From Allosphingosinicella vermicomposti (GTDB taxonomy: Bacteria; Pseudomonadota; Alphaproteobacteria; Sphingomonadales; Sphingomonadaceae): a stretch of DNA of 64,000 nt. The DNA lies in the NCBI RefSeq assembly GCF_003012815.1, contig NZ_PXYJ01000004.1, forward strand, positions 1 through 64,000. Reading direction: 5' to 3'. Positions 1 to 64,000 of the stretch are shown piece after piece. A program made the position numbers and the translations under genes. The first letter of the stretch is position 1, and each line of letters starts with the position of its first letter. Under the pieces are notes generated by a model. It searched no databases. It was not told the DNA's origin and was given only the letters and a program-made list of their open reading frames with translations.

Positions 1-585
<585 letters not shown>

Positions 586-590
586 AGGAC

Positions 591-1637
591 TTACTCCGCC
601 GCCGCCTGCCCGAACATATCCACGCCCGCGTCGCCTTCTTCGGCCACATCGTTGGCCTTGGCGGCTTTCCGCCGGTCGAAATTGTCCCAGACTTCGCCCC
701 AATTGCCCTTGGTCGCGGCCTTGGAATATTCGGTGGCGCGGGTTTCGAAGAAGTTGGCGTGTTCGACGCCGTTCAGCAGCGGCGCGAGCCAGGGGAGCGG
801 GTGTTCCTCGATCATGTAGATGGGCTTGAGGCCCAGCTGTCCGAGGCGCCAATCGGCGATGTAGCGGACATATTTCTTGATGTCCTTGGGCGTCATGCCG
901 TTCACCGGGCCCATTTCGAAGACGAGGTCGATGAACGCGTCTTCGATCCGCACCGTCTTCTGGCACATGTCCAATATGTCGTCGCGCACCGCCGGCGTCA
1001 TGCAATTGCGTTCCTTCACGAAGGCGTGGAACAGGCGAATGATGCCTTCGCAGTGGAGGGTTTCGTCGCGGACGGACCAGCTGACGATCTGCCCCATGCC
1101 CTTCATCTTGTTGAAGCGCGGGAAGTTCATCAGCATCGCGAAGGAGGCGAAGAGCTGCAGCCCTTCGGTGAAGCCGCCGAACATGGCGAGCGTCTTGGCG
1201 ATATCCTCGTCCGTATCGACGCCAAACTGGGCGAGATAATCGTGTTTGTCCTTCATCTCCTTATATTGGAGGAAGGCCGAATATTCGCTTTCGGGCATGC
1301 CGATCGTGTCGAGCAGGTGACTGTAAGCCGCGATGTGCACCGTCTCCATATTGGAGAAAGCCGTCAGCATCATCTTCACTTCCGTAGGCTTGAACACGCG
1401 ACCGTATTTTTCGTGGTAGCAATCCTGCACTTCCACGTCGGCCTGGGTGAAGAAGCGGAAGATCTGGGTCAGCAGGTTCCGCTCATGATCGGTGAGCTTT
1501 TGCGCCCAATCGCGGCAATCCTCCCCCAGCGGCACCTCTTCGGGGAGCCAGTGGAGCTGCTGCTGACGCTTCCAATATTCGAACGCCCAAGGATATTCGA
1601 ACGGCTTATAGGTCTTGGAGGCTTGAAGAAGGGACAT
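591..1637 (-). CDS. nrdB: Class Ia ribonucleotide reductase, beta subunit
   Basis: This small subunit (348 aa) carries the di-iron/tyrosyl radical cofactor and works with NrdA to reduce ribonucleoside diphosphates to deoxyribonucleotides. Visible family features are the EVQDCYHEKYG helix, the METVHIAAYSHLL segment and the RDETLHCEG segment, which hold the Glu/His iron ligands. The start at 1637 (MSLLQASK) is chosen because AAGGAG lies seven bases upstream and the 36 residues before it would be translated from an intergenic palindrome. The gene starts four bases after the stop of the DUF559 nuclease, so its ribosome binding site lies inside the last codons of that gene. It is unusual that nrdA and nrdB are not adjacent. 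Confidence 0.95.
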   Translation of the reverse strand: MSLLQASKTYKPFEYPWAFEYWKRQQQLHWLPEEVPLGEDCRDWAQKLTDHERNLLTQIFRFFTQADVEVQDCYHEKYGRVFKPTEVKMMLTAFSNMETVHIAAYSHLLDTIGMPESEYSAFLQYKEMKDKHDYLAQFGVDTDEDIAKTLAMFGGFTEGLQLFASFAMLMNFPRFNKMKGMGQIVSWSVRDETLHCEGIIRLFHAFVKERNCMTPAVRDDILDMCQKTVRIEDAFIDLVFEMGPVNGMTPKDIKKYVRYIADWRLGQLGLKPIYMIEEHPLPWLAPLLNGVEHANFFETRATEYSKAATKGNWGEVWDNFDRRKAAKANDVAEEGDAGVDMFGQAAAE

Positions 1638-1641
1638 GGGC

Positions 1642-2121
1642 TTACTCCTTGCGCCCCTCTCCCATCGGGAGAGGGAGGGGCCCGCGCGCAGCGCGGGAGG
1701 GTGAGGGTGAATATGGGGATTGGGTAGGCTTTTGCTCACCCTCACCCCGACCCTCTCCCGGGGGGAGAGGGCGAAGGGCTGCGGCGATCGTTTCGAGGAC
1801 GCCGGGCGTGTTTTCGAGGACGTCGTTGTTCCAGAAGCGGAGGACGCGGTAGCCTTGGCTTTTCAGGAAGTGGGTGCGGGCGGCGTCCTGTTCGGACTGA
1901 AGCGCGTGCTGGCCGCCATCGACCTCCACAATCAGCTTGGCGGAGAAACTGAGGAAATCGGCGAAATAGGGGCCGACGGGCACCTGGCGGCGAAACTTGG
2001 CTGGGCCGAGGCTTTCGCGCAGAGCCTTCCACAGGCGCTTTTCGGCCTCGGTCGCATTGTGACGCAGGCCACGGGCGCGATCAACACTGCCGGACGGGAG
2101 ATCGTGATAGAGACGCATCAT
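1642..2121 (-). CDS. DUF559-type (Vsr-like) endonuclease domain protein
   Basis: A 159-aa protein whose first about 117 residues match the DUF559 family, small stand-alone nucleases related to the Vsr mismatch endonuclease. Candidate PD-(D/E)xK residues are D55 (YFADF) and E66/D68 (IVEVDGGQH), followed by the YRVLRFWNNDVL strand typical of the family. The biological role of these proteins is not established. The start overlaps the stop of the upstream membrane protein gene by four bases. Residues from about 118 to the end (PLPPGEGRGEG onward) are translated from the palindrome at 1651-1773 and are not part of the fold. The stop is four bases before nrdB, so the genes are probably translated together. 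Confidence 0.8.
   Translation of the reverse strand: MMRLYHDLPSGSVDRARGLRHNATEAEKRLWKALRESLGPAKFRRQVPVGPYFADFLSFSAKLIVEVDGGQHALQSEQDAARTHFLKSQGYRVLRFWNNDVLENTPGVLETIAAALRPLPPGEGRGEGEQKPTQSPYSPSPSRAARGPLPLPMGEGRKE
1651..1773. repeat. CCCTCTCCC-type palindromic repeat
   Basis: This is a compound inverted repeat. A CCTCTCCC/GGGAGAGG hairpin lies at each end and GGGTGAGGGTGA pairs with TCACCCTCACCC in the centre. The same element type occurs at 13529-13643 and 55278-55383. It lies inside the 3' end of the DUF559 nuclease gene and just upstream of the nrdB ribosome binding site. Confidence 0.8.
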
Positions 2122-2411
2122 CCCCGCCCCCGCCTTTTATACACCACCTTCGTTTTCCGCGCGCCGACGCCGAAGACGACGATGCCGAGGAAATAGCCGA
2201 AATCGTACCAGCCGCCGTTATTAGGCACCGCGTAGACCGCGACGTCCTGGAAAAAGAGCGAGACGATCCAGGCGACCGGGAAAATGAAGCCGTGCCACAG
2301 GGCGAGGAGGAAGCCCGGCGCGTCGTGGGCGACCGCTTCGCTCGTCTGGCGGGCGGCACAGGCGGCAAGCGGCAGGGCCGCGGCGAAAATCAGTGCGGCG
2401 CGATGCAGCAT
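2118..2411 (-). CDS. Small membrane protein with lipoprotein-like signal
   Basis: A 97-aa protein. The N terminus MLHRAALIFAAALPLAACA looks like a lipoprotein signal with lipobox LAAC (Cys18). One or two hydrophobic stretches follow: FLLALWHGFIFPVAWIVSLFF at about 34-54 and YFLGIVVFGVGA at about 73-84. It ends in a basic tail. The WHGFIFP...NNGGWYDFGYFLG pattern is common in small proteobacterial hypothetical proteins, but no function is known. The start at 2411 is preferred because longer upstream starts would overlap the divergent DUF2171 gene. The stop overlaps the DUF559 nuclease start (ATGA), so the two are probably in one operon with nrdB. Confidence 0.75.
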   Translation of the reverse strand: MLHRAALIFAAALPLAACAARQTSEAVAHDAPGFLLALWHGFIFPVAWIVSLFFQDVAVYAVPNNGGWYDFGYFLGIVVFGVGARKTKVVYKRRGRG

Positions 2412-2459
2412 TTGGCGTCCCCGCGCGTTCCCCTTCCCACACTCAACAGGAGAGTCTTC

Positions 2460-2711
2460 ATGGTGGACATCAGCCAGATCAGGGAACATGCGCAGGTGAT
2501 CGGCGCGGACGGCGTAAAGGTCGGCACCGTCGACAAGGTCGAGGGCGATCGGATCAAGCTGACCAAGGACAGTTCCGGGCAGGGATCCCACGAAGGACAT
2601 CACCACTTCATTTCGACCGGACTGGTCGCCGGTGTCGAGGGCGACACGGTGCGCCTGTCCGCAAATGCCGACGTCGCGGTCAATATCTTCGAGGAAGAAC
2701 AGGGCGACTGA
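2460..2711 (+). CDS. DUF2171 (PRC-barrel-like) protein
   Basis: An 83-aa soluble protein matching DUF2171: MVDISQIREHAQV, VGTVDKVEGDRIKLTK and DTVRLSANAD. Such proteins adopt a small beta-barrel and are often found in stress-related contexts, but no activity is established. AGGAG lies seven bases before the ATG at 2460. It is the only plus-strand gene in the ribonucleotide reductase region. It is divergent from the small membrane protein (48-bp gap) and convergent with nrdA. Confidence 0.85.
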   Translation: MVDISQIREHAQVIGADGVKVGTVDKVEGDRIKLTKDSSGQGSHEGHHHFISTGLVAGVEGDTVRLSANADVAVNIFEEEQGD

Positions 2712-2810
2712 GGCGCCGCCGTCCATAGCCGCATCCGCCCGCAGATCGCGGGTGGAGCGAGCGGCAGTGGCAGCCTTCATCCTCATCTCTCGTCCTTCTT
2801 AATCCTATTC

Positions 2811-2948
2811 GGGGAAGCGGCGCGCGGTCCGTGCCCCGGCCGCAGGGCGCCGCTTCCCCTTGAGGGCCCGTGCCGCAAGGAGGTGTGGCACGGGCGGTTC
2901 CCCCGCTCTGGGGAACCAACTCATCCTCTCCCGCACGCGCGGGAGAGG
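2811..2948. terminator. Three hairpins between convergent genes
   Basis: Between the end of the DUF2171 gene and the end of nrdA are three inverted repeats. The first is GGGGAAGCGGCG (2811-2822) with its exact complement at 2848-2859. The second is GGTTCCCC (2896-2903) with 2910-2917. The third is a 10-bp stem, 2925-2934 with 2939-2948 (four-base loop), 10 bp beyond the nrdA stop. None has a strong T run. They are likely to end transcription or stabilise mRNA ends from both sides. Confidence 0.5.
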
Positions 2949-2957
2949 TTACTCACA

Positions 2958-4871
2958 TCACTGACAGGCCAGGCACTCGTCGTAATCGGTCGTGTTCGCC
3001 GCGAGCTGGATTTCCTTCAATTCGGGCGTGTTGTCCGCTTCGACGCCGCCCGCGAAGCCCGCGCGCTGCACGGACTTCGAACGGAGATAATAAAGCGACT
3101 TGATGCCAAGCTCCCACGCGCGGAAGTGGAGCATCAGGAGATCCCACTTGTCGACGTCGGCCGGGATGAAGAGGTTCAGCGACTGGGCCTGGTCGATATA
3201 GGGCGTGCGGTCGGCGGCGAGCTCGATCAGCCAGCGCTGGTCGATTTCGAACGACGTCTTGAACGTGTCCTTTTCTTCCTGGGTCAGGAAGTCGAGATGC
3301 TGGACGGACCCGCCCTGCTCCAGGATCGAATTCCATACCGCGTCGCTATTCTTCGCCTTTTCGATCAGCAGCTTTTCAAGGTGCGGGTTGCGGACCGAGA
3401 AGCTGCCCGACAAGGTCTTGTGCGTATAGACGTTGCCCGGGATCGGCTCGATACAGGCCGACGTGCCGCCGCAGATGATGGAAATCGACGCGGTCGGCGC
3501 GATCGCCATTTTGCAGCTGAAACGCTCCATCACGCCCATGTCGGCAGCGTCAGGGCAAGGGCCGCGTTCCTTGGCGAGCATCATCGAGGCTTCGCTCGCC
3601 TGCGCGGCGATATGCTTGAAGATCCGCATGTTCCAGCTCTTCGCCATCGCGCCTTCGAAGGCGATGTTGCGCGCCTGAAGGAAGGAGTGGAAGCCCATGA
3701 CGCCAAGGCCGACCGAGCGTTCGCGGCTGGCACTGTACTTGGCGCGGGCCATCTCTTCGGGCGCGCGGTCGATATAGTCCTGCAGCACATTGTCGAGGAA
3801 GCGCATCACGTCTTCGATGAACATCTTGTCGCCGTTCCACTCGTCCCAGGTTTCGAGATTGACGGACGAAAGGCAGCAGACCGCCGTGCGATCCTGACCG
3901 AGGTGATCGCGGCCGGTCGGCAACGTGATTTCCGAGCAGAGGTTCGAGGTCGAAACCTTGAGGCCGAGATCGCGGTGATGCTTGGGCATCGCCTTGTTCA
4001 CATGATCGGCGAAGACGATGTAGGGCTCGCCGGTCGCGAGACGGGTTTCGACGAGCTTCTGGAAGAGCGCGCGCGCATCGACCTTGCCGCGTTCCGAACC
4101 GTCCTTGGGCGAGCGCAGGATCCACTCTTCGCCATTGCGCACCGCTTCCATGAACGCGTCGGTGACGAGCACGCCGTGGTGGAGGTTGAGCGCCTTGCGG
4201 TTGAAGTCGCCGCTAGGCTTACGGATCTCAAGGAATTCCTCGATCTCCGGGTGGTTGATGTCGAGATAGACGGCGGCCGAGCCACGGCGCAGCGAGCCTT
4301 GGCTGATCGCCAGCGTCAGGCTATCCATCACGCGGACAAAGGGAATGATGCCGCTGGTCTTGCCGTTCAAACCGACCGGCTCGCCGATGCCGCGAACATT
4401 GCCCCAATAAGTGCCGATGCCGCCGCCGCGCGAAGCGAGCCAGACATTCTCGTTCCAGATTTCGGTGATCGCCTGCAGGCTGTCGTCGACCGAGTTCAGA
4501 TAGCAGGAAATGGGAAGCCCGCGCCCGGTGCCGCCGTTGGACAGGACCGGCGTCGCCGGCATGAACCACAGCTTCGAAATATAGTCGTAGAGGCGCTGGG
4601 CGTGACCCTGATCGTCCGCATAAGCGCAGGCAACGCGCGCGAAGAGATCCTGATAGCTTTCGCCTGGAAGGAGATAGCGGTCGCGGAGCGTATCCTTGCC
4701 GAATTCGGTCAAAAGCGCGTCGCGGCTGTCATCCGTCTTCACGTCGAATGCGCGGGGCGCCACGGACTTCGAATCCGGCGCCGCGGCCTTTTTCGGTTGA
4801 TCCTTCTTTGGCGTTTCAACGGTGACGGCCACGTCGCCCGAGTCCACTTCGTTGCTGCCCAGAAGGTCCAT
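2958..4871 (-). CDS. nrdA: Class Ia ribonucleotide reductase, alpha subunit
   Basis: The catalytic large subunit (637 aa) that reduces ribonucleoside diphosphates in the cytosol. Recognisable parts include PATPVLSNGGT, the LPISCYLNSVDDS cysteine, the NLCSEITLP segment with the radical-site Cys, the APTASISIICG barrel segment, and the C-terminal CLAC redox pair that is re-reduced by thioredoxin or glutaredoxin. It is shorter than the 761-aa E. coli NrdA and shows no N-terminal ATP-cone. A low-complexity Lys/Pro/Ala leader occupies the first about 40 residues, so dATP feedback through an ATP-cone is not expected. The ATG at 4871 is preferred over an adjacent GTG at 4874, with AAGGGG upstream. 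Regulation is suggested by the NrdR-like boxes and promoter at 5004-5074. Confidence 0.95.
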   Translation of the reverse strand: MDLLGSNEVDSGDVAVTVETPKKDQPKKAAAPDSKSVAPRAFDVKTDDSRDALLTEFGKDTLRDRYLLPGESYQDLFARVACAYADDQGHAQRLYDYISKLWFMPATPVLSNGGTGRGLPISCYLNSVDDSLQAITEIWNENVWLASRGGGIGTYWGNVRGIGEPVGLNGKTSGIIPFVRVMDSLTLAISQGSLRRGSAAVYLDINHPEIEEFLEIRKPSGDFNRKALNLHHGVLVTDAFMEAVRNGEEWILRSPKDGSERGKVDARALFQKLVETRLATGEPYIVFADHVNKAMPKHHRDLGLKVSTSNLCSEITLPTGRDHLGQDRTAVCCLSSVNLETWDEWNGDKMFIEDVMRFLDNVLQDYIDRAPEEMARAKYSASRERSVGLGVMGFHSFLQARNIAFEGAMAKSWNMRIFKHIAAQASEASMMLAKERGPCPDAADMGVMERFSCKMAIAPTASISIICGGTSACIEPIPGNVYTHKTLSGSFSVRNPHLEKLLIEKAKNSDAVWNSILEQGGSVQHLDFLTQEEKDTFKTSFEIDQRWLIELAADRTPYIDQAQSLNLFIPADVDKWDLLMLHFRAWELGIKSLYYLRSKSVQRAGFAGGVEADNTPELKEIQLAANTTDYDECLACQ

Positions 4872-5003
4872 CACTTCATCCCCTTATTTGTTCCACGACG
4901 GAGTCGGGCCACGACCCGATCCATAGCGCCGTTTGGGGGCATGCGGGGGCGCTAATTTCGCTTGTCCCCGATATCCACAGGGCACAAATATGCCTTCCAC
5001 GCC

Positions 5004-5032
5004 AATATAATGGCGCGCTGCCCCTGCTACAA
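5004..5032 (-). promoter_or_regulatory. Predicted nrdA promoter
   Basis: On the minus strand TTGTAG (5032-5027) is followed after exactly 17 bases by TATATT (5009-5004), a good sigma-70 arrangement. It would give a leader of about 125 nt before nrdA. The -35 hexamer lies inside the first NrdR-like box. The region 4872-5280 (409 bp) holds no convincing gene, only this promoter, the boxes and a nine-C run near 5205-5215. Confidence 0.55.
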
Positions 5033-5042
5033 TGTCTAGCGT
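5027..5042. promoter_or_regulatory. NrdR-like box 1
   Basis: CTACAATGTCTAGCGT agrees at 12 of 16 positions with the published NrdR box consensus (acaCwAtATaTwGtgt). It overlaps the predicted -35 of nrdA, as expected for a repressor site. Its start is 32 bp, about three helical turns, from that of box 2. No nrdR gene is in the window. Confidence 0.55.
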
Positions 5043-5058
5043 GCCCCCTTTGGCGACG

Positions 5059-5074
5059 CCACAACCTATAGTGC
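5059..5074. promoter_or_regulatory. NrdR-like box 2
   Basis: CCACAACCTATAGTGC agrees at 11 of 16 positions with the NrdR consensus, including the CA/TATAGTG core. The 32-bp spacing to box 1 matches the usual pairing of NrdR boxes upstream of ribonucleotide reductase genes and is the main reason for calling both sites. Confidence 0.5.
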
Positions 5075-5280
5075 CTGATCCAGTTTCAGACGCAAGGGGG
5101 TAAATCGGATTTAACCATATCAATTCGTCGCAATGGCGGATTTCCGCGCTTGTTTCGGCAGTAGAGTATTTTGCGCGCCAAGCCGCGATAATCGCCATCC
5201 GGGCGCCCCCCCCCTTCGGACGCTGTCTGGAACCGTGGCGAAAGGCGGATCGTTGCTCCCACATAACAGTATTGGAGTGA

Positions 5281-5625
5281 ATGATGTCGCGTATCCCCAG
5301 TTCAGCCATGAAACATGCCAAGGCCGAAACCGAGCAGCAGCAGATAGGCAACGAAGACGGCGGTTCGTCACGCTGGTCGTTCAGCCAGATGTCTCAGCAC
5401 ATGTCCGACGGCGCGACCCGTGTCGTCGCGAAGGCCCGAGCCAATCCGGGCGCGGCGCTTGCCGTCGGTGGCGCGGTAGTCGGCGCTGTTGCAGCCGCAG
5501 CGGTGCCGCTCTTCCGGTGGGGCCGCGATGGCGGGACCGCCGACAAGGGCACACAGGCGCGCAAGTCCGCCTCCGCCAAGAAATCTAGCGCGACCACGAA
5601 GGCGCGTCGTAAAAAGTCAAACTGA
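5281..5625 (+). CDS. Small protein with one membrane segment and basic tail
   Basis: A 114-aa protein of unknown function. It has a Gln/Glu/Ser-rich N terminus, one Ala/Gly/Val hydrophobic segment (ANPGAALAVGGAVVGAVAAA, about 54-75) and a Lys/Arg/Ser/Ala-rich C terminus (about 92-114). GGAG sits seven bases before the ATG at 5281; a second ATG follows directly. The layout, an amphipathic N part, a glycine-zipper-like membrane anchor and a basic tail, resembles small ribosome- or membrane-associated proteins such as the YqjD/ElaB type, but the similarity is only in outline. Confidence 0.65.
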   Translation: MMSRIPSSAMKHAKAETEQQQIGNEDGGSSRWSFSQMSQHMSDGATRVVAKARANPGAALAVGGAVVGAVAAAAVPLFRWGRDGGTADKGTQARKSASAKKSSATTKARRKKSN

Positions 5626-5644
5626 TCCCGAAAGCCTTACGGCT

Positions 5645-6343
5645 TCAGGGTAGGGAAATCCACGTTGCGCGGGCGGATGCCAGGCATCCGCCCGCCGCGT
5701 CGTGGATCGCCGTGCCGCAATGATGCTTGCGGCCGTCATGGCCGATTGCCCAGCCGGTGACGATTAAAGGCTTACCGGCCTTAGGGCGATCGCCGATATG
5801 CGTGGCGATGCGGCCAAGGACAGCGGACCCGGCCTGAGCCTTCACCGCGAAATAGCCGGGACAGTCGAGCGCGGCCCACAGATATTCGGACCATATTTGG
5901 CCATGCTCGTCCGCGAGGTCCGCACCCGGCGTCCAGACTGCGGCGACCTGGCACCGTCCCTCGACTGCCCCTGCAAAGATGCGCAGGCCGTCGCCTGGCG
6001 CGCGCTCCGGTCCGCAAACAAAGCAGCCGGGGAAAACGTGGTCCATAAGGCCAGCATAGTGACGCTCAGCTTCATGCGCGCTGGCGAGATCTGGCGGGGT
6101 CGGCACCTCGATATCCACAGTCGCGGGCATCGCCGATGCGATGAGCGCGCCGCCATCGAGTAACCGTGCGCCCTCCCCGCCCCGTTCCACCTGAAGATCG
6201 CGGCCAAGCGGGGGCGGCAGGCGGAGGGTGACTTCGACGTTCGATCCGCCGAGAAAAGCCGCAAGGCGTCCGGCGGAATAGCCACCATTCCCGCTGGCGG
6301 GCGGACCCCGGAAGCGGGGATCGATACGGATCGTGGACGCCAT
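5645..6343 (-). CDS. Hotdog-fold thioesterase-like protein
   Basis: A 232-aa cytosolic protein. The pattern HVFPGCFVCGP...GDGLRIFAG...AAVWTP, then SEYLWAALDCPGYFA, resembles double-hotdog thioesterase-like proteins in which the second half starts around the WAALDCPG helix. No catalytic residues can be assigned with certainty and the substrate is unknown. The ATG at 6343 is used; a TTG at 6352 is possible but lies too close to the AGGG sequence. It converges with the small basic protein at 5281-5625. Confidence 0.55.
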   Translation of the reverse strand: MASTIRIDPRFRGPPASGNGGYSAGRLAAFLGGSNVEVTLRLPPPLGRDLQVERGGEGARLLDGGALIASAMPATVDIEVPTPPDLASAHEAERHYAGLMDHVFPGCFVCGPERAPGDGLRIFAGAVEGRCQVAAVWTPGADLADEHGQIWSEYLWAALDCPGYFAVKAQAGSAVLGRIATHIGDRPKAGKPLIVTGWAIGHDGRKHHCGTAIHDAAGGCLASARATWISLP

Positions 6344-6499
6344 CGCTATCAAAGCCCTAACCTATGTTAGCGCGTGTGTCGCCAGGAACCTATCTAACGC
6401 CTTCGCGCCTTGATCGTCGCGATATTTCCGTTACGACCATCCGGGCTGGGGAGCAAAATGGAGCCGAAGCCGTTTCGGCCTCGTTGTTCATGAGTAGAG

Positions 6500-8419
6500 A
6501 TGGCCGGGCAAGCTCCTTATTCTTCCGATGTCGTTGACCAGCGCTTCGAGCGGCTCGTCAATTCCGTCACTGATTATGCGATCTACATGCTCGACGCGGA
6601 CGGGCATGTCGCGACCTGGAATCCGGGCGCACGACGCTTCAAGGGCTATGAAGCCGATGAAATTATCGGCCAGCATTTCTCGCGCTTCTTCACCGATGAG
6701 GATCGCGCGGACGGCCTGCCAGAGCGGGCACTCAAGACGGCTGCTGCCGAAGGGCGGTTCGAAGCCGAAGGCTGGCGGGTGCGCAAGGATGGTACGCGCT
6801 TCTGGGCCAGCGCCATACTCGATCCGATCTGGGACGGCGGCAAGATTGCCGGTTTTGCCAAGGTCACGCGCGACATCACGCACAAGAAGCAGGCCGAACG
6901 CCAGCTTTACGAGAGCGAGCAGCGTTTCCGGATGCTCGTTCAGGGCGTGCGCGATTACGCCATCTACATGCTGACGCCGCAAGGCATCGTGTCCAATTGG
7001 AATAGCGGCGCAGAAGCGATCAAGGGTTATAAGGCCGAAGAAATTGTCGGCCAGCATTTCTCGCGTTTCTACACTGACGAGGACCGGACAGGCGGGGAGC
7101 CCGAGAAGGCGCTCGCCACCGCGCTTCGTGAAGGTAAATATGAGCGGGAAGCCTGGCGCGTGCGAAAAGACGGCACGCGCTTCTTCGCCAGCATCCTTAT
7201 CGATCCGATCTACACCGAAACCGGCGAACTCGCTGGCTTCGCCAAGATCACCCGTGACATTACCGAGCGCCAACAAGCGACTGAGAATTTGGAGGAAGCG
7301 CGCACAGCTCTGTTCCAATCGCAGAAATTACAGGCGCTGGGCGAGCTGACCGGCGGCATTGCGCACGATTTCAACAATCTGATGACGGTCATCCGCGGGG
7401 CGGCGGACCTGTTGCGGCGCGGCGCCTTGTCGGAGGAAAAGCGCGCCCGATATCTCGACGCCATCGTGGATACGGCCGATCGCGCGTCAACTCTCACCAG
7501 CCACCTTCTTGCGTTCGGGCGGCGGCAACCGTTGAAGCCGGAGGTCGTCGATCTCAATCTGCGTATGGATGCCTTTGGCGAGGTGGTGGCGCGAACTTTA
7601 GGCAGCAAGATTGCGGTCATGCTCGATTTGGCCCCGGGTCTCGGCCATGTGGAAGTGGATGCGACGCAGCTTGAAACCGCACTCCTCAACGCGGCGATCA
7701 ACGCGCGCGACGCCATGCCGGACGGCGGGCGCATCACCCTGTCCACCGCCAATGCCGATGACGGGCGATCGATTTGCGTTGCCGTTTCGGATACCGGCAC
7801 GGGTATGCCGCAGGACGTGATTGCCCGCGCGTTCGAACCGTTCTTCACGACCAAACCGGTTGGCAAGGGCACCGGCCTTGGCCTCAGCCAGATCCACGGC
7901 TTTGCCGCGCAAACCGGGGGACGGGCAGAGATAGAGTCGCGGGAGGGGGAAGGCACGACGATCCGCATCATCCTGCCGCGCTCGGACAAACCGCTGACCG
8001 CAGATATGAGTGGCGAACAAAGTGCAGCTATTCCGGAAGGGCTGCGCGTTATGCTGGTCGAGGATAACGAACAGGTGCGCGACTTTGCGCGCCATCTCCT
8101 GGAGGAATTGCGTTGCACGGTCGTCAGCGCCGCCAGCGCGGACGAGGCGCTGCCTCTCATCGAAAGCGGGCAGCTCGATCTCGTCTTCACCGATGTCGTG
8201 ATGCCCGGAATGAGCGGCGTAGAATTCGCGCAATGGATCAGGGAGCATAGCCCGGAAATGCCGGTCCTGCTGGCCAGTGGTTATAGCGAGGAAGTGATCG
8301 AAGGCGTCGGCGCGGAATTCCCGATGCTGCGCAAGCCTTATGGCGCGGAAGCGTTGTCCAAGGCGATCGTGGACGCGCTCAAGAAAAACCGGCCCGACGC
8401 CGCCTCTGGGCACGGATAA
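6500..8419 (+). CDS. Soluble hybrid histidine kinase (PAS-PAS-HisKA-HATPase-REC)
   Basis: A 639-aa sensor kinase with no membrane segment, so it probably senses a cytosolic signal. Domains are PAS1 (about 15-128), PAS2 (about 138-255), HisKA with H-box GGIAHDFNNLM (phospho-acceptor H289), an HATPase domain with N-box NAAINARDAMP and G-boxes DTGTGMP and GKGTGLGLSQIHG, and a C-terminal receiver with EDN acid pocket, acceptor D565 (LVFTDVVMPG) and K612 (LRKPY). This is the FixL/blue-light-kinase-like HWE-free layout often seen in alphaproteobacteria. The PAS domains lack an obvious haem His or flavin Cys motif, so the ligand is open. The two PAS domains are unusually alike. No partner response regulator is adjacent. 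Confidence 0.9.
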   Translation: MAGQAPYSSDVVDQRFERLVNSVTDYAIYMLDADGHVATWNPGARRFKGYEADEIIGQHFSRFFTDEDRADGLPERALKTAAAEGRFEAEGWRVRKDGTRFWASAILDPIWDGGKIAGFAKVTRDITHKKQAERQLYESEQRFRMLVQGVRDYAIYMLTPQGIVSNWNSGAEAIKGYKAEEIVGQHFSRFYTDEDRTGGEPEKALATALREGKYEREAWRVRKDGTRFFASILIDPIYTETGELAGFAKITRDITERQQATENLEEARTALFQSQKLQALGELTGGIAHDFNNLMTVIRGAADLLRRGALSEEKRARYLDAIVDTADRASTLTSHLLAFGRRQPLKPEVVDLNLRMDAFGEVVARTLGSKIAVMLDLAPGLGHVEVDATQLETALLNAAINARDAMPDGGRITLSTANADDGRSICVAVSDTGTGMPQDVIARAFEPFFTTKPVGKGTGLGLSQIHGFAAQTGGRAEIESREGEGTTIRIILPRSDKPLTADMSGEQSAAIPEGLRVMLVEDNEQVRDFARHLLEELRCTVVSAASADEALPLIESGQLDLVFTDVVMPGMSGVEFAQWIREHSPEMPVLLASGYSEEVIEGVGAEFPMLRKPYGAEALSKAIVDALKKNRPDAASGHG

Positions 8420-8472
8420 GCGGAACGCGGCCTACCGATCCTCGTTTCCCGTGCGCAACAGGGAGGATCTGG

Positions 8473-9276
8473 ATGATCAGCATGAATGGAATGGAGGCGA
8501 TGACCCGCCTCGGCTTTGCCGCACGCGGCGTGATGTATGTGCTGATCGGTTACCTCGCGATCCAGACCGGACGGACCGAAGATGGCACAGGTGCGCTTCA
8601 ATATCTGTCGAGCGGCGCGGGCCGCGCCATCCTTGGCCTGATGGCGCTCGGTTTTGCCGGCTATGCGATTTGGCGGCTGTCGGAAGCAGTCATCGACAGC
8701 GAGGGCAATGGCAAAGATGCCAAAGGCTGGGCGGTTCGCATTGGCGGGGCGGTAAGCGGGCTTGTCCATCTCGGCCTGGGTTTCTACGCCCTGATGCTGG
8801 CCCTCCACATGTCCGCCGGGGACGGTGGAGGTGCAGGCGCGGAAAAGGGCGCGGCCACAGCGCTCAGCCTGCCCGGAGGGCCGGTTCTCCTCACCATCGC
8901 CGCGATCGCCCTTGCCGGGACCAGCCTCTATCAAATGGTGAAAGCGGTGCGGCTCCGCTTTCTCGACCATCTCGACCACGAAGCGGCGCACCAAGCCTGG
9001 GTGATGTGGATCGGCCGCGCAGGCTATAGCGCGCGCGGTGTCGTTTTCCTGATCATGGGCTGGTTCCTGTGGCGCGCGGCGCAAAGCGCGCGCGCCGAGC
9101 AAGCCGGCGATATGGGTCAGGCCTTGGCCTTGCTCCCCGCGACACTGCAATGGATCGTCGCGGCGGGGCTCCTGCTCTTCGGCCTCTTCAGCTTCGTCGA
9201 GGCCCGCTACCGCCGCATCAACAATCCCGACGTGATCGCGCGGTTGAAGGGAATGGGAATGGCCGTGCGAGCATGA
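8473..9276 (+). CDS. DUF1206 inner-membrane protein
   Basis: A 267-aa integral membrane protein built of three repeats of a helix pair, about six transmembrane segments, each opening with an RxGFAARGVMYVLIGY-like or RAGYSARGVVFLIMGW-like motif. This is the DUF1206 family, with unknown function. GGGAGG lies seven bases before the ATG. It sits 53 bp after the hybrid kinase on the same strand and 88 bp before fumarase. No signal ties it functionally to either. Confidence 0.85.
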   Translation: MISMNGMEAMTRLGFAARGVMYVLIGYLAIQTGRTEDGTGALQYLSSGAGRAILGLMALGFAGYAIWRLSEAVIDSEGNGKDAKGWAVRIGGAVSGLVHLGLGFYALMLALHMSAGDGGGAGAEKGAATALSLPGGPVLLTIAAIALAGTSLYQMVKAVRLRFLDHLDHEAAHQAWVMWIGRAGYSARGVVFLIMGWFLWRAAQSARAEQAGDMGQALALLPATLQWIVAAGLLLFGLFSFVEARYRRINNPDVIARLKGMGMAVRA

Positions 9277-9364
9277 GGCTCGCCCGCCACTCAAAGCCCC
9301 TCCCCCTTTTGCGTCCATCCCGCTAGAAGCGCGCCAGACTTCATATCCAAGCGGGATTGCCACC

Positions 9365-10882
9365 TTGACCACCATCATTCGGGAAGCGGACCTTATCGAG
9401 AGCGTCGCGGATGCGCTTCAGTACATCTCTTACTATCACCCAATGGATTATATCCGGGCGTTGGGCGACGCCTATGAAGCCGAGGAATCGCCGGCAGCGA
9501 AGGACGCGATCGCGCAGATCCTGACCAACAGCCGCATGTGCGCTGAGGGTCACCGGCCGATCTGCCAGGATACCGGCATCGTCACCGTGTTCGTGAAGTG
9601 GGGACAGGAATGCCTGCTCGACAGCAAATTGAGCCTGCAACAGGTGGTGGATGAAGGCGTCCGCCGCGCCTATCGTCACCCCGAAAATCCGCTGCGGTCC
9701 TCGATCCTCGCCGATCCGGCGTTCGGCCGCGTCAACACGAAGGACAATACGCCTTCGGTCCTTCATGTGGAGATGGTGCCGGGCAACAAGGTCGACATTA
9801 CGGTCGCTGCGAAGGGCGGCGGCAGCGAGAACAAGTCCAAGTTCAAGATGCTGAACCCCAGCGACTCCATCGTCGACTGGGTACTTGAAATGGTGCCGCA
9901 AATGGGCGCGGGCTGGTGCCCGCCCGGCATGCTCGGCATCGGCATTGGCGGCACGGCGGAAAAGGCGATGCTACTCGCCAAGGAAAGCCTGATGGGTTCG
10001 ATCGACATGGCGCGATTGAAGGCGCGCGGGCCGCAGAACAAGATCGAAGAGCTTCGCATCGAATTGTTCGACAAGGTGAATGCGCTCGGCATCGGCGCGC
10101 AGGGCCTTGGCGGCCTTGCGACGATCCTCGACGTGAAGATCCTCGACTGGCCGACCCATGCCGCGTCGAAGCCGATCGCGATGATCCCCAATTGCGCCGC
10201 GACCCGCCACGCCCATTTCGTGCTGGATGGCTCAGGGCCCGTCTACCTCGAAACGCCGAAGCTTGAGGAATGGCCGGATGTCAATTGGACGCCAAGCAAG
10301 GAAGCCAAGCGCGTCAACCTCGATGAATTGACGCCGGAGCTGGTGCAGAGCTGGAAGCATGGCGACCGTCTGCTCCTTTCGGGCAAGATGCTCACCGGCC
10401 GCGACGCTGCGCACAAGCGGATCAAGGATATGCTGGATCGCGGCGAACAGCTGCCCGTCGAGTTCAAGGGCCGCGTCATTTATTATGTCGGCCCGGTTGA
10501 CCCGGTTGGCGAGGAGGTGGTTGGCCCGGCTGGCCCCACCACCGCCACCCGCATGGACAAGTTCACGCGCATGATGCTGGAACAGGGCCTCCTCGCCATG
10601 GTCGGCAAGGCCGAGCGCGGGCCGATGGCGATCGACGCGATCAGTGATCACAAGTCAGCCTATCTGATGGCCGTCGGCGGAGCCGCCTATCTCGTCGCCC
10701 GCGCGATCAAGGGATCGAAGGTCGTCGGGTTCGAGGATCTCGGCATGGAAGCGATCTACGAATTCGAGGTCGAGGACATGCCGGTAACGGTGGCGGTGGA
10801 TAGCGAGGGACAGAGCGTCCACCATCTTGCGCCGCTGGTATGGCGGGACAAGATCGCGAAGAAGGCGCTGGAAACGGCGTAA
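9365..10882 (+). CDS. Class I (iron-sulfur) fumarate hydratase
   Basis: A 505-aa single-chain class I fumarase catalysing fumarate to L-malate in the TCA cycle with an oxygen-sensitive [4Fe-4S] cluster. The probable cluster cysteines lie in ICQDTG (C67), GWCPPGM and PNCAATRH. The C-terminal beta domain carries the substrate-handling GRDAAHKR and YYVGPVDP segments. The start is a TTG at 9365 because no ATG or GTG fits upstream before a stop; the preceding GGGA is a weak ribosome binding site. Length is close to the E. coli FumA family (about 548 aa). It lies upstream of the propionate module, whose product succinyl-CoA enters the same cycle. Confidence 0.93.
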   Translation: MTTIIREADLIESVADALQYISYYHPMDYIRALGDAYEAEESPAAKDAIAQILTNSRMCAEGHRPICQDTGIVTVFVKWGQECLLDSKLSLQQVVDEGVRRAYRHPENPLRSSILADPAFGRVNTKDNTPSVLHVEMVPGNKVDITVAAKGGGSENKSKFKMLNPSDSIVDWVLEMVPQMGAGWCPPGMLGIGIGGTAEKAMLLAKESLMGSIDMARLKARGPQNKIEELRIELFDKVNALGIGAQGLGGLATILDVKILDWPTHAASKPIAMIPNCAATRHAHFVLDGSGPVYLETPKLEEWPDVNWTPSKEAKRVNLDELTPELVQSWKHGDRLLLSGKMLTGRDAAHKRIKDMLDRGEQLPVEFKGRVIYYVGPVDPVGEEVVGPAGPTTATRMDKFTRMMLEQGLLAMVGKAERGPMAIDAISDHKSAYLMAVGGAAYLVARAIKGSKVVGFEDLGMEAIYEFEVEDMPVTVAVDSEGQSVHHLAPLVWRDKIAKKALETA

Positions 10883-10890
10883 CCTTCCCT

Positions 10891-10972
10891 GTCATGCTGA
10901 ACTTGTTTCAGCATCCATCTAGCGGGCAGTTCAACTGTCTCCGCCATGGACCCTGAAACAAGTTGGGGTGAC
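10891..10972. repeat. Inverted repeat with CTGAAACAAGTT core
   Basis: The left arm AACTTGTTTCAG (near 10900) pairs with CTGAAACAAGTT (near 10952), flanked by GTCATGCT and GGGGTGACG ends. It differs in sequence from the CTTCGACAAGCTCAG family. It lies between fumarase and pccB and may act as a terminator or mRNA end. Confidence 0.65.
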
Positions 10973-11057
10973 GATGGGGGCTAGGCGCCTCTCTTCCATT
11001 GCCTTTTGCGCGCGTCCCTGAAAAAGGGGCTGCAAAGACAAGTGAGAGGAGCCTCCT

Positions 11058-12590
11058 TTGGCGACCACGATCGAGGAACTGGAAGACCGTCGCGAGCGCG
11101 CGCGGCTGGGCGGCGGGCAGGCGCGGATCGATGCGCAGCATGCCAAGGGGCGGCTGACCGCGCGAGAGCGGCTCGACGTGCTGCTCGATCCCGGCAGCTT
11201 CGAAGAATATGACATGTTCGTCGAGCATAATTGCTCCGATTTCGGCATGGAAAGCCAGAAGGTGCCGGGCGACGGCGTCGTCACCGGATCGGGCACGATC
11301 AACGGCCGCCTCGTCTACGTCTTCGCGCAGGACTTCACCGTGTTCGGCGGCTCGCTGTCCGAACGCCACGCGCAGAAGATCTGCAAGGTGATGGACATGG
11401 CGCTGAAGGTCGGCGCGCCGGTCATCGGTTTGAACGACTCCGGCGGCGCGCGCATCCAGGAGGGCGTGGCCTCACTCGGCGGCTATGCCGAGGTATTCCA
11501 GCGCAACGTGCTCGCATCCGGCGTGGTGCCACAGATTAGCCTGATCATGGGCCCGTGCGCGGGCGGCGCGGTCTATTCACCCGCAATGACAGACTTCATC
11601 TTCATGGTGAAGGATTCAAGCTATATGTTCGTCACCGGCCCCGACGTGGTGAAGACCGTCACCAACGAAGTCGTGACGCAGGAGGAATTGGGCGGCGCCG
11701 TCACCCACACGACCAAGTCGGGCGTGGCGGACGTGGCCTTCGAGAATGACATCGAAGCGCTGCTCGCGACCCGCGACTTCTTCGACTATCTGCCGCTGTC
11801 GAACCGCCACGATCTGCCCACGCGGCCGACGACGGATCCCTGGGACCGGATCGAGGATAGCCTCGATACGCTCATCCCGGACAGCGCGAACAAGCCCTAT
11901 GACATGCACGAGCTCATCCGGAAGGTCGTCGACGAAGGCGATTTCTTCGAGGTGCAGCCGACCCATGCGGGGAACATTCTCTGCGGCTTCGGGCGCGTCG
12001 AGGGGCGCACGATCGGCATCGTCGCCAACCAGCCGATGGTGCTGGCCGGCGTGCTCGACATCAACAGTTCGAAAAAAGCCGGGCGCTTCGTCCGCTTCTG
12101 CGACGCCTTCGACATTCCGATCGTCACCTTCGTCGACGTGCCGGGCTTCCTCCCCGGCGTCGCGCAGGAGCATAGCGGCATCATCAAGCACGGCGCGAAA
12201 CTGCTCTTCGCTTATGCCGAAGCGACCGTGCCCAAGATCACCGTCATCACCCGCAAGGCCTATGGCGGCGCCTATGACGTCATGGCCTCAAAACACCTGC
12301 GCGGCGACTTGAACTACGCCTGGCCGTCCGCCGAAATCGCGGTGATGGGCGCGAAGGGCGCGGTGGAGATCATCTTCCGCAAGGACATTGGCGACGCGCA
12401 AAAGATCGCCGAGCGCACCCGCGAATATGAGGAACGCTTCGCCAATCCCTTCGTGGCAGCGAGCAAGGGCTTCATCGACGAGGTGATCATGCCCCATTCC
12501 ACGCGGCGGCGCATCGCGCTGGGCTTGCGGAAGCTACGCGACAAGCAGCTCGAAAATCCGTGGAAGAAGCATGACAATATTCCGCTTTAG
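11058..12590 (+). CDS. pccB: Propionyl-CoA carboxylase, carboxyltransferase (beta) subunit
   Basis: A 510-aa subunit that moves the carboxyl group from carboxybiotin to propionyl-CoA, giving (S)-methylmalonyl-CoA. It has two crotonase-like halves with the oxyanion motifs [10 protein letters not shown] and, in the second half, VDVPGFLPG. The [24 protein letters not shown] and [11 protein letters not shown] segments are typical of PccB. The start is TTG at 11058, with GAGAGGAG about seven bases upstream. It opens a same-strand run with mce, mcm and pccA, together converting propionyl-CoA to succinyl-CoA. Propionyl-CoA is expected from odd-chain fatty acids, valine, isoleucine or methionine. Confidence 0.96.
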
Positions 12591-12602
12591 AAGGGAATGA
12601 CG

Positions 12603-13106
12603 ATGTCAAAAGCTAAGGCAATTTGTGAGCGCGCTCGGCGACAGGTTCGCGAGCAATTCGATTTTGTTTCCTTAGAAGATGCTCAGTTTGTCTGGAACCA
12701 TGAGCCAGATGGGTCAGGAAAATGGCTAGAAGAAGCGCTTGTCGTAGTTCCGAAGGGAGCAATGGGTACGGATGTCCACGAACTTAGCAGTTCCACTGGA
12801 GGAGACTCAGAAGGTTGGCCGGATGCACCTTATAACAACCCGGGATTCATCTTTGGGCAGCTACTTTTCCACGAGTGGACATCGAAAGCCGAGCAAGTCG
12901 AAGCAATTGCCGAATTTGCAAAAATCAAAGAGCTTGGCTGGGCCCGAGAAATCCTGCGAGGGATCGCAACGGATGTGGGTGCCTTCTACCACGATGACGA
13001 TAATACTGTTTGGTCGGAGATGCGCTGCATAACGGACGTCGAGAATTTTCGGAACGAAATCCTCTTTCAGTTGGAACAACACGCTGAAAAAGAGAATGAG
13101 GAATGA
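12603..13106 (+). CDS. Orphan low-GC hypothetical protein within the propionate module
   Basis: A 167-aa protein of unknown function, or 169 aa if the ATG at 12597 is used. It is soluble and acidic, with recognisable stretches WNHEPDGSGKWLEEAL, DAPYNNPGFIFGQLLFHEW and ITDVENFRNEILFQLEQ. It has no family match that I recognise. Its codon use is clearly different from its neighbours, with many A/T third positions (GCA, AAA, GAA, ATT, TTA). It nevertheless fits tightly, starting 12 bp after pccB and ending in a four-base overlap with mce. This suggests an acquired gene now translated with the module. AAGGGA lies upstream of both start candidates. Confidence 0.75.
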   Translation: MSKAKAICERARRQVREQFDFVSLEDAQFVWNHEPDGSGKWLEEALVVVPKGAMGTDVHELSSSTGGDSEGWPDAPYNNPGFIFGQLLFHEWTSKAEQVEAIAEFAKIKELGWAREILRGIATDVGAFYHDDDNTVWSEMRCITDVENFRNEILFQLEQHAEKENEE

Positions 13107-13522
13107 ACCTCGGCCGTCTGAACCATGTCGGGGTCGCGACCCCGTCCATCGAAAAGAGCATCCCGATCTATCGCGACCTGCTCGGTGCGACGACGATCCA
13201 TGAAGCGTTCGATTTGCCCGCGCAGGGCGTTCGGGTGTGTTTCGTCGATACGCCGAACAGCCAGATCGAATTGATCGAGCCGCTGGGCGAAACCTCGCCG
13301 ATCCTGAAGTTTCTGGAGAAGAACCCGCTCGGCGGGCAGCATCATGTCTGCTTCGAAGTGCCGGACATTCATGCCGCCAAGGCCGAGATGGAGGCCAAGG
13401 GTGCCAAAGTGCTTGGCGAGCCGCGCATCGGGGCGCATGGCACGCCGGTGATCTTCGTGCATCCCAAGGACATGGGCGGGATGCTGGTGGAATTGATGGA
13501 GACGCCGCGTGAAGGGCATTGA
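13103..13522 (+). CDS. mce: Methylmalonyl-CoA epimerase
   Basis: A 139-aa vicinal-oxygen-chelate fold enzyme that interconverts (S)- and (R)-methylmalonyl-CoA, the step between the carboxylase and the mutase. Visible metal-ligand motifs are NHVGVATP (His8), GGQHHVCFEV (His) and the C-terminal GGMLVELME (Glu). Length matches the family (about 135-145 aa). The ATG overlaps the stop of the orphan gene by four bases (ATGA), so translation is likely coupled. Confidence 0.95.
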   Translation: MNLGRLNHVGVATPSIEKSIPIYRDLLGATTIHEAFDLPAQGVRVCFVDTPNSQIELIEPLGETSPILKFLEKNPLGGQHHVCFEVPDIHAAKAEMEAKGAKVLGEPRIGAHGTPVIFVHPKDMGGMLVELMETPREGH

Positions 13523-13528
13523 GCCAAG

Positions 13529-13643
13529 CTCCCTCTCCCCTTGGGAGAGGGTTGGGGTGAGGGTGGTCGGGCTTTCCGGAACCGGACACCCTCACCCTCC
13601 CATGCTGGCGCATGGGCCCCTCCCTCTCCCGACGGGAGAGGGT
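13529..13643. repeat. CCCTCTCCC-type palindromic repeat
   Basis: Same element type as at 1651-1773, with outer CCCTCTCCC/GGGAGAGGG hairpins and a central GGGTGAGGGT/ACCCTCACCC pairing. Its right end, GGGAGAGGG at about 13634-13642, lies three bases before the GTG start of the mutase and appears to provide its ribosome binding site. Confidence 0.8.
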
Positions 13644-13645
13644 TT

Positions 13646-15895
13646 GTGAGCAACAAACCCACGCGCGCCGATTGGGAGGCGCTGGCCGCCAAGGAAGTGA
13701 AGGGGCGCGATCTTACCTGGCAGACGCCGGAAGGAATCGCCGTGAAGCCGCTTTACACGGCGGAGGATGTCGAGGGCATCGACCCCGGCCTGCCCGGCTT
13801 CGCGCCATTCACGCGCGGTGTGCGGGCCAGCATGTATGCGGGCCGCCCGTGGACGATCCGCCAATATGCAGGCTTCTCGACTGCCGAGGAATCGAACGCT
13901 TTCTATCGCCGCAACCTTGCCGCGGGGCAGAAGGGGCTTTCGGTCGCCTTCGATCTTGCCACGCACCGGGGCTATGACAGCGATCACCCGCGCGTCGTCG
14001 GCGATGTCGGCAAGGCCGGCGTCGCGATCGACACGATCGACGATATGAAGATCCTGTTCGACGGCATTCCGCTCGATCAAATGTCCGTCAGCATGACGAT
14101 GAACGGCGCGGTGATCCCGATCCTTGCTTTCTACATCGTCGCGGCGGAGGAGCAGGGCGTCCCTCAGGAGAAGCTGGACGGCACGATCCAGAACGACATC
14201 CTGAAGGAGTTCATGGTCCGCAACACCTATATTTACCCGCCTGAGCCCAGCATGCGGATCATTTCGGACATCATCGCCTTCACGTCCGAGAATATGCCGA
14301 AATTCAACTCCATCTCCATCTCCGGCTATCACATGCAGGAGGCGGGGGCGACGCAGGTGCAGGAACTCGCCTTCACCATCGCGGACGGCAAGGAATATGC
14401 GCGCGCAGCGATGGCGACCGGGCTCGATCTCGACAAGTTCGCCGGCCGCCTGTCCTTCTTCTTCGCCATCGGCATGAACTTCTTCATGGAAGTGGCGAAG
14501 CTGCGCGCCGCGCGGAAATTGTGGCATCGCGTGATGACGGATCTCGGCGCCAAGGACGAGCGCTCGAAAATGCTGCGCACCCATTGCCAGACGTCGGGCG
14601 TGTCGCTGACCGAGCAGGACCCGTACAACAACGTCATCCGCACCACGGTGGAGGCTATGGCGGCGGCATTGGGCGGCACGCAGTCGCTTCACACCAATGC
14701 GCTCGACGAAGCCATCGCGCTTCCGACCGATTTCTCCGCCCGCATCGCGCGCAACACGCAGATCGTGCTGCAGGAAGAAACCGGCATCACCAATGTCGTC
14801 GATCCTTTGGGCGGCTCTTATTATGTCGAGGCGCTGACGCAGGAGCTTTACGATCGCGCCTGGGAGATTATCGAGCGCGTCGAGGCCGAAGGCGGCATGG
14901 CGAAGGCCGTGGCGGCAGGCTGGCCCAAGGCGATGATCGAGGAAGCCTCTGCCGCCCGCGCCGCACGCGTCGACAAGGGCGAGGACGTGATCGTCGGCGT
15001 CAACCGCTATCGCCTCGCCGACGAGGCTGAGATCGACATTCTGGATGTCGACAATCACGCCGTGCGCGAGGCGCAGATCCGCCGCATCGAAAAGGTGAAG
15101 GCGGAGCGCGACGAAGCCAGGTGCCAGGCCGCGCTCGATGCTTTGCGCGAAGGCGCGAAACCCTTCACCCCTACCGTTCGGACTGAGCTTGTCGAAGGGC
15201 TGTCCTCCTCTTCAACCGATGCAGAAGGAAAGACAGGGCTTCGACAAGCTCAGCCCGAACGGGATGGGATGCGAACAAACCTGTTGGCTCTTGCGGTGGA
15301 ATGCGCCCGCGCCCGCGCGACGCTCGGCGAGATTTCCTCCGCCATGGAGGATGCATTCGGCCGCTACGGCACCAATCCGCAGCCGGTGAGCGGCATTTAT
15401 GGCGGCGCCTACAGCGAGGACCGCCGCTGGGCGCAGTTGGTCGACGGTGTCGGCTCCGTGGCGCAGCGCAAGGGCCGCAAGCCGCGCATGCTAACCGCCA
15501 AGATGGGCCAGGACGGACATGATCGGGGCGCCAATCTCGTTTCCTCGGTCTTCGGCGATCTCGGTTTCGAGGTGGTGGCAGGTCCCCTCTTCCAGACGCC
15601 GAAGGAAGCCGCCGACCTCGCCATCGAAAAGGATGTGGACGTGGTCGGCGCCTCCAGCCTCGCGGCGGGGCACAAGACCTTGATCCCGGAGTTGATCGGA
15701 CATCTGAAGGATGCGGGCCGCAGTGACATCAAGGTCATTGCAGGTGGCGTCATCCCCGCGCAGGACTATCAGTACCTACGCGATGCCGGAGTGCAGGGCA
15801 TTTTCGGGCCGGGCACCAATCTGGTGGACGCGGCGGGCGAAGTGCTGAAACTGCTGGGTCATAATGTGCCGCCGCAAGGCTTGGCTGATGAGTGA
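13646..15895 (+). CDS. Methylmalonyl-CoA mutase with in-frame palindrome insertion
   Basis: An adenosylcobalamin enzyme converting (R)-methylmalonyl-CoA to succinyl-CoA. The catalytic TIM barrel is recognised by [27 protein letters not shown] and [10 protein letters not shown]. The C-terminal B12 domain has the base-off motif DGHDRG, with the ligand His near residue 625, and the GGVIPAQDY segment. The GTG at 13646 ([10 protein letters not shown]) is chosen because an upstream ATG at 13541 would translate an intergenic palindrome as 35 extra residues. The protein is 749 aa, about 30 more than usual. The excess is residues about 510-539, encoded by a palindromic repeat (15174-15262) in the linker between barrel and B12 domain. 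The frame is intact, so the enzyme is probably functional. Confidence 0.95.
15174..15262. repeat. Palindromic repeat inserted in frame in the mutase gene
   Basis: Arms 15174-15197 and 15239-15262 are complementary over 24 bases with one mismatch (core CTTCGACAAGCTCAG, outer CCGTTCG/CGAACGG). The same family lies in intergenic positions elsewhere in the window. Here it is translated as TELVEG...RQAQPER without breaking the frame. Confidence 0.9.
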
Positions 15896-15904
15896 GGCTG
15901 CGAA

Positions 15905-16291
15905 ATGATGATGATCTTTCTAACCCTGGCGGCAAGCGTTGCGCAGGCCCCGGATTGCGCGAATGCGGTGACCACTCAAGAGCTCAACGAATGCGCGTCG
16001 GCCGAATATGAAAAAGCGGACCAGGCTTTGAACGCCGCGTGGCGAGAGGCTCTTGCCGTGGTCCGCAGCCAGGACAAGGACGACATTCCGCCCGGCGATA
16101 CCCGCCCGAAAGGCGAGGCAAAACTGCGCGAGGCCCAGCGTGCCTGGATCACCTATCGCGACGCCCATTGCGTGGTTCAGGGCTATCAGGCGCGCGGCGG
16201 GACGGCGGAAACCCTGATCAATCTTGGCTGCCTCACATCCGCGACGGAACAGCGGACCAAGGAGCTTCAGGCGCTTTATGAGGATCGGTGA
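15905..16291 (+). CDS. LprI/DUF1311-type periplasmic protein
   Basis: A 128-aa secreted protein with a short signal peptide (MMMIFLTLAASVAQA). Its mature domain matches DUF1311, the lysozyme-inhibitor LprI N-terminal family: CANAVTTQELNECASAEYEKAD, the Cys-rich HCVVQGYQARGGT and INLGCLTSATEQRTKEL. Four cysteines could form two disulfides in the periplasm. Family members bind lysozyme or have unknown roles. It lies between mcm and pccA, ten bases after mcm, but has no known link to propionate metabolism. Confidence 0.85.
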   Translation: MMMIFLTLAASVAQAPDCANAVTTQELNECASAEYEKADQALNAAWREALAVVRSQDKDDIPPGDTRPKGEAKLREAQRAWITYRDAHCVVQGYQARGGTAETLINLGCLTSATEQRTKELQALYEDR

Positions 16292-16459
16292 GGCGTTGGA
16301 TATCGCGGGCACCAGTCATCTTGGCCGTGACGGAATCGGCTATGCGCCGCCCGCGAATTCGACGCAGGGCACCATTTATCATGATGTTTCCCCGGACGCC
16401 TTGCAGTATCTCTTCACGACCGACGTCGCCCACGAACCCGAAACCGGATTTGTCATCGC

Positions 16460-16478
<19 letters not shown>
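16278..16478 (+). CDS. Possible small protein between LprI-like gene and pccA
   Basis: A 66-codon frame (MRIGEALDIAGTS...VIACSKKS) fills the gap between the LprI-like gene and pccA and overlaps both ends by 14 and 19 bases. Composition looks protein-like (GYAPPANSTQGTIYHDVSPDALQYLF), but G/C at third positions is lower than in neighbouring genes and there is no clear ribosome binding site. It may be a real small gene or chance coding. Confidence is low. Confidence 0.3.
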
Positions 16479-18448
<1,970 letters not shown>

Positions 18449-18463
18449 CAGCTCACCTTCACC

Positions 18464-18533
18464 CCGCTAGGGCTGAGCTTGTCGAAGCCCGGAACCAGCA
18501 CCTCCCGTCCTTCGACAGGCTCAGGACTAGCGG
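18464..18533. repeat. CCGCTAG...CTAGCGG palindromic repeat
   Basis: The left arm CCGCTAGGGCTGAGCTTGTC pairs with the right arm ending GGACTAGCGG, around a short variable centre. It is an intergenic copy between pccA and the efflux gene, starting 16 bp after the pccA stop, and could act as a terminator or RNA-stabilising hairpin. Confidence 0.9.
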
Positions 18534-18569
18534 TTGTGGGTCATCAGCCACCAAGGAATGAAGGCCCAT

Positions 18570-19766
18570 ATGCCGCGTTACAACCCTGCCCTCGGCTTCA
18601 TCTTCGTCACCGCGTTTCTGGATGTGATGGCGATGGGGATCGTGATACCGGTGCTGCCGGAGCTGATCCTCGAATTCACCGGATCGAACGCGCAGGCGGG
18701 CATTTATAACGGGCTTTTCGTGGCGCTGTGGGCGGCGATGCAGTTCGTCTTTTCGCCGATCATCGGGTCTTTGTCAGACCGTTACGGACGGCGGCCCGTC
18801 ATCCTGATTTCGGCGGGCGGCCTCGCAGCCGACTTCGCGCTGATGGCGCTAGCGCCGAACCTTTGGTGGCTGGCCGTTGGGCGGATGCTTGGCGGGCTGA
18901 CCTCGTCGAGCTTCACGACCGCGTTCGCCTATATGGCCGACATTACCGAGCCGGAGAAACGATCGCGCGCTTATGGCCTGATTGGCGCGGCGTTCAGTGG
19001 CGGTTTCGTCGCGGGGCCGATGATCGGCGGCGTGCTTGGTGAATGGGGGCCCCGCGTGCCCTTCTGGGTCGCGGCAGGGCTTGGGGGCGTCGCCTTTCTA
19101 TACGGCCTTGTCGTCCTTCCGGAATCGCTGCCGAAGGACAAGCGGATGGCCTTTTCGTGGAGCCGCGCCAATCCGTTCGGGGCGCTGCGCCTGCTCCGCT
19201 CGCATCCGGAGCTGTCCGGCCTCGCGGTCGTCAATTTCATTCTCTATTTCGCGCATCACGTCTTTTCGGCGGTATTCGTGCTGTATGCGGCCTACCGTTA
19301 TGGCTGGAGCACATGGGAGGTCGGCCTTGGCCTCGCACTCTGGGGCGTGCTCGACATTCTGGTCCAGGCGGTGCTCGTCGGCCCGGCGGTAAAGCGCGTC
19401 GGCGACCGCGCGGTGATGGTGTTCGGCCTGATGCTCGGCGCGGCGGGGCTCGCCATGCTTGGTTTGGCACCAACGGGCGAATGGTTCGTCGCGGGTATCT
19501 TCGTCAGCGCGCTTTGGGGATTTGCGATGCCGACGCTGCAATCGCTGATGACCCAGCGCGTGTCGGAGCAGGAACAAGGTCAGCTGCAAGGCGCCAATAT
19601 GAGCGTCGGCAGCATCGCGGGCGTCGCCTCGCCGCTTTTCTTCGGCTTCGTATACGCCGGTTCGGTGACGACGCTTCCCGGCTTGTCCTTCTACCTGGCC
19701 GCGGCGATTTTGATGGCGGCGGGGCTGCTCGGCTGGCGGGTCGGCTGGGCGCATCGGGACAGATAA
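18570..19766 (+). CDS. TetA-like major facilitator efflux protein
   Basis: A 398-aa inner-membrane transporter with 12 predicted helices. The family signature is the TetA/TCR group: FLDVMAMGIVIPVLPEL in helix 1, and GSLSDRYGRRPVIL in the helix 2-3 loop (MFS motif A). RMLGGLTSSSFTTAFAYMAD matches the TetA helix 4-5 region. Substrates of chromosomal relatives are often unknown, so tetracycline resistance cannot be claimed. The ATG at 18570 is chosen for AAGG five bases upstream; ATG at 18558 is possible but has no spacing from its AAGGA. Confidence 0.88.
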   Translation: MPRYNPALGFIFVTAFLDVMAMGIVIPVLPELILEFTGSNAQAGIYNGLFVALWAAMQFVFSPIIGSLSDRYGRRPVILISAGGLAADFALMALAPNLWWLAVGRMLGGLTSSSFTTAFAYMADITEPEKRSRAYGLIGAAFSGGFVAGPMIGGVLGEWGPRVPFWVAAGLGGVAFLYGLVVLPESLPKDKRMAFSWSRANPFGALRLLRSHPELSGLAVVNFILYFAHHVFSAVFVLYAAYRYGWSTWEVGLGLALWGVLDILVQAVLVGPAVKRVGDRAVMVFGLMLGAAGLAMLGLAPTGEWFVAGIFVSALWGFAMPTLQSLMTQRVSEQEQGQLQGANMSVGSIAGVASPLFFGFVYAGSVTTLPGLSFYLAAAILMAAGLLGWRVGWAHRDR

Positions 19767-19968
19767 AAGCGGCTTTCCTTGACTTTTGCCGCGTGCGCGG
19801 CCACATGGCGGCCACGCGAAGTTACTAGAGGCAGCGTGATCGCCCTTTCCGGGCCGGCCTCCTTCGCTCTTTCCAAGGCTTCCCCTTGTCACGCGGGTCG
19901 GCACAAACCCGCCGCGTATTCGCGCGCCATTTCGGCTGCGCGAACGCCGCTTTTACGTGAGTTTATCC

Positions 19969-21315
19969 ATGACCGAATTTTCTACTCTTGGCTTGTCCGA
20001 GCCGATCATGCAGGCGCTGGCGCTAAAGGATTATGGCCAGCCGACACCGATCCAGGCGCAGGCCATTCCCTTGGTGCTCGAAGGCCGCGACCTCCTTGGC
20101 ATCGCGCAGACCGGCACCGGAAAGACGGCGGCCTTCATGCTCCCCTCGATCGACCGCCTGGTGCAATCGAACAAGCGCCCGCAGCCGCGCACCTGCCGAA
20201 TGCTGGTGCTGGCGCCTACCCGTGAACTTGCCGGGCAGATCGCGGAAAATGCCAAGGCCTATAGCCGGTTCGCGCACCTTTCCGTTGCAACCGTGTTCGG
20301 CGGCACGTCGATCAACAAGAACAAGAACGACGTCGCACGCGGCGTCGATGTGCTGGTGGCCACGCCGGGGCGCTTGCTCGACCTGATCGAACAAGGCTTC
20401 CTGACGCTCCGCAATGTCGAAGTGCTGGTGCTGGACGAGGCCGATCAGATGCTCGACCTTGGCTTCATCCATGCACTGAAGGCGATCGTGAAGTTGCTGC
20501 CGTCGAAGCGCCAGACTTTGTTCTTCTCGGCCACGATGCCGAAGTCGATCAAGGAATTGGCCGACCGCTTCCTCACCGATCCGGCTGAAGTCGCGGTGAC
20601 CCCGGTCGCATCCACCGCAGAGCGGGTCGAACAGTTCGCGACCTTCGTCAATCAGACGGAGAAGCAGGCGCTGCTGACCATCGCCCTTCGCGAAGGCTTT
20701 TCGACGAACAAGATGGACCGCGTGCTCGTCTTCACCCGCACCAAGCATGGCGCGGACCGCGTCGTGCGGCTGCTCGGCGGCAATGGCATCGCGGCCAATG
20801 CCATTCACGGTAACAAGAGCCAGCCGCAGCGCGAGCGCGCGCTCGGCCAGTTCCGCTCGGGCGAAGTGAAGATCCTGGTCGCGACCGACGTCGCGGCGCG
20901 CGGCATCGACATTCCGGGCGTCAGCCACGTCATCAATTTCGAGCTTCCGAATGTGCCGGAACAATATGTTCACCGCATCGGCCGCACCGCCCGCGCTGGC
21001 GCGGACGGTATGGCCATCGCTTTCTGCGCGGATGATGAGCGCGCTTATCTGAAGGGCATCGAGAAGCTCACCAAGCAGAAGGTCGAGATCGTTCCGCTGC
21101 CCGACGGCTTCCTTGCCGAATCCGATCGGATCCGGACGAGCCGGGTGATGCCTGCGCAGGCGCCGAAGGGCCATGCGGCGCGTGGTACTGGCGGCGGCGA
21201 AGACCGCGAGCGCAACCGCGTGCGGCGGCCGAAGAGCCGGAAGCCGAATTTCGGATCCAGTGGCGCGCCGAAGACCAATCGAGCAAAGCGCCGGGCGTCC
21301 GCCGGGCGGAAGTAA
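19969..21315 (+). CDS. DEAD-box RNA helicase, RhlE type
   Basis: A 448-aa ATP-dependent RNA helicase acting in ribosome assembly or RNA turnover. Motifs are Q (LALKDYGQPTPIQAQAIP), I (AQTGTGKT), Ia (APTRELAGQI), II (DEAD), III (SAT), V (TDVAARGIDIP) and VI (HRIGRTARAG). The basic Arg/Lys/Gly-rich C-terminal tail (about 390-448) is typical of RhlE-like proteins and probably binds RNA. The ATG at 19969 is used; a GTG at 19957 is in frame. No operon partner is evident. Confidence 0.93.
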   Translation: MTEFSTLGLSEPIMQALALKDYGQPTPIQAQAIPLVLEGRDLLGIAQTGTGKTAAFMLPSIDRLVQSNKRPQPRTCRMLVLAPTRELAGQIAENAKAYSRFAHLSVATVFGGTSINKNKNDVARGVDVLVATPGRLLDLIEQGFLTLRNVEVLVLDEADQMLDLGFIHALKAIVKLLPSKRQTLFFSATMPKSIKELADRFLTDPAEVAVTPVASTAERVEQFATFVNQTEKQALLTIALREGFSTNKMDRVLVFTRTKHGADRVVRLLGGNGIAANAIHGNKSQPQRERALGQFRSGEVKILVATDVAARGIDIPGVSHVINFELPNVPEQYVHRIGRTARAGADGMAIAFCADDERAYLKGIEKLTKQKVEIVPLPDGFLAESDRIRTSRVMPAQAPKGHAARGTGGGEDRERNRVRRPKSRKPNFGSSGAPKTNRAKRRASAGRK

Positions 21316-21323
21316 GCTTCATC

Positions 21324-21405
21324 GTCATTCCGGCGAACGCCGGGATCTCATGACGAACAGAGCCCCTCTCTTGTCCTGAGACCCCGGCTTTCGCCGGGGT
21401 GACGG
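21324..21405. repeat. Inverted repeat with CCGGCGAACGCCGG-type ends
   Basis: The left part has CCGGCGAACGCCGGGATCTCA and the right part TGAGACCCCGGCTTTCGCCGGGG, each a small hairpin and together an inverted repeat. It lies between the helicase and the TonB receptor and is a third repeat type distinct from the CTTCGACAAGC family. Confidence 0.7.
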
Positions 21406-21462
21406 ATTGGAATGGCCGGGTGACCGATTGGACGGCGGCAGGAGGGGCTGTATGGGAGCCTC

Positions 21463-23457
21463 ATGCCCCGTCCCGCGCTTCTTCTGCTCGCTCTCCTCCC
21501 CTGCCCTGCTTTCGCTCAGGACATCGTCGTCACGGGACGAGGGCTTGAAGAGAGCCCGGGCGAGCGGGCTTATGATGCCACAGTCATCAATCGCGAGCGG
21601 CTGACGCAGTCCGCGTCCGGGCGGCTCGACGACATCCTGCGCGATGTGCCGGGGGTTCAGAATTTCCGACGCTCCGACGCGCGTTCGGCCAATCCGACGA
21701 GCCAGGGGGTAACGCTTCGGGCTCTCGGCGGCAATGCATCGAGCCGGGCGCTCCTGATCCTGGACGGCGTGCCGCAGACCGATCCGTTCGGCGGATGGAT
21801 CAACTGGCCCGCTTATGATCCCGAACGCCTTGGCGCGGTGCGGGTGGTGCGGGGTGGAGGCAGCGGGCTTTACGGGCCCGGCGCTCTTGCTGGCACGATC
21901 GAGATGTACAGCGCAGGGCTCGGCGACATCGAGGGCGCAAGCGGCAGGCTGTTTTACGGGAGCCGTGACAGCATCGACGCGCGCGCCGGATGGGCGGGAA
22001 GCATGGGCCAGGGCTTTGCGACCGTGTCGGCCAGCTATGGACGCGGTGACGGCTTTACCCCAATCGTTAAAGGCCAGCGGGGACCGGTGGATCGCCCTTC
22101 GCCTTATGAACAAACGAGCCTCGCGTTGCGCGGCGTCGCCCCGCTTTCCGGCGATGTCGAAATCCAGGCCAGCAGCACCTTCTTTTCCGATATTCGCGAA
22201 CGCGGGACGCCGTATAGCGGCAACAGCACGACCGGCGCCGACGCCGCCTTGCGGATCGTGCGTCCGGATCGATGGTCGGCGCTCTTCTATGTTCAGACAC
22301 GCGATTTCTATAACAGCTTCGCCAGCGTGAACGCCGACCGCAGCGAAGCCACGCAGGTGGCCGAGCAGGTGAGCGTGCCGTCCACCGGCCTTGGTGCGCG
22401 CTTCGACGTCGCGCCCCGGATCGGCTCCGGCGTCACATTGCGGCTCGGCGGCGACTGGCGCCGCACCTCCGGCGAAACGCGCGAGGGCTTCTTTTTCGTG
22501 GATGGCGAAGCGACGCGCGGACGCGTGGCGGGCGGGGCGACCGACACGATCGGCCTCTTCGCCGATGGTGCGTGGGACAGCGAGAACCTGACCTTGAGCC
22601 TTAGCGGTCGCCTGGACCGCTGGACGATTTCGAACGGCACCCTCACCGAGCGGGTGTTCGCGACCGGCGCGCTGCTCACCGATACCGCCTTCGCAGATCG
22701 CGACGGATGGCGGCCGACGGGACGCGCGGGCTTCGCCTATCGTCCTGCTGGCGCAGTCACCGTGCGCGGCGCGGCCTATATGGGCTGGCGGCTTCCGACC
22801 TTGAACGAGCTTTACCGGCCGTTCCGGGTAGGAGCGGAAACCACGCGCGCCAATGCCGAGCTGGCGCCCGAGCGATTGAAGGGGATCGAAGCGGGCATCG
22901 ACTACAGCCCTTTGTCGAGCGCGCGGATCGGCGTCACCCTCTTCGCCAACCGCCTCGACGACCCGATCGCGAATGTGACCCTTGGCACGAACCTGCGCGA
23001 ACGGCGAAATCTCGATGCGATCGAGGCGCGCGGGGTTGAATTGGACGGTTCGCTGCGGCTTGGCGCCTGGTCGCTGTCGGGCGGCTATTCCTACGTCGAT
23101 GCAGAGGTTTCCGGATCGGCCGAAGCGGCGGCGATGGACGGGCTGCGGCCCGCGCAAACGCCGCGCCACTTCGCCAGCGCCACCCTTGGTTGGCGCGGCA
23201 TAGGGGGCGCACATGTTTCGGTCACAGCACGTTATACCGGCGATCAATATGAGGACGATTTGGGTGAACGGATATTGCCGGACGCGCTGACGTTCGACGC
23301 AGTGGCGGGGGTGCGGTTGACGCCTGCGGTCGCGCTGGCGGTGCGGGCGGAGAATGTAACGAATGCGCGCGTCGTCGCCACCCTGTCGAGCGATGGCCTG
23401 ATCGAACGCGCAACGCCGCGTACGTTATGGGTCGGCCTTCGCTTCGGAGGCAGGTAG
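21463..23457 (+). CDS. TonB-dependent outer-membrane receptor
   Basis: A 664-aa outer-membrane active transporter. It has a signal peptide (MPRPALLLLALLPCPAFAQ), a TonB box DIVVTG just after cleavage, a plug domain (about 40-150: DDILRDVPGVQ, GVTLRALGGNASSRALLILDGVP, VRVVRGGGSGLYGPGALAG) and a beta-barrel to the end. The plug is of the BtuB/FecA-like type. The last residue is Arg rather than the usual aromatic residue, although RTLWVGLRFGGR retains the final strand. The substrate is unknown. No transporter or sigma-regulator gene is adjacent. Confidence 0.9.
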   Translation: MPRPALLLLALLPCPAFAQDIVVTGRGLEESPGERAYDATVINRERLTQSASGRLDDILRDVPGVQNFRRSDARSANPTSQGVTLRALGGNASSRALLILDGVPQTDPFGGWINWPAYDPERLGAVRVVRGGGSGLYGPGALAGTIEMYSAGLGDIEGASGRLFYGSRDSIDARAGWAGSMGQGFATVSASYGRGDGFTPIVKGQRGPVDRPSPYEQTSLALRGVAPLSGDVEIQASSTFFSDIRERGTPYSGNSTTGADAALRIVRPDRWSALFYVQTRDFYNSFASVNADRSEATQVAEQVSVPSTGLGARFDVAPRIGSGVTLRLGGDWRRTSGETREGFFFVDGEATRGRVAGGATDTIGLFADGAWDSENLTLSLSGRLDRWTISNGTLTERVFATGALLTDTAFADRDGWRPTGRAGFAYRPAGAVTVRGAAYMGWRLPTLNELYRPFRVGAETTRANAELAPERLKGIEAGIDYSPLSSARIGVTLFANRLDDPIANVTLGTNLRERRNLDAIEARGVELDGSLRLGAWSLSGGYSYVDAEVSGSAEAAAMDGLRPAQTPRHFASATLGWRGIGGAHVSVTARYTGDQYEDDLGERILPDALTFDAVAGVRLTPAVALAVRAENVTNARVVATLSSDGLIERATPRTLWVGLRFGGR

Positions 23458-23525
23458 CGACATTTCGCCATGCTTTGAGGCCCAGCGGCAATGATCGAGG
23501 GTCTGGATGCCGGCCTTTGACAAGG

Positions 23526-24011
23526 CTAGAGGAACGATCTGAGTGCCAGCCAGGCTTCACGCTTTCGATCGAAGGAGAGCGTGTAAGCCGGGCTGCTCGA
23601 CGGAAGATCGACGAGGGTGAGGTCGAGTCCGGTGAGCGCTTTGCGTCCGATCCGTGCGGCCGTCCCTCCGTTGAAGCCGACGGCGCGCAGATCGGGAAGC
23701 GATGCAACCAGTCCGCGAAGATCGTTCGCTTCATGCGCGCGGATGGCCGCATCAAGGCTCCCTGACCGAAGCGCGGAGGCAAGGACATCCCAGAGCGCCA
23801 CTCGGTCGGCGAGCAGGCTATCCAGCCGCGCCGCGTAATCCAGCGACGGAAGATCAACCTCCGTCACCTCGCCCATCAGCCGCCAGAACTGGTTTTGCGG
23901 ATGGCCATAATATTGCGCCTTGGCGAGCGACTGCTCTCCCGGCAGGCTGCCGAGGATTAGGACGCGGGCCGAAGCGGCGGCGACGGGCGGAAAGCTGCTT
24001 TTGCGGGTCAT
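23526..24011 (-). CDS. Hypoxanthine-DNA glycosylase (UDG superfamily family 6)
   Basis: A 161-aa DNA repair enzyme that removes deaminated adenine (hypoxanthine) from DNA. It matches the DNA-deoxyinosine glycosylase family: ILGSLPGEQSLAKAQYYGHP, NQFWRLMGEV, LWDVLASALRSGSLD and LPSSSPAYTLSF. The Asn-containing HPQNQFW loop is the characteristic motif. The ATG at 24011 (MTRKSSFPPV) is preferred over a longer start that would run into the terminator at 24026-24061. Its own promoter must therefore lie very close to, or inside, that terminator region. Confidence 0.88.
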   Translation of the reverse strand: MTRKSSFPPVAAASARVLILGSLPGEQSLAKAQYYGHPQNQFWRLMGEVTEVDLPSLDYAARLDSLLADRVALWDVLASALRSGSLDAAIRAHEANDLRGLVASLPDLRAVGFNGGTAARIGRKALTGLDLTLVDLPSSSPAYTLSFDRKREAWLALRSFL

Positions 24012-24025
24012 GGGCTGCAAACGTG

Positions 24026-24061
24026 AAAAGGGCCCCACCGGATGCCCGGCGAGGCCCTTTT
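24026..24061 (-). terminator. Rho-independent terminator
   Basis: AAAAGGGCC (24026-24034) pairs with GGCCCTTTT (24053-24061), with inner CCGG/CCGG. Read on the minus strand it ends in CCCTTTTC, about 50 bp after the stop of the exported Lys/Pro-rich protein and just before the glycosylase start. Its near-symmetric A and T ends could also stop plus-strand transcripts. Confidence 0.75.
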
Positions 24062-24112
24062 CATGACATGAAGGATTGCCCGACGGTATGGAGAACCGCC
24101 GATTCCTTCAGA

Positions 24113-24505
24113 TCAGCACGCGCTTTCGGAAGCAGCCTTCTTCTCGGCTTCTGCGCCTTCGGTGAGGGCAGCGCTGGCCACCTGGCCCGAGGCATAGCCT
24201 GCCATGCCGCCGCCGACGGCGCTGTTGACGAGAGTGCCGGCAATGCCGGTCTTCTTCATGAAGCCGAGCAGGCCGCCGCCCTTTTTCTTGCAGGGCTTGG
24301 GCTTCTTGACCTTGGCAACCTTCTTCGGCTTCTGCTCCGGTTCCGGCTGCTGCTCCGCAGCGATATCCGGGCTGCTGGTTTCAGCCACGGTTTCTTCCGC
24401 CGGCGGAATATCCTGCGCATTGGCCATTCCGGCGGTGATGAGGGCGCCGGACAGAATTGCTACTTTGAGTGCGCCCGACAGGCGCTGATTCAGCATCATG
24501 GTCAT
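24113..24505 (-). CDS. Exported Lys/Pro-rich glycine-zipper protein
   Basis: A 130-aa protein with a clear Sec signal (LSGALKVAILSGALITAGMANA, cleavage after ANA). An acidic and proline-rich segment (about 33-58) is followed by a strongly basic Lys-rich segment (KPKKVAKVKKPKPCKKKGGG), then a glycine/alanine-rich segment (LVNSAVGGGMAGYASGQVASAAL) that could insert in a membrane. The ATG at 24505 has GGGGAG upstream; longer starts run through intergenic DNA. Function is unknown; an envelope or periplasmic role is inferred only from the signal. Confidence 0.75.
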   Translation of the reverse strand: MTMMLNQRLSGALKVAILSGALITAGMANAQDIPPAEETVAETSSPDIAAEQQPEPEQKPKKVAKVKKPKPCKKKGGGLLGFMKKTGIAGTLVNSAVGGGMAGYASGQVASAALTEGAEAEKKAASESAC

Positions 24506-24638
24506 AATTTGTCTCCCCCTTGGGCTATCGATTGATTTTCCAAGAAAATCTCTTCGTCGTCGACGAAACCCCGAATCCCGTCGACGAGGCCAATTCAGCA
24601 TCCTTCACCTTGCTGCGGCGTTAATGGCGTCCCGCGCC

Positions 24639-24667
24639 TCGACAAGGCCCCCCGCCTTCCCTAATCG
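24639..24667 (+). promoter_or_regulatory. Candidate glpX promoter
   Basis: TCGACA (24639-24644) and TAATCG (24662-24667) are 17 bases apart, the same -10 sequence and spacing as at the tRNA-Glu promoter in this window. It would start the transcript about 20 bp before the glpX ribosome binding site (GAGAGGA). Confidence 0.35.
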
Positions 24668-24693
24668 GCCATGAAAACAAGAGAGGAAAAATC

Positions 24694-25677
24694 ATGACGG
24701 CTGCCAATGCGCTCGACCGGGTTCTCGTGCTGGAAATGGTGCGCGTCACGGAGGCGGCTGCGGTTGCCGCATCCAAGCTTATCGGGCGTGGCAATGAAAA
24801 AGCCGCCGATCATGCCGCGGTCGAGGCGATGCGCGAGGCTTTAAACCAGCTCGAGTTCGACGGCACCGTGGTGATCGGTGAGGGCGAACGCGACGAAGCG
24901 CCGATGCTCTATATCGGCGAGAAAGTGGGCGCCGCCCAAGGGTCCGGGCCGCGCATCGACATCGCGCTCGATCCGCTGGAAGGCACGACGATCACCGCCA
25001 AGGCGGGGCCCAACGCGCTGGCCGTCCTCGCCATTGCCGAGGAAGGCGGGCTGCTTAACGCGCCGGATGTCTATATGGACAAGATCGCGATCGGACCGGG
25101 CTATCCGGAAGGCACGATCGACCTCGCCAAGTCGCCGACCGACAATATCAAGGCGCTCGCCGCGGCGAAGGGCGTCGAGCCTGGCGACATCATTGCCTGC
25201 GTGCTCGACCGCCCGCGCCATGAAGCGATCATCTCGGAACTGCGTGCTTTAGGCTGCGGCATCGTGCTCATTCCCGATGGCGACGTCGCGGGCGTGATCG
25301 CGGTGACCAATCCCGATACGACGATCGATATCTATCTCGGCCAGGGCGGCGCGCCGGAGGGTGTGCTGGCTGCCGCCGCCCTGCGCTGCGTCGGCGGGCA
25401 ATTCCAGGGCCGCCTCGTCTTCCGAAATGAGGACGAGCGCGCCCGTGCCCGGCGCTGGGGCGTCGAGGAACTGGACCGTATCTATCACCTCGAAGACCTC
25501 GCCAAGGGCGACGTGATTTTCGCGGCGACCGGCGTCACTGACGGCTCGCTGCTCGAAGGGGTGAAGCGCCGCAAGGGCTGCATCACCACCGAAAGCGTCG
25601 TGATGCGCGCCAGCACGGGCACGGTGCGCTGGGTGAAGGGCGAGCATCGCCATGAGCCAGGGCATCATTGCGATTGA
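24694..25677 (+). CDS. glpX: Class II fructose-1,6-bisphosphatase
   Basis: A 327-aa metal-dependent phosphatase converting fructose 1,6-bisphosphate to fructose 6-phosphate in gluconeogenesis. The family pattern is clear: FDGTVVIGEGERDEAPML (metal-binding Glu/Asp), ALDPLEGTTITAKAGPNALAVLA, DRPRHEAII and the ATGVTDGSLLEGV loop. Length is normal (about 320-335). Gluconeogenesis would use carbon entering through the propionate and TCA genes nearby. AGAGGAAA lies nine bases before the ATG. Confidence 0.96.
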   Translation: MTAANALDRVLVLEMVRVTEAAAVAASKLIGRGNEKAADHAAVEAMREALNQLEFDGTVVIGEGERDEAPMLYIGEKVGAAQGSGPRIDIALDPLEGTTITAKAGPNALAVLAIAEEGGLLNAPDVYMDKIAIGPGYPEGTIDLAKSPTDNIKALAAAKGVEPGDIIACVLDRPRHEAIISELRALGCGIVLIPDGDVAGVIAVTNPDTTIDIYLGQGGAPEGVLAAAALRCVGGQFQGRLVFRNEDERARARRWGVEELDRIYHLEDLAKGDVIFAATGVTDGSLLEGVKRRKGCITTESVVMRASTGTVRWVKGEHRHEPGHHCD

Positions 25678-25699
25678 GCAGCCCGCTTTAGCCCCGCCA

Positions 25700-25774
25700 C
25701 CGCTAGCCCTGAGCTTGCCGAAGGGCGTGTGCAGGGTGCGATTCAACGGGATTCGACAGGCTCAGCCCTAGCGG
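25700..25774. repeat. CCGCTAG...CTAGCGG palindromic repeat
   Basis: Intergenic copy of the CTTCGACAAGC family between glpX and recJ, with arms CCGCTAGCCCTGAGCTTGCC and ATTCGACAGGCTCAGCCCTA. It starts 23 bp after the glpX stop. Confidence 0.88.
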
Positions 25775-25866
25775 GGTGGGACAGGCTTTGTGTGCGTTTC
25801 GATAACTTCCATACTTTTGCGACGAGCCGGATTCCGTTTCCGATGCGGATCGCTTAGACAGGTCGC

Positions 25867-27660
25867 GTGAACCGCCCACCCGCCTCATCCGAATTCGTCC
25901 ACGTTTGCGGCGTGACGCGATCCATCGCCGGGCAGCCGTGGCGCTGGCGCGGGACGGGGAGCGATGCGCTCGATCAGGGCTTCGTGCCGGACGATCTCGT
26001 CGCCCAATTGCTACTTGCGCGCGGCGTCACGCGGGACGATCTGGAGCGGCATCGCGCGCCCACCATTCGCGGCTTCATGCCCGATCCGTCCATCTTCCAG
26101 GATATGGACAAGGCGGCCGAGCGCCTGGCTGACGCGGTGGAGGCCCGCGAGGCCGTGACTATTTTCGGCGATTACGATGTGGACGGGGCGACATCGGCGG
26201 CCTTGCTCATTCGCCTGCTGCGCGATCTTGGCTGCGATCCCAAAGCCTATATCCCCGACCGATTGATGGAAGGCTACGGCCCATCGGGCGAGGCGCTGGT
26301 GCGGATCGCGCAAGGGGGCGCCTCGCTGATCGTCACCGTGGACTGCGGGGCGCAGGCTTTCGACGCGCTCGCCATGGCGCGGGATGCGGGCGTCGACGTG
26401 ATCGTCGTCGATCATCACAAATGCGCGACCGCGCTCCCCGTCGCCCTCGCCCTCGTCAATCCAAACCGGCTGGACGAGGCGCCGGATGCCGCCGCGCACG
26501 GCCATCTTGCGGCGGTTGGCGTTGCCTTCCTACTAGGTGCTGCCCTGGTGCGCGTGTTGCGCGGGCGTGGATATTTCACGAACCGTGAAGAACCAAGGCT
26601 CGTCGACCTGCTCGACATCGTTGCGCTCGGGACTGTGGCTGACGTCGCGCAATTGAAGGGCCTCAATCGCGCCTTCGTGACGCAGGGCCTGAAAATCATG
26701 GCCGGGCGCCGCAATGTCGGCCTCGACGCCTTGATCAACATATCGCGCCTCGACCGCGCACCGACCTGCACCGATCTCGGCTTCGCGCTCGGGCCGCGAA
26801 TCAATGCCGGCGGGCGGGTGGGAAAATCCGATCTCGGCGTGCGGCTGCTCACCACGCAGGATCCCGCGGAAGCAGCGGAAATCGCCGAGGAGCTGGAACG
26901 CTACAATCAGGAGCGCCGCGCGATCGAGATGCTGGTGTGCGAAGCGGCAGAGGAAGCCGCGCGCCATCAGGGCAACCGCTCTGTCGCCCTCGTGTCCGGC
27001 CAGGGCTGGCATCCGGGCGTGATCGGCATCGTCGCCGGGCGCCTCAAGGAAAAGCTTGGCCGTCCCGCCATCGTAGTGGCGCTGGACGAACATGGTGTCG
27101 GCAAGGGATCGGGCCGTTCTATCTCCGGCGTCGACCTTGGCGCTGCGGTGCTCGCGGCGAAGGATAGCGGGCTGCTGGCGGCGGGCGGCGGCCATGCCAT
27201 GGCGGCGGGCCTCACCGTCGCACGCGACCGGATCGATGCGCTTGCCGACTTTCTCGACGAACGCCTTGCCGCCGACGTGTCCCGCGCGCGCGACGACCGC
27301 GCGTTGCTGCTCGACGCAGTCCTTGCGCCGGGGGGTGTTCATCCCTCGCTCTGCGACGCACTGGAGGCGGGCGGACCCTATGGCGCGGGATGGCCGGCGC
27401 CGCGCGTCGTGGCGGGGCCGGTGCGGATCGTGAAGGCCGATATCGTGGGTCAGGGGCACCTGCGCCTGATCGTGTCGGGCGATGATGGGCGGCGCGTGAA
27501 GGCGATCGGCTTCCGCCTCGCCGAAAGCGAACTTGGCCAGACCCTCCTCGCCTGCGGTGGCGACCGGCGGCTATGGATAGCGGGCCGCATCAAGCGCGAC
27601 GATTGGGGCGACCGCCCTGCGGCGGAAATTCATCTGGAAGACGCCGCCTTCGCCGATTGA
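25867..27660 (+). CDS. recJ: Single-stranded-DNA exonuclease RecJ
   Basis: A 597-aa 5'-to-3' single-strand exonuclease of the DHH family used in recombination and mismatch repair. The DHH catalytic motifs are FGDYDVDGATSAALL, TVDCG, VVDHHKC (DHH) and the ALGTVADVA motif. The DHHA1 domain has SGQGWHPGVIGIVAGRL, GKGSGRSISGVDL and AAGGGHAMAAG. An OB-fold C terminus follows. The start is GTG at 25867 and no better ATG is available. It is about 20 residues longer than E. coli RecJ. Confidence 0.96.
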   Translation: MNRPPASSEFVHVCGVTRSIAGQPWRWRGTGSDALDQGFVPDDLVAQLLLARGVTRDDLERHRAPTIRGFMPDPSIFQDMDKAAERLADAVEAREAVTIFGDYDVDGATSAALLIRLLRDLGCDPKAYIPDRLMEGYGPSGEALVRIAQGGASLIVTVDCGAQAFDALAMARDAGVDVIVVDHHKCATALPVALALVNPNRLDEAPDAAAHGHLAAVGVAFLLGAALVRVLRGRGYFTNREEPRLVDLLDIVALGTVADVAQLKGLNRAFVTQGLKIMAGRRNVGLDALINISRLDRAPTCTDLGFALGPRINAGGRVGKSDLGVRLLTTQDPAEAAEIAEELERYNQERRAIEMLVCEAAEEAARHQGNRSVALVSGQGWHPGVIGIVAGRLKEKLGRPAIVVALDEHGVGKGSGRSISGVDLGAAVLAAKDSGLLAAGGGHAMAAGLTVARDRIDALADFLDERLAADVSRARDDRALLLDAVLAPGGVHPSLCDALEAGGPYGAGWPAPRVVAGPVRIVKADIVGQGHLRLIVSGDDGRRVKAIGFRLAESELGQTLLACGGDRRLWIAGRIKRDDWGDRPAAEIHLEDAAFAD

Positions 27661-27705
27661 GCGCGGCGGGATGACGGGGCGCCAAAGAAAAATCCCCGCA
27701 AGCGC

Positions 27706-27734
27706 TTGACCGCGCCGCCCGCCTCGCCTAATCG
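27706..27734 (+). promoter_or_regulatory. tRNA-Glu promoter
   Basis: TTGACC (27706-27711) and TAATCG (27729-27734) are separated by exactly 17 bases. The predicted start is about 35 bp before the tRNA. GC-rich discriminator sequence follows the -10, as expected for a stringently controlled stable RNA. Confidence 0.6.
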
Positions 27735-27775
27735 CACCCCCGCCTGCTGACGCGCCTTTCGGTCGCGTCCCGGAT

Positions 27776-27850
27776 GGCCCCTTCGTCTAGCGGTTAGGAC
27801 GCGGCCCTTTCACGGCTGAAACACGGGTTCGATTCCCGTAGGGGTCACCA
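27776..27850 (+). tRNA. tRNA-Glu (anticodon TTC)
   Basis: A cloverleaf can be drawn with acceptor GGCCCCT/AGGGGTC, D-arm TCTAGCGGTTAGGA and anticodon loop CTTTCAC (anticodon TTC). The T-arm is GGGTTCGATTCCC and the discriminator is A with an encoded CCA. The 255 bp after it, up to 28105, are relatively AT-rich and hold no convincing gene; no repeat of the tRNA 3' end was noticed nearby. Confidence 0.95.
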
Positions 27851-28105
27851 TTTTGATCAGGGCGAGTTTTTAGGCGCCGCCGGACGGCTTTCCTCAACTA
27901 TTTGGTAGATTTTGCGCTGGCCTGCGATTGCAGACTGTCCCTGCGCGTCCCTACGTTTGTCACTAATAATGTCTGACGTAATGATGCCTGGATTCGTCGA
28001 GCGATAGAATCCATTGATCGAGATTAGTTAAGTAAATGGATTGGGAACGAGTGGTGCTTTCTCCTCGTTCATCAAATACCTCTACTCCATTGAGAAAGCC
28101 CCTGC

Positions 28106-30478
28106 ATGCTTCAATCGCCCCTTCAGGACGCGGACGTCCTGTCGACGTCTATTGCTTCGCCTCATACGCTTCTCTGCTTTTCCCACCTGCGCTGGAATTT
28201 CGTTTTTCAGCGGCCGCAGCATCTGATGAGCCGATTTGCCCGCGAGCGTCGTGTGATTTTCTGGGAAGAGCCGGAAATTGTGGGCGACGAAGCCGTGTCG
28301 CTGCGGATCATGCCGTGCCGCCAAACGGGCGTGGTCATCGCGACGCCGATGCTTCCGGAAGGGCTTTCGGAAGAAGAGCGGGACGATAATCTAAAGGCAT
28401 TGCTGAGCGGCTTTCTGAATGGCGAGGAAGGGCCCGTCATCCGCTGGTATTACACCCCGATGATGCTGCCTTTTTCGCGGCATATCGAGGCGGTGGCTAC
28501 CGTCTATGACTGCATGGACGAACTCGCCAATTTCCGCTTCGCGCCGCCGCAGCTGCTCGACCTCGAGAGCGAGCTTTTCGAGGCGGCCGACCTCGTCTTC
28601 ACCGGTGGATACAGCCTGTATGAGGCGAAGAAGGCGCGCCATCGCAGCGTCCACCCCTTTCCATCCAGCGTGGACCGGGCGCATTTCGCCAAGGCGCGCG
28701 AGGATGTTGTCGAGCCCGCCGATCAGGCCGCTATCAAGGGTCCGCGCCTCGGTTTTTACGGGGTGATCGACGAGCGGATGGATCTGGAGCTGCTCGCCGG
28801 CCTCGCCGATGCACGGCCCGATTGGTCGCTGGTCATGCTGGGCCCTGTCGTGAAGATCGACCCCGCCGATCTGCCGCAGCGGCCGAACATCCATTATCTG
28901 GGCGGCAAGACCTATGATGAGCTGCCAGCCTATCTGGGCGGTTGGGACGTCGCGTTGATGCCCTTTGCCATCAATGAATCGACCGAGTTCATCTCCCCGA
29001 CCAAGACGCCGGAATATCTGGCGGGCGGAAGGCCGGTCGTGTCGACGCCGATCACCGACGTCATCCGTCATTATGGCGATCTCGATGCCGTCGAGATTAC
29101 GGGAACGGCGGACGAATTTATCGCCGCCTGCGACCGCGCGATGGCGCGTGCCGGAAATCCTGACGCTTGGCTCGACGCGGTCGACGCGAAGCTTTCACAC
29201 CTCAGTTGGGACACGACCTTCGCGCGCATGGCGGGTCTGGTCGCGGGCGTCGCGCAGCCCAAGGCGACGCAGCCTTCGATCGTCGCGACACGGCGGCACG
29301 ATCATTATGACTATCTCGTCGTCGGCGCTGGCTTTGCTGGCTCGGTCCTGGCCGAGCGTCTGGCGAGCCAGCATGGTGCCAAGGTGCTGGTAATCGACAA
29401 GCGCCCGCACATTGCGGGCAACGCCTATGACCGTCCGGACGAAGCGGGCGTGCTCATCCACCAATATGGGCCGCACATCTTCCACACCAATTCGGACGAT
29501 GTCTTCGCCTATCTGTCGAAGTTTACGGAATGGCGCCCCTACGAGCATAACGTGCTAGCCGAGGTACGCGGTAAGCTGGTGCCGATCCCGATCAATCGCA
29601 CGACCCTGAACGCCCTGTTCGATCTCGAACTCAAAACCGACGAGGAAGCAGCCGCCTATCTCGCCTCGCGCGCCGAACCGGTGGCCGAGATCAGGACATC
29701 GGAGGATGTCGTGATTTCAGCCGTCGGACGCGAGCTCTACGAACTCTTCTTTCAGGGCTACACCCGCAAGCAATGGGGTATCGACCCGAGCGGCCTCGAC
29801 AAGGCGGTGACGGCGCGCATTCCGACGCGGACCAACACGGACGACCGCTATTTCGGCGACAAGCATCAGGCGATGCCCAAGGGCGGCTTCACCGCCATGT
29901 TCGCCAACATGCTCGACCATCCGAATATCGACCTGCTGCTCGGCGCCGATTTCAAGGATATCCGCAAGGCCGTCCGCGCCGATCACATCATCTATACCGG
30001 CCCGGTCGACGAATATTTCGACTTCCGTTACGGGAAGCTCCCGTACCGGAGCTTGAAGTTCGAACATAAGGTCGTCGATCAGGAACAGTTCCAGCCGGTG
30101 GCGGTGGTGAACTATCCTAATCCCGACGTGTCCTATACCCGGATCACCGAGTATAAGCATCTGACGGGTCAGGAGAACGCAAAGACCAGCATCACCTATG
30201 AATATCCAAGCGCGGAGGGCGATCCTTATTATCCAATCCCGCGCGCGGAAAATCAGGCCTTGTTCAAGCAGTATGAGGCGCTGGCCGATGCGACGCCGGG
30301 CGTGACCTTCGTGGGCCGCCTGGCCACCTACCGCTACTACAATATGGATCAGGTCGTGGGCCAGGCGCTCGCCACCTTCCGCCGTTTGGACGAGAAGAGG
30401 ACGGCCCTGCTCACGTCCCTCCCCAAGGAAGTGGAATCGGACGATCCCGATATGCTGATCGTCGAACCGGCGGAGTAA
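28106..30478 (+). CDS. glf: Glycosyltransferase / UDP-galactopyranose mutase fusion
   Basis: A 790-aa two-domain cytosolic protein. Residues about 20-385 form a GT-B glycosyltransferase (LRWNFVFQRPQHLM, DCMDELANF, and TKTPEYLAGGRPVVSTPI in the donor-binding half). Residues about 398-770 are a complete flavin-dependent UDP-galactopyranose mutase (YDYLVVGAGFAGSVLAERLA, DKRPHIAGNAYD, GPHIFHTNSDDV, YTRKQWGIDP, GGFTAMF, YYNMDQVVGQAL). The mutase makes UDP-galactofuranose. Fusion to a transferase suggests the product is used directly to add galactofuranose or a related sugar to a surface glycan. It is divergently placed from the tRNA and convergent with the GH1/RmlD fusion. Confidence 0.93.
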   Translation: MLQSPLQDADVLSTSIASPHTLLCFSHLRWNFVFQRPQHLMSRFARERRVIFWEEPEIVGDEAVSLRIMPCRQTGVVIATPMLPEGLSEEERDDNLKALLSGFLNGEEGPVIRWYYTPMMLPFSRHIEAVATVYDCMDELANFRFAPPQLLDLESELFEAADLVFTGGYSLYEAKKARHRSVHPFPSSVDRAHFAKAREDVVEPADQAAIKGPRLGFYGVIDERMDLELLAGLADARPDWSLVMLGPVVKIDPADLPQRPNIHYLGGKTYDELPAYLGGWDVALMPFAINESTEFISPTKTPEYLAGGRPVVSTPITDVIRHYGDLDAVEITGTADEFIAACDRAMARAGNPDAWLDAVDAKLSHLSWDTTFARMAGLVAGVAQPKATQPSIVATRRHDHYDYLVVGAGFAGSVLAERLASQHGAKVLVIDKRPHIAGNAYDRPDEAGVLIHQYGPHIFHTNSDDVFAYLSKFTEWRPYEHNVLAEVRGKLVPIPINRTTLNALFDLELKTDEEAAAYLASRAEPVAEIRTSEDVVISAVGRELYELFFQGYTRKQWGIDPSGLDKAVTARIPTRTNTDDRYFGDKHQAMPKGGFTAMFANMLDHPNIDLLLGADFKDIRKAVRADHIIYTGPVDEYFDFRYGKLPYRSLKFEHKVVDQEQFQPVAVVNYPNPDVSYTRITEYKHLTGQENAKTSITYEYPSAEGDPYYPIPRAENQALFKQYEALADATPGVTFVGRLATYRYYNMDQVVGQALATFRRLDEKRTALLTSLPKEVESDDPDMLIVEPAE

Positions 30479-30531
30479 GGATCGAGGCCGGGGAGTGGAA
30501 ACTCTGGCCCTTTTTGTGTACCCCCAAACCC

Positions 30532-30606
30532 CGTTCGTCCCGAGCGTAATCGAGGGGCGCACTTCTGGTTTTCGTTTCAGCCCCTCGACTTCGCTCGGGA
30601 CGAACG
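30532..30606. repeat. Palindromic repeat with CGTTCGTCCCGAGCG ends
   Basis: The 26-bp left arm (30532-30557) pairs with 30581-30606 with a few mismatches (CCCCTCGA...CGGGACGAACG). It belongs to a different repeat family from the CTTCGACAAGC elements. It lies between the convergent glf and GH1/RmlD genes and may terminate both. Confidence 0.85.
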
Positions 30607-30615
30607 AGGTCGGAA

Positions 30616-32799
30616 CTAGGCCAGTATCTTGGGCCGCACCTGAGCCACGAAATCGTCAATCGCATGATCGACCGGGCGAAGCAGTGCGCCGCAGCGGCTG
30701 ATGAGAGCGGTATTTGCCCCCTCCCCACTCGGCACCGGCGCGATCAGCGATCCGTCATAGCCTGCGCGATCGGCGATCCGCCGTGCAAATTCGTGCCAGC
30801 TCAGACTGCCCTGGTTGGTGAGATGCCACACCCCCTTCTCTCCATCGATCAGCAGATCGAGCGTCGCATGGCAAAGGTCCGGCACATAGGTCGGCGAAAC
30901 CACGGTGTTCGGACAGGCGCCAACCGGCTCGCCGCGCGCGAGGCCGTTCAGGATCGCCCAAGCGAAATTATATTCGTCCCAGGGCCCGAAAAAGGCCGCG
31001 GTCCGGATCATCAATGCATCGCCGCTTATGCTCAGCACACGGCCTTCCCCATCCGCCTTGCTCAGACCGTAAACGCCTAGGGGATCGAGCGGATCATCCT
31101 CCCAGTACGGCCCCGCGCGGCCATTGAAGACGAGATCGGACGAGAAGGTGACAAACGGCACGCCGGCCTCCGCGCAAGCCTCTGCCAGACGCTGAGGCCC
31201 CAGGCTGTTCGCGGCGAAGCAGGCGTCGCGCTCGCGTTCGGCATCGGCGACGCGCACGAACCCGGCGGCATTGATGATCGCCCAGGGCCGGTGCTCGTCT
31301 TGGGCCCGACGGATCGACTGCGCATCGCAAAGGTCAAGCTCGCTGCGGCTCGTCAGGCAATTGGGAAGGCCGCGATGTTCGGCGATGCGGGAAAAGGCAC
31401 GGCCGAGCGTCCCCGTCGCGCCGGTAATCAGCAGCTTGCGTCCGGGCCCGCAACCAAGTTTGCGGCCGTTCCAGGGATAGAGCCGCTCCGGGCGCCGCCA
31501 CCAGCCCGGCAGATCGAGAACTGGATGGTCGAACGTCTGGCCTGTTGCAAAGGCGCGCGCGGCTGAGGCGAGGATCGTAGGGCGCGGTGTGGGCGCACGC
31601 GCGTCAAAGGCGCCGACATCGTAAACACCTTCCCTGCGGGTCAGTAGGGATCGCCAATCGACATTGCCGAACAAAGACCAAACCGTCACGGCACGGAGAT
31701 CGACGCCCTCACCCCGCAACTGCCCTGCTGTGTTCCAGACTTCCACGAACCAACGCAATTGTTCGTCGCGCGTGCAGCCGTGATGCACTTCGGTGATGGC
31801 CAGCGGAATTTTGTAGCGTTGCCAGGCTTCGCGGAGGCGGTGTTCGAAGCCGGCTTTCCCGTCGAGGCGCCCGACGCGCACAGCCTCCGCATCGATATAT
31901 ATGTCGCGCCCATTCCCGCCCGGCTCGACATCCGGGTAGAGTTCGACCCGGTGATCCAGGAAGCGTTCGCTTGTCAGATAATGGTTGATGCCGATCAGAT
32001 CGGGGCGCGCTTCCCCGGACGCGAGATCGTCCAGAAGGGTCGCCGGAACGCCGCTCTTCAGCATCCAATCATGAAATGCGTGGCCCGGGCAGACGCGTCC
32101 GCACAGCAGGTCGAAACTCAGCCAGCGCCGCTCATTTTCGTGCGCGGCCTGATAGCGAAGCGGAGCGGTGGAAAAGGTCTTGCCCAGATCCTCCGTTTGA
32201 ATGAGCCGCGCGGAGGGATTGATGCTGCGGATCGCGCGCATCGCCTTCAAGACGCCATGGCATTGGAAAGCGAGCGCGCGCAGGAACGAGCCGAAATCCC
32301 GGGCGTGCGGATACCAATGATCGTAAAGCGCCGAAAAGCGAGCGGTGGTGAGCGGTTCGTTGACCGGTGTCCAATCCTCGATCCAGGGATAACGTTCGGC
32401 GACGCGCGCGGCAAAGTTCGCGAGTTTTTTCGGAAAGGCCGGGTCGAGGAGATCGGTATAATGCGGCCCCGAGCCGTGATGGCAAAGCCCGCCGATCACA
32501 CGCACACCGCGCGCGCGCAGACGGCCGAGCCGCTCATCCGTCCAGGTGAAATCGAGCTGGTCCGGGTCTTCCGGCGCGATCCGTTCCCACAGGATTGGAT
32601 AGCGGACGGCGGTTACGCCAAGATCGGCGATCAGATCGATATCGTCGGCGCGAAGGCTATGCCCGGTCTCGGCCAGTTCATCACGCCAGCCGTCGCCGAC
32701 GCGCACGACCGAACATTCGACGCCGCCCCACAATTCCAGCTTGCCACCGGGGTGCATTAGCCCGTTCGTCACAGCCTTGCCCGTCCTCTCCGGCGGCAT
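30616..32799 (-). CDS. Family 1 glycoside hydrolase / RmlD-type reductase fusion
   Basis: A 727-aa protein. The N-terminal about 450 residues resemble GH1 beta-glycosidases (ELWGGVECSVVRVGDGWRDEL, the DWTPVNEPLTTARFS acid/base Glu, ITEVHHGC near the nucleophile position, WSLFGNVDWRSLL). The C-terminal about 285 residues are an RmlD/dTDP-4-dehydrorhamnose reductase-like Rossmann domain (ITGATGTLGRAF, NAAGFVRVADAE, SSDLVFNG, YGLSK as the YxxxK dyad). ATG 32799 avoids overlap with cyanophycinase; an ATG at 32757 is also possible. The combination suggests sugar handling for a surface polysaccharide, but substrates of both domains are unknown. It follows cphA and cphB on the same strand. Confidence 0.85.
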   Translation of the reverse strand: MPPERTGKAVTNGLMHPGGKLELWGGVECSVVRVGDGWRDELAETGHSLRADDIDLIADLGVTAVRYPILWERIAPEDPDQLDFTWTDERLGRLRARGVRVIGGLCHHGSGPHYTDLLDPAFPKKLANFAARVAERYPWIEDWTPVNEPLTTARFSALYDHWYPHARDFGSFLRALAFQCHGVLKAMRAIRSINPSARLIQTEDLGKTFSTAPLRYQAAHENERRWLSFDLLCGRVCPGHAFHDWMLKSGVPATLLDDLASGEARPDLIGINHYLTSERFLDHRVELYPDVEPGGNGRDIYIDAEAVRVGRLDGKAGFEHRLREAWQRYKIPLAITEVHHGCTRDEQLRWFVEVWNTAGQLRGEGVDLRAVTVWSLFGNVDWRSLLTRREGVYDVGAFDARAPTPRPTILASAARAFATGQTFDHPVLDLPGWWRRPERLYPWNGRKLGCGPGRKLLITGATGTLGRAFSRIAEHRGLPNCLTSRSELDLCDAQSIRRAQDEHRPWAIINAAGFVRVADAERERDACFAANSLGPQRLAEACAEAGVPFVTFSSDLVFNGRAGPYWEDDPLDPLGVYGLSKADGEGRVLSISGDALMIRTAAFFGPWDEYNFAWAILNGLARGEPVGACPNTVVSPTYVPDLCHATLDLLIDGEKGVWHLTNQGSLSWHEFARRIADRAGYDGSLIAPVPSGEGANTALISRCGALLRPVDHAIDDFVAQVRPKILA

Positions 32800-32833
32800 G
32801 AGGCGCGATGCCGCGTTCTTTGCGTAACGAACA

Positions 32834-33634
32834 CTAACCCGGAATGGGCCTGCGCCGTTCAAGATCGAACAGGTCGCCGCTCGCCAGAACATGAACGCGC
32901 ACATCGTGCATGGACAATGTGACTTCGGGCTTCGCTTCAGCAACGTTCGAATGGGTGACGCCCGATCCGTCGATCACATAAACCGCGCCATCGCCAACCA
33001 CCCTAAGCTGTTCCCGCTCGACAATCGCGGCCGTATCTTCGTCGATGCCGATGCCGAGCACGCGCGGATTATGTGCGACCGCGCCCAATATGCGGCCAAA
33101 TCGCCCGCGCTCTGCGAAATGCTGGTCGATGATGACGTTGCGCATGAGGCCGAGGCCGGGCGCCATGTGGAGATCGCCGATGCGGTGGGTTTCCTGGCTC
33201 GTTCCCTTGACGAGCATCGTATCGCTCATCACCGAAGCGCCTGCCGACGTTCCCGCGACAAGGCCGCCGCGTGCGTGCAGGGCCCGTACCTTCTCCTCGA
33301 TCGGCGTCGCGCCGATTTGGCTAGTGATGCGCAACTGGTCACCACCGGTGAAGAACAGGCCTGCCGCATCGTCGAGGATGTCGATCTTCTGGGGCACTTC
33401 GCCACGATCTTCGACATAGAGCTCGACGAGGTCGCCGACGCCTAAATCGCGGAACGCCCGCTGATATTGGTCGAAATAGCCGCGCGGTTCGTGGCTCGCC
33501 ACTGTCGCGAGGACCAGCTTGCCGCCGGCCACACGCTGCGCGATTTCCCGCAAGATCAGCCGGTCGCCGTTGGGGCTGCGGTCCTCACCGCCGCCGATGA
33601 TGATGAGATCGCCTTTCCCCAAAGCGCCGGTCAT
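32834..33634 (-). CDS. cphB: Cyanophycinase
   Basis: A 266-aa serine-type exopeptidase of the S51 family that cleaves cyanophycin into beta-Asp-Arg dipeptides. Motifs are LIIIGGGEDRS, FFTGGDQLRITS, the nucleophile Ser in AGTSAGASVMS and DQHFAERGR. The ATG at 33634 is selected because GGAGAG lies five bases upstream; ATG at 33649 is an alternative. It follows cphA by 22 bp, forming a synthesis/degradation pair. No isoaspartyl dipeptidase gene is seen in the window. Confidence 0.93.
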   Translation of the reverse strand: MTGALGKGDLIIIGGGEDRSPNGDRLILREIAQRVAGGKLVLATVASHEPRGYFDQYQRAFRDLGVGDLVELYVEDRGEVPQKIDILDDAAGLFFTGGDQLRITSQIGATPIEEKVRALHARGGLVAGTSAGASVMSDTMLVKGTSQETHRIGDLHMAPGLGLMRNVIIDQHFAERGRFGRILGAVAHNPRVLGIGIDEDTAAIVEREQLRVVGDGAVYVIDGSGVTHSNVAEAKPEVTLSMHDVRVHVLASGDLFDLERRRPIPG

Positions 33635-33656
33635 ATTGCTCTCCGCCATCAGCCGG

Positions 33657-36437
33657 TCAGACCGCGATGCTGAGGCGCGGGCGGTACGCGGCAGGGCTGC
33701 CGCCTCCAACCGTCTGGAAGTTGAGCACCTGCTTCCAGCAGCCCTCGACATCTGTGGGCGTGAGGATGACGAGATCGCCTGGCTCGGCCGAACGCAGCGC
33801 CGCGTCCGTTGCCTCCGCTTCGCCCCGGATCAGGTGGACGGAGGACGGCGAGATTCCGGCCACGACCGCGCCCTGTTTTAAAAGCGCCATCACCTGTCCC
33901 CGTGTGCGTCCGCGTGTACCCGGGTCTTCGCGGAAAAAGAGCGTGTCGAAGATTCGCGCCGAAATCCGGCCCATCTCCATAATGTCTTCGTCACGACGAT
34001 CGCCGGGAATCGAGATCACGCCGATCGACCTTTTGTGGCGCGAACGCAGTCCGGAAACGGCTTCACCAAGCGCGTTTAATCCGGCCGGATTATGAGCATA
34101 GTCCATGATCACCCGGAAGCCGTGGGCATCGTGAACATTGAGCCTCCCCGGATTTTGTTCGAAGCTGGAATGGAAGGTCGCGAGCGCCGCGCGGATGGTG
34201 AGGAGCGGAACGCCATAAGCGGCACAGATCGCCGCCGCCGCGAGCGCATTGGCGATATTGAAAGTAGCAAGGCCGTGGAGCGTCGCCGGGATTTCAGCCG
34301 CCCAGATGATCGCCTCGCGCCGCCCGTCGCGATGGAGGACGATGCAGCCGCCATCGGCGCCCTGCTCCCGGACCACTGCCATGCCGCCGCGATCGATGTG
34401 GCGCTGAAGCCAGGGGGCCATGCTCCCCCCGCCCGCCAGGCTGAACCAGCAAATGCGTCCGCGTGCGCGGCGGGCCATGGCGCGGGTCATCGGATCGTCG
34501 GCATTGAGAACCGAGGTACCACGCCGGCTCACCGTTTCCACCACCAGCGACTTGAGACGCGCAAGATCCTCGATCGTCTCGATGCCCTTCAGGCCGAGAT
34601 GATCGGGCGTAACGTTGAGGGCCGCGCCGATATCCGCCCGTTCATAGCCAAGGCCTTCGCGCAGGATGCCGCCGCGCGCGGTTTCGAGCACGGCCACTTC
34701 GACGGTGGGGTCGTTCAGTACCTTGCGCGCGCTCTTCGGACCCGTCGCATCGCCGGGCGCGACGAGGCAATCGTTCACATAGACGCCACTCGTCGATGTC
34801 AGGCCGACAGCCGCGCCGGTGAGGCGAAGGATGTGCTTCACCATGCGCCCGGTGGTCGACTTGCCGTTGGTGCCGGTGAGCGCGATGATCGGCACACGGC
34901 TCTGCGCCCCTTCGGGATAAAGAAGGCCGATGACTGGCTTTGCCACATCGCGGGGCACGCCTTCCGACGGTTCGATATGCATTCGGAATCCGGGTGCCGC
35001 ATTCACCTCCACAATCCCGCCGCCGGTTTCGCGCACCGATCGCGTGATGTCCGGTGCCAGAAAGTCGATGCCCGCGACATCAAGGCCCAGGATCAACGCC
35101 GCGCGGCGAGCGATCTCCGCATTGTCGGGATGGATTTCATTGGTCCGGTCGACCGCCGTGCCGCCCGTGGACAGATTTGCAGTCGGTCGCAGGAATACCA
35201 CCTCGCCAGGCCCCGGAACGGTATCGAGATCCTGGTTCGACCGCGCGAGAAAGTGGACGAGCGCCGCATCGGTCTTGATGCGGGTCATCACCTTTTCATG
35301 CCCTTCCCCCCGGCGGGGGTCGCAATTCACCCGTTCGATAAGCGCCGCGATGGTGCTTTGCCCGTCGCCTACAACATGAGCAGGAATGCGTTCGGCAACG
35401 GCAATCACATTTCCGCCCACAACAAGGATGCGGTGATCGCGGCCCTGAAGGTGTTGCTCGACGATAACCGACCTGCCTTTGGCCTCGGCCAGCGCAGCGG
35501 CAAAGCCCGCGCGCAGCTGATCGCTATCTCCAATGTCCGTCGTCACGCCGCGGCCGTGATTGCCGTCGAGCGGCTTAGTGACAAGCGGATAGCCGAGCCG
35601 CCGCGCCGCCTTCACAGCCTCTTCTTCGCTTTGCACGACGGCACCGCGGGGCACGGGAATACCGTTTTCGCCGAGCAGTCTTTTCGTGAAATCCTTATCG
35701 CCCGCCGCCTCAACTGCGATGAGCGAGGTGCGCCCGGTCACGCTCGCGCGCAGCCGCTGCTGATATTTACCCTGGCCAAGCTGGATCAGGCTGCCTTCGT
35801 TGAGCCGCTGAACCGGAATGTCGCGGCGTCGCGCTTCGTCGACCAACGCCTGCGTCGTCGGCCCGAGGGACGTGCGTCGCACCAGCCGCCTGAGCGCAGC
35901 CAACCGCCCGTCCAGGTCAAATGGCGTCTCGAAGGCGTGAAGGCGATCGAGCCCTTCGACGCCCTGCAAATGATCGAGCAATAAGGTGTCGAGCAACTCG
36001 ATCGCGGCCCGGCCCGCCGCCAGCGCCACCCCTTCATGCTCGTAGGCGAACATGATGTTATAGACGCCCTCGCGGCCCTTCACGCCGCGCGTCTTGCCGC
36101 GCGAGAGCCGGTGCCCGGCGAGGCTTTGCAGCTCAAGCGCGACATGTTCGGCAATGTGGCCGAGCCAGGTGCCATCGCGCAGCCGCCGCACGAAGCCGCC
36201 CGGCTCCTTGTAGCAGCAGCCGTGGCGCTCCAACCCCGGAAGCAGGGCGATGAGGCGGTCGGTGAAACCCGGCAAGCGGTTCGATGGCCATTCTTCCATC
36301 CGCCCGAGATCGAGCATAATCCGCACCATCGGCATATGGCTATAATAATGAGCGCCGCGATACACGCCGGTTTCCAGCACCCGCACAGGCTGGGTCAGCC
36401 GCCGCGTTGCTGCATCACTTTCCGCGCCAAAAAACAT
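33657..36437 (-). CDS. cphA: Cyanophycin synthetase
   Basis: A 926-aa enzyme that polymerises multi-L-arginyl-poly-L-aspartate, a nitrogen and carbon reserve, from Asp, Arg and ATP. Three parts are visible: an N-terminal domain (HIAEHVALELQSLAG), an ATP-grasp domain (about 220-480: LVTKPLDGNHGRGV, EQHLQGRDHRILVVG, NLSTGGTAVD, VEVNAAPGFRMH) and a Mur-ligase-like domain (P-loop TGTNGKSTT, NADDPM, MDYAHNPAGL). The ATG at 36437 has AGGA nine bases upstream; ATG at 36446 directly abuts it. It is divergent from the GH16 gene across about 275 bp. Confidence 0.95.
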   Translation of the reverse strand: MFFGAESDAATRRLTQPVRVLETGVYRGAHYYSHMPMVRIMLDLGRMEEWPSNRLPGFTDRLIALLPGLERHGCCYKEPGGFVRRLRDGTWLGHIAEHVALELQSLAGHRLSRGKTRGVKGREGVYNIMFAYEHEGVALAAGRAAIELLDTLLLDHLQGVEGLDRLHAFETPFDLDGRLAALRRLVRRTSLGPTTQALVDEARRRDIPVQRLNEGSLIQLGQGKYQQRLRASVTGRTSLIAVEAAGDKDFTKRLLGENGIPVPRGAVVQSEEEAVKAARRLGYPLVTKPLDGNHGRGVTTDIGDSDQLRAGFAAALAEAKGRSVIVEQHLQGRDHRILVVGGNVIAVAERIPAHVVGDGQSTIAALIERVNCDPRRGEGHEKVMTRIKTDAALVHFLARSNQDLDTVPGPGEVVFLRPTANLSTGGTAVDRTNEIHPDNAEIARRAALILGLDVAGIDFLAPDITRSVRETGGGIVEVNAAPGFRMHIEPSEGVPRDVAKPVIGLLYPEGAQSRVPIIALTGTNGKSTTGRMVKHILRLTGAAVGLTSTSGVYVNDCLVAPGDATGPKSARKVLNDPTVEVAVLETARGGILREGLGYERADIGAALNVTPDHLGLKGIETIEDLARLKSLVVETVSRRGTSVLNADDPMTRAMARRARGRICWFSLAGGGSMAPWLQRHIDRGGMAVVREQGADGGCIVLHRDGRREAIIWAAEIPATLHGLATFNIANALAAAAICAAYGVPLLTIRAALATFHSSFEQNPGRLNVHDAHGFRVIMDYAHNPAGLNALGEAVSGLRSRHKRSIGVISIPGDRRDEDIMEMGRISARIFDTLFFREDPGTRGRTRGQVMALLKQGAVVAGISPSSVHLIRGEAEATDAALRSAEPGDLVILTPTDVEGCWKQVLNFQTVGGGSPAAYRPRLSIAV

Positions 36438-36711
36438 CGGGTTCATTCCTAAGCTCTGCCGATTGGGGATCCCGGATGACGGCCAGGACGGCAGGGGGGA
36501 CCTGAAGCCAGAATGCCCGGAATGAAGGCGCAGTTCCCCAACTTTACTCAGGTTAGTGAGTAAGTTGCGTCCAAGGCCACGAAAGCCCCTGAAAACCCCG
36601 AATAATAACAATTGCCTTGAATGCTGCGCTTGATTTTCAGGCCGCCATTTTCTTTTCAGACGCGTGCGTTAGGATCACCGTTCCCTGCGATCCATGACTT
36701 TGGGATGTGCC

Positions 36712-37593
36712 ATGATCTCGACCTTGCTCGCCTTTTCCCTTGCCGCCGCCGTTCAGGCCGAGACGCTGGCCGCGTCCAACCAGAAGGCGGAGGGGCCGAT
36801 GGCCATCCCCACGGGCGCGCCCTCCTTTGCTGACGAGTTCGATGGTCAGGAAATCGATCCTGCCGTGTGGCGCTACGATACCGCGCGGAACAAGGCGGGG
36901 TGGCACAATAACGAGAAGCAATATTATTCAGCCGCGCGGCCCGAAAATGCGCGGATCGAAAATGGCGCGCTCGTCATCGAAACGCGGCGCGAGCGGCTGG
37001 ATCAGGCGCCGGACTTTGGCGGCCAGGATTATACCTCCGCACGGCTGATCACGCAGCAGCCGCTTGGCTACGGCTTCTATGAAATCCGCGCGAAGCTGCC
37101 CTGCGGTCGCGGCATCTGGCCCGCCATCTGGCTGTTGCCGCTCGAGGGCAAATGGCCGGATGCGGGCGAGATCGACATCATGGAAATGGTGGGCTGGGAT
37201 CCAAACGTCATCCATGCAACGCTGCACAGCGGCGCGTTCAACCACCGGCTTGGCACGCAGCGCGGGGCGCAGACGCGCGTGCCGACAAGCTGCAGCGCCT
37301 TCCACGATTATCAGCTCGATTGGCAGCCGGACGCGATCACGATCGGCGTGGACGGGCAGGCCTTCATGCGGGTCCGGAACGATCAGCCCGGCGGCGCCGC
37401 GGCCTGGCCCTTCACCACGCCCTACCACCTCATCCTCAACGTCGCGGTGGGCGGCGACTGGGCGAGCCAGAAGGGTGTAGATGATCAGTCTTTTCCGCAG
37501 CTTATGACCGTCGATCATGTTCGCTACTGGAAATCGGACGCGACTCACGCCCCGTCCGTGGCTTCCGCGAAACAGGGTCCGGGAAAACCGTAA
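36712..37593 (+). CDS. Secreted GH16 family glycoside hydrolase
   Basis: A 293-aa exported enzyme with signal peptide MISTLLAFSLAAAVQA and one GH16 beta-jellyroll domain. The catalytic motif GEIDIMEMVG supplies nucleophile and acid/base glutamates (ExDxxE), flanked by WPAIWLLP and HATLHSGAFN. GH16 members hydrolyse beta-1,3 or beta-1,3-1,4 glucans or related polysaccharides, so laminarin- or glucan-like polymers are plausible. The next gene is a large TonB receptor, suggesting a degrade-and-import unit. The ATG at 36712 is chosen for GGGA six bases upstream; a GTG or ATG further up would lengthen the signal peptide. Confidence 0.9.
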   Translation: MISTLLAFSLAAAVQAETLAASNQKAEGPMAIPTGAPSFADEFDGQEIDPAVWRYDTARNKAGWHNNEKQYYSAARPENARIENGALVIETRRERLDQAPDFGGQDYTSARLITQQPLGYGFYEIRAKLPCGRGIWPAIWLLPLEGKWPDAGEIDIMEMVGWDPNVIHATLHSGAFNHRLGTQRGAQTRVPTSCSAFHDYQLDWQPDAITIGVDGQAFMRVRNDQPGGAAAWPFTTPYHLILNVAVGGDWASQKGVDDQSFPQLMTVDHVRYWKSDATHAPSVASAKQGPGKP

Positions 37594-37613
37594 CGCTCCT
37601 GTAACACAGCCTC

Positions 37614-37651
37614 TTGACAGCGTTCACAATCCACGCGAGTGAGCGTTCTCA
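37614..37651 (+). promoter_or_regulatory. Possible promoter/operator before the TonB receptor
   Basis: A perfect -35 hexamer TTGACA lies at 37614-37619 and a palindromic TGAGCGTTCTCA at 37640-37651. No convincing -10 is found at 16-18 bases. LacI-type operators often lie in front of sphingomonad carbohydrate receptors, which makes this a candidate only. Confidence 0.3.
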
Positions 37652-37688
37652 ACAAGCGCGGATCAGCCGCGCGATACAGGGGAGGTGC

Positions 37689-40688
37689 ATGATGCGCAGC
37701 TTTGCGGCTCGCTCGCTTTCGCATATTATTTTCGGTGTCTCGACGCTCGCCATCGCCGCTCCGGCCATGGCGCAGGACGCTGCCGCCACCGTCGGCCAGC
37801 CCGGCGATTCCGAGATCCAGGAAACCGCGCCCGGCGCTGATGACAGCGAAGACATCGTCGTCACTGGCATCCGCGCCTCGCTGCGCGAAGCGGTGGACAT
37901 CAAGCGCGACGCACAGGGCGTTGTCGACGCGATTTCCGCCGAAGATATCGGCAAATTCCCCGACACCAACCTTGCTGAATCGCTTCAGCGCATCACCGGC
38001 GTGTCGATCGACCGTTCGAACGGCGAAGGTTCGACCGTCACCGTTCGCGGCTTCGGCCCGGAATTCAACCTCGTTACTTTGAACGGCCGCCAGATGCCGA
38101 CCGCATCGCTGGGCGACGGCATGAGCCCGCCGTCCTCGCGCTCGTTCGACTTCGGCAACCTTGCCTCAGAAGGCATTTCGGCGGTTGAGGTCTACAAGAC
38201 CGGCCGCGCCTCCGTCGCCTCCGGCGGCATCGGCTCAACGATCAACATCCGCACGCCGCGCCCGCTCGACAATGCGGGCCTGAAGGGCAGCGTCGCGGTT
38301 AAAGGCGTGTACGACACGTCGCGCAACGAAGGTAATCCGATCACGCCGGAAATTTCCGGCATCGTCAGCAACACCTTCGCGGACGACCGTATCGGCGTTG
38401 CCATTTCGGGCTCCTACCAGCGCCGCAAGGCGAGTGTGAACAACGCGCAGATCGATTGGCTCGACGGCCGTTTCGGCGGCACGGCGCCGCTGACCAATGA
38501 AGGCGCGGTGGTCACCAATGCGCCCGGTCCGGACGACGTTTACGAAATCCCGCAAAATGCGGCCTATTCGGTTAACGACATCGACCGCGAGCGCATCAAC
38601 GGTCAGGCCGTTTTCCAGGCCGAACTGATCGACTCGCTGACGGCGACCCTCGATTACACCTATTCGCGCAACCGCGTGGAATCGCGCTCCAGCTCGGTCG
38701 GCATGTGGTTCAACAACGCTGTGACCGTCAGCGAATGGACAGACGGCCCGGTTGCTGGTCCGCTTTTCTATTCGGAACTGATCGCGGGCGGGTCCGACCT
38801 CTCCTATGGCGGGTCGCTGACCGCCAACCAAACCGAAAACAAGTCGCTGGGCGCGAACCTTACCTGGGAAGCACCGGGCGGCGTCACGATGGCGCTCGAC
38901 TACCACAATTCGAGCGCGGAATCGAAGCCGACCAACAAGTACGGCACGAGCACCCATATCGGCACTGCGGTCTTCAACATCCTGTCGAAATCGTTCGACA
39001 CGCGGGACTATCTGCCGGTGCTGTCCTACACGACCGCGCCGGGTGTCGATGCATTGGACGCGAGCCTCGTCACGCCGACCGGCAATTCGTTCCGCAATGC
39101 TTATTTCAAGAACGATATCGACCAGATCCAGCTGAAGGGTCGCTACGATCATGAGGGCTCGTTCCTCAGCAGCATCGATTTCGGCGCGTCCTATATCGAA
39201 AGCAGCGTGCGTTCGGCTTATGGCTTCATCCAGCAGGACACCTGGGGTGGCGCCGGGCCGCCGTCCGACATTCCGGACGATATCTTCTCGGTCGTCACCC
39301 TGCCCGACAAGTTCAAGGGTATGGGCGGCGCGGGCAATCCGGACATGATCCCGGCGTTGCTGAGCTTCGATTTCGAACGCATGGTCGACCTTCTCGGTGG
39401 CCTCTACAATACGTGCGGCGGCGACGGCGATTGCCTTGCGCCCTACACCGTCGATCGCCGGATCACGGAAAAGACGCTCGCGCCTTATGTTCAGGTCAAC
39501 GGCCAGTTCGACGCCTTCACGCGTCCGGCCAATGTGATCGCGGGTCTGCGTTATGAAAATACGTCGATCAAATCCTCCGCGCTCGTGCCGATCCCGAACG
39601 GGACGCGCTGGGTTGCGGACGGCGAAATCGTCCTGACCTATTCGGGTGAAAGCGACTTCACGACCTTCAAGGGCGAATATTCCCACTGGTTGCCGTCGAT
39701 CGATTTCGACATCGAACCGATGGAAAATCTGAAGCTGCGCGCATCCTATAGCCACACGATCACCCGTGCGGATTATGGCAGCCTTCAGGGCGGCCTGACG
39801 ATCAACCAGCAGTTCGGTCGCGAATTTGGCGGCGGCAGCCGCGGCAATCCGGGTCTGCTTCCGTACAAGTCGAAGAATATCGATCTGTCGGCGGAATATT
39901 ATTACCAGCCGGACAGCTACGTTTCGGTCGGCTATTTCCACAAGAGCGTCGAGAATTTCATCGGCCAGTCGCGCGTTGATGGTCCAGCCTTCGACCTGCG
40001 CAACCCCGCCTCCGGCCCGCGTTACCGCGCGGCAGTCGCGGCGCTCGGCGCAACGGCGACGGCTGGCGAGCTTCGCGACTATATCTTCATCAACTACACC
40101 AGCACGACGCGGCCGGTTTACAACTCGGATGGCACGTTCGCTCTCAACGCGAACGGCAACATCCGTGGCGAAATCCTGTCGCAGCCGGAAGACGATCTGG
40201 TCAACTTCCAGGTTTCGACGCCGGTTAACAACGATCAGACCGCCAAACTCTATGGCTGGGAAGTCGCGCTCCAGCACACCTTCTGGGAAACCGGCTTCGG
40301 CGTCATCCTGAACTACACGAAGGTGGATGGCGACGCGACTTATGACAACACGCAGCCGGCGACCGTCACGCAATTCGCGCTGACCGGTCTCAGCGACAGC
40401 GCCAATGCCGTCGCCTTCTACGATAAGAACGGCATCCAGGCGCGTGTCGCCTACAACTGGCGCGACAAGTTCCTGGCGAGCTCGGGCCCGAACCCGCTCT
40501 ACGTTCAGAGCTACGGCCAGATCGACCTGAGCGCGAGCTATGAGTTCCTTCCGGGCCTCACCGGCTTTGTCGAAGGCATCAACATTCTGGGCGATGACCG
40601 GCGCGGCCATCGTCGCTCGGAACACAATGTGGTGTTCGCGACGCAGGGCGATGCACGCTACGCAGCAGGTGTCCGCTTCAACTTCTGA
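37689..40688 (+). CDS. Large TonB-dependent receptor, carbohydrate-type
   Basis: A 999-aa outer-membrane transporter with a signal peptide ending AAPAMAQ and a TonB box DIVVTGIRASL. The plug (IKRDAQGVVDAISAEDIGKFPDTNLAESLQRITGVSI-type) is the form common in the receptors of Caulobacter and sphingomonads that act in sugar uptake. The 22-strand barrel ends in FNF, a proper aromatic C terminus. GGAGG lies directly upstream of the ATG at 37689. A hairpin terminator follows at 40716. With the GH16 enzyme before it and SapC/JmjC genes after it, import of an oligosaccharide is the likeliest role. Confidence 0.92.
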   Translation: MMRSFAARSLSHIIFGVSTLAIAAPAMAQDAAATVGQPGDSEIQETAPGADDSEDIVVTGIRASLREAVDIKRDAQGVVDAISAEDIGKFPDTNLAESLQRITGVSIDRSNGEGSTVTVRGFGPEFNLVTLNGRQMPTASLGDGMSPPSSRSFDFGNLASEGISAVEVYKTGRASVASGGIGSTINIRTPRPLDNAGLKGSVAVKGVYDTSRNEGNPITPEISGIVSNTFADDRIGVAISGSYQRRKASVNNAQIDWLDGRFGGTAPLTNEGAVVTNAPGPDDVYEIPQNAAYSVNDIDRERINGQAVFQAELIDSLTATLDYTYSRNRVESRSSSVGMWFNNAVTVSEWTDGPVAGPLFYSELIAGGSDLSYGGSLTANQTENKSLGANLTWEAPGGVTMALDYHNSSAESKPTNKYGTSTHIGTAVFNILSKSFDTRDYLPVLSYTTAPGVDALDASLVTPTGNSFRNAYFKNDIDQIQLKGRYDHEGSFLSSIDFGASYIESSVRSAYGFIQQDTWGGAGPPSDIPDDIFSVVTLPDKFKGMGGAGNPDMIPALLSFDFERMVDLLGGLYNTCGGDGDCLAPYTVDRRITEKTLAPYVQVNGQFDAFTRPANVIAGLRYENTSIKSSALVPIPNGTRWVADGEIVLTYSGESDFTTFKGEYSHWLPSIDFDIEPMENLKLRASYSHTITRADYGSLQGGLTINQQFGREFGGGSRGNPGLLPYKSKNIDLSAEYYYQPDSYVSVGYFHKSVENFIGQSRVDGPAFDLRNPASGPRYRAAVAALGATATAGELRDYIFINYTSTTRPVYNSDGTFALNANGNIRGEILSQPEDDLVNFQVSTPVNNDQTAKLYGWEVALQHTFWETGFGVILNYTKVDGDATYDNTQPATVTQFALTGLSDSANAVAFYDKNGIQARVAYNWRDKFLASSGPNPLYVQSYGQIDLSASYEFLPGLTGFVEGINILGDDRRGHRRSEHNVVFATQGDARYAAGVRFNF

Positions 40689-40715
40689 TCCGGACGCTGC
40701 CGCATCGGCATAAGG

Positions 40716-40749
40716 AAAGCCATCCCCGTCAAAAGGGATGGCTTTTTCC
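40716..40749 (+). terminator. Rho-independent terminator after the TonB receptor
   Basis: AAAGCCATCCC (40716-40726) pairs perfectly with GGGATGGCTTT (40735-40745), loop of eight bases, followed by TTTCC. It lies 28 bp after the receptor stop, so the sapC-like gene probably has its own promoter or depends on read-through. Confidence 0.85.
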
Positions 40750-40815
40750 GTTTCGGGGCGGCAGTCAGAACGCGAGAGCGGCGGACGCCGCGACAGATGG
40801 AACTGCCGATAATCT

Positions 40816-41529
40816 ATGTCCGATCACGCTATCCTTACATCTGAAGACCATCGCGATCTGCGCGTCCGCCCCGATCGCGGCGCCGATCTGGGCGATGGAG
40901 TGATGTGCTGCCTCACCATGCCGGACGAATTCCGGCAGGTGCAGAATGAATATCCGATCCTCTTCCGCCTCAGCGCCGACCGCGAGAGCTTCAGCGCGCT
41001 TGCCATGTTCGGCTTTGAAAATGGCGAGAATTTGTTTGTCGAGGAAGGCGGTTGGCACGCGCGCTACCGCCCGCTCGCCATGGACGTGCAACCCTTCCTG
41101 ATCGGCCATCCCGCCGCTCCGGGCGGGGCACGGCAGGTTCATGTCGACATGGGCAGCCCGCGCATTTCGTCCGACGGGGTCCGTGTATTTGAGGAAGATG
41201 GCAGCCCAACGCCTTACCTCAACGCTATCGCCGAAAAGCTCGGCGCGCTGGATGCGGGCTATCAGGCATCGGCCGATTTCTTCGCCGCGCTGCGCCGCTA
41301 CGATCTGCTGGAACCGTTCCTGCTTGAATTTCCGTTGGTGGATGGCTCGGTCAAAAGCCTCGTCGGTTTCCACGTGATTGACGAGGAGAAGGTGCAGGCC
41401 CTGGATGCCGCGATCCTCGGCGAGCTCCACGCCGATGGACATCTGATGCCGATCTTCATGGCGCTGGCGTCCCTGTCCAATATCGGCGCGCTGGTTGCCC
41501 GGAAGAACCGCCGACTGCGCCATGGCTGA
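40816..41529 (+). CDS. SapC family protein
   Basis: A 237-aa protein of the SapC family (named for a Campylobacter S-layer-associated gene). Typical parts are a strand-rich N half with CLTMPDEFRQVQNEYPILFR, the WHARYRPLAMDVQPFLIG segment, and the C-terminal helix ADGHLMPIFMALASLSNIGALVARKN. Biochemical function is not established. In sphingomonads and Caulobacter it recurs next to TonB receptors, JmjC-cupin proteins and often a tryptophan halogenase. Here the halogenase is absent. It overlaps the next gene by eight bases, so coupling is likely. Confidence 0.9.
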   Translation: MSDHAILTSEDHRDLRVRPDRGADLGDGVMCCLTMPDEFRQVQNEYPILFRLSADRESFSALAMFGFENGENLFVEEGGWHARYRPLAMDVQPFLIGHPAAPGGARQVHVDMGSPRISSDGVRVFEEDGSPTPYLNAIAEKLGALDAGYQASADFFAALRRYDLLEPFLLEFPLVDGSVKSLVGFHVIDEEKVQALDAAILGELHADGHLMPIFMALASLSNIGALVARKNRRLRHG

Positions 41530-42550
41530 GGGAGACGACCCCGTCGGCGCACTTGCCCGCGTGCCGGAAATCGACGTTGCAGACGCGGGGGCGCTAGGCA
41601 CCCAGCTATATGCTGCCGAGGGGCCTTTCATTGTGCGCGGCCTTGTGTCCGATTGGCCGCTTGTCGCGGCGGGCCGGCAATCGGCCAAGGCGGCCCGCGA
41701 CTATCTGCTCCGCCATCACCGCGACCGTCCGTTCACCGTTGCGACGGGCGACGCGGCGAACGAGGGCAGGATTTTTTATGATGAGACGATGCGGATGAAC
41801 TTCCGCAGCGCGCAGGCGAAGCTCCCCGACATTTTTGCGGAGATCGACGGCCAAGAAGGGCGGGCGGACGCGCGCACGATCTACCTGTCATCGATCGACA
41901 TGAAGGACTATTTCGTGGGCCTGCACGAGGCCAACCAAGTCAATCTCGGCGATCGATCCCCCCTCGCCAGCATCTGGATGGGGACACCGACGCGGATTGC
42001 GGCGCATAACGACTTTCCCGACAATCTCGCTTGCGTTGCGGTAGGGCGGCGGCGTTTCACCTTGTTCCCGCCCGATCAGTTCGCGAACCTTTACCTCGGC
42101 CCACTCGACAATACGCCCGCCGGCCGCGCGGTCAGCATGGCCGATATCCATGCGCCCGATTTCGATCGTTTTCCCCGGTTCAGGCAGGCGCTGGATCACG
42201 CGCTTGTTGCGGAGCTGGAACCCGGCGACGCGCTTCATATTCCGTCGAGCTGGTGGCACCATGTGGAGGGGCTCGATCCCTTCAACGTGCTTGTCAATTA
42301 TTGGTGGCGGGACACGCCCCGCTGGCTCGGCCAGCCTCAAAATGCGCTGCACCACGCCATCCTGGCGATCCGCGATCTGCCGGAAGATGAGAGGCGGCAC
42401 TGGCGCGACATGTTCGACCATTATGTGTTCGGGGCCGATGAGAATGTTACCGCCCACATATCCGAGGCCGCGCGCGGAATCCTGTCGCCACTGACTCCGG
42501 AAAGCGCGAGCCGATTGCGTATGTATCTGCTCCGCACTCTCAATCAATAA
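41522..42550 (+). CDS. JmjC/cupin-like (cupin_8) protein
   Basis: A 342-aa protein of the cupin-8/JmjC group, related to Fe(II)/2-oxoglutarate dioxygenases such as hydroxylases of proteins. It has an EGPFIVRGLVSDWPL start motif, HxD iron ligands in AHNDFPDN and the distal His in HIPSSWWHHV. PTRIAAHNDF and RRRFTLFPPDQF are typical of the family. The substrate is unknown. Its start lies within the end of the sapC-like gene. With the TonB receptor it forms the familiar sugar-receptor neighbourhood, and it may modify a surface or receptor component. Confidence 0.88.
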   Translation: MAEGDDPVGALARVPEIDVADAGALGTQLYAAEGPFIVRGLVSDWPLVAAGRQSAKAARDYLLRHHRDRPFTVATGDAANEGRIFYDETMRMNFRSAQAKLPDIFAEIDGQEGRADARTIYLSSIDMKDYFVGLHEANQVNLGDRSPLASIWMGTPTRIAAHNDFPDNLACVAVGRRRFTLFPPDQFANLYLGPLDNTPAGRAVSMADIHAPDFDRFPRFRQALDHALVAELEPGDALHIPSSWWHHVEGLDPFNVLVNYWWRDTPRWLGQPQNALHHAILAIRDLPEDERRHWRDMFDHYVFGADENVTAHISEAARGILSPLTPESASRLRMYLLRTLNQ

Positions 42551-42558
42551 ACCCATTA

Positions 42559-42634
42559 CCGCTAACCCTGAGCCTGTCGAAGGGCGTGTGAAGGGTATGA
42601 TGCACACGGGCTTCGACAAGCTCAGCCCTAGCGG
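42559..42634. repeat. CCGCTA...CTAGCGG palindromic repeat
   Basis: Intergenic copy (arms CCGCTAACCCTGAGCCTGTC and GACAAGCTCAGCCCTAGCGG) filling the 90-bp gap between the convergent JmjC-like and serine hydrolase genes. Confidence 0.9.
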
Positions 42635-42640
42635 GGTGGG

Positions 42641-43888
42641 TTATGGGAGAAGCTTATCGGGAAAGAAGGCTGTCTTTACCGCCGCTTGCGAGGCGGGTTG
42701 GAGGGGTGGACCGCCTTCGGCGGCGACGCGCTGGACCATGCCGACGAACACGATCTGGTGCTCCGGATCGACCCAAAACCAGGTGCTGGCGAGGCCGTCC
42801 CAAAGGTAGGAGCCATGCCCAAGCGCGACCTTCGCTGCCTGCGGATCGGTGACGACCACCCCGTTATAGCCATATTCGTAGCCCGGCCGCATCTGCTGGA
42901 GGCCGATCCCGTAGCTGCCTTTCAGAATTTCGGGCGGGAGCTTGGGCGACATGATCGCGGCCGCGGCTTCCTCGCTGATGACGCGCTTGCCGTCGAGCGC
43001 GCCTTTGCCGAGGAGCATGCGGGCGAAGCGGGCATAGTCGCCTGCCGTGCTGTAGAGGCCGCCGCCGCCCGAGGCGAAGCCGGGCATCGCGGTGGGATCG
43101 TTGCCGAGGAGGTGGCTCGTCACTTCGGCCGGTTTTCCGTCCTTCCACTCATAGACGGTGGCGAGGCGGGCGAACTTTTCCTGCGGCACGTAGAAATCCG
43201 TGTCGCCCATGCCGAGCGGATCGAAGATGTGACGCTTCATGAAGTCGCGCAGCTTCATGCCCGACAGGCGCTCGATAATCGCGCCCTGGAGGTCCATCGC
43301 GATGCTATATTCCCACCCTGTGCCGGGATCGTAGCGGAGCGGCAGGCTCGCGACGCGGGCGACGAAATCGCGATTATCCTTCGCAGTCCAGAGATCGGCC
43401 GCGCGGTAGAGATCGTCGATGCCGCCGCGGCCCATATCATATTGGAAACCGGCCATATGGGACATGAGCTGAGCCATTGTTGGCTGGCTGGCGGGCGTAG
43501 CGAGGATTGGCTGACCGTTTGCGTCGAGGCCCTTATAGACTTTCAGGTTCGCAAGTTCGGGCAGATATTTCGCGACCGGATCCTCGGGCTTCCATTTACC
43601 CTGTTCGTGCAGGATCATCATCGCGACGGCCGTCACCGGCTTCGTCATCGAATACGCGCGGACGATCGTGTCGTCCGTCATCGGCGCGCCGCTTTTGAGA
43701 TCGCGCTTGCCGTAAGCCGAACGACCGACGAGCGCGCCGTCCTTCCAGATTTCGGTCGCGACACCGGCGAGCTGGCCATCATCGACCATCTTGTTGAGGA
43801 CGGCATCGACCTGCGCGACGCGCGGCTGTGCGTGAAGTGTGCCCGCGCAGGCGAGCGCCAGCATCCCCGCAATCCATGTCTTCATCAT
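42641..43888 (-). CDS. Exported serine hydrolase (class C beta-lactamase/esterase fold)
   Basis: A 415-aa periplasmic protein with signal MMKTWIAGMLALACAGTLHA. It has the beta-lactamase-like SxxK nucleophile motif SMTK near residue 81, a Tyr in YSIAMDLQGAIIERL, and a third motif HGSY. This is the EstB-like beta-lactamase family. Members are usually esterases or peptidases rather than drug-inactivating lactamases. GGGGAGGGGAC lies before the ATG pair at 43888/43885. It sits 22 bp downstream of the AlaC-type aminotransferase on the same strand. Confidence 0.88.
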   Translation of the reverse strand: MMKTWIAGMLALACAGTLHAQPRVAQVDAVLNKMVDDGQLAGVATEIWKDGALVGRSAYGKRDLKSGAPMTDDTIVRAYSMTKPVTAVAMMILHEQGKWKPEDPVAKYLPELANLKVYKGLDANGQPILATPASQPTMAQLMSHMAGFQYDMGRGGIDDLYRAADLWTAKDNRDFVARVASLPLRYDPGTGWEYSIAMDLQGAIIERLSGMKLRDFMKRHIFDPLGMGDTDFYVPQEKFARLATVYEWKDGKPAEVTSHLLGNDPTAMPGFASGGGGLYSTAGDYARFARMLLGKGALDGKRVISEEAAAAIMSPKLPPEILKGSYGIGLQQMRPGYEYGYNGVVVTDPQAAKVALGHGSYLWDGLASTWFWVDPEHQIVFVGMVQRVAAEGGPPLQPASQAAVKTAFFPDKLLP

Positions 43889-43910
43889 GTCCCCTCCCCT
43901 TTTGTTACTT

Positions 43911-45089
43911 TCAGCCGCGATCCAGAAATTTCTTCACGCCGCGCGCGGCCTGCCGGATGCGCTGTTCGTTTTCGACCAGCGCGATGCGGACATGGCCCTC
44001 CCCCTCTTCGCCAAAGCCCGCGCCGGGGGCGACTGCGACCCCGGCTTCGGTGAGCAGCCTTTTGGCGAATTCGACGGAGCCCAAATGGCGGAACGGCTCC
44101 GGGATCGGCACCCAGGCGAACATGCTGGCTTCCGGCGGCGGAATGTCCCAGCCCGCGCGGCCAAAGCTCTGTACCAGGCAGTCGCGGCGCGATTTATAGA
44201 GGGCGCGGTTGGCGGCGATAATGTCCTGCGGGCCATTGAGCGCTGCGGTGGCGGCCGCCTGAACGGGCGTGAAGGCGCCGTAATCGAGGTAGGATTTAAC
44301 GCGGGTGAGCGCGTTGATCAGCGTCTTGTTGCCGACCGCGAAGCCGATCCGCCAGCCCGCCATCGAATAGGTTTTGGAGAGCGAGGTGAATTCGATCGCG
44401 ACGTCCTTCGCATCCGGCACTTGCAGGATGGAGGGGGTGGGCGTGTCTCCAAAATAGATTTCGGCATAAGCAAGGTCACTGATCACCCACAGGCCGTGGG
44501 CGCGGGCGAAGGCGACGACCTGCTCGTAAAAGGCGAGGTCCGCCACATAGGCCGTCGGGTTTGACGGATAGCCGATCACCAGCACGGTGGGCTTGGGCAC
44601 CGTATAGCGGATCGCGAATTCGAGGCGGGTGAAGAAGTCCGGACCGGGTGCGGCGGGGATAGAGCGGATCGCGGCGCCCGCGATGATGAAGCCGAATTGG
44701 TGGATCGGATAGGATGGGTTGGGGGCCAGTACCACATCTCCGGGCGCGGTGATGCCTTGAGCGAGATTGGCGAGACCCTCCTTGGAGCCGAGAGTCACCA
44801 CGACCTCGCTGTCCGGATCGATGCTGACGCCGAAGCGGCGCTCGTAATAGGCAGCCTGCGCCTTGCGGAGGCCGGCTATGCCTTTGGAAGCCGAATAGCC
44901 ATGCGCGCGGGGATTGCGGGCGACTTCGGCGAGTTTATCCACCACATGGGGCGGCGGCGCGCCGTCCGGATTGCCCATGCCGAGGTCGACGATATCTTCC
45001 CCCCGCGCCCGCGCTGCGGCCTTCATCGCATTCACTTCGGCGAAGACATAGGGCGGCAGGCGGCGGATGCGGTAGAAATCATCGTTCAT
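43911..45089 (-). CDS. alaC: AlaC-type alanine/glutamate-pyruvate aminotransferase
   Basis: A 392-aa PLP-dependent aminotransferase of fold type I. It aligns by eye with E. coli AlaC: RIRRLPPYVFAEVNAMK, GEDIVDLGMGNPDGAPP, PNPSYPIHQFGF, GYPSNPTA, SDLAYAEIYF and the PLP lysine in SLSKTYSMAGWRIGF. It probably makes alanine from pyruvate and glutamate, although related enzymes also handle other amino acids. The ATG at 45089 (MNDDFYRI) is used because the 70 residues upstream are translated from palindromic repeats. No strong ribosome binding site is seen at 45089. Confidence 0.9.
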   Translation of the reverse strand: MNDDFYRIRRLPPYVFAEVNAMKAAARARGEDIVDLGMGNPDGAPPPHVVDKLAEVARNPRAHGYSASKGIAGLRKAQAAYYERRFGVSIDPDSEVVVTLGSKEGLANLAQGITAPGDVVLAPNPSYPIHQFGFIIAGAAIRSIPAAPGPDFFTRLEFAIRYTVPKPTVLVIGYPSNPTAYVADLAFYEQVVAFARAHGLWVISDLAYAEIYFGDTPTPSILQVPDAKDVAIEFTSLSKTYSMAGWRIGFAVGNKTLINALTRVKSYLDYGAFTPVQAAATAALNGPQDIIAANRALYKSRRDCLVQSFGRAGWDIPPPEASMFAWVPIPEPFRHLGSVEFAKRLLTEAGVAVAPGAGFGEEGEGHVRIALVENEQRIRQAARGVKKFLDRG

Positions 45090-45118
45090 GGGGGCATCTT
45101 GTTCGATCTCCTCCCAAA

Positions 45119-45217
45119 CCGCTAGCCCTGAGCTTTTCGGAGGGGGTGTAAAGAGCATGTTTGGATCGTCATCATCGCGCGTGCCGGATCGTCCTTCGAC
45201 AAGCTCAGGACTAGCGG
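45119..45217. repeat. CCGCTAG...CTAGCGG palindromic repeat (degenerate)
   Basis: The first of two copies in the 251-bp gap between alaC and the GIY-YIG gene. The left arm (CCGCTAGCCCTGAGCTTTTC) is more divergent than the right (CTTCGACAAGCTCAGGACTAGCGG), and the centre is longer than in other copies. Confidence 0.8.
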
Positions 45218-45252
45218 GTTTGGGTTGCTCCGACTGTGCCCGCTCACCACCA

Positions 45253-45328
45253 CCGCTAGGGCTGAGCTTGTCGAAGGGCGTGGGCATCGCATCCTTCACG
45301 CGCCCTTCGACAAGCTCAGGGCTAGCGG
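45253..45328. repeat. CCGCTAG...CTAGCGG palindromic repeat
   Basis: Well-conserved copy with near-perfect arms (CCGCTAGGGCTGAGCTTGTC / GACAAGCTCAGGGCTAGCGG) ending 12 bp before the GIY-YIG start codon. Confidence 0.92.
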
Positions 45329-45340
45329 CTAGGATGGGGA

Positions 45341-45661
45341 ATGGCGTTTTGGGCTTACATGCTGCGTTGTGCGGATGGACATTATTATGTCGGTAGCACG
45401 GACGAACTTGAGCGGCGGGTTGCGCAGCATCAGTCCGGCGAGGTCATGGGTTATACCTACAAGCGCCGACCCGTTCAGCGGGTGTGGAGCGAAACTTTCT
45501 TTACCCGCATTGAAGCCAAGGAAGCGGAACGGCGCATCAAGGGATGGAGCCGGGCGAAGAAGGATGCGTTGATCTCGGGTGATTGGGACCGGGTTTCCCG
45601 GCTGGCACAGAGCCACGCGGATCGTCCTTCGACAGGCTCAGGACTAGCGGTGGAGGGGTGA
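45341..45661 (+). CDS. GIY-YIG nuclease family protein (YhbQ/UPF0213-like)
   Basis: A 106-aa single-domain GIY-YIG protein: AYMLRCADGHYYVGSTDELERRVAQHQSG, then the FFTRIEAKEAERRIKGWSRAKKDALI helix typical of the stand-alone UPF0213/SLX1-like group. The first motif is YML rather than GIY, as in many relatives. The natural fold ends around residue 93. The last 13 residues (DRPSTGSGLAVEG) come from a half copy of the palindrome. Palindromes lie directly upstream too, and the stop overlaps the phaC start by one base. Confidence 0.88.
   Translation: MAFWAYMLRCADGHYYVGSTDELERRVAQHQSGEVMGYTYKRRPVQRVWSETFFTRIEAKEAERRIKGWSRAKKDALISGDWDRVSRLAQSHADRPSTGSGLAVEG
45622..45650. repeat. Half palindromic repeat in the GIY-YIG 3' end
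   Basis: Only the right arm (TCCTTCGACAGGCTCAGGACTAGCGG) is present, without a left partner. It is translated as the C-terminal tail of the nuclease and lies eleven bases before phaC. Confidence 0.8.
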
Positions 45662-47445
45662 TGGTCAAGGATAAGGACGAACGCAGCCTGCCCCCAACCC
45701 CCTCCCCCGAGGACATCCAGCAATGGACGCAGCTCATGGCGCGCGGGCAGGAGATGATGCTCGATTTCGCCGCGCGGCAGGTGGGTCAGATGCAGGAGCA
45801 TGTTGGTCTCTTCCCCGGCCTTGAAGCGCTCTGGCCCGATGCGGGGGCGCTTGCCGATCCCGCCAAGCTCGCCAAGGCACAGGTGGCTTTGTGGACCGAG
45901 GGCCTGACGCTCTGGGAGAAGATGCTCTCGGGATCGAGCGCGGAGCGGCAGCGGATCGAGGAACGGGCCGACCGCGACCGGCGCTTTGCCGCCGCGCAGT
46001 GGAAGGCGCATCCGATGTTCGACCTCTTGCGACAGAGCTACCTCCTCATTTGCGACCATATGCTCGGTAGCGTGGATGCGGCTGAGGGCCTGGACGGGCG
46101 ACAGAAGGAGCAGCTCCGTTTCGCGACCCGGGCCTTTCTCGACGCGATGAGCCCGTCCAATTTTCCGATGACCAATCCGGAAGTGCTGGAGCGGGCGATG
46201 GAAACGAAGGGCGAGAGCCTCCTCTCCGGCCTCGCCCACATGCTGCGCGACATTGAAAAGGGGCAGCTGACCCACACGGCCGAGGGCGCGTTCGAGCTCG
46301 GCCGCAACATCGCGGTAACGCCGGGCAGGGTGGTGAAGCGCACCCCGCTTTACGAGCTCATCCAATATAGTCCGGCGACCGAGACGGTGTTCGAAACGCC
46401 GCTCGTCATCTTCCCGCCGTGGATCAACCGCTTTTACATCCTCGACCTCAATCCGCAGAAAAGCTTCATCCGCTGGGCTGTCGAGCGAGGTCTCACCGTC
46501 TTCGTCGTATCGTGGAAGTCGGCGGACGAGAGCCTCGCCGGCGTCACGATGGACGATTATGTGATCCACGGGCAGGTCGACGCGATCGACACGATCCGCG
46601 ACCTGCTTGGCGTGCCGAGCGTCCATACGATCGGCTATTGCGTCGCGGGGACGACCCTCGCCGCCACGCTCGCCTGGCTCGAGGCGAAGGGCGAGGCTGA
46701 GAAGGTCGCGAGCGCCACCTTCTTCACCGCCCAGGTCGATTTCGCCGATGCGGGCGACCTTTCCCTGTTCGTCACGGACGAGCAATTGGGGCTGATCGAG
46801 ACCTTGTCGGCGGAGAAGGGCGTGATGGACGGGCGCTATATGGCGGCGACCTTCAACATGCTGCGCGGGCGCGACCTCGTTTGGAATTACGTCACCGCCA
46901 ATTATTTGAAGGGCGAGGATTATCCGCCCTTCGACCTGCTCCACTGGAATGGCGACACGACGAACCTGCCCGCCAAATGGCATCAGGCCTATTTGCGCGA
47001 CCTTTATCGCGACAATAAACTCGTCCAGCCCGGCGCGCTGAATGTCGCGGGCGTGCCGATCGACCTTAATCAGGTGAAGACCCCCACCTATGTCCAGGCA
47101 GGCCGCGAGGATCATATCGCCCCGGCGAAAAGCGTGTGGAAGATCACGCACCACTTCGAGGGCCCGCTGCGTTTCGTCCTTGCAGGCTCCGGCCATATCG
47201 CAGGCGTCGTGAACCCGCCCGAAGCGCAGAAATATCAATATTGGACGAACGAAGCGGCAGTGCAGACGCTCGATGATTTCATCGCGGGCGCCACGGAAAC
47301 CAAAGGCAGCTGGTGGCCCGATTGGCTCGGATGGATCGCCGAGCGGTCCGGAAAGAAAATTGCCGCCGCCACGGCGCGCATCCCCGGCGAGGGCAAGTTG
47401 AAAGCGCTGGAAGACGCCCCCGGCACCTATGTGCGAACGCCGTGA
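45661..47445 (+). CDS. phaC: Class I poly(3-hydroxyalkanoate) synthase
   Basis: A 594-aa enzyme that polymerises (R)-3-hydroxyacyl-CoA into PHA granules. The alpha/beta-hydrolase core has the lipase-like box GYCVAGT with nucleophile C327, and D484 and H512 complete the triad (GREDHIAP, GSGHIAG). The N-terminal domain includes SPSNFPMTNPEVL and the WIN segment FPPWINRFYILDL. Length and motifs fit class I (about 590 aa, no PhaE or PhaR subunit). The ATG at 45661 overlaps the GIY-YIG stop (TGATG). An AraC regulator follows with the same overlap, and a phasin lies about 2.4 kb downstream. Confidence 0.95.
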   Translation: MVKDKDERSLPPTPSPEDIQQWTQLMARGQEMMLDFAARQVGQMQEHVGLFPGLEALWPDAGALADPAKLAKAQVALWTEGLTLWEKMLSGSSAERQRIEERADRDRRFAAAQWKAHPMFDLLRQSYLLICDHMLGSVDAAEGLDGRQKEQLRFATRAFLDAMSPSNFPMTNPEVLERAMETKGESLLSGLAHMLRDIEKGQLTHTAEGAFELGRNIAVTPGRVVKRTPLYELIQYSPATETVFETPLVIFPPWINRFYILDLNPQKSFIRWAVERGLTVFVVSWKSADESLAGVTMDDYVIHGQVDAIDTIRDLLGVPSVHTIGYCVAGTTLAATLAWLEAKGEAEKVASATFFTAQVDFADAGDLSLFVTDEQLGLIETLSAEKGVMDGRYMAATFNMLRGRDLVWNYVTANYLKGEDYPPFDLLHWNGDTTNLPAKWHQAYLRDLYRDNKLVQPGALNVAGVPIDLNQVKTPTYVQAGREDHIAPAKSVWKITHHFEGPLRFVLAGSGHIAGVVNPPEAQKYQYWTNEAAVQTLDDFIAGATETKGSWWPDWLGWIAERSGKKIAAATARIPGEGKLKALEDAPGTYVRTP

Positions 47446-48200
47446 TGAAGCAAGAGGGGCGGGACCGGACGTTATGTGAGACAGCGGCCTTTACGGCGCG
47501 CCTCGTTCATTATGCGCCAAACGTGCGGCATGCCGAGCACGAGCACAAACGGGCACAGATTTCCTTCCTGCTGCTCGGCGACACGCTAGAGGTCGTTGGG
47601 CAGCGAGAAGCAGACGTGTCGGTTCCGGCGAGCGGGATCAAGCCAGCGGGCATCCGCCACGCCGCGGCCTTCGGGAAGAATGGCGCGCTGATGCTGGCGT
47701 TCGATTTTGCCGAGGGTGGCGCCCCGGACCTCTTCAATCGGGGCGAGCCTTGCCACTGGCGGGCATTGCCGCAATCCTTGCTGGGTTTGATCCGAACCGC
47801 ATTGCGGGATGGCGCGGGAAGCCGCGAAGATATGTTTTGGGACGTCCTCTCCCACGACGGGCAGAGCCACCGATCCGGGCGAGCCGTTCCTGCCTGGCTC
47901 CAGCGTGCTCGCGAGCGGATCGCTGACGCGCCGGAGGGCGCCTGCCTTGGCGAGCTTGCGGCGGATGCGGGGGTCCATCGGGTTCATCTCTCGCGTGCTT
48001 TCCAGCGCCAGTTCGGCGTGGCGCCAAGCCTCTATCGTCAGCGTTGCATGGCGGCGCGCGGGCTAAGCCATCTCCTTGCGCGGGAAGGACTGGCCGACGC
48101 CGCCGCAGCGGCGGGCTTCGCCGACCAAAGCCACATGACCAGGGCTCTGAGGAAGCAAACCGGCTTAAACCCAGCGGCGCTCCGCAACCTTCTGGGCTAG
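47445..48200 (+). CDS. AraC family transcriptional regulator
   Basis: A 251-aa regulator with an N-terminal sensor half and a C-terminal double helix-turn-helix (about 150-245: LGELAADAGVHRVHLSRAFQRQFGVAPSLYRQR, then LADAAAAAGFADQSHMTRALRKQTGLNP). The N-terminal half has the cupin-like HAEHEHKRAQISFLLLG start. The ATG at 47445 shares a base with the phaC stop, so it is probably translated with phaC and could control PHA or fatty-acid genes. Its effector and targets cannot be read from the sequence. Confidence 0.88.
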   Translation: MKQEGRDRTLCETAAFTARLVHYAPNVRHAEHEHKRAQISFLLLGDTLEVVGQREADVSVPASGIKPAGIRHAAAFGKNGALMLAFDFAEGGAPDLFNRGEPCHWRALPQSLLGLIRTALRDGAGSREDMFWDVLSHDGQSHRSGRAVPAWLQRARERIADAPEGACLGELAADAGVHRVHLSRAFQRQFGVAPSLYRQRCMAARGLSHLLAREGLADAAAAAGFADQSHMTRALRKQTGLNPAALRNLLG

Positions 48201-48275
48201 GGTTACATTGGTTCAAGACACCGCATCCCTGCCACTCTAGCAAATGCGGTTTTCCAGACGAATGGATCTCCGCAG

Positions 48276-49751
48276 ATGCGTTTTGGTTTCTTGTTGCTCC
48301 CCATCGCCCTCGCCGCCACGCCATCGGTGGCGGACGATCGCGAGGACTTCGACCGCGCCGTCGACCGCGTGCGCCCGCTTGTCGAGGCGGCACGCTCGGT
48401 GCCGGGGGCGCCCCCCGCCCTCGCCTTCATCGCGGTACGGAAGGACGCCCCGCCCGTCGTCCTTGTCGATGGCGTCGCCGACGTTCGCAGCGGCGCCAAG
48501 GTCGATGGCGATACGCCCTTTTACATCGCGTCGATGACGAAGGCCTATATGGGCCTGCTCGCCGCCGAACTCGATCGAAAAGGCGTTTTGAAGCTCGATA
48601 GTACCGTCGCGGATCATTGGCCCGACCTGCGCATTCCCGGAACGGATTTGCGGGCGATCACGCTCCGCAACCTCCTTACCCACCATCTCCTGTTTGAAAA
48701 TTCGCCGCTCAGCTTTCGGACTGCATATGCCGATGAGGTCGCGGCGGCGGATTATCCCGCGCTTCTCGCGAGCCATTCGACCCTCCGCAAACCGGGCTTC
48801 TCTTACAGCAACCTCGGTTATCTGATTTACGGAGCGATCCTGGAAAAAGAGACCGGCCGCCACTGGAGGGATTGGCTCGGCGAAACGATCTTCAAGCCGT
48901 TGGGTCTGCGCCATACCTCCCCGCGCGGCAGCGATTTTCCGGTCGTGACAGCCGCGCACCAATGGACGGTCACGGGCTGGCAGGCGCTTTCCATGAAGCG
49001 TGATCCCCTCATGCATGCCGCCGGCGGGCTCGTCACGTCGCCGAAAGATATGGCGCGCTGGCTCCAAGCCCATCTCGAAGAGAAAGGGCTGCCGCGCCCG
49101 TCCTATCGATCCGCCCATAACGTTACTTCTCACGCCCCCAATATCAGCGAAGGCGAACGCTGCGACGGCTACGCGCTTGGCTGGTCGCGATGCACGGCGC
49201 ACGGCATCACATATCTGACCCATGGCGGCGGCTATACGGGGTTCCGATCGGTCATGATGATCGCACCTGAAGAAGGGGTAGGGCTCGCGCTCCTGACCAA
49301 TAGCGACAGCATGACTGGAGCTCTTAGTGGAAAGCTGCACGACGCCTTTATCCGAGCCCTTTCGGATCCTGCCTACGCGCCCGATCCGGTCGCCTTCGCG
49401 GCCGATTATGCCGCCCAGGTCAAAGAGCAGGCCAAGAACCGCGCCTCGCGGGAAGAGAAAGATGTGGCCGATGCAAAATGGCAAGGCTGGGCATGGAAGC
49501 CCGACCCGGATATGCTGGCGCGCTACGCCGGACGCTATCGCAGCCCTGCCCTGGGCGACATGATGCTGCGGGCGGAGGGTGAGACCCTGGTCGCAGAACT
49601 TGGCGCTTATTCGATGCGCCTGGTGCCAGCTGCCGAAAATGTTTTCGCCGGGATCTACAATCCGGCTGAAAAGCGTGCGGTGGTTCTATTTGATCCCGCA
49701 ACCCAATCCCTGTCTTGGAACGACAAGACGTTCGTCAAACAGCAACCCTAA
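48276..49751 (+). CDS. Exported serine hydrolase (beta-lactamase family)
   Basis: A 491-aa protein with a signal peptide (MRFGFLLLPIALAATPSVA) and a beta-lactamase-like domain. Motifs are SMTK nucleophile (near residue 88), YSN (FSYSNLGYLIYG) and HGGG (LTHGGGYTGFRSVM), with an extra C-terminal lipocalin-like beta domain (about 400-491: RYAGRYRSPALGDMML). Such proteins are often D-aminopeptidases or esterases. It lies between the AraC regulator and the phasin but has its own 75-bp leader. A role in PHA metabolism is not shown. Confidence 0.87.
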   Translation: MRFGFLLLPIALAATPSVADDREDFDRAVDRVRPLVEAARSVPGAPPALAFIAVRKDAPPVVLVDGVADVRSGAKVDGDTPFYIASMTKAYMGLLAAELDRKGVLKLDSTVADHWPDLRIPGTDLRAITLRNLLTHHLLFENSPLSFRTAYADEVAAADYPALLASHSTLRKPGFSYSNLGYLIYGAILEKETGRHWRDWLGETIFKPLGLRHTSPRGSDFPVVTAAHQWTVTGWQALSMKRDPLMHAAGGLVTSPKDMARWLQAHLEEKGLPRPSYRSAHNVTSHAPNISEGERCDGYALGWSRCTAHGITYLTHGGGYTGFRSVMMIAPEEGVGLALLTNSDSMTGALSGKLHDAFIRALSDPAYAPDPVAFAADYAAQVKEQAKNRASREEKDVADAKWQGWAWKPDPDMLARYAGRYRSPALGDMMLRAEGETLVAELGAYSMRLVPAAENVFAGIYNPAEKRAVVLFDPATQSLSWNDKTFVKQQP

Positions 49752-49753
49752 TA

Positions 49754-49813
49754 TTGCACTGCAGCATTTCCCTTGAAATCGATACCATGAGGCATTATTG
49801 TGCAGTGCAGCAT
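49754..49813 (+). promoter_or_regulatory. Phasin promoter with two TGC-rich palindromes
   Basis: TTGAAA (49773-49778) and TATTGT (49796-49801) are 17 bases apart. Two 9-bp palindromes flank them: TGCACTGCA at 49755-49763 and TGCAGTGCA at 49801-49809, both followed by GCAT and 46 bp apart. TGC-rich palindromes are the known binding sites of the PHA repressor PhaR in Paracoccus and Rhodobacter. Binding here would cover the -10 and upstream of the -35. No phaR gene is in the window. Confidence 0.55.
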
Positions 49814-49826
49814 AGTGAGGCTTTAC

Positions 49827-50414
49827 ATGGCTGATACGAAATCCAGGGCGAAGACGCGGGCTAAGCCCGCCCTCGTGGCCACGGCAGTTGCAGCCGCGGC
49901 CGGAGCGGCGGCGGCTGGTGCCGCGCGGGCCCGCAAGAGCAATGAAGGGAAAGACGAAATGACGATCGAAGCGACCCAGACGGTTCAGGACGCTGCCCAG
50001 AAGACCCAGGCTTTCTTCGGTGACGTGAACGAACGCGCCAAGGTTGCCGCCGACAAGACCGCCAAGGTCGTCGAGGAACTGGCCGACATCGCGCGCGGCA
50101 ATGTCGAGGCGCTGGTCGCTTCGTCAAAGGTTGCGGCCAAGGGTGCCGAAACCCTGGGCCAGGACGCCGCCGAATATGGCCGCAAGCGGTTCGAGGAAGC
50201 TTCGGCAACGCTGCGCGGCCTTTCGGAAGCCAAAACCCCGGCCGATTTCTTCCGCCTGCAAAGCGAATATGCGAAGAATGCCTTTGACAGCTTCGTCGCG
50301 GAAAGCGCCAAGGCGAGCGAAACCATGGTGAAGCTGGCTGGCGAGGTCGCCGAGCCGATCACCAGCCGCTATTCGGTTGCCGCCGAGCGGGTGAAGGGTC
50401 TGGCGAACACCTGA
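49827..50414 (+). CDS. phaP: Phasin (PHA granule protein)
   Basis: A 195-aa alpha-helical protein. The N-terminal Lys/Arg/Ala segment (about 1-40) is followed by a phasin_2-type helical domain (about 55-190: QDAAQKTQAFFGDVNERAKVAADK, FFRLQSEYAKNAFDSFVAESAKASETMVKLAGEVAEPITSRY). Phasins coat PHA granules and control their size. The ATG at 49827 has GAGG six bases upstream. The basic alanine-rich N terminus is longer than in many phasins and may bind DNA or granule surfaces. Confidence 0.88.
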   Translation: MADTKSRAKTRAKPALVATAVAAAAGAAAAGAARARKSNEGKDEMTIEATQTVQDAAQKTQAFFGDVNERAKVAADKTAKVVEELADIARGNVEALVASSKVAAKGAETLGQDAAEYGRKRFEEASATLRGLSEAKTPADFFRLQSEYAKNAFDSFVAESAKASETMVKLAGEVAEPITSRYSVAAERVKGLANT

Positions 50415-50432
50415 TCCTGCCCGCATCAAACA

Positions 50433-50508
50433 CCGCTAGGGCTGAGCTTGTCGAAGCCCGCGTGCATCGCACCCTCCACACGCCCTTCGACAAGCTCAGG
50501 GCTAGCGG
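50433..50508. repeat. CCGCTAG...CTAGCGG palindromic repeat
   Basis: Intergenic copy with near-perfect arms (GGGCTGAGCTTGTCGAAGCCC / CGCCCTTCGACAAGCTCAGG). It starts 19 bp after the phasin stop and precedes the terminator at 50542. Confidence 0.92.
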
Positions 50509-50541
50509 TATTGGGAATAGAGTGCGGTATAGATAGAATGG

Positions 50542-50579
50542 AAAATGGCGGCCCTCCAGAGCGGAGCGGCCGCCATTTT
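50542..50579 (+). terminator. Hairpin terminator after the phasin
   Basis: AAAATGGCGGCC (50542-50553) is the exact complement of GGCCGCCATTTT (50568-50579), with a 14-base loop and a TTTTC end. It separates the phasin from clpS. Confidence 0.75.
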
Positions 50580-50660
50580 CGTGCGTTGTGCGGTGTGCCG
50601 TTATCGGTCGCGGGATGGCGGACATCTTGCCGAGGCACGTGTGAATAGCATATTTGGGGC

Positions 50661-51023
50661 ATGACGATGATTGGGCAGAAGCATCAGATCGCGATGGCGG
50701 CGGGCGATCCGCGTGATCCGGACGAGGGCACCGGTCTTGGCGTCGCGACCCGGACGCGCACGCGGACCAAGACGCCCTCCCCTTACAAAGTTCTGATGCT
50801 GAACGACGATTATACGCCCATGGAATTCGTCGTCCTCGTCCTGCAGCGTTTCTTCCGCATGGACATCGACGATGCAACCCGCGTCATGCTACAAGTTCAT
50901 CAGCGCGGCGTCGGGGTGTGCGGCGTGTTCAGCTATGAAGTCGCGGAAACCAAGGTCGCGCAGGTGATCGATTTCGCCCGTCAGAACCAGCATCCGCTGC
51001 AATGCACGCTGGAAAAAGCCTAA
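50661..51023 (+). CDS. clpS: ClpS adaptor protein
   Basis: A 120-aa adaptor that delivers N-degron substrates to the ClpAP protease. It has the core ClpS sequence [45 protein letters not shown] and the [13 protein letters not shown] end. A longer, charged N terminus (about 35 residues with RTRTRTK repeats) precedes the core. GGGG lies upstream of the ATG at 50661; internal ATGs at 50667 and 50694 are alternatives. clpA is not in the window. Confidence 0.93.
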
Positions 51024-51035
51024 ATTGAGCGCGGA

Positions 51036-51767
51036 TCAGCGCGCGGGCGGTAACCAGCTGGTGTCGATCGTCGCGTAGCGATCGATAAAATTGGCCTCCG
51101 ATGCCAGGCGTTTTTCATCGACCAGGCGAACTTTGTTGCCGCTCCGTGCAATCAGGCCGTCATCCATCAGGCCGCGCATCATACGGTTGACGTGGACGGC
51201 GGTGAGGCCGGTGGCGTCGCCAAGATCCTCCTGCGTCAGCGGCAGCTGAAGCTCGCTCAGCTCGCCTTTCAGCATCACGCGGTTCCGAGCGAAAATCTCG
51301 CAAAGGATTGACGCCACGCGGGCCCGTGCGGACGTGCGGCCGATCGAGGCCAGCCTGTCCGAAATCGACACCCTTTCCGCCATCGTAACGGTGAAAATCA
51401 ACGCGGCGAGACGCGGGTGATTTTCGAAGATGTCGCACAGCTTCTCGCGATTGAACGCCGCGACGGACGCATCGCTGACCGTGACGATCGTTTCGGGAGA
51501 GTGGTCAAGCGCAAGGCTCGACAGGCCGATAATATCCCCGGGAAAGAAGAATCGCATGATCTGGCGGCTACCATCGCCCAACACGACATGGCTTTGCAGC
51601 CAGCCCGACCGGACGACGAACAGCTCGCGGGCGCGATCCTGCTCGCGGCGAAGGATCGTTCCCCGCTTGCAATGACGCTGCTGCGCCTCAATCCCGTCGA
51701 GGGCGGCGTGTTCGTTTTCTGTCAGCTCCAGATAGTGCGACAGACGTTCCGCAAGGCAACTGCCCAA
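51036..51767 (-). CDS. Crp/Fnr family transcriptional regulator
   Basis: A 243-aa regulator with an N-terminal cyclic-nucleotide-like beta-roll (CKRGTILRREQDRARELFVVRSG, RFFFPGDIIGLSSLAL), a dimerisation helix and a C-terminal winged helix (LTQEDLGDATGLTAVHVNRMMRGL). No Fnr-type N-terminal cysteine cluster is seen, so oxygen sensing is not supported. The start is TTG at 51767 with GGGG upstream; no better ATG is available. It converges with clpS and is divergent from murA. The 150-bp gap may hold promoters for both. Confidence 0.85.
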   Translation of the reverse strand: MGSCLAERLSHYLELTENEHAALDGIEAQQRHCKRGTILRREQDRARELFVVRSGWLQSHVVLGDGSRQIMRFFFPGDIIGLSSLALDHSPETIVTVSDASVAAFNREKLCDIFENHPRLAALIFTVTMAERVSISDRLASIGRTSARARVASILCEIFARNRVMLKGELSELQLPLTQEDLGDATGLTAVHVNRMMRGLMDDGLIARSGNKVRLVDEKRLASEANFIDRYATIDTSWLPPAR

Positions 51768-51917
51768 CGCTTATACCCCATTTTTAAGCCCACTCCTGAG
51801 CGGCTCATTAGGATGCAAATTCGTAACGCGCCCTAATCGAAATCAAGACGTTGCAGGAGACGGCATTTCACCGTTCGCCCGCTTGCGCCCGCGCCGCAAA
51901 GCACTAAGACCGGCGCC

Positions 51918-53201
51918 ATGGACAAAATCATCATCAAGGGCGGCCGCCGCCTCGAAGGCAAGATCGCAATTTCGGGCGCGAAGAACGCCGCGCTCACTCT
52001 CCTTCCATGCGCGCTTTTAACCGATGAACCATTAACATTGCGCAACCTGCCGCGCCTCGCGGACGTCGACGGCTTTGGCCATTTGATGAACCAGCTCGGC
52101 GCATCGACGATGATCGAGGGGTCGAAGCGCGACGAATTCGGGCGGGTGATGACGCTGCGCGCGTCCAACATCGCATCGACCGTCGCGCCTTACGACATTG
52201 TCCGCAAGATGCGGGCCTCCATCCTCGTCCTGGGCCCGTTGATGGCCCGGGCAGGCGAAGCGACAGTGTCGCTGCCGGGCGGCTGCGCAATCGGCAACCG
52301 GCCGATCGATCTTCACTTGAAAGCCCTCGAGGCGCTCGGCGCGGAGATCGAACTCGCCGCTGGTTATGTGAAAGCGAAAGCACCGTCGGGCGGCCTTCGC
52401 GGAGGCCATATCAACTTTCCCGTCGTTTCCGTCGGCGCCACCGAAAATGCATTGATGGCCGCCGTGCTCGCCAAGGGCACGACGGTGATCGAAAATGCCG
52501 CGCGCGAGCCGGAAATCACCGATCTTGCCATGTGCCTGATCGCCATGGGCGCGAAGATCAGCGGCCTGCGCACCGATACGCTGACGATTGAAGGTGTCGA
52601 TCGCCTCCACGGCGCGACATATTCCGTGATGCCCGACCGGATCGAGGCGGGAAGCTATGCCTGCGCCGCCGCGATTACCGGCGGGTCGATCGAACTCGTC
52701 GGCGCGCGCAAGGAAACGATGACCGCGATCCTCGAGGCGCTGACCGAAGCGGGCGTTGTCGTCGAGGACGTGAAGGGGGGCATCAAGGTGAGCGCGGGTG
52801 AGGAGATCAAGCCGCTCACCCTGTCCACCGCGCCCTTCCCCGGTTTCCCGACCGACATGCAAGCGCAATTCATGTCGATGCTGGCGCTCGCCAACGGCAC
52901 CAGCCTGCTGACCGAAACGATTTTCGAGAATCGCTACATGCATGTGCCGGAGTTGATCCGCATGGGCGCGGATATCGACGTACGCGGCCGCGCCGCCGTG
53001 GTGCGCGGCGTGCAAAAGCTCAACGGCGCGGAAGTGATGGCGACGGATCTGCGCGCGTCGATGAGCCTGATCCTTGCCGGTCTTGCTGCCGAGGGCGAGA
53101 CGGTTGTGTCCCGCATCTACCACCTCGACCGCGGTTATGAGCGGCTGGAAGAGAAGCTTCAGGGCGTGGGTGCGGATATCGAGCGGGTATCGGCGGGTTA
53201 G
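51918..53201 (+). CDS. murA: UDP-N-acetylglucosamine enolpyruvyl transferase
   Basis: A 427-aa enzyme for the first committed step of peptidoglycan synthesis, adding enolpyruvate from PEP to UDP-GlcNAc. Family motifs are SGAKNAAL (K22), the flexible catalytic loop with C123 in [26 protein letters not shown] and [11 protein letters not shown]. The active-site Cys is retained. Length is standard (about 420-430). It converges with ubiG at a 21-bp gap. Confidence 0.96.
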
Positions 53202-53222
53202 TCGACCCGTCCTGCCCAATCG

Positions 53223-53954
53223 TCAGGCCTTCCTTGCCGCGATGAAATAATCGAGGGACGTATTCTCCGAAAGCACGAAGCCGCGCGTGGGAGAGAAGGA
53301 CAGCCCTTCCACATCGACCACGTCCAGTCCCGCATCCCGGACGATCGCGCATAGCTCCTCAGGCGTCAGGAACTTGTTCCAGTCGTGCGTGCCCTTGGGA
53401 ATTTGCCCGAGCCCCTCGGCCAAGGTGATCATCATCAGGCGCGACTGCGGCGTGCGGTTCGGGGTCGACAGGATCAGCAGCCCGCCCGGCGCGAGATGGT
53501 CCGCGAGACCGCCGACAAAGCCGCGCACATCGGCCACATGCTCGATGACTTCGAGCGAGGTGACGAGATCGTATAGGCCATCGAGCGTGTCGGCCGATCC
53601 GACGCGATAGTCGATTTCCAGCCCTTGTCCCTGCGCATGAAGCCGCGCCGCCGCGATATTTTCGGGGGCGGCATCAACCGCCGTCACGTCCGCGCCAAGC
53701 CGACGGAGCGGCTCGGCGAGCAGGCCGGCGCCGCAGCCGACGTCCGCGGCGCGCTTGCCGGCTAGCGGCGTGCGGCTCGTCTCATCCGTCTGGAAATGAT
53801 GGTCGATCTGTTCGCGTATATATTTGAGGCGCACGGGATTGAGCTTGTGAAGCATCGCCGAGGATCCTTTCGGATCCCACCAGTCCGCCGCCATCTTCCC
53901 GAAATGCGCCGCTTCCTTTGGGTCGATCGTCGAGGGTTCGCTTGCGTTCGCCAT
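53223..53954 (-). CDS. ubiG: Ubiquinone biosynthesis O-methyltransferase
   Basis: A 243-aa SAM-dependent methyltransferase that performs both O-methylations of ubiquinone biosynthesis. It has the SAM-binding motif DVGCGAGLLAEPLRRLGADVTAVD, SLEVIEHVADV and the UbiG-specific WWDPKGSSAMLHKLNPVRLKYI start and THDWNKFLTPEEL segment. It is divergent from lysC with a 67-bp gap. Confidence 0.95.
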   Translation of the reverse strand: MANASEPSTIDPKEAAHFGKMAADWWDPKGSSAMLHKLNPVRLKYIREQIDHHFQTDETSRTPLAGKRAADVGCGAGLLAEPLRRLGADVTAVDAAPENIAAARLHAQGQGLEIDYRVGSADTLDGLYDLVTSLEVIEHVADVRGFVGGLADHLAPGGLLILSTPNRTPQSRLMMITLAEGLGQIPKGTHDWNKFLTPEELCAIVRDAGLDVVDVEGLSFSPTRGFVLSENTSLDYFIAARKA

Positions 53955-54021
53955 GGGCCGACTCTATCAGGACGGCGCATCTTTTCCCAAGGCTTTTCGG
54001 CCTTCATTTTTCGCGAGGCAC

Positions 54022-55266
54022 ATGGCCCGTATCGTCATGAAATTCGGCGGCACTTCGATGGCGGGCATCGAGCGCATCCGCCATGTTGCCGCCCTCGTGA
54101 AGCGGGAAGCGGATGCGGGCAATCAGGTGGCTGTCGTCGTTTCCGCCATGGCGGGCGAGACCGATCGCCTCGTGCAATTCTGCCGCGAAGCCTCCTCCCT
54201 CTACGATCCGCGCGAATATGACGTGGTGGTGGCGTCCGGCGAGCAGGTGACGAGCGGCCTCCTTGCCATCACGCTTCAGGGTATGGGCGTGAATGCGCGC
54301 TCATATATGGGCTGGCAGCTGCCGATCCGGACAACGCCCGCCCACAGCGCGGCTTTGATCGACGCCATCGATGCGGACATTTTGGAAGGTGTGTTCGGCA
54401 AGGGCGGCATCGCCGTCATACCGGGTTTCCAGGGCGTGGCGGCGGACGGCAGTGTTTCGACGCTTGGCCGGGGCGGTTCCGACACCTCCGCAGTGGCATT
54501 GGCGGCCGCGATCAAGGCGGATCGCTGCGACATTTATACCGACGTAGACGGCGTCTACACGACCGATCCGCGCATCGTGCCGCGCGCCAAGAAGCTCGCC
54601 GCGATCACTTTTGAAGAAATGCTTGAGCTTGCCAGCGTCGGCGCGAAGGTGCTGCAGACCCGCTCCGTCGGCCTTGCGATGCGCGAGGGCGTGGCATTGC
54701 GCGTGCTGTCTTCGTTCGAGGACAAGCCCGGAACCATGGTCGTCGGCGACGACCAGATCGAGGACTATCAGATGGAACGTCAGCTCATCACGGGCATCGC
54801 CTATGACAAGAATGAGGCGCGCGTGACCCTCACCGGACTGCCGGACCGGCCGGGCGCGGTCGCCACGATCTTCGCGGCATTGGCTGATGCGAATATCAAC
54901 GTCGACATGATCGTGCAGTCGGTGCCCCGCGCTGGCGAGCCGAGCGACCTTACCTTCACGGTCCCTACCGCGTCCCTCGCCCACTCAACGGACGTGCTGG
55001 AAAAGGTGCGGGGCGAGGTGGCGTTTGGCGAAATCTTGACCGACCTGGACGTCGTCAAGGTGAGCGCGGTGGGTGTCGGCATGCGATCCAACGCCGGTAT
55101 CGCCGCCCAAATGTTCAAGGCGCTGGCCGACCGTGGTATCAACATCCTCGCCATCACGACGTCGGAGATCAAGGTCTCCGTCCTGATTCCCGAAGATTAT
55201 ACCGAACTTGCCGTGCGCGTGCTCCACACCGCCTACGGCCTCGACGACACTGGAACCGCGGCGTGA
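54022..55266 (+). CDS. lysC: Aspartate kinase
   Basis: A 414-aa kinase phosphorylating aspartate, the first step to lysine, threonine and methionine. The KFGGTS start, AMAGETDRL, GRGGSDTSAVALAAA and YTDVDGVYTTDPR motifs define the catalytic domain. Two C-terminal ACT domains (about 265-330 and 345-405) suggest feedback control, as in other LysC/Ask enzymes. The ATG at 54022 (MARIVMKFGG) is used; the 23 residues upstream do not belong to the family. The gene order lysC-ptsP region is common in alphaproteobacteria. Confidence 0.95.
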   Translation: MARIVMKFGGTSMAGIERIRHVAALVKREADAGNQVAVVVSAMAGETDRLVQFCREASSLYDPREYDVVVASGEQVTSGLLAITLQGMGVNARSYMGWQLPIRTTPAHSAALIDAIDADILEGVFGKGGIAVIPGFQGVAADGSVSTLGRGGSDTSAVALAAAIKADRCDIYTDVDGVYTTDPRIVPRAKKLAAITFEEMLELASVGAKVLQTRSVGLAMREGVALRVLSSFEDKPGTMVVGDDQIEDYQMERQLITGIAYDKNEARVTLTGLPDRPGAVATIFAALADANINVDMIVQSVPRAGEPSDLTFTVPTASLAHSTDVLEKVRGEVAFGEILTDLDVVKVSAVGVGMRSNAGIAAQMFKALADRGINILAITTSEIKVSVLIPEDYTELAVRVLHTAYGLDDTGTAA

Positions 55267-55277
55267 GCCCTTCTAAG

Positions 55278-55383
55278 CCCCTCCCCTCGATGGGGAGGGG
55301 TTGGGGAGGGGTGATGCCGATGAAGGACACCGCCCTATGACGAACACCACCCCCACCCCACCCTCCCCCATCGAGGGGGAGGG
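55278..55383. repeat. CCCCTCCCC-type palindromic repeat spanning a start codon
   Basis: The left half has CCCCTCCCCTCGATGGGGAGGGG followed by TTGGGGAGGGGTG, and the right half the complementary CACCC...CACCCTCCCCCATCGAGGGGGAGGG. The right half lies inside the 5' coding region of the nitronate monooxygenase gene and supplies residues about 10-17. Similar to the elements at 1651 and 13529. Confidence 0.75.
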
Positions 55384-56398
55384 CTATTCGAAACTCGCCG
55401 AACTCATGCAGCGCGGCGCCGATTTCCTTGGCGCCGAGGTGGCCATCATGGGCGGCGCGATGAGCTGGGTATCCGAAAGGAACCTCGTGTCCGCCATCTC
55501 CAATGCGGGCGGCTTCGGCGTGATCGCATGCGGCGCCATGACGCCTGAACTTCTCGACACCGAGATCGCGGAAACGAAGAAGCGCACGGACAAGCCCTTC
55601 GGCGTCAACCTCATCACGATGCACCCGCAGCTTTCCGAGCTGATCGACGTGTGCGGCAAGCATGGGGTCGGCCATGTCGTCCTCGCGGGCGGCCTGCCGC
55701 CGGGCGGTGCGATGGAGAAGATCAAGGCGACGGGCGCCAAGGTGATCTGCTTCGCCCCTGCCCTCGCGCTTGCCAAGAAGTTGGTGCGCTCCGGCGTTGA
55801 TGCACTGGTCATCGAGGGCATGGAAGCGGGCGGCCATATCGGCCCGGTTTCGACCTCCGTCCTTGCCCAGGAAATCCTGCCCGAAGTCGCGGCCGACATT
55901 CCGGTTTTCGTTGCAGGCGGCATCGGACGCGGCGAAGCGATGGCCGGTTATCTCGAAATGGGCGCGGCGGGCGTGCAGCTCGGCACCCGCTTTGTCTGCG
56001 CGACCGAGTGCATCGCCCATCCCAATTTCAAGAAGGCGTTCATCCGCGCTTCGGCCCGCGACGCGGTGACGAGCGTGCAGATCGATCCGCGCCTGCCGGT
56101 CATCCCGGTCCGAGCCTTGAAGAACAAGGAAACCGAAGCCTTCGCCGCAAAGCAGCGCGAAGTCGCCAACCGCCTCGACACCGGCGAGATCGAAATGGCC
56201 GAAGCCCAGCTTCAGATTGAACATTATTGGGCAGGTGCCCTCCGCCGCGCGGTGATCGACGGCGATGTCGAAAGCGGCTCCATCATGGCCGGTCAATCGG
56301 TCGGCATGGTGAAGGATGAACGGCCTGTCGCCGATATCATCGCGACACTGATGGAGGAAGCCGCGCAGGCGCTTGAACGGCGATCGATCGCCGCCTAG
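55337..56398 (+). CDS. Nitronate monooxygenase / 2-nitropropane dioxygenase family
   Basis: A 353-aa FMN-dependent TIM-barrel protein. Family motifs are GGAMSWVSERNLVSAISNAGGFGVIA, the GGHIGP loop (EGMEAGGHIGPVST), VAGGIGRGEAMAGYLEMGAAGVQLGTRF and the C-terminal YWAGALRRAVIDGDVESGSIMAGQSVG. Members oxidise nitronates or are FabK-like enoyl reductases; the C-terminal region fits the monooxygenase branch. The ATG at 55337 is used. The first about 19 residues are mostly repeat-derived, so the functional fold begins near KLAELMQRG. AAGGA lies nine bases upstream. Confidence 0.88.
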   Translation: MTNTTPTPPSPIEGEGYSKLAELMQRGADFLGAEVAIMGGAMSWVSERNLVSAISNAGGFGVIACGAMTPELLDTEIAETKKRTDKPFGVNLITMHPQLSELIDVCGKHGVGHVVLAGGLPPGGAMEKIKATGAKVICFAPALALAKKLVRSGVDALVIEGMEAGGHIGPVSTSVLAQEILPEVAADIPVFVAGGIGRGEAMAGYLEMGAAGVQLGTRFVCATECIAHPNFKKAFIRASARDAVTSVQIDPRLPVIPVRALKNKETEAFAAKQREVANRLDTGEIEMAEAQLQIEHYWAGALRRAVIDGDVESGSIMAGQSVGMVKDERPVADIIATLMEEAAQALERRSIAA

Positions 56399-56421
56399 CA
56401 TCGCCCGTGAAAGGCCAGCCG

Positions 56422-56835
56422 ATGATGGGCCCAGACAGGCCGGATACGCGATTTGAACGCCGCACCCTCCTCGCCGGGTTGGCGGCGGCAAGCCTCGTTC
56501 CCGCCTTTCCGGCCGTGGCCGGAGAAAGGACAGCCATGTACGGTTTTATCGGGAAGATGCGCGCAACGCCCGGCCAACGGGACGCCCTTATTGCCATTCT
56601 GTTGGAGGGCACCGGAGAAATGCCCGGCTGCCTTTCCTATATCGTCGCCCGCGATCCCACTGATCCGGACGCGGTCTGGGTCACCGAAGTGTGGGACGAC
56701 GCGGGAAGCCACAAGGCTTCCCTTTCACTACCCGCCGTTCAGGCCGCAATCGCGAAGGGACGCCCACTGATCGCCGGTTTCGACAGCAGCGTGCCGACGG
56801 AGCCGGTCGGCGGCTGGGGACTGCAACGGGCCTGA
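56422..56835 (+). CDS. Tat-exported antibiotic-biosynthesis-monooxygenase-fold protein
   Basis: A 137-aa protein with a twin-arginine signal (FERRTLLAGLAAASLVPAFPAVAG) and an ABM domain (YGFIGKMRATPGQRDAL, MPGCLSYIVARDPTDPDAVWVTEVWDD). The ABM fold is used by quinol oxygenases and haem-degrading proteins, but a specific reaction is not assignable. AAAGG lies seven bases before the ATG at 56422. It follows the nitronate monooxygenase by 23 bp and may be cotranscribed. Confidence 0.8.
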   Translation: MMGPDRPDTRFERRTLLAGLAAASLVPAFPAVAGERTAMYGFIGKMRATPGQRDALIAILLEGTGEMPGCLSYIVARDPTDPDAVWVTEVWDDAGSHKASLSLPAVQAAIAKGRPLIAGFDSSVPTEPVGGWGLQRA

Positions 56836-56874
56836 TTTTTTGGACGCGCATTGACGAGGCTAGGCCGGGACGCT

Positions 56875-56912
56875 GCCTTCGCGGCTAAGCAACGCGAAGT
56901 TGCCAACGGTCT
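56875..56912 (+). pseudogene. Remnant of a second nitronate monooxygenase gene
   Basis: This 38-bp stretch matches 56138-56175 of the intact gene at 32 of 38 bases. It reads AFAAKQREVANG in frame. Five of the six differences are at third codon positions, so it is a leftover of a diverged homologue rather than a recent copy. Nothing else of that gene is seen nearby. Confidence 0.55.
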
Positions 56913-56924
56913 ACGCCTACAAAG

Positions 56925-56962
56925 AAGGGCGGCTCCCGGTTGAGGGCCGCCCTTCCTCTTTT
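56925..56962. terminator. Hairpin between convergent genes
   Basis: AAGGGCGGC (56925-56933) is complementary to GCCGCCCTT (56946-56954), followed by CCTCTTTTAG on the plus strand and by CTTCTTT on the minus strand. It would serve both the ABM gene and the lipoprotein gene. Confidence 0.75.
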
Positions 56963-57656
56963 AGCGTACTTCGATCTGGAGTTCGTGAAGCCCCGTCAGG
57001 ATTTCCTTGAAGCCAGCCGTTACCGAGGCGCCGAAATTGCCCTCGTCACGCCGCCGGATTTTGAGCGGCCTGCCATTGATCGACGCCGTAATCCGGTAGG
57101 TATTGAGCGGCACGCCCTTGACCGCCGGGCCGTCAGGAGTCCGCGTCACCTGCTTGGTCAACGACGCGCCGCCGCTTACAGGCTGAAGCGTGAGCTGAAT
57201 GTCGGTTTCCTCAAGCATCGAATCCCAAGGCTGGAAAACGAGGACGTTACCGCCGTAATGAGTTCCATCGGCCCTCTGGCCGCTCAGCTTAAGGGAGAAG
57301 TTCCGGACAGCGCCGTCGTTCGAAGCGAAGGAGTCCGGATTTTCCGGCGCCAGATCCATTTCGGTCACCTGACCGCCGACCTTCACCTTGGCGGTGGCAC
57401 TGACGCTGTAGCTGGCATGCGCGCGGGGCAGCTGGATGCGATAGCGGCCGTCGGGACCGGTGCGGCCCGTGACGTAGGACGCGGAAAGCCATTCATTATC
57501 GGCGACGATTTCGACGCCCGCCATGGGCTTGCCGTTTTCATCGACGACGCGCCCCTTGACGACGAAGCGCTCGACCGACTGAGCCTGGCTCGGCTCCGAG
57601 CAGCCAGCGCCGAACAGGACGGCTAGGCTGAGCATGAGGGTGGAAAAAAGACGCAT
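56961..57656 (-). CDS. Lipoprotein with carboxypeptidase-regulatory-like domain
   Basis: A 231-aa lipoprotein: signal MRLFSTLMLSLAVLFGAGC with lipobox GAGC (Cys19), then a carboxypeptidase regulatory-like (prealbumin-fold) domain (about 31-115: VVKGRVVDENGKPMAGVEIVAD, TGPDGRYRIQLPRAHASYSVSA). A second beta-rich part reaches the end. The domain is often used for binding and cell-surface structure; function is unknown. The C-terminal KEILTGLHEL is notable because the same residues occur near the PtsP N terminus. Confidence 0.82.
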   Translation of the reverse strand: MRLFSTLMLSLAVLFGAGCSEPSQAQSVERFVVKGRVVDENGKPMAGVEIVADNEWLSASYVTGRTGPDGRYRIQLPRAHASYSVSATAKVKVGGQVTEMDLAPENPDSFASNDGAVRNFSLKLSGQRADGTHYGGNVLVFQPWDSMLEETDIQLTLQPVSGGASLTKQVTRTPDGPAVKGVPLNTYRITASINGRPLKIRRRDEGNFGASVTAGFKEILTGLHELQIEVR

Positions 57657-57707
57657 AATAGAATTCCGCTCGACGTTAAGATCTTTCGCCTAGGCCTCTC
57701 CGCTAAG

Positions 57708-57755
57708 GCTCTGTTGAAAAAGTCGACGAGCCTGCAATAGGATCGACGAAACCCT
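57708..57755. other. Possible insertion-sequence end remnant
   Basis: GGCTCTGTTGAAAAAGTCG at 57708-57726 resembles the terminal sequences of some insertion sequences. No transposase and no matching opposite end is seen between 57657 and 57825. This is a weak call. Confidence 0.2.
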
Positions 57756-57825
57756 GTCTGAGCCGCATCCAACCCGGCCCGAATGCCCGTGGAACGCCAC
57801 CGGCTTTTCTGTTAGCGGATCCTGC

Positions 57826-60102
57826 ATGCCCACCTCCTCCGCCTCCTCCGCCCGCGAAATCCTGACCGGCCTTCATGAAGTGATGGCCTCCAAGGCCGCG
57901 GCACAGGCGAAGCTGAACAAGGTGGTGAAGATTATCGCCGAAGCGATGCGGAGCGAGGTCTGCTCCATCTATCTGCTTCGCGACGGGGTGCTGGAACTAT
58001 ACGCCACGGTCGGCTTGAAGCAGGACGCGGTTCACGTCACCAAGCTTGCCTTGGGTGAGGGCCTGGTCGGCACGATCGCCGAAGATGTCGCAATCCTCAA
58101 CCTGGACGAGGCAACGCGCCATCCCGAATTCGCCTACCGGCCCGAAACCGGCGAGGAAGTGTTTCACAGCTTCGCGGGCGTTCCCATCGTACGGCGCGAG
58201 CGGGCGATCGGCGTCCTCGCCGTCCAGCATGCCGAAAGCCGCGCTTATGACGATGTCGAGATCGAAGCGCTGCAAACCGTCGCGATGGTGCTGTCCGAGC
58301 TGATCGCCAATGCGGGGCTTGCCGACCGCGCGACGACGGCGGCGGACAAAGCCAGGGATTCCGGCGCGATCCGCCTTCAGGGCCTGAAGCTCGTTTCCGG
58401 CATGGCGCGCGGCACCGCCGTCTTCCACCAGCCCCGCATCCTGATTGAGCATACAGTCGCCGAGGATACGGAAGCCGAGCGCCAGCGTGTCTATTCCGCT
58501 TTCCGCAAGATGCGCGAGCAGATCGACCAGATGACGTCCCAAGCCGAATTCGGCACGGCGGGCGAGCATCAGGAGATCCTCGAAACCTACAAGATGTTCG
58601 CCTATGACGAAGGCTGGTCGCGGCGCATCAATGAGGCGATCGACAGCGGCCTGACCGCCGAAGCCGCGATCGAACGGGTCCAGCAACGCACCCGCATGCG
58701 CATGCGCGAAATCGACGATCCTTTGCTTGCAGAGCGGATGCACGATCTAGACGACCTGGCGAACCGCCTCCTGCGTATCGTATCCGGGCGCCTCGGCACG
58801 GCGGCGCAAATGGGCCTGCAGCAGGACGCCATCCTCATCGCCCGCAATCTCGGCCCAGCCGAATTGCTCGAATATGACAAACGCCGCCTGAAGGGCGTGA
58901 TTCTGGAGGAAGGGTCGCTCACTGCCCATGTCACTATCGTCGCGCGCGCCATGGGCGTGCCGATGCTGGGCCGCGTCCGCAACATCCGCCAGGCGATTTC
59001 CGAGGGCGACGAGATTCTGCTCGACACGGGCGAGGGCGCCGCTTTCGTCCGCCCGAGCACCGCGCTCGACGATGCGTTCGAAGCGAAGTTGCTCGCCGGT
59101 CAGAGGCGTCGCGCCGAATATGCGGCCCTTCGCGACCTTCCGCCGGTAACGAAAGACGGAACGCGCGTCTCGGTCATGGTGAATGCGGGCCTTCGCGACG
59201 ATGTCGCCGCGCTCGATGTCACCGGCGCGGACGGCATCGGCCTTTTCCGCACCGAATTCCAGTTCCTCGTCTCGGCGACCCTGCCGCGCCGCGAGAGCCA
59301 GCAGCGCCTCTACAAATCGGTGATCGACGCGGCGGGCGACCGGCCCGTCATCTTCCGCACCATTGACATCGGCGGCGACAAGGCCCTGCCCTACCTCAAG
59401 GTCGAGGATCATGAGGATGAGGAAAATCCCGCCATGGGCTGGCGCGCGCTCCGCCTCGCCCTTGACCGCGACGGCCTGATGAAAGCGCAGGCCCGCGCGC
59501 TCCTCGAAGCATCGGCGGGCCGCGAGCTCAATGTCATGTTCCCGATGGTGTCGGAACCGTGGGAATTTGACGAAGCCCGCAATCTTGTCGAGGGTCAGCG
59601 CCAATGGCTTGCCGAGCGCAAGAAGCCGCTTCCCCGCGCGATCCGCTATGGCGCCATGCTGGAGGTGCCCGCGCTTGCCGAAACGCTCGACCTGCTTTTG
59701 CCCAAGCTCGATTTCCTGTCGATCGGCACGAACGATCTCACCCAATTCCTGTTTGCCGCCGACCGCGCGCATCCCAAGCTCGCCGAACGTTACGACTGGT
59801 TGAGCCCCGCCATCCTTCGCTTCCTGCGCCGCGTCGTGCGCATGGCGAACAGCCACGGCGTGCCCGTCGGCATTTGCGGCGAAATGGGCGGGCGGCCGCT
59901 CGAGGCCATGGCACTGATCGGCCTTGGCCTGCGCCGCCTGTCGATCACGCCGATTGCGGTAGGGCAGATCAAGGCGATGATCCGGTCCACGGATTTGTCC
60001 GTTTTGGCACCTGCCGTGAATACCCTGCTCGATGCGCCGCCCGCCGACATGCGCGCGGAATTGACCGCATTGGCGGAACAGCAGGGCGTTATTCTGGGTT
60101 AA
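57826..60102 (+). CDS. ptsP: PtsP, enzyme I of the nitrogen phosphotransfer system
   Basis: A 758-aa cytosolic phosphotransferase that takes phosphate from PEP and passes it to NPr in a regulatory, non-sugar PTS. An N-terminal GAF domain (about 20-160) is followed by an EI N-terminal domain, a swivelling domain with phospho-His H368 (GSLTAHVTIVARA), and a PEP-binding TIM barrel (GADGIGLFRTEFQFL, RTIDIGGDKALPYL, SIGTNDLTQFLFAADR, GICGEMGGRP). Length and GAF match PtsP rather than sugar-type PtsI. It lies downstream of lysC in the same direction, with several genes between. Its partners (ptsN, ptsO) are outside the window. Confidence 0.95.
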   Translation: MPTSSASSAREILTGLHEVMASKAAAQAKLNKVVKIIAEAMRSEVCSIYLLRDGVLELYATVGLKQDAVHVTKLALGEGLVGTIAEDVAILNLDEATRHPEFAYRPETGEEVFHSFAGVPIVRRERAIGVLAVQHAESRAYDDVEIEALQTVAMVLSELIANAGLADRATTAADKARDSGAIRLQGLKLVSGMARGTAVFHQPRILIEHTVAEDTEAERQRVYSAFRKMREQIDQMTSQAEFGTAGEHQEILETYKMFAYDEGWSRRINEAIDSGLTAEAAIERVQQRTRMRMREIDDPLLAERMHDLDDLANRLLRIVSGRLGTAAQMGLQQDAILIARNLGPAELLEYDKRRLKGVILEEGSLTAHVTIVARAMGVPMLGRVRNIRQAISEGDEILLDTGEGAAFVRPSTALDDAFEAKLLAGQRRRAEYAALRDLPPVTKDGTRVSVMVNAGLRDDVAALDVTGADGIGLFRTEFQFLVSATLPRRESQQRLYKSVIDAAGDRPVIFRTIDIGGDKALPYLKVEDHEDEENPAMGWRALRLALDRDGLMKAQARALLEASAGRELNVMFPMVSEPWEFDEARNLVEGQRQWLAERKKPLPRAIRYGAMLEVPALAETLDLLLPKLDFLSIGTNDLTQFLFAADRAHPKLAERYDWLSPAILRFLRRVVRMANSHGVPVGICGEMGGRPLEAMALIGLGLRRLSITPIAVGQIKAMIRSTDLSVLAPAVNTLLDAPPADMRAELTALAEQQGVILG

Positions 60103-60225
60103 TTATCCAAGTTGACGTTTTGTTCTCGCGAAATTCGCGTTTCAGGCCGTGCGCCGGTTGACAAGCTTGCTTCGCTGCTATGTCATGATTTACGCCTTTA
60201 GCGGGCGAAAAGGGGCATTTTATCG

Positions 60226-61080
60226 ATGGTGGAAACGGAAGAAGTCGCGGGATCGGTCAATCCCATTGGCGACCGGCTGAAGGCGGCGCGCGAGGCCAAG
60301 GGGATCAGTCTCGACGATCTTGCCGCACAAACCCGTATTCCGATTCGTCATCTCGAACATATCGAACAGGGATCATGGGACGCGCTTCCCGCCATCACCT
60401 ATAGCGTTGGATTTGCGCGAACCTATGCCAATGCCGTGGGCCTTGATGGCAATGCTATCGGCGCAGAGCTCCGCGAAGAATTGGGCGCGACCCGGACCGA
60501 GCCGGCTGCCGCGGTTCATTACGAGCCCGCCGATCCAGCGCGGGTGCCGCCAAAATCCCTGGCCCTGATCCTCGCGGTCGTCGCCATCATTCTCGTCGCC
60601 GCCTATCTCATCTGGCGGTCGGGCGCGATTGACGGCACCGGGGTCGATGAAAGCCAGCTTTCCGGCGTCGAAACCGCTGTGCCCGCCGAACAAAATGTTC
60701 AGGCGCCGGTGCAAGCAGCCCCAACCCAGTCCGCGCAGCCGAGCGGACCGGTTGTTCTCACCGCGACGGAAGAAGTGTGGCTCCGCGTTTATGAAGCAGG
60801 GGGCGCGCGTCTTTATGAAGCGACGATGCAGCCTGGCCAGACCTATGAGGTGCCCGCCACCGCGACACGCCCGCAAATCCTGACCGGAAAGCCCCAGGCC
60901 GTGAAGGTCACGATCGGCGGCACCGAGGTTCCGCCGCTCGGAGAGCCGGAGCGGACGATTTCGGACGTGAGCCTGCTCGCAGCCGATCTCATTGCGCGCG
61001 ACACTCCGCCCGCAGCGACCGATCCGGCGGGACAAGGTGCCAATCCGGCTGTTCCGGCTGCAGGGCCAAACGGACTTTAA
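60226..61080 (+). CDS. RodZ-like protein: Xre-type HTH, one membrane helix, DUF4115
   Basis: A 284-aa inner-membrane protein. The cytoplasmic N terminus is an Xre-type helix-turn-helix (GDRLKAAREAKGISLDDLAAQTRIPIRHLEHIEQG, then the SVGFARTYANAVGLD segment). A single transmembrane helix lies at about 107-125 (LALILAVVAIILVAAYLIW). A proline/alanine-rich periplasmic linker and a DUF4115 beta domain follow (EEVWLRVYEAGGARLYEATMQPGQTYEVPATA). This is the RodZ layout, which links MreB to the cell wall and helps keep rod shape. Whether this copy does so is not shown. No cell-shape genes are adjacent. Confidence 0.85.
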   Translation: MVETEEVAGSVNPIGDRLKAAREAKGISLDDLAAQTRIPIRHLEHIEQGSWDALPAITYSVGFARTYANAVGLDGNAIGAELREELGATRTEPAAAVHYEPADPARVPPKSLALILAVVAIILVAAYLIWRSGAIDGTGVDESQLSGVETAVPAEQNVQAPVQAAPTQSAQPSGPVVLTATEEVWLRVYEAGGARLYEATMQPGQTYEVPATATRPQILTGKPQAVKVTIGGTEVPPLGEPERTISDVSLLAADLIARDTPPAATDPAGQGANPAVPAAGPNGL

Positions 61081-61275
61081 AGCCTCGATCATTCGTCAGC
61101 GGTCGCCGAAACGCGACGCCCATTCATCCCGCCCGTTCGGCTCTGTGTTGCATTATGTGCGGGTGAACCGAGGGGTGTTGTAGTTTACCCGCGCGCAAAT
61201 CGAACGCTTCAGGCTGGCGACAGCATTCGCGCATGATATACGAGGGCGCACGTCAGTTTTTCGCGGGGTCGTTTC

Positions 61276-62115
61276 ATGCGTTTTCCAGTCCTTATCGCCG
61301 TCCTGATGGCGGGCATATCCGTGCCTGCTTCCGCCCAGTCCGATCTCGGCCGCCGTGTCGACCGGCTTGAGCGCGACCTGCGGGCGGTTCAGACCAAGGT
61401 TTTCCCGAACGGCAATGTCATCCAGCCGGAAATCGTCGCGCCGCAGGATCAGGCGCTGCCCGGCGTACCCGCAACCTCCGCCATGTCCGATCTCACCGCC
61501 CGCGTGGATGCGATGGAGGGGCAGCTCGCCACGCTGACCGGGCAGGTTGAAGAAAGCAACAATCGGGTCCGCCAGCTCGAAGATGCCTTCAATCGCTACA
61601 AGGCCGATATCGAGGCGCGCCTCGCCGCGCCGCCGCCCGCACCTGAGCCGACGCCCGCGACCGAGGGGCCAGCAGCCCAGCCGCAATCGCCGTCCGCCTC
61701 TGCTGCGACGCCGAACGCCGATCCGGGCGAGGAAGCTTATCTTGTCGGCTATCGCTATTGGAATGAAGGTAAATTTGCCCAAGCGCAGACGGCGCTTGAA
61801 GCGATGGTGAAGAAATATCCCAAACATGCCCGGACAAGCTATGGCCAGAACCTGCTCGGCCGCGCCTATCTCGACGACGGCAAGCCCGCGACGGCGGCCA
61901 AGGTGTTCCTTTCCAACTACCAGACCAATCCGAAGGGCGATCGCGCCGCCGACAGCCTGTATTTTCTGGGACAGGCGCTCGCCACGCTCAAGAAGCCAGC
62001 CGAAGCCTGCAAGGTTTATGACGAGCTCGCCGACGTCTATCCCAACATGCGCGATTGGTTGAAGCAGCGCCTGCCGGATGCCCGCAAAGCCGCCAAGTGC
62101 GCCACCTCTCTGTAA
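61276..62115 (+). CDS. cpoB: CpoB/YbgF, Tol-Pal system coordinator
   Basis: A 279-aa periplasmic protein with signal MRFPVLIAVLMAGISVPASAQ. It has an N-terminal coiled coil (about 22-115, with DRLERDLRAVQ and NRVRQLEDAFNRYK) that trimerises, a Pro/Ala linker and C-terminal TPR-like repeats (YLVGYRYWNEGKFAQAQTALEAMVKKYPKHAR through ACKVYDELADVYPNM). It helps couple peptidoglycan synthesis with outer-membrane constriction at division. The tol-pal genes usually adjacent are not here. It precedes tilS, a common order in alphaproteobacteria. Confidence 0.92.
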   Translation: MRFPVLIAVLMAGISVPASAQSDLGRRVDRLERDLRAVQTKVFPNGNVIQPEIVAPQDQALPGVPATSAMSDLTARVDAMEGQLATLTGQVEESNNRVRQLEDAFNRYKADIEARLAAPPPAPEPTPATEGPAAQPQSPSASAATPNADPGEEAYLVGYRYWNEGKFAQAQTALEAMVKKYPKHARTSYGQNLLGRAYLDDGKPATAAKVFLSNYQTNPKGDRAADSLYFLGQALATLKKPAEACKVYDELADVYPNMRDWLKQRLPDARKAAKCATSL

Positions 62116-62137
62116 AAAAAACCAAAGGACAAACCTG

Positions 62138-62260
62138 ATGATCCGCAAGATGACCCTGACCCTCGGCCTCGCTTTTGCTCTGGCCGCCTGCAACACCGTC
62201 GCCGGGATCGGCGAGGATGTGCAGTCGGTTGGCGAAACCGTTACCGACGTCGCGAACTGA
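62138..62260 (+). CDS. Entericidin family lipoprotein
   Basis: A 40-aa protein too short for many gene finders. Signal MIRKMTLTLGLAFALAAC with lipobox LAAC (Cys18), then the entericidin signature NTVAGIGEDVQSVGETV. Entericidins are tiny outer-membrane lipoproteins tied in E. coli to stationary-phase lysis control; in alphaproteobacteria they are common and mostly uncharacterised. AAAGGA lies nine bases before the ATG. Confidence 0.88.
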   Translation: MIRKMTLTLGLAFALAACNTVAGIGEDVQSVGETVTDVAN

Positions 62261-62274
62261 TCGTTCGTCATCCA

Positions 62275-62361
62275 CCGTTCGTGCTGAGCCTGTCGAAGCC
62301 CGGCCTTTCCTTTGCGACCCAGGGGGAAAGACAGAGCCTTCGGCAAGCTCAAGCCGAACGG
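62275..62361. repeat. CCGTTCG...CGAACGG palindromic repeat
   Basis: Copy of the CTTCGACAAGC family with CCGTTCG outer ends rather than CCGCTAG, the same subtype as the insert in the mutase gene. It lies between the entericidin gene and tilS. Confidence 0.88.
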
Positions 62362-62431
62362 ACTAGGGATCGTACTCAATTAGGGAGCGGCCGCCCTTCG
62401 CGCTTGTAGCGAACCTGTCTATGACGGCAGC

Positions 62432-63427
62432 ATGACCCCGTTCGCTCTCAACCCCGATCAAATCGCGCGTTTCCGCGATGATGTTACGCGCCTTGAAGGG
62501 GCCAGCACCCCGATCGGCCTCGCCGTCTCGGGCGGCCCGGACAGCCTTGCCCTCCTCCTCCTCGCTCATGCCGCCTTCCCCGGCAAAATCGCGGCCGCCA
62601 CTGTCGATCACCAACTTCGCCCTGAAGCAGCGGACGAGGCGCGGCATGTCGCCCGCATTTGCGAAAGTCTCGGCTGCCCGCACGCCATCCTGACCGTAAC
62701 GGTCGCCAATCGCGGCGCGGGGCTTCAGGGTGATGCGCGAGCAGCGCGGTATGCGGCACTGACGGAGTGGGCGAAGGCCTCGGAGATCAGGACTCTCGCC
62801 ACCGCCCACCACGCCGACGATCAGGCCGAGACGATCCTGATGCGCCTTCAACGGGGCGCCGGGATTGCAGGCTTGTCAGGCATCCGCCCCTTTCGATTGG
62901 ACGGAGCTTTACGGATCGTTCGCCCGCTTCTTGGCTGGACGAAGGCCGAACTCGTCGACCTCGTCGCGCGGCACGGCATTACGGCGATTGACGATCCATC
63001 CAACCGTGATCCCCGCTTCGACCGCGCCCGGATGCGCGCTTTCCTTGCCGCCAACCCCGAACTCGAGCCCGCCCGCCTTACCCGCAGCGCGGCAGCCTTG
63101 CGCGAAGCCGATGAGGCGCTCGATTGGGCGAGCGATGCCGCGTGGAACCGCCAGGCGTGGCAGGAGGGCGAGGCCTGGCTTCTGGACGTCACCCATCTCC
63201 CCCGCGCGATCCGGCGGCGGCTGGCGTCACGCGCTTTGTCCCGCCTTCACGCCGACCATGCTCTCGAAACAAGCTGGCAGGGATCGGAAGATGTGGAAGG
63301 CCTGCTGACCGCCCTCGAGGCCGGATCCAAAGTGACTTATTCTGGGGTCATGGCATCTGGGGGTGCCATCTGGCGTTTTGAGCCTGCTCCGCCGAGGAAA
63401 CGCAAGATCTTAGTCATACACCGCTAG
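62432..63427 (+). CDS. tilS: tRNA(Ile)-lysidine synthase
   Basis: A 331-aa ATP-dependent enzyme that converts C34 of tRNA-Ile(CAU) to lysidine. The PP-loop SGGPDS, LAVSGGPDSLALLLLAHA, TAHHADDQAETILMRLQRGAG and IDDPSNRD motifs mark the N-terminal catalytic domain. It is shorter than E. coli TilS (about 430 aa) and lacks the long C-terminal domains, as do several alphaproteobacterial forms. Its last residues and TAG stop (63425-63427) lie within the left arm of a palindromic repeat, so the repeat has trimmed or moved the end of the gene. Confidence 0.94.
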   Translation: MTPFALNPDQIARFRDDVTRLEGASTPIGLAVSGGPDSLALLLLAHAAFPGKIAAATVDHQLRPEAADEARHVARICESLGCPHAILTVTVANRGAGLQGDARAARYAALTEWAKASEIRTLATAHHADDQAETILMRLQRGAGIAGLSGIRPFRLDGALRIVRPLLGWTKAELVDLVARHGITAIDDPSNRDPRFDRARMRAFLAANPELEPARLTRSAAALREADEALDWASDAAWNRQAWQEGEAWLLDVTHLPRAIRRRLASRALSRLHADHALETSWQGSEDVEGLLTALEAGSKVTYSGVMASGGAIWRFEPAPPRKRKILVIHR

Positions 63428-63489
63428 GGCTGAGCTTGTCGAAGCCCGTTCCAGCTGGAACCGTCCTTCGACAGGCTCAGGACTAGCGG
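63421..63489. repeat. CCGCTAG...CTAGCGG palindromic repeat at the tilS stop
   Basis: Well-conserved palindrome; its first seven bases (CCGCTAG) contain the tilS stop codon TAG. It ends six bases before the partial histidine kinase stop, so it may act as a terminator for both convergent genes. Confidence 0.92.
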
Positions 63490-63495
63490 GGAATC

Positions 63496-64000
63496 TCACG
63501 GTTGGAAGACATTCTCCAACGGTGCGAACGGCAACCAAATCTCGGCTCTATATCCCTCCGCGAGCGGCTCCGTCGCCAACCCCGCATCCGCGCCATAAGC
63601 CAGCGCCAGCCGCTTGCGGATATTGTCAAGGCCCACACCCCGGCTCGTCACATTCATGGTGGGAGGGTCATGCGCTGCATCCTCCCCAATCCGCCGATTG
63701 ATCACGCTGATCCGCAACTGTTCCCCGTCGCGGCCGCAATCGATCGTGATGCGCACCGGCGCGCGCGCGGGAATCACGCCATATTTGACCGCATTCTCCA
63801 CCAAAGGCTGAAGAATGAAATTTGGCACAGCCGCGTCTGTCAATGCGTCCGGCATTGTGATCTCCACATCTAGCCGGTCGCCACTTCGTACCTGCTCGAT
63901 ACGCAGATAGGCTTCAGCGGTCGCGAGCTCTTCTTCCAGCGATATCAGCGCGGTTGGGTCGGATGTTAGCGATTGGCGGAGGAAATCGGTCAGCCGCGAC
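63496..64000 (-). CDS. LytS-type sensor histidine kinase, partial
   Basis: The frame is open to the right edge without a start, so this is the C-terminal 167 residues of a longer protein. It reads SRLTDFLRQSL, LEEELATAEAYLRIEQVRSGDRL, then an HATPase domain with NFILQPLVENAVKYGV (N-box), SRGVGLDNIRKRLALAYG and RAEIWLPF. This is the His_kinase (PF06580) type of the LytS/YehU group, which pairs with LytTR response regulators. The phospho-His and sensor parts are beyond the window. Confidence 0.88.
   Translation of the reverse strand, partial: SRLTDFLRQSLTSDPTALISLEEELATAEAYLRIEQVRSGDRLDVEITMPDALTDAAVPNFILQPLVENAVKYGVIPARAPVRITIDCGRDGEQLRISVINRRIGEDAAHDPPTMNVTSRGVGLDNIRKRLALAYGADAGLATEPLAEGYRAEIWLPFAPLENVFQP

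Follow-up and report, generated by a model that had tools for sequence, protein, structure and literature searches.

Unlike palindromic repeat elements occupy the same in-frame loop sites in methylmalonyl-CoA mutase and other conserved proteins of sphingomonads

The window analyzed here is a stretch of 64,000 nucleotides of contig NZ_PXYJ01000004.1 from Allosphingosinicella vermicomposti (Sphingomonadaceae). It carries a propionate-type gene group that includes a methylmalonyl-CoA mutase gene (positions 13646..15895, plus strand; 749 amino acids, GTG start). The product matches PF01642 and PF02310 and lies above the cut-off of NF006944, with 1200 bits against a curated methylmalonyl-CoA mutase cut-off of 876. 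A methylmalonyl-CoA epimerase gene (13103-13522; TIGR03081 above its cut-off) lies next to it, and carboxyltransferase-like and biotin-carboxylase-like genes flank the epimerase and mutase genes on both sides. Between the epimerase stop and the mutase start there is a CT/GA-rich palindromic stretch (13530-13643), through which the mutase frame is open, so the start of the mutase could be called too early.

Inside the mutase gene lies a translated two-arm palindromic element of 89 bp (15174..15262, plus strand). An earlier note, made from the sequence alone, had described it as a near-perfect 24-bp inverted repeat that adds about 30 residues in frame between the catalytic barrel and the B12-binding domain, and our analysis confirmed this description. 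The palindrome has a left arm, CCGTTCGGACTGAGCTTGTCGAAG (15174..15197, plus strand), and a right arm that repeats it inverted at 23 of 24 bases (15239..15262, minus strand), i.e., two 24-nt arms with one mismatch. The inner part of 41 nt (15198..15238, plus strand) is predicted by RNA folding to pair partly with itself. The arms can be extended to 37 nt with 86% complementarity, leaving 27 nt between them, and a 101-nt stretch folded as RNA gives one long hairpin (−60.8 kcal/mol; z −8.3). The frame has no stop from the GTG at 13646 until the stop at 15895; the element supplies residues 510-539, which lie after the barrel and ahead of the B12 domain (614-729). Alignments with family mutases and with named homologues place it within a 40-codon stretch (15158..15277, plus strand; residues 505-544) that replaces four residues of most insert-free relatives, which makes 36 additional residues between LREGA (ending at 504) and NLL (starting at 545). 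The match to the human enzyme (8gju) is interrupted at these two positions as well (504 and 545), with five intervening residues.

The element belongs to a family present in many copies. With two mismatches or fewer allowed, the window contains 19 occurrences of a 15-nt core (0.10 expected from shuffles), and a single pattern finds 53 strict two-arm copies of this type (T1) in the 2.51-Mb source genome, a pattern that misses the mutase copy and others whose inner part is long. From the window and pattern-selected stretches, which hold part of the copies in the genome, we read 78 two-arm copies: 51 T1a (CCGCTAG ends), 24 T1b (CCGTTCG ends; 76-92 bp), and 3 others. The earlier note had assigned the mutase copy to the same family as the intergenic copies. 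The multi-copy family stands, with the refinement that the mutase copy is T1b (24/78) and most copies read elsewhere in the genome are T1a (51/78). An ungapped comparison of the mutase copy with the copy at contig C1:59583 (L231) of the same genome shows 91% identity. By eye, T1 arms end in CCGTTCG or CCGCTAG, with CGTC present in some arms only within the variable flank. The dinucleotides flanking an arm are complementary within that arm in 86 of 102 T1a arms and 41 of 48 T1b arms. The outer dinucleotide is never identical on both arms of a T1b copy (0/24), so T1b dimers pair unlike arms. Folding of the mutase copy does not support its arms as separate hairpins, since neither arm by itself folds more stably than shuffles (z 0.3 and −0.6). 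An Rfam scan of window positions 10000-32000 returned no family that accounts for the element, the matches to mir-552 and AaHKsRNA41 being far below their gathering scores. Two T1 palindromes are crowded together with a half copy within about 540 bases of the window (45115-45655). A different two-arm palindrome, of the GAGCGTAATCGAGGGGC type, lies at 30528-30610, near gene ends.

We also mapped copies within genes. Besides the mutase, the same subfamily is found in four other genes of the source genome, encoding RNase R (L235), ValS (L237), SufC (L247), and an Lhr-type helicase (L249); in the T1b-bearing genes, Pfam domains lie on either side of the insert or span it. Thus, 5 of the 24 T1b copies read are in genes, against 0 of the 51 T1a copies read (Fisher p 0.0025). 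Two T1a candidates suggested by codon score were dropped, because one (L220) precedes the likely start codon and the other (window 42568) is at the very beginning of an open frame. Stop codons were likewise rejected as the cause of the absence of T1a from genes, as 45 of the 51 copies have the relevant frame open on one strand or both. The same RNase R and ValS proteins of the source genome also contain peptides of the form TPFASSEVEK, which resemble the second, GAGCGTAATCGAGGGGC-type element (T4).

We then examined the same mutase site across the family. The mutase was found in 181 of 199 family genomes, from which 110 genes were taken, favoring high-scoring matches; one (L090 from G118, with one stop and no readable linker) was dropped, leaving 109. 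The stretch from LDALREGA to ALAV measures 19 or 20 residues in 66 of them, 23 in 12, and 43-98 in 31. Because high-scoring matches, and hence insert-bearers, were favored, 31/109 is not an unbiased share, the floor being 31/181. In the set of named homologues, which overlaps the family set (L154 and G044, for instance, are the same genome), 8 of 45 (L126-L170) have a long stretch; the insert-bearers include Sphingomonas soli, S. yabuuchiae NS355, Hephaestia mangrovi, and Sphingorhabdus soli. The 35 lower-ranked homologues, whose titles name no sphingomonad (L171-L205), all have 19-20 residues. The comparison suggested by the earlier note therefore bears out the segment as an insert: homologues without a long insert, 78 of the 109 family genes included, have only 19-23 residues. 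In 12 mutases, the 23-residue stretch (e.g., L060, L071, and L084) has extra residues, SIEN, SIET, or SIDN, that resemble those just after many inserts and are possibly a footprint.

All 31 inserts are at the same place, and 29 contain parts of palindromic elements. According to labels given by eye from the DNA, 12 are T2 (CCTCCCC...GGGGAGG), 7 T1 inward, 3 T1 outward, 3 T3, 1 T4, and 1 T5; a further one looks like T2 with T1 nested in its left part (L042, by eye), and 3 have no palindromic type (L032, L036, and L037), although L037 keeps one T1 arm. Whole inserts span 90-255 nt, and 27 of the 28 typed ones fold better than dinucleotide shuffles (z ≤ −2.7), the exception being the T1 insert L031. 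T1, T2, and T3 align well within type but together no better than shuffles, while T4 against T1 and T5 against T2 are slightly above shuffles. We therefore claim at least three clearly unlike groups at this one site. Two of the 31 inserts, L032 and L036, show no palindrome (folding z 0.9 and −0.9). At the linker, L032, L036, L152 (Qipengyuania), and L158 (uncultured Erythrobacter) have in common a conserved segment (GRDExGxPLxPS, about 32 residues) that is not palindromic; it may be an old settled insert or may be unrelated. Repeats can confuse assembly, and the earlier note had allowed for an assembly error. However, this position carries in-frame inserts in many separate assemblies, including several that consist of a single contig (e.g., G053, G091, and G026), and in named strains, so that an artefact of assembly or annotation is very unlikely, to the point of being negligible.

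Two possible scenarios may explain why unlike elements share a site: the loop may tolerate whatever lands there, or the site may be a hotspot at the DNA level, where shared machinery prefers a base context or new hairpins enter or adjoin old ones. Offsets within a type are narrow, as a hotspot would predict. Measured from the Gly-Ala codons, T2 begins 6 nt past them in 10 of 16 measured cases, T3 at 14 nt in 3 of 3, and T1 inward at 4 nt in 3 of 4; offsets were measured for 27 of 38 inserts, six being unmeasurable by script and five belonging to types without a rule, and the named insert L147 was put under T2 automatically. The nested appearance of L042 also fits a hotspot, as does the absence of T1a from genes although its frames are often open. 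Yet unlike elements enter the same loops at different bases, T2 itself is also found at 9, 10, 12, and 15 nt, equal offsets may be explained by shared ancestry, and no target duplication was seen in the copies inspected by eye. Taken together, a DNA-level hotspot seems to us unlikely.

To follow the history of the site, we used a quick maximum-likelihood tree of the 109 mutases, built with the linker columns removed and without bootstrap, in which several forks are open. At least 16 changes of presence or absence are required on this tree, and at least 27 when type is counted as well; the count does not separate gains from losses, and exchange of genes between lineages may add noise to it. Gain is the simpler reading, because homologues outside the group lack the insert. 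Type also differs between close relatives: the sister mutases of the source genome (T1) and G053 (T2) are 92% identical, G002 (T3) neighbors G096 (no insert), and G168 (T1) lies near G107 and G021 (no insert). Alternatively, a single insertion in the family ancestor could have diverged, been overwritten by other elements, or been lost. The question that the cited part of PMC3767692 leaves undecided for Rickettsia RPE-4, -6, and -7 allows such a history, and T2 inserts with the same offset do occur in distant genera. Gene exchange is also possible, mutases of the same genus falling apart on the tree, and T4/T1 and T5/T2 are slightly more alike than shuffles. Against this, a stretch of 19-20 residues is found in the 35 lower-ranked named homologues and in 66 family genes, so a single insertion would need many precise losses; T1, T2, and T3 have no detectable common sequence; and the mutase copy of the source genome is nearer to another copy of its own genome (91%) than to the two other outward T1 mutase copies (84% and 64%). 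A single ancient insertion is therefore already disfavored, and we consider it improbable.

The pattern extends to other proteins. Breaks in matches to insert-free queries, a count that misses inserts bridged by the alignment, occur in SufC at about one residue in 9 of 118 genomes and in ValS at site 1 in 24 of 116 and site 2 in 8 of 116; in RNase R, the source genome (G000), G081, and G007 break at the same residue. All of the SufC (9/9) and ValS (24/24 at site 1, 8/8 at site 2) breaks, when read as DNA, were judged by eye to be elements, one site-1 insert (L285) having one arm only. RNase R inserts were read as DNA in G000 and G081 (L235 and L271), and G007 is known by its break only. A script found a single open frame across both flanks in 8 of 8 SufC stretches fetched, 22 of 23 at ValS site 1, and 6 of 7 at site 2; the stretches L270 and L264 stop short of the right-hand flank. 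These sites hold the same element types as the mutase, and some more, at the same loop. For example, the RNase R of G081 carries a T2 element where the source genome carries T1b.

We compared the reading frames of 62 coding stretches (the set being taken without L272-L285), assigning frames from phase and peptides. T1 arms are present in 23 of the 62, and the forward arm is read in the E-[P/L]-V-E frame in 24 of 24 cases, even though that arm offers another open frame; three different readings of the reverse arm occur (13, 7, and 2), and T2 is always in one frame (16/16). Two copies were worked through as examples: the T2 copy uses its most hydrophilic frame, and the T1b copy the most hydrophilic of those that are open. 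The frame bias suggests that selection acts on the protein in favor of a harmless peptide, though shared ancestry lowers the independence of the cases. In an AlphaFold model built from 29 aligned sequences (mean pLDDT 74, pTM 0.80), residues 508-542 have pLDDT below 50 and lie between helices 490-504 and 546-555. The low confidence supports, but does not prove, that the loop is disordered, because eight other stretches of the model are also below 50 and the alignment is shallow.

One may also ask whether the insert is kept for a use, such as an mRNA hairpin that slows ribosomes between protein parts or a flexible linker that aids movement of the B12 part. The very stable hairpin (z −8.3) between two folded parts would suit such a role, and the mutase linker has the largest insert share among the sites examined, but the sample favored insert-bearers. 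On the other hand, 78 of the 109 relatives read manage without the insert, the inserts differ in both sequence and length, two are non-palindromic and a third keeps one T1 arm, and the SufC insert lies within a single ATPase domain rather than between domains. We regard retention for a use as very improbable.

The presence of elements elsewhere in a genome is associated with the state of the mutase site. With kinship ignored, at least one strict T1 pair is present in 20 of 31 genomes with a mutase insert against 17 of 78 without (p 4e-5), and in 9 of 11 genomes with a T1 mutase insert against 28 of 98 others (p 0.0009), a count that can include the mutase copy itself (as it does in G044). SufC inserts accompany mutase inserts (7/20 against 1/50; p 0.0004, kinship ignored), with a weak trend for ValS site 2 (4/20 against 3/50; p 0.10, kinship ignored). 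The Y1 transposase is the classical mobilizer of REPs. We found no match to PF01797 in the source genome (99.97% complete) and matches in 21 of 119 family genomes; the controls, E. coli and Caulobacter, do match. A Y1 transposase was accordingly rejected as the mover: the source genome has no match to it, and G108 is, by eye, the sole genome with a match among the seven sampled ones that have at least 12 strict T1 pairs. A bolder proposal is that conserved proteins of sphingomonads have a small fixed set of landing loops, to which unlike palindromic families are steered by one shared hairpin-recognizing machinery other than a Y1 transposase, so that the conserved trait would be the landing site and not the element; we find this rather doubtful.

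Palindromic repeats inside proteins are best known from Rickettsia, as a curiosity. The likeness to Rickettsia drawn in the earlier note is borne out at the level of behavior: by analogy, the element appears to work like the Rickettsia palindromic elements (RPEs), having entered pre-existing genes, the mutase and four others of the source genome, with the frame intact. As related in the cited part of PMC3767692, RPEs (Ogata and others 2000) are palindromes of 100-150 bp in many copies, some of them within genes whose frame is intact, and a gene may have different RPE groups at nearby positions from one species to another; in that part, the authors leave undecided whether this reflects hotspots or one old insertion. 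Compared by description only, and with the same part of that source, our case differs in host group and in the use of a single site by unlike elements across a bacterial family in which many relatives are empty. As to length, the T1b copies read measure 76-92 bp and whole mutase inserts 90-255 nt, against 100-150 bp for RPEs.

Other small repeats offer partial parallels. The cited sections of PMC3733652 describe REPs and REP dimers within genes, including those for tRNA synthetases and the tRNA pseudouridine synthase B of Erythrobacter litoralis and Sphingopyxis alaskensis, as well as different REPs at about the same site in recB of two Xanthomonas species; sections 6 and 15 of that paper do not name the mutase. 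The GTAG- and CGTC-tagged REPs described there are likewise found within genes, but their terminal tag was not recognized by eye in T1 arms. REPINs with RAYT transposases, as presented in the cited parts of PMC3116915 and PMC2817692, are likewise non-autonomous, with two inverted arms, a short middle, and many copies. We found the same architecture in the 78 two-arm copies read, 75 of which are T1a or T1b. In contrast to REPINs with RAYTs, the source genome is without a Y1_Tnp match. A single arm of the mutase copy gives no fold better than shuffles, though the dinucleotides that flank T1 arms are mostly complementary within the arm. ERIC and other enterobacterial repeat units (PMC2759123, cited part) are likewise small and mobile, and their open frames are found joined to those of protein genes, but their sequences and hosts are others, and recurrent filling of one site by unlike elements is not described in that part. 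The coding palindromes of Nematomorpha mitochondria (PMC6649704, cited part) are likewise long inverted repeats within protein genes, but they are mitochondrial and, as presented there, apparently form no dispersed mobile family at shared loop sites. In open-licence literature, no title or abstract opening among the matches listed concerns a palindromic insert in methylmalonyl-CoA mutase. In-gene RPEs and REPs are the precedents, and what stands out in the present case is scale: unlike elements at the same loops of the same proteins across lineages.

The explanation that we favor, with a probability of about two in three, is that these are non-autonomous, REPIN-like elements that survive where an in-frame hydrophilic loop is tolerated. 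Sphingomonad genomes carry several unlike groups of such elements, and a member of one group would have entered, in frame, the loop between the last barrel helix of the mutase and its B12-binding part. Copies would land widely, and selection would purge most hits in genes. Those kept would be copies whose frame is open and whose peptide is hydrophilic and disordered, in a host loop able to tolerate some 24-79 extra residues; the tolerant places would be the mutase linker, two ValS loops, one SufC loop, and one RNase R loop. Each lineage would thus replenish these sites with elements that it carries itself. We infer the manner of insertion, and suppose that the insert is nearly neutral and that the protein is made and active with its loop. 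Tolerance alone does not account for the presence of T1b in genes (5/24) and not of T1a (0/51), because the relevant frame is open in 45 of the 51 T1a copies, nor need it give offsets as narrow as those of T2 (10/16) and T3 (3/3). A further point against it, judging from the sequences, is a possible relationship of T4 to T1 and of T5 to T2.

Overall, our results suggest that a few tolerant loops of conserved proteins repeatedly serve as landing places for mobile repeats. They carry a warning for annotation, since such loops in ValS, SufC, and the mutase are repeat DNA and not lineage-specific domains. The same sites offer a way to settle the question raised for Rickettsia in the cited part of PMC3767692, namely whether a hotspot or a diverged old insertion is at work. 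Finally, sites that are recurrently filled in some lineages and empty in others amount to a replicated natural experiment on how proteins tolerate about 30 extra residues.
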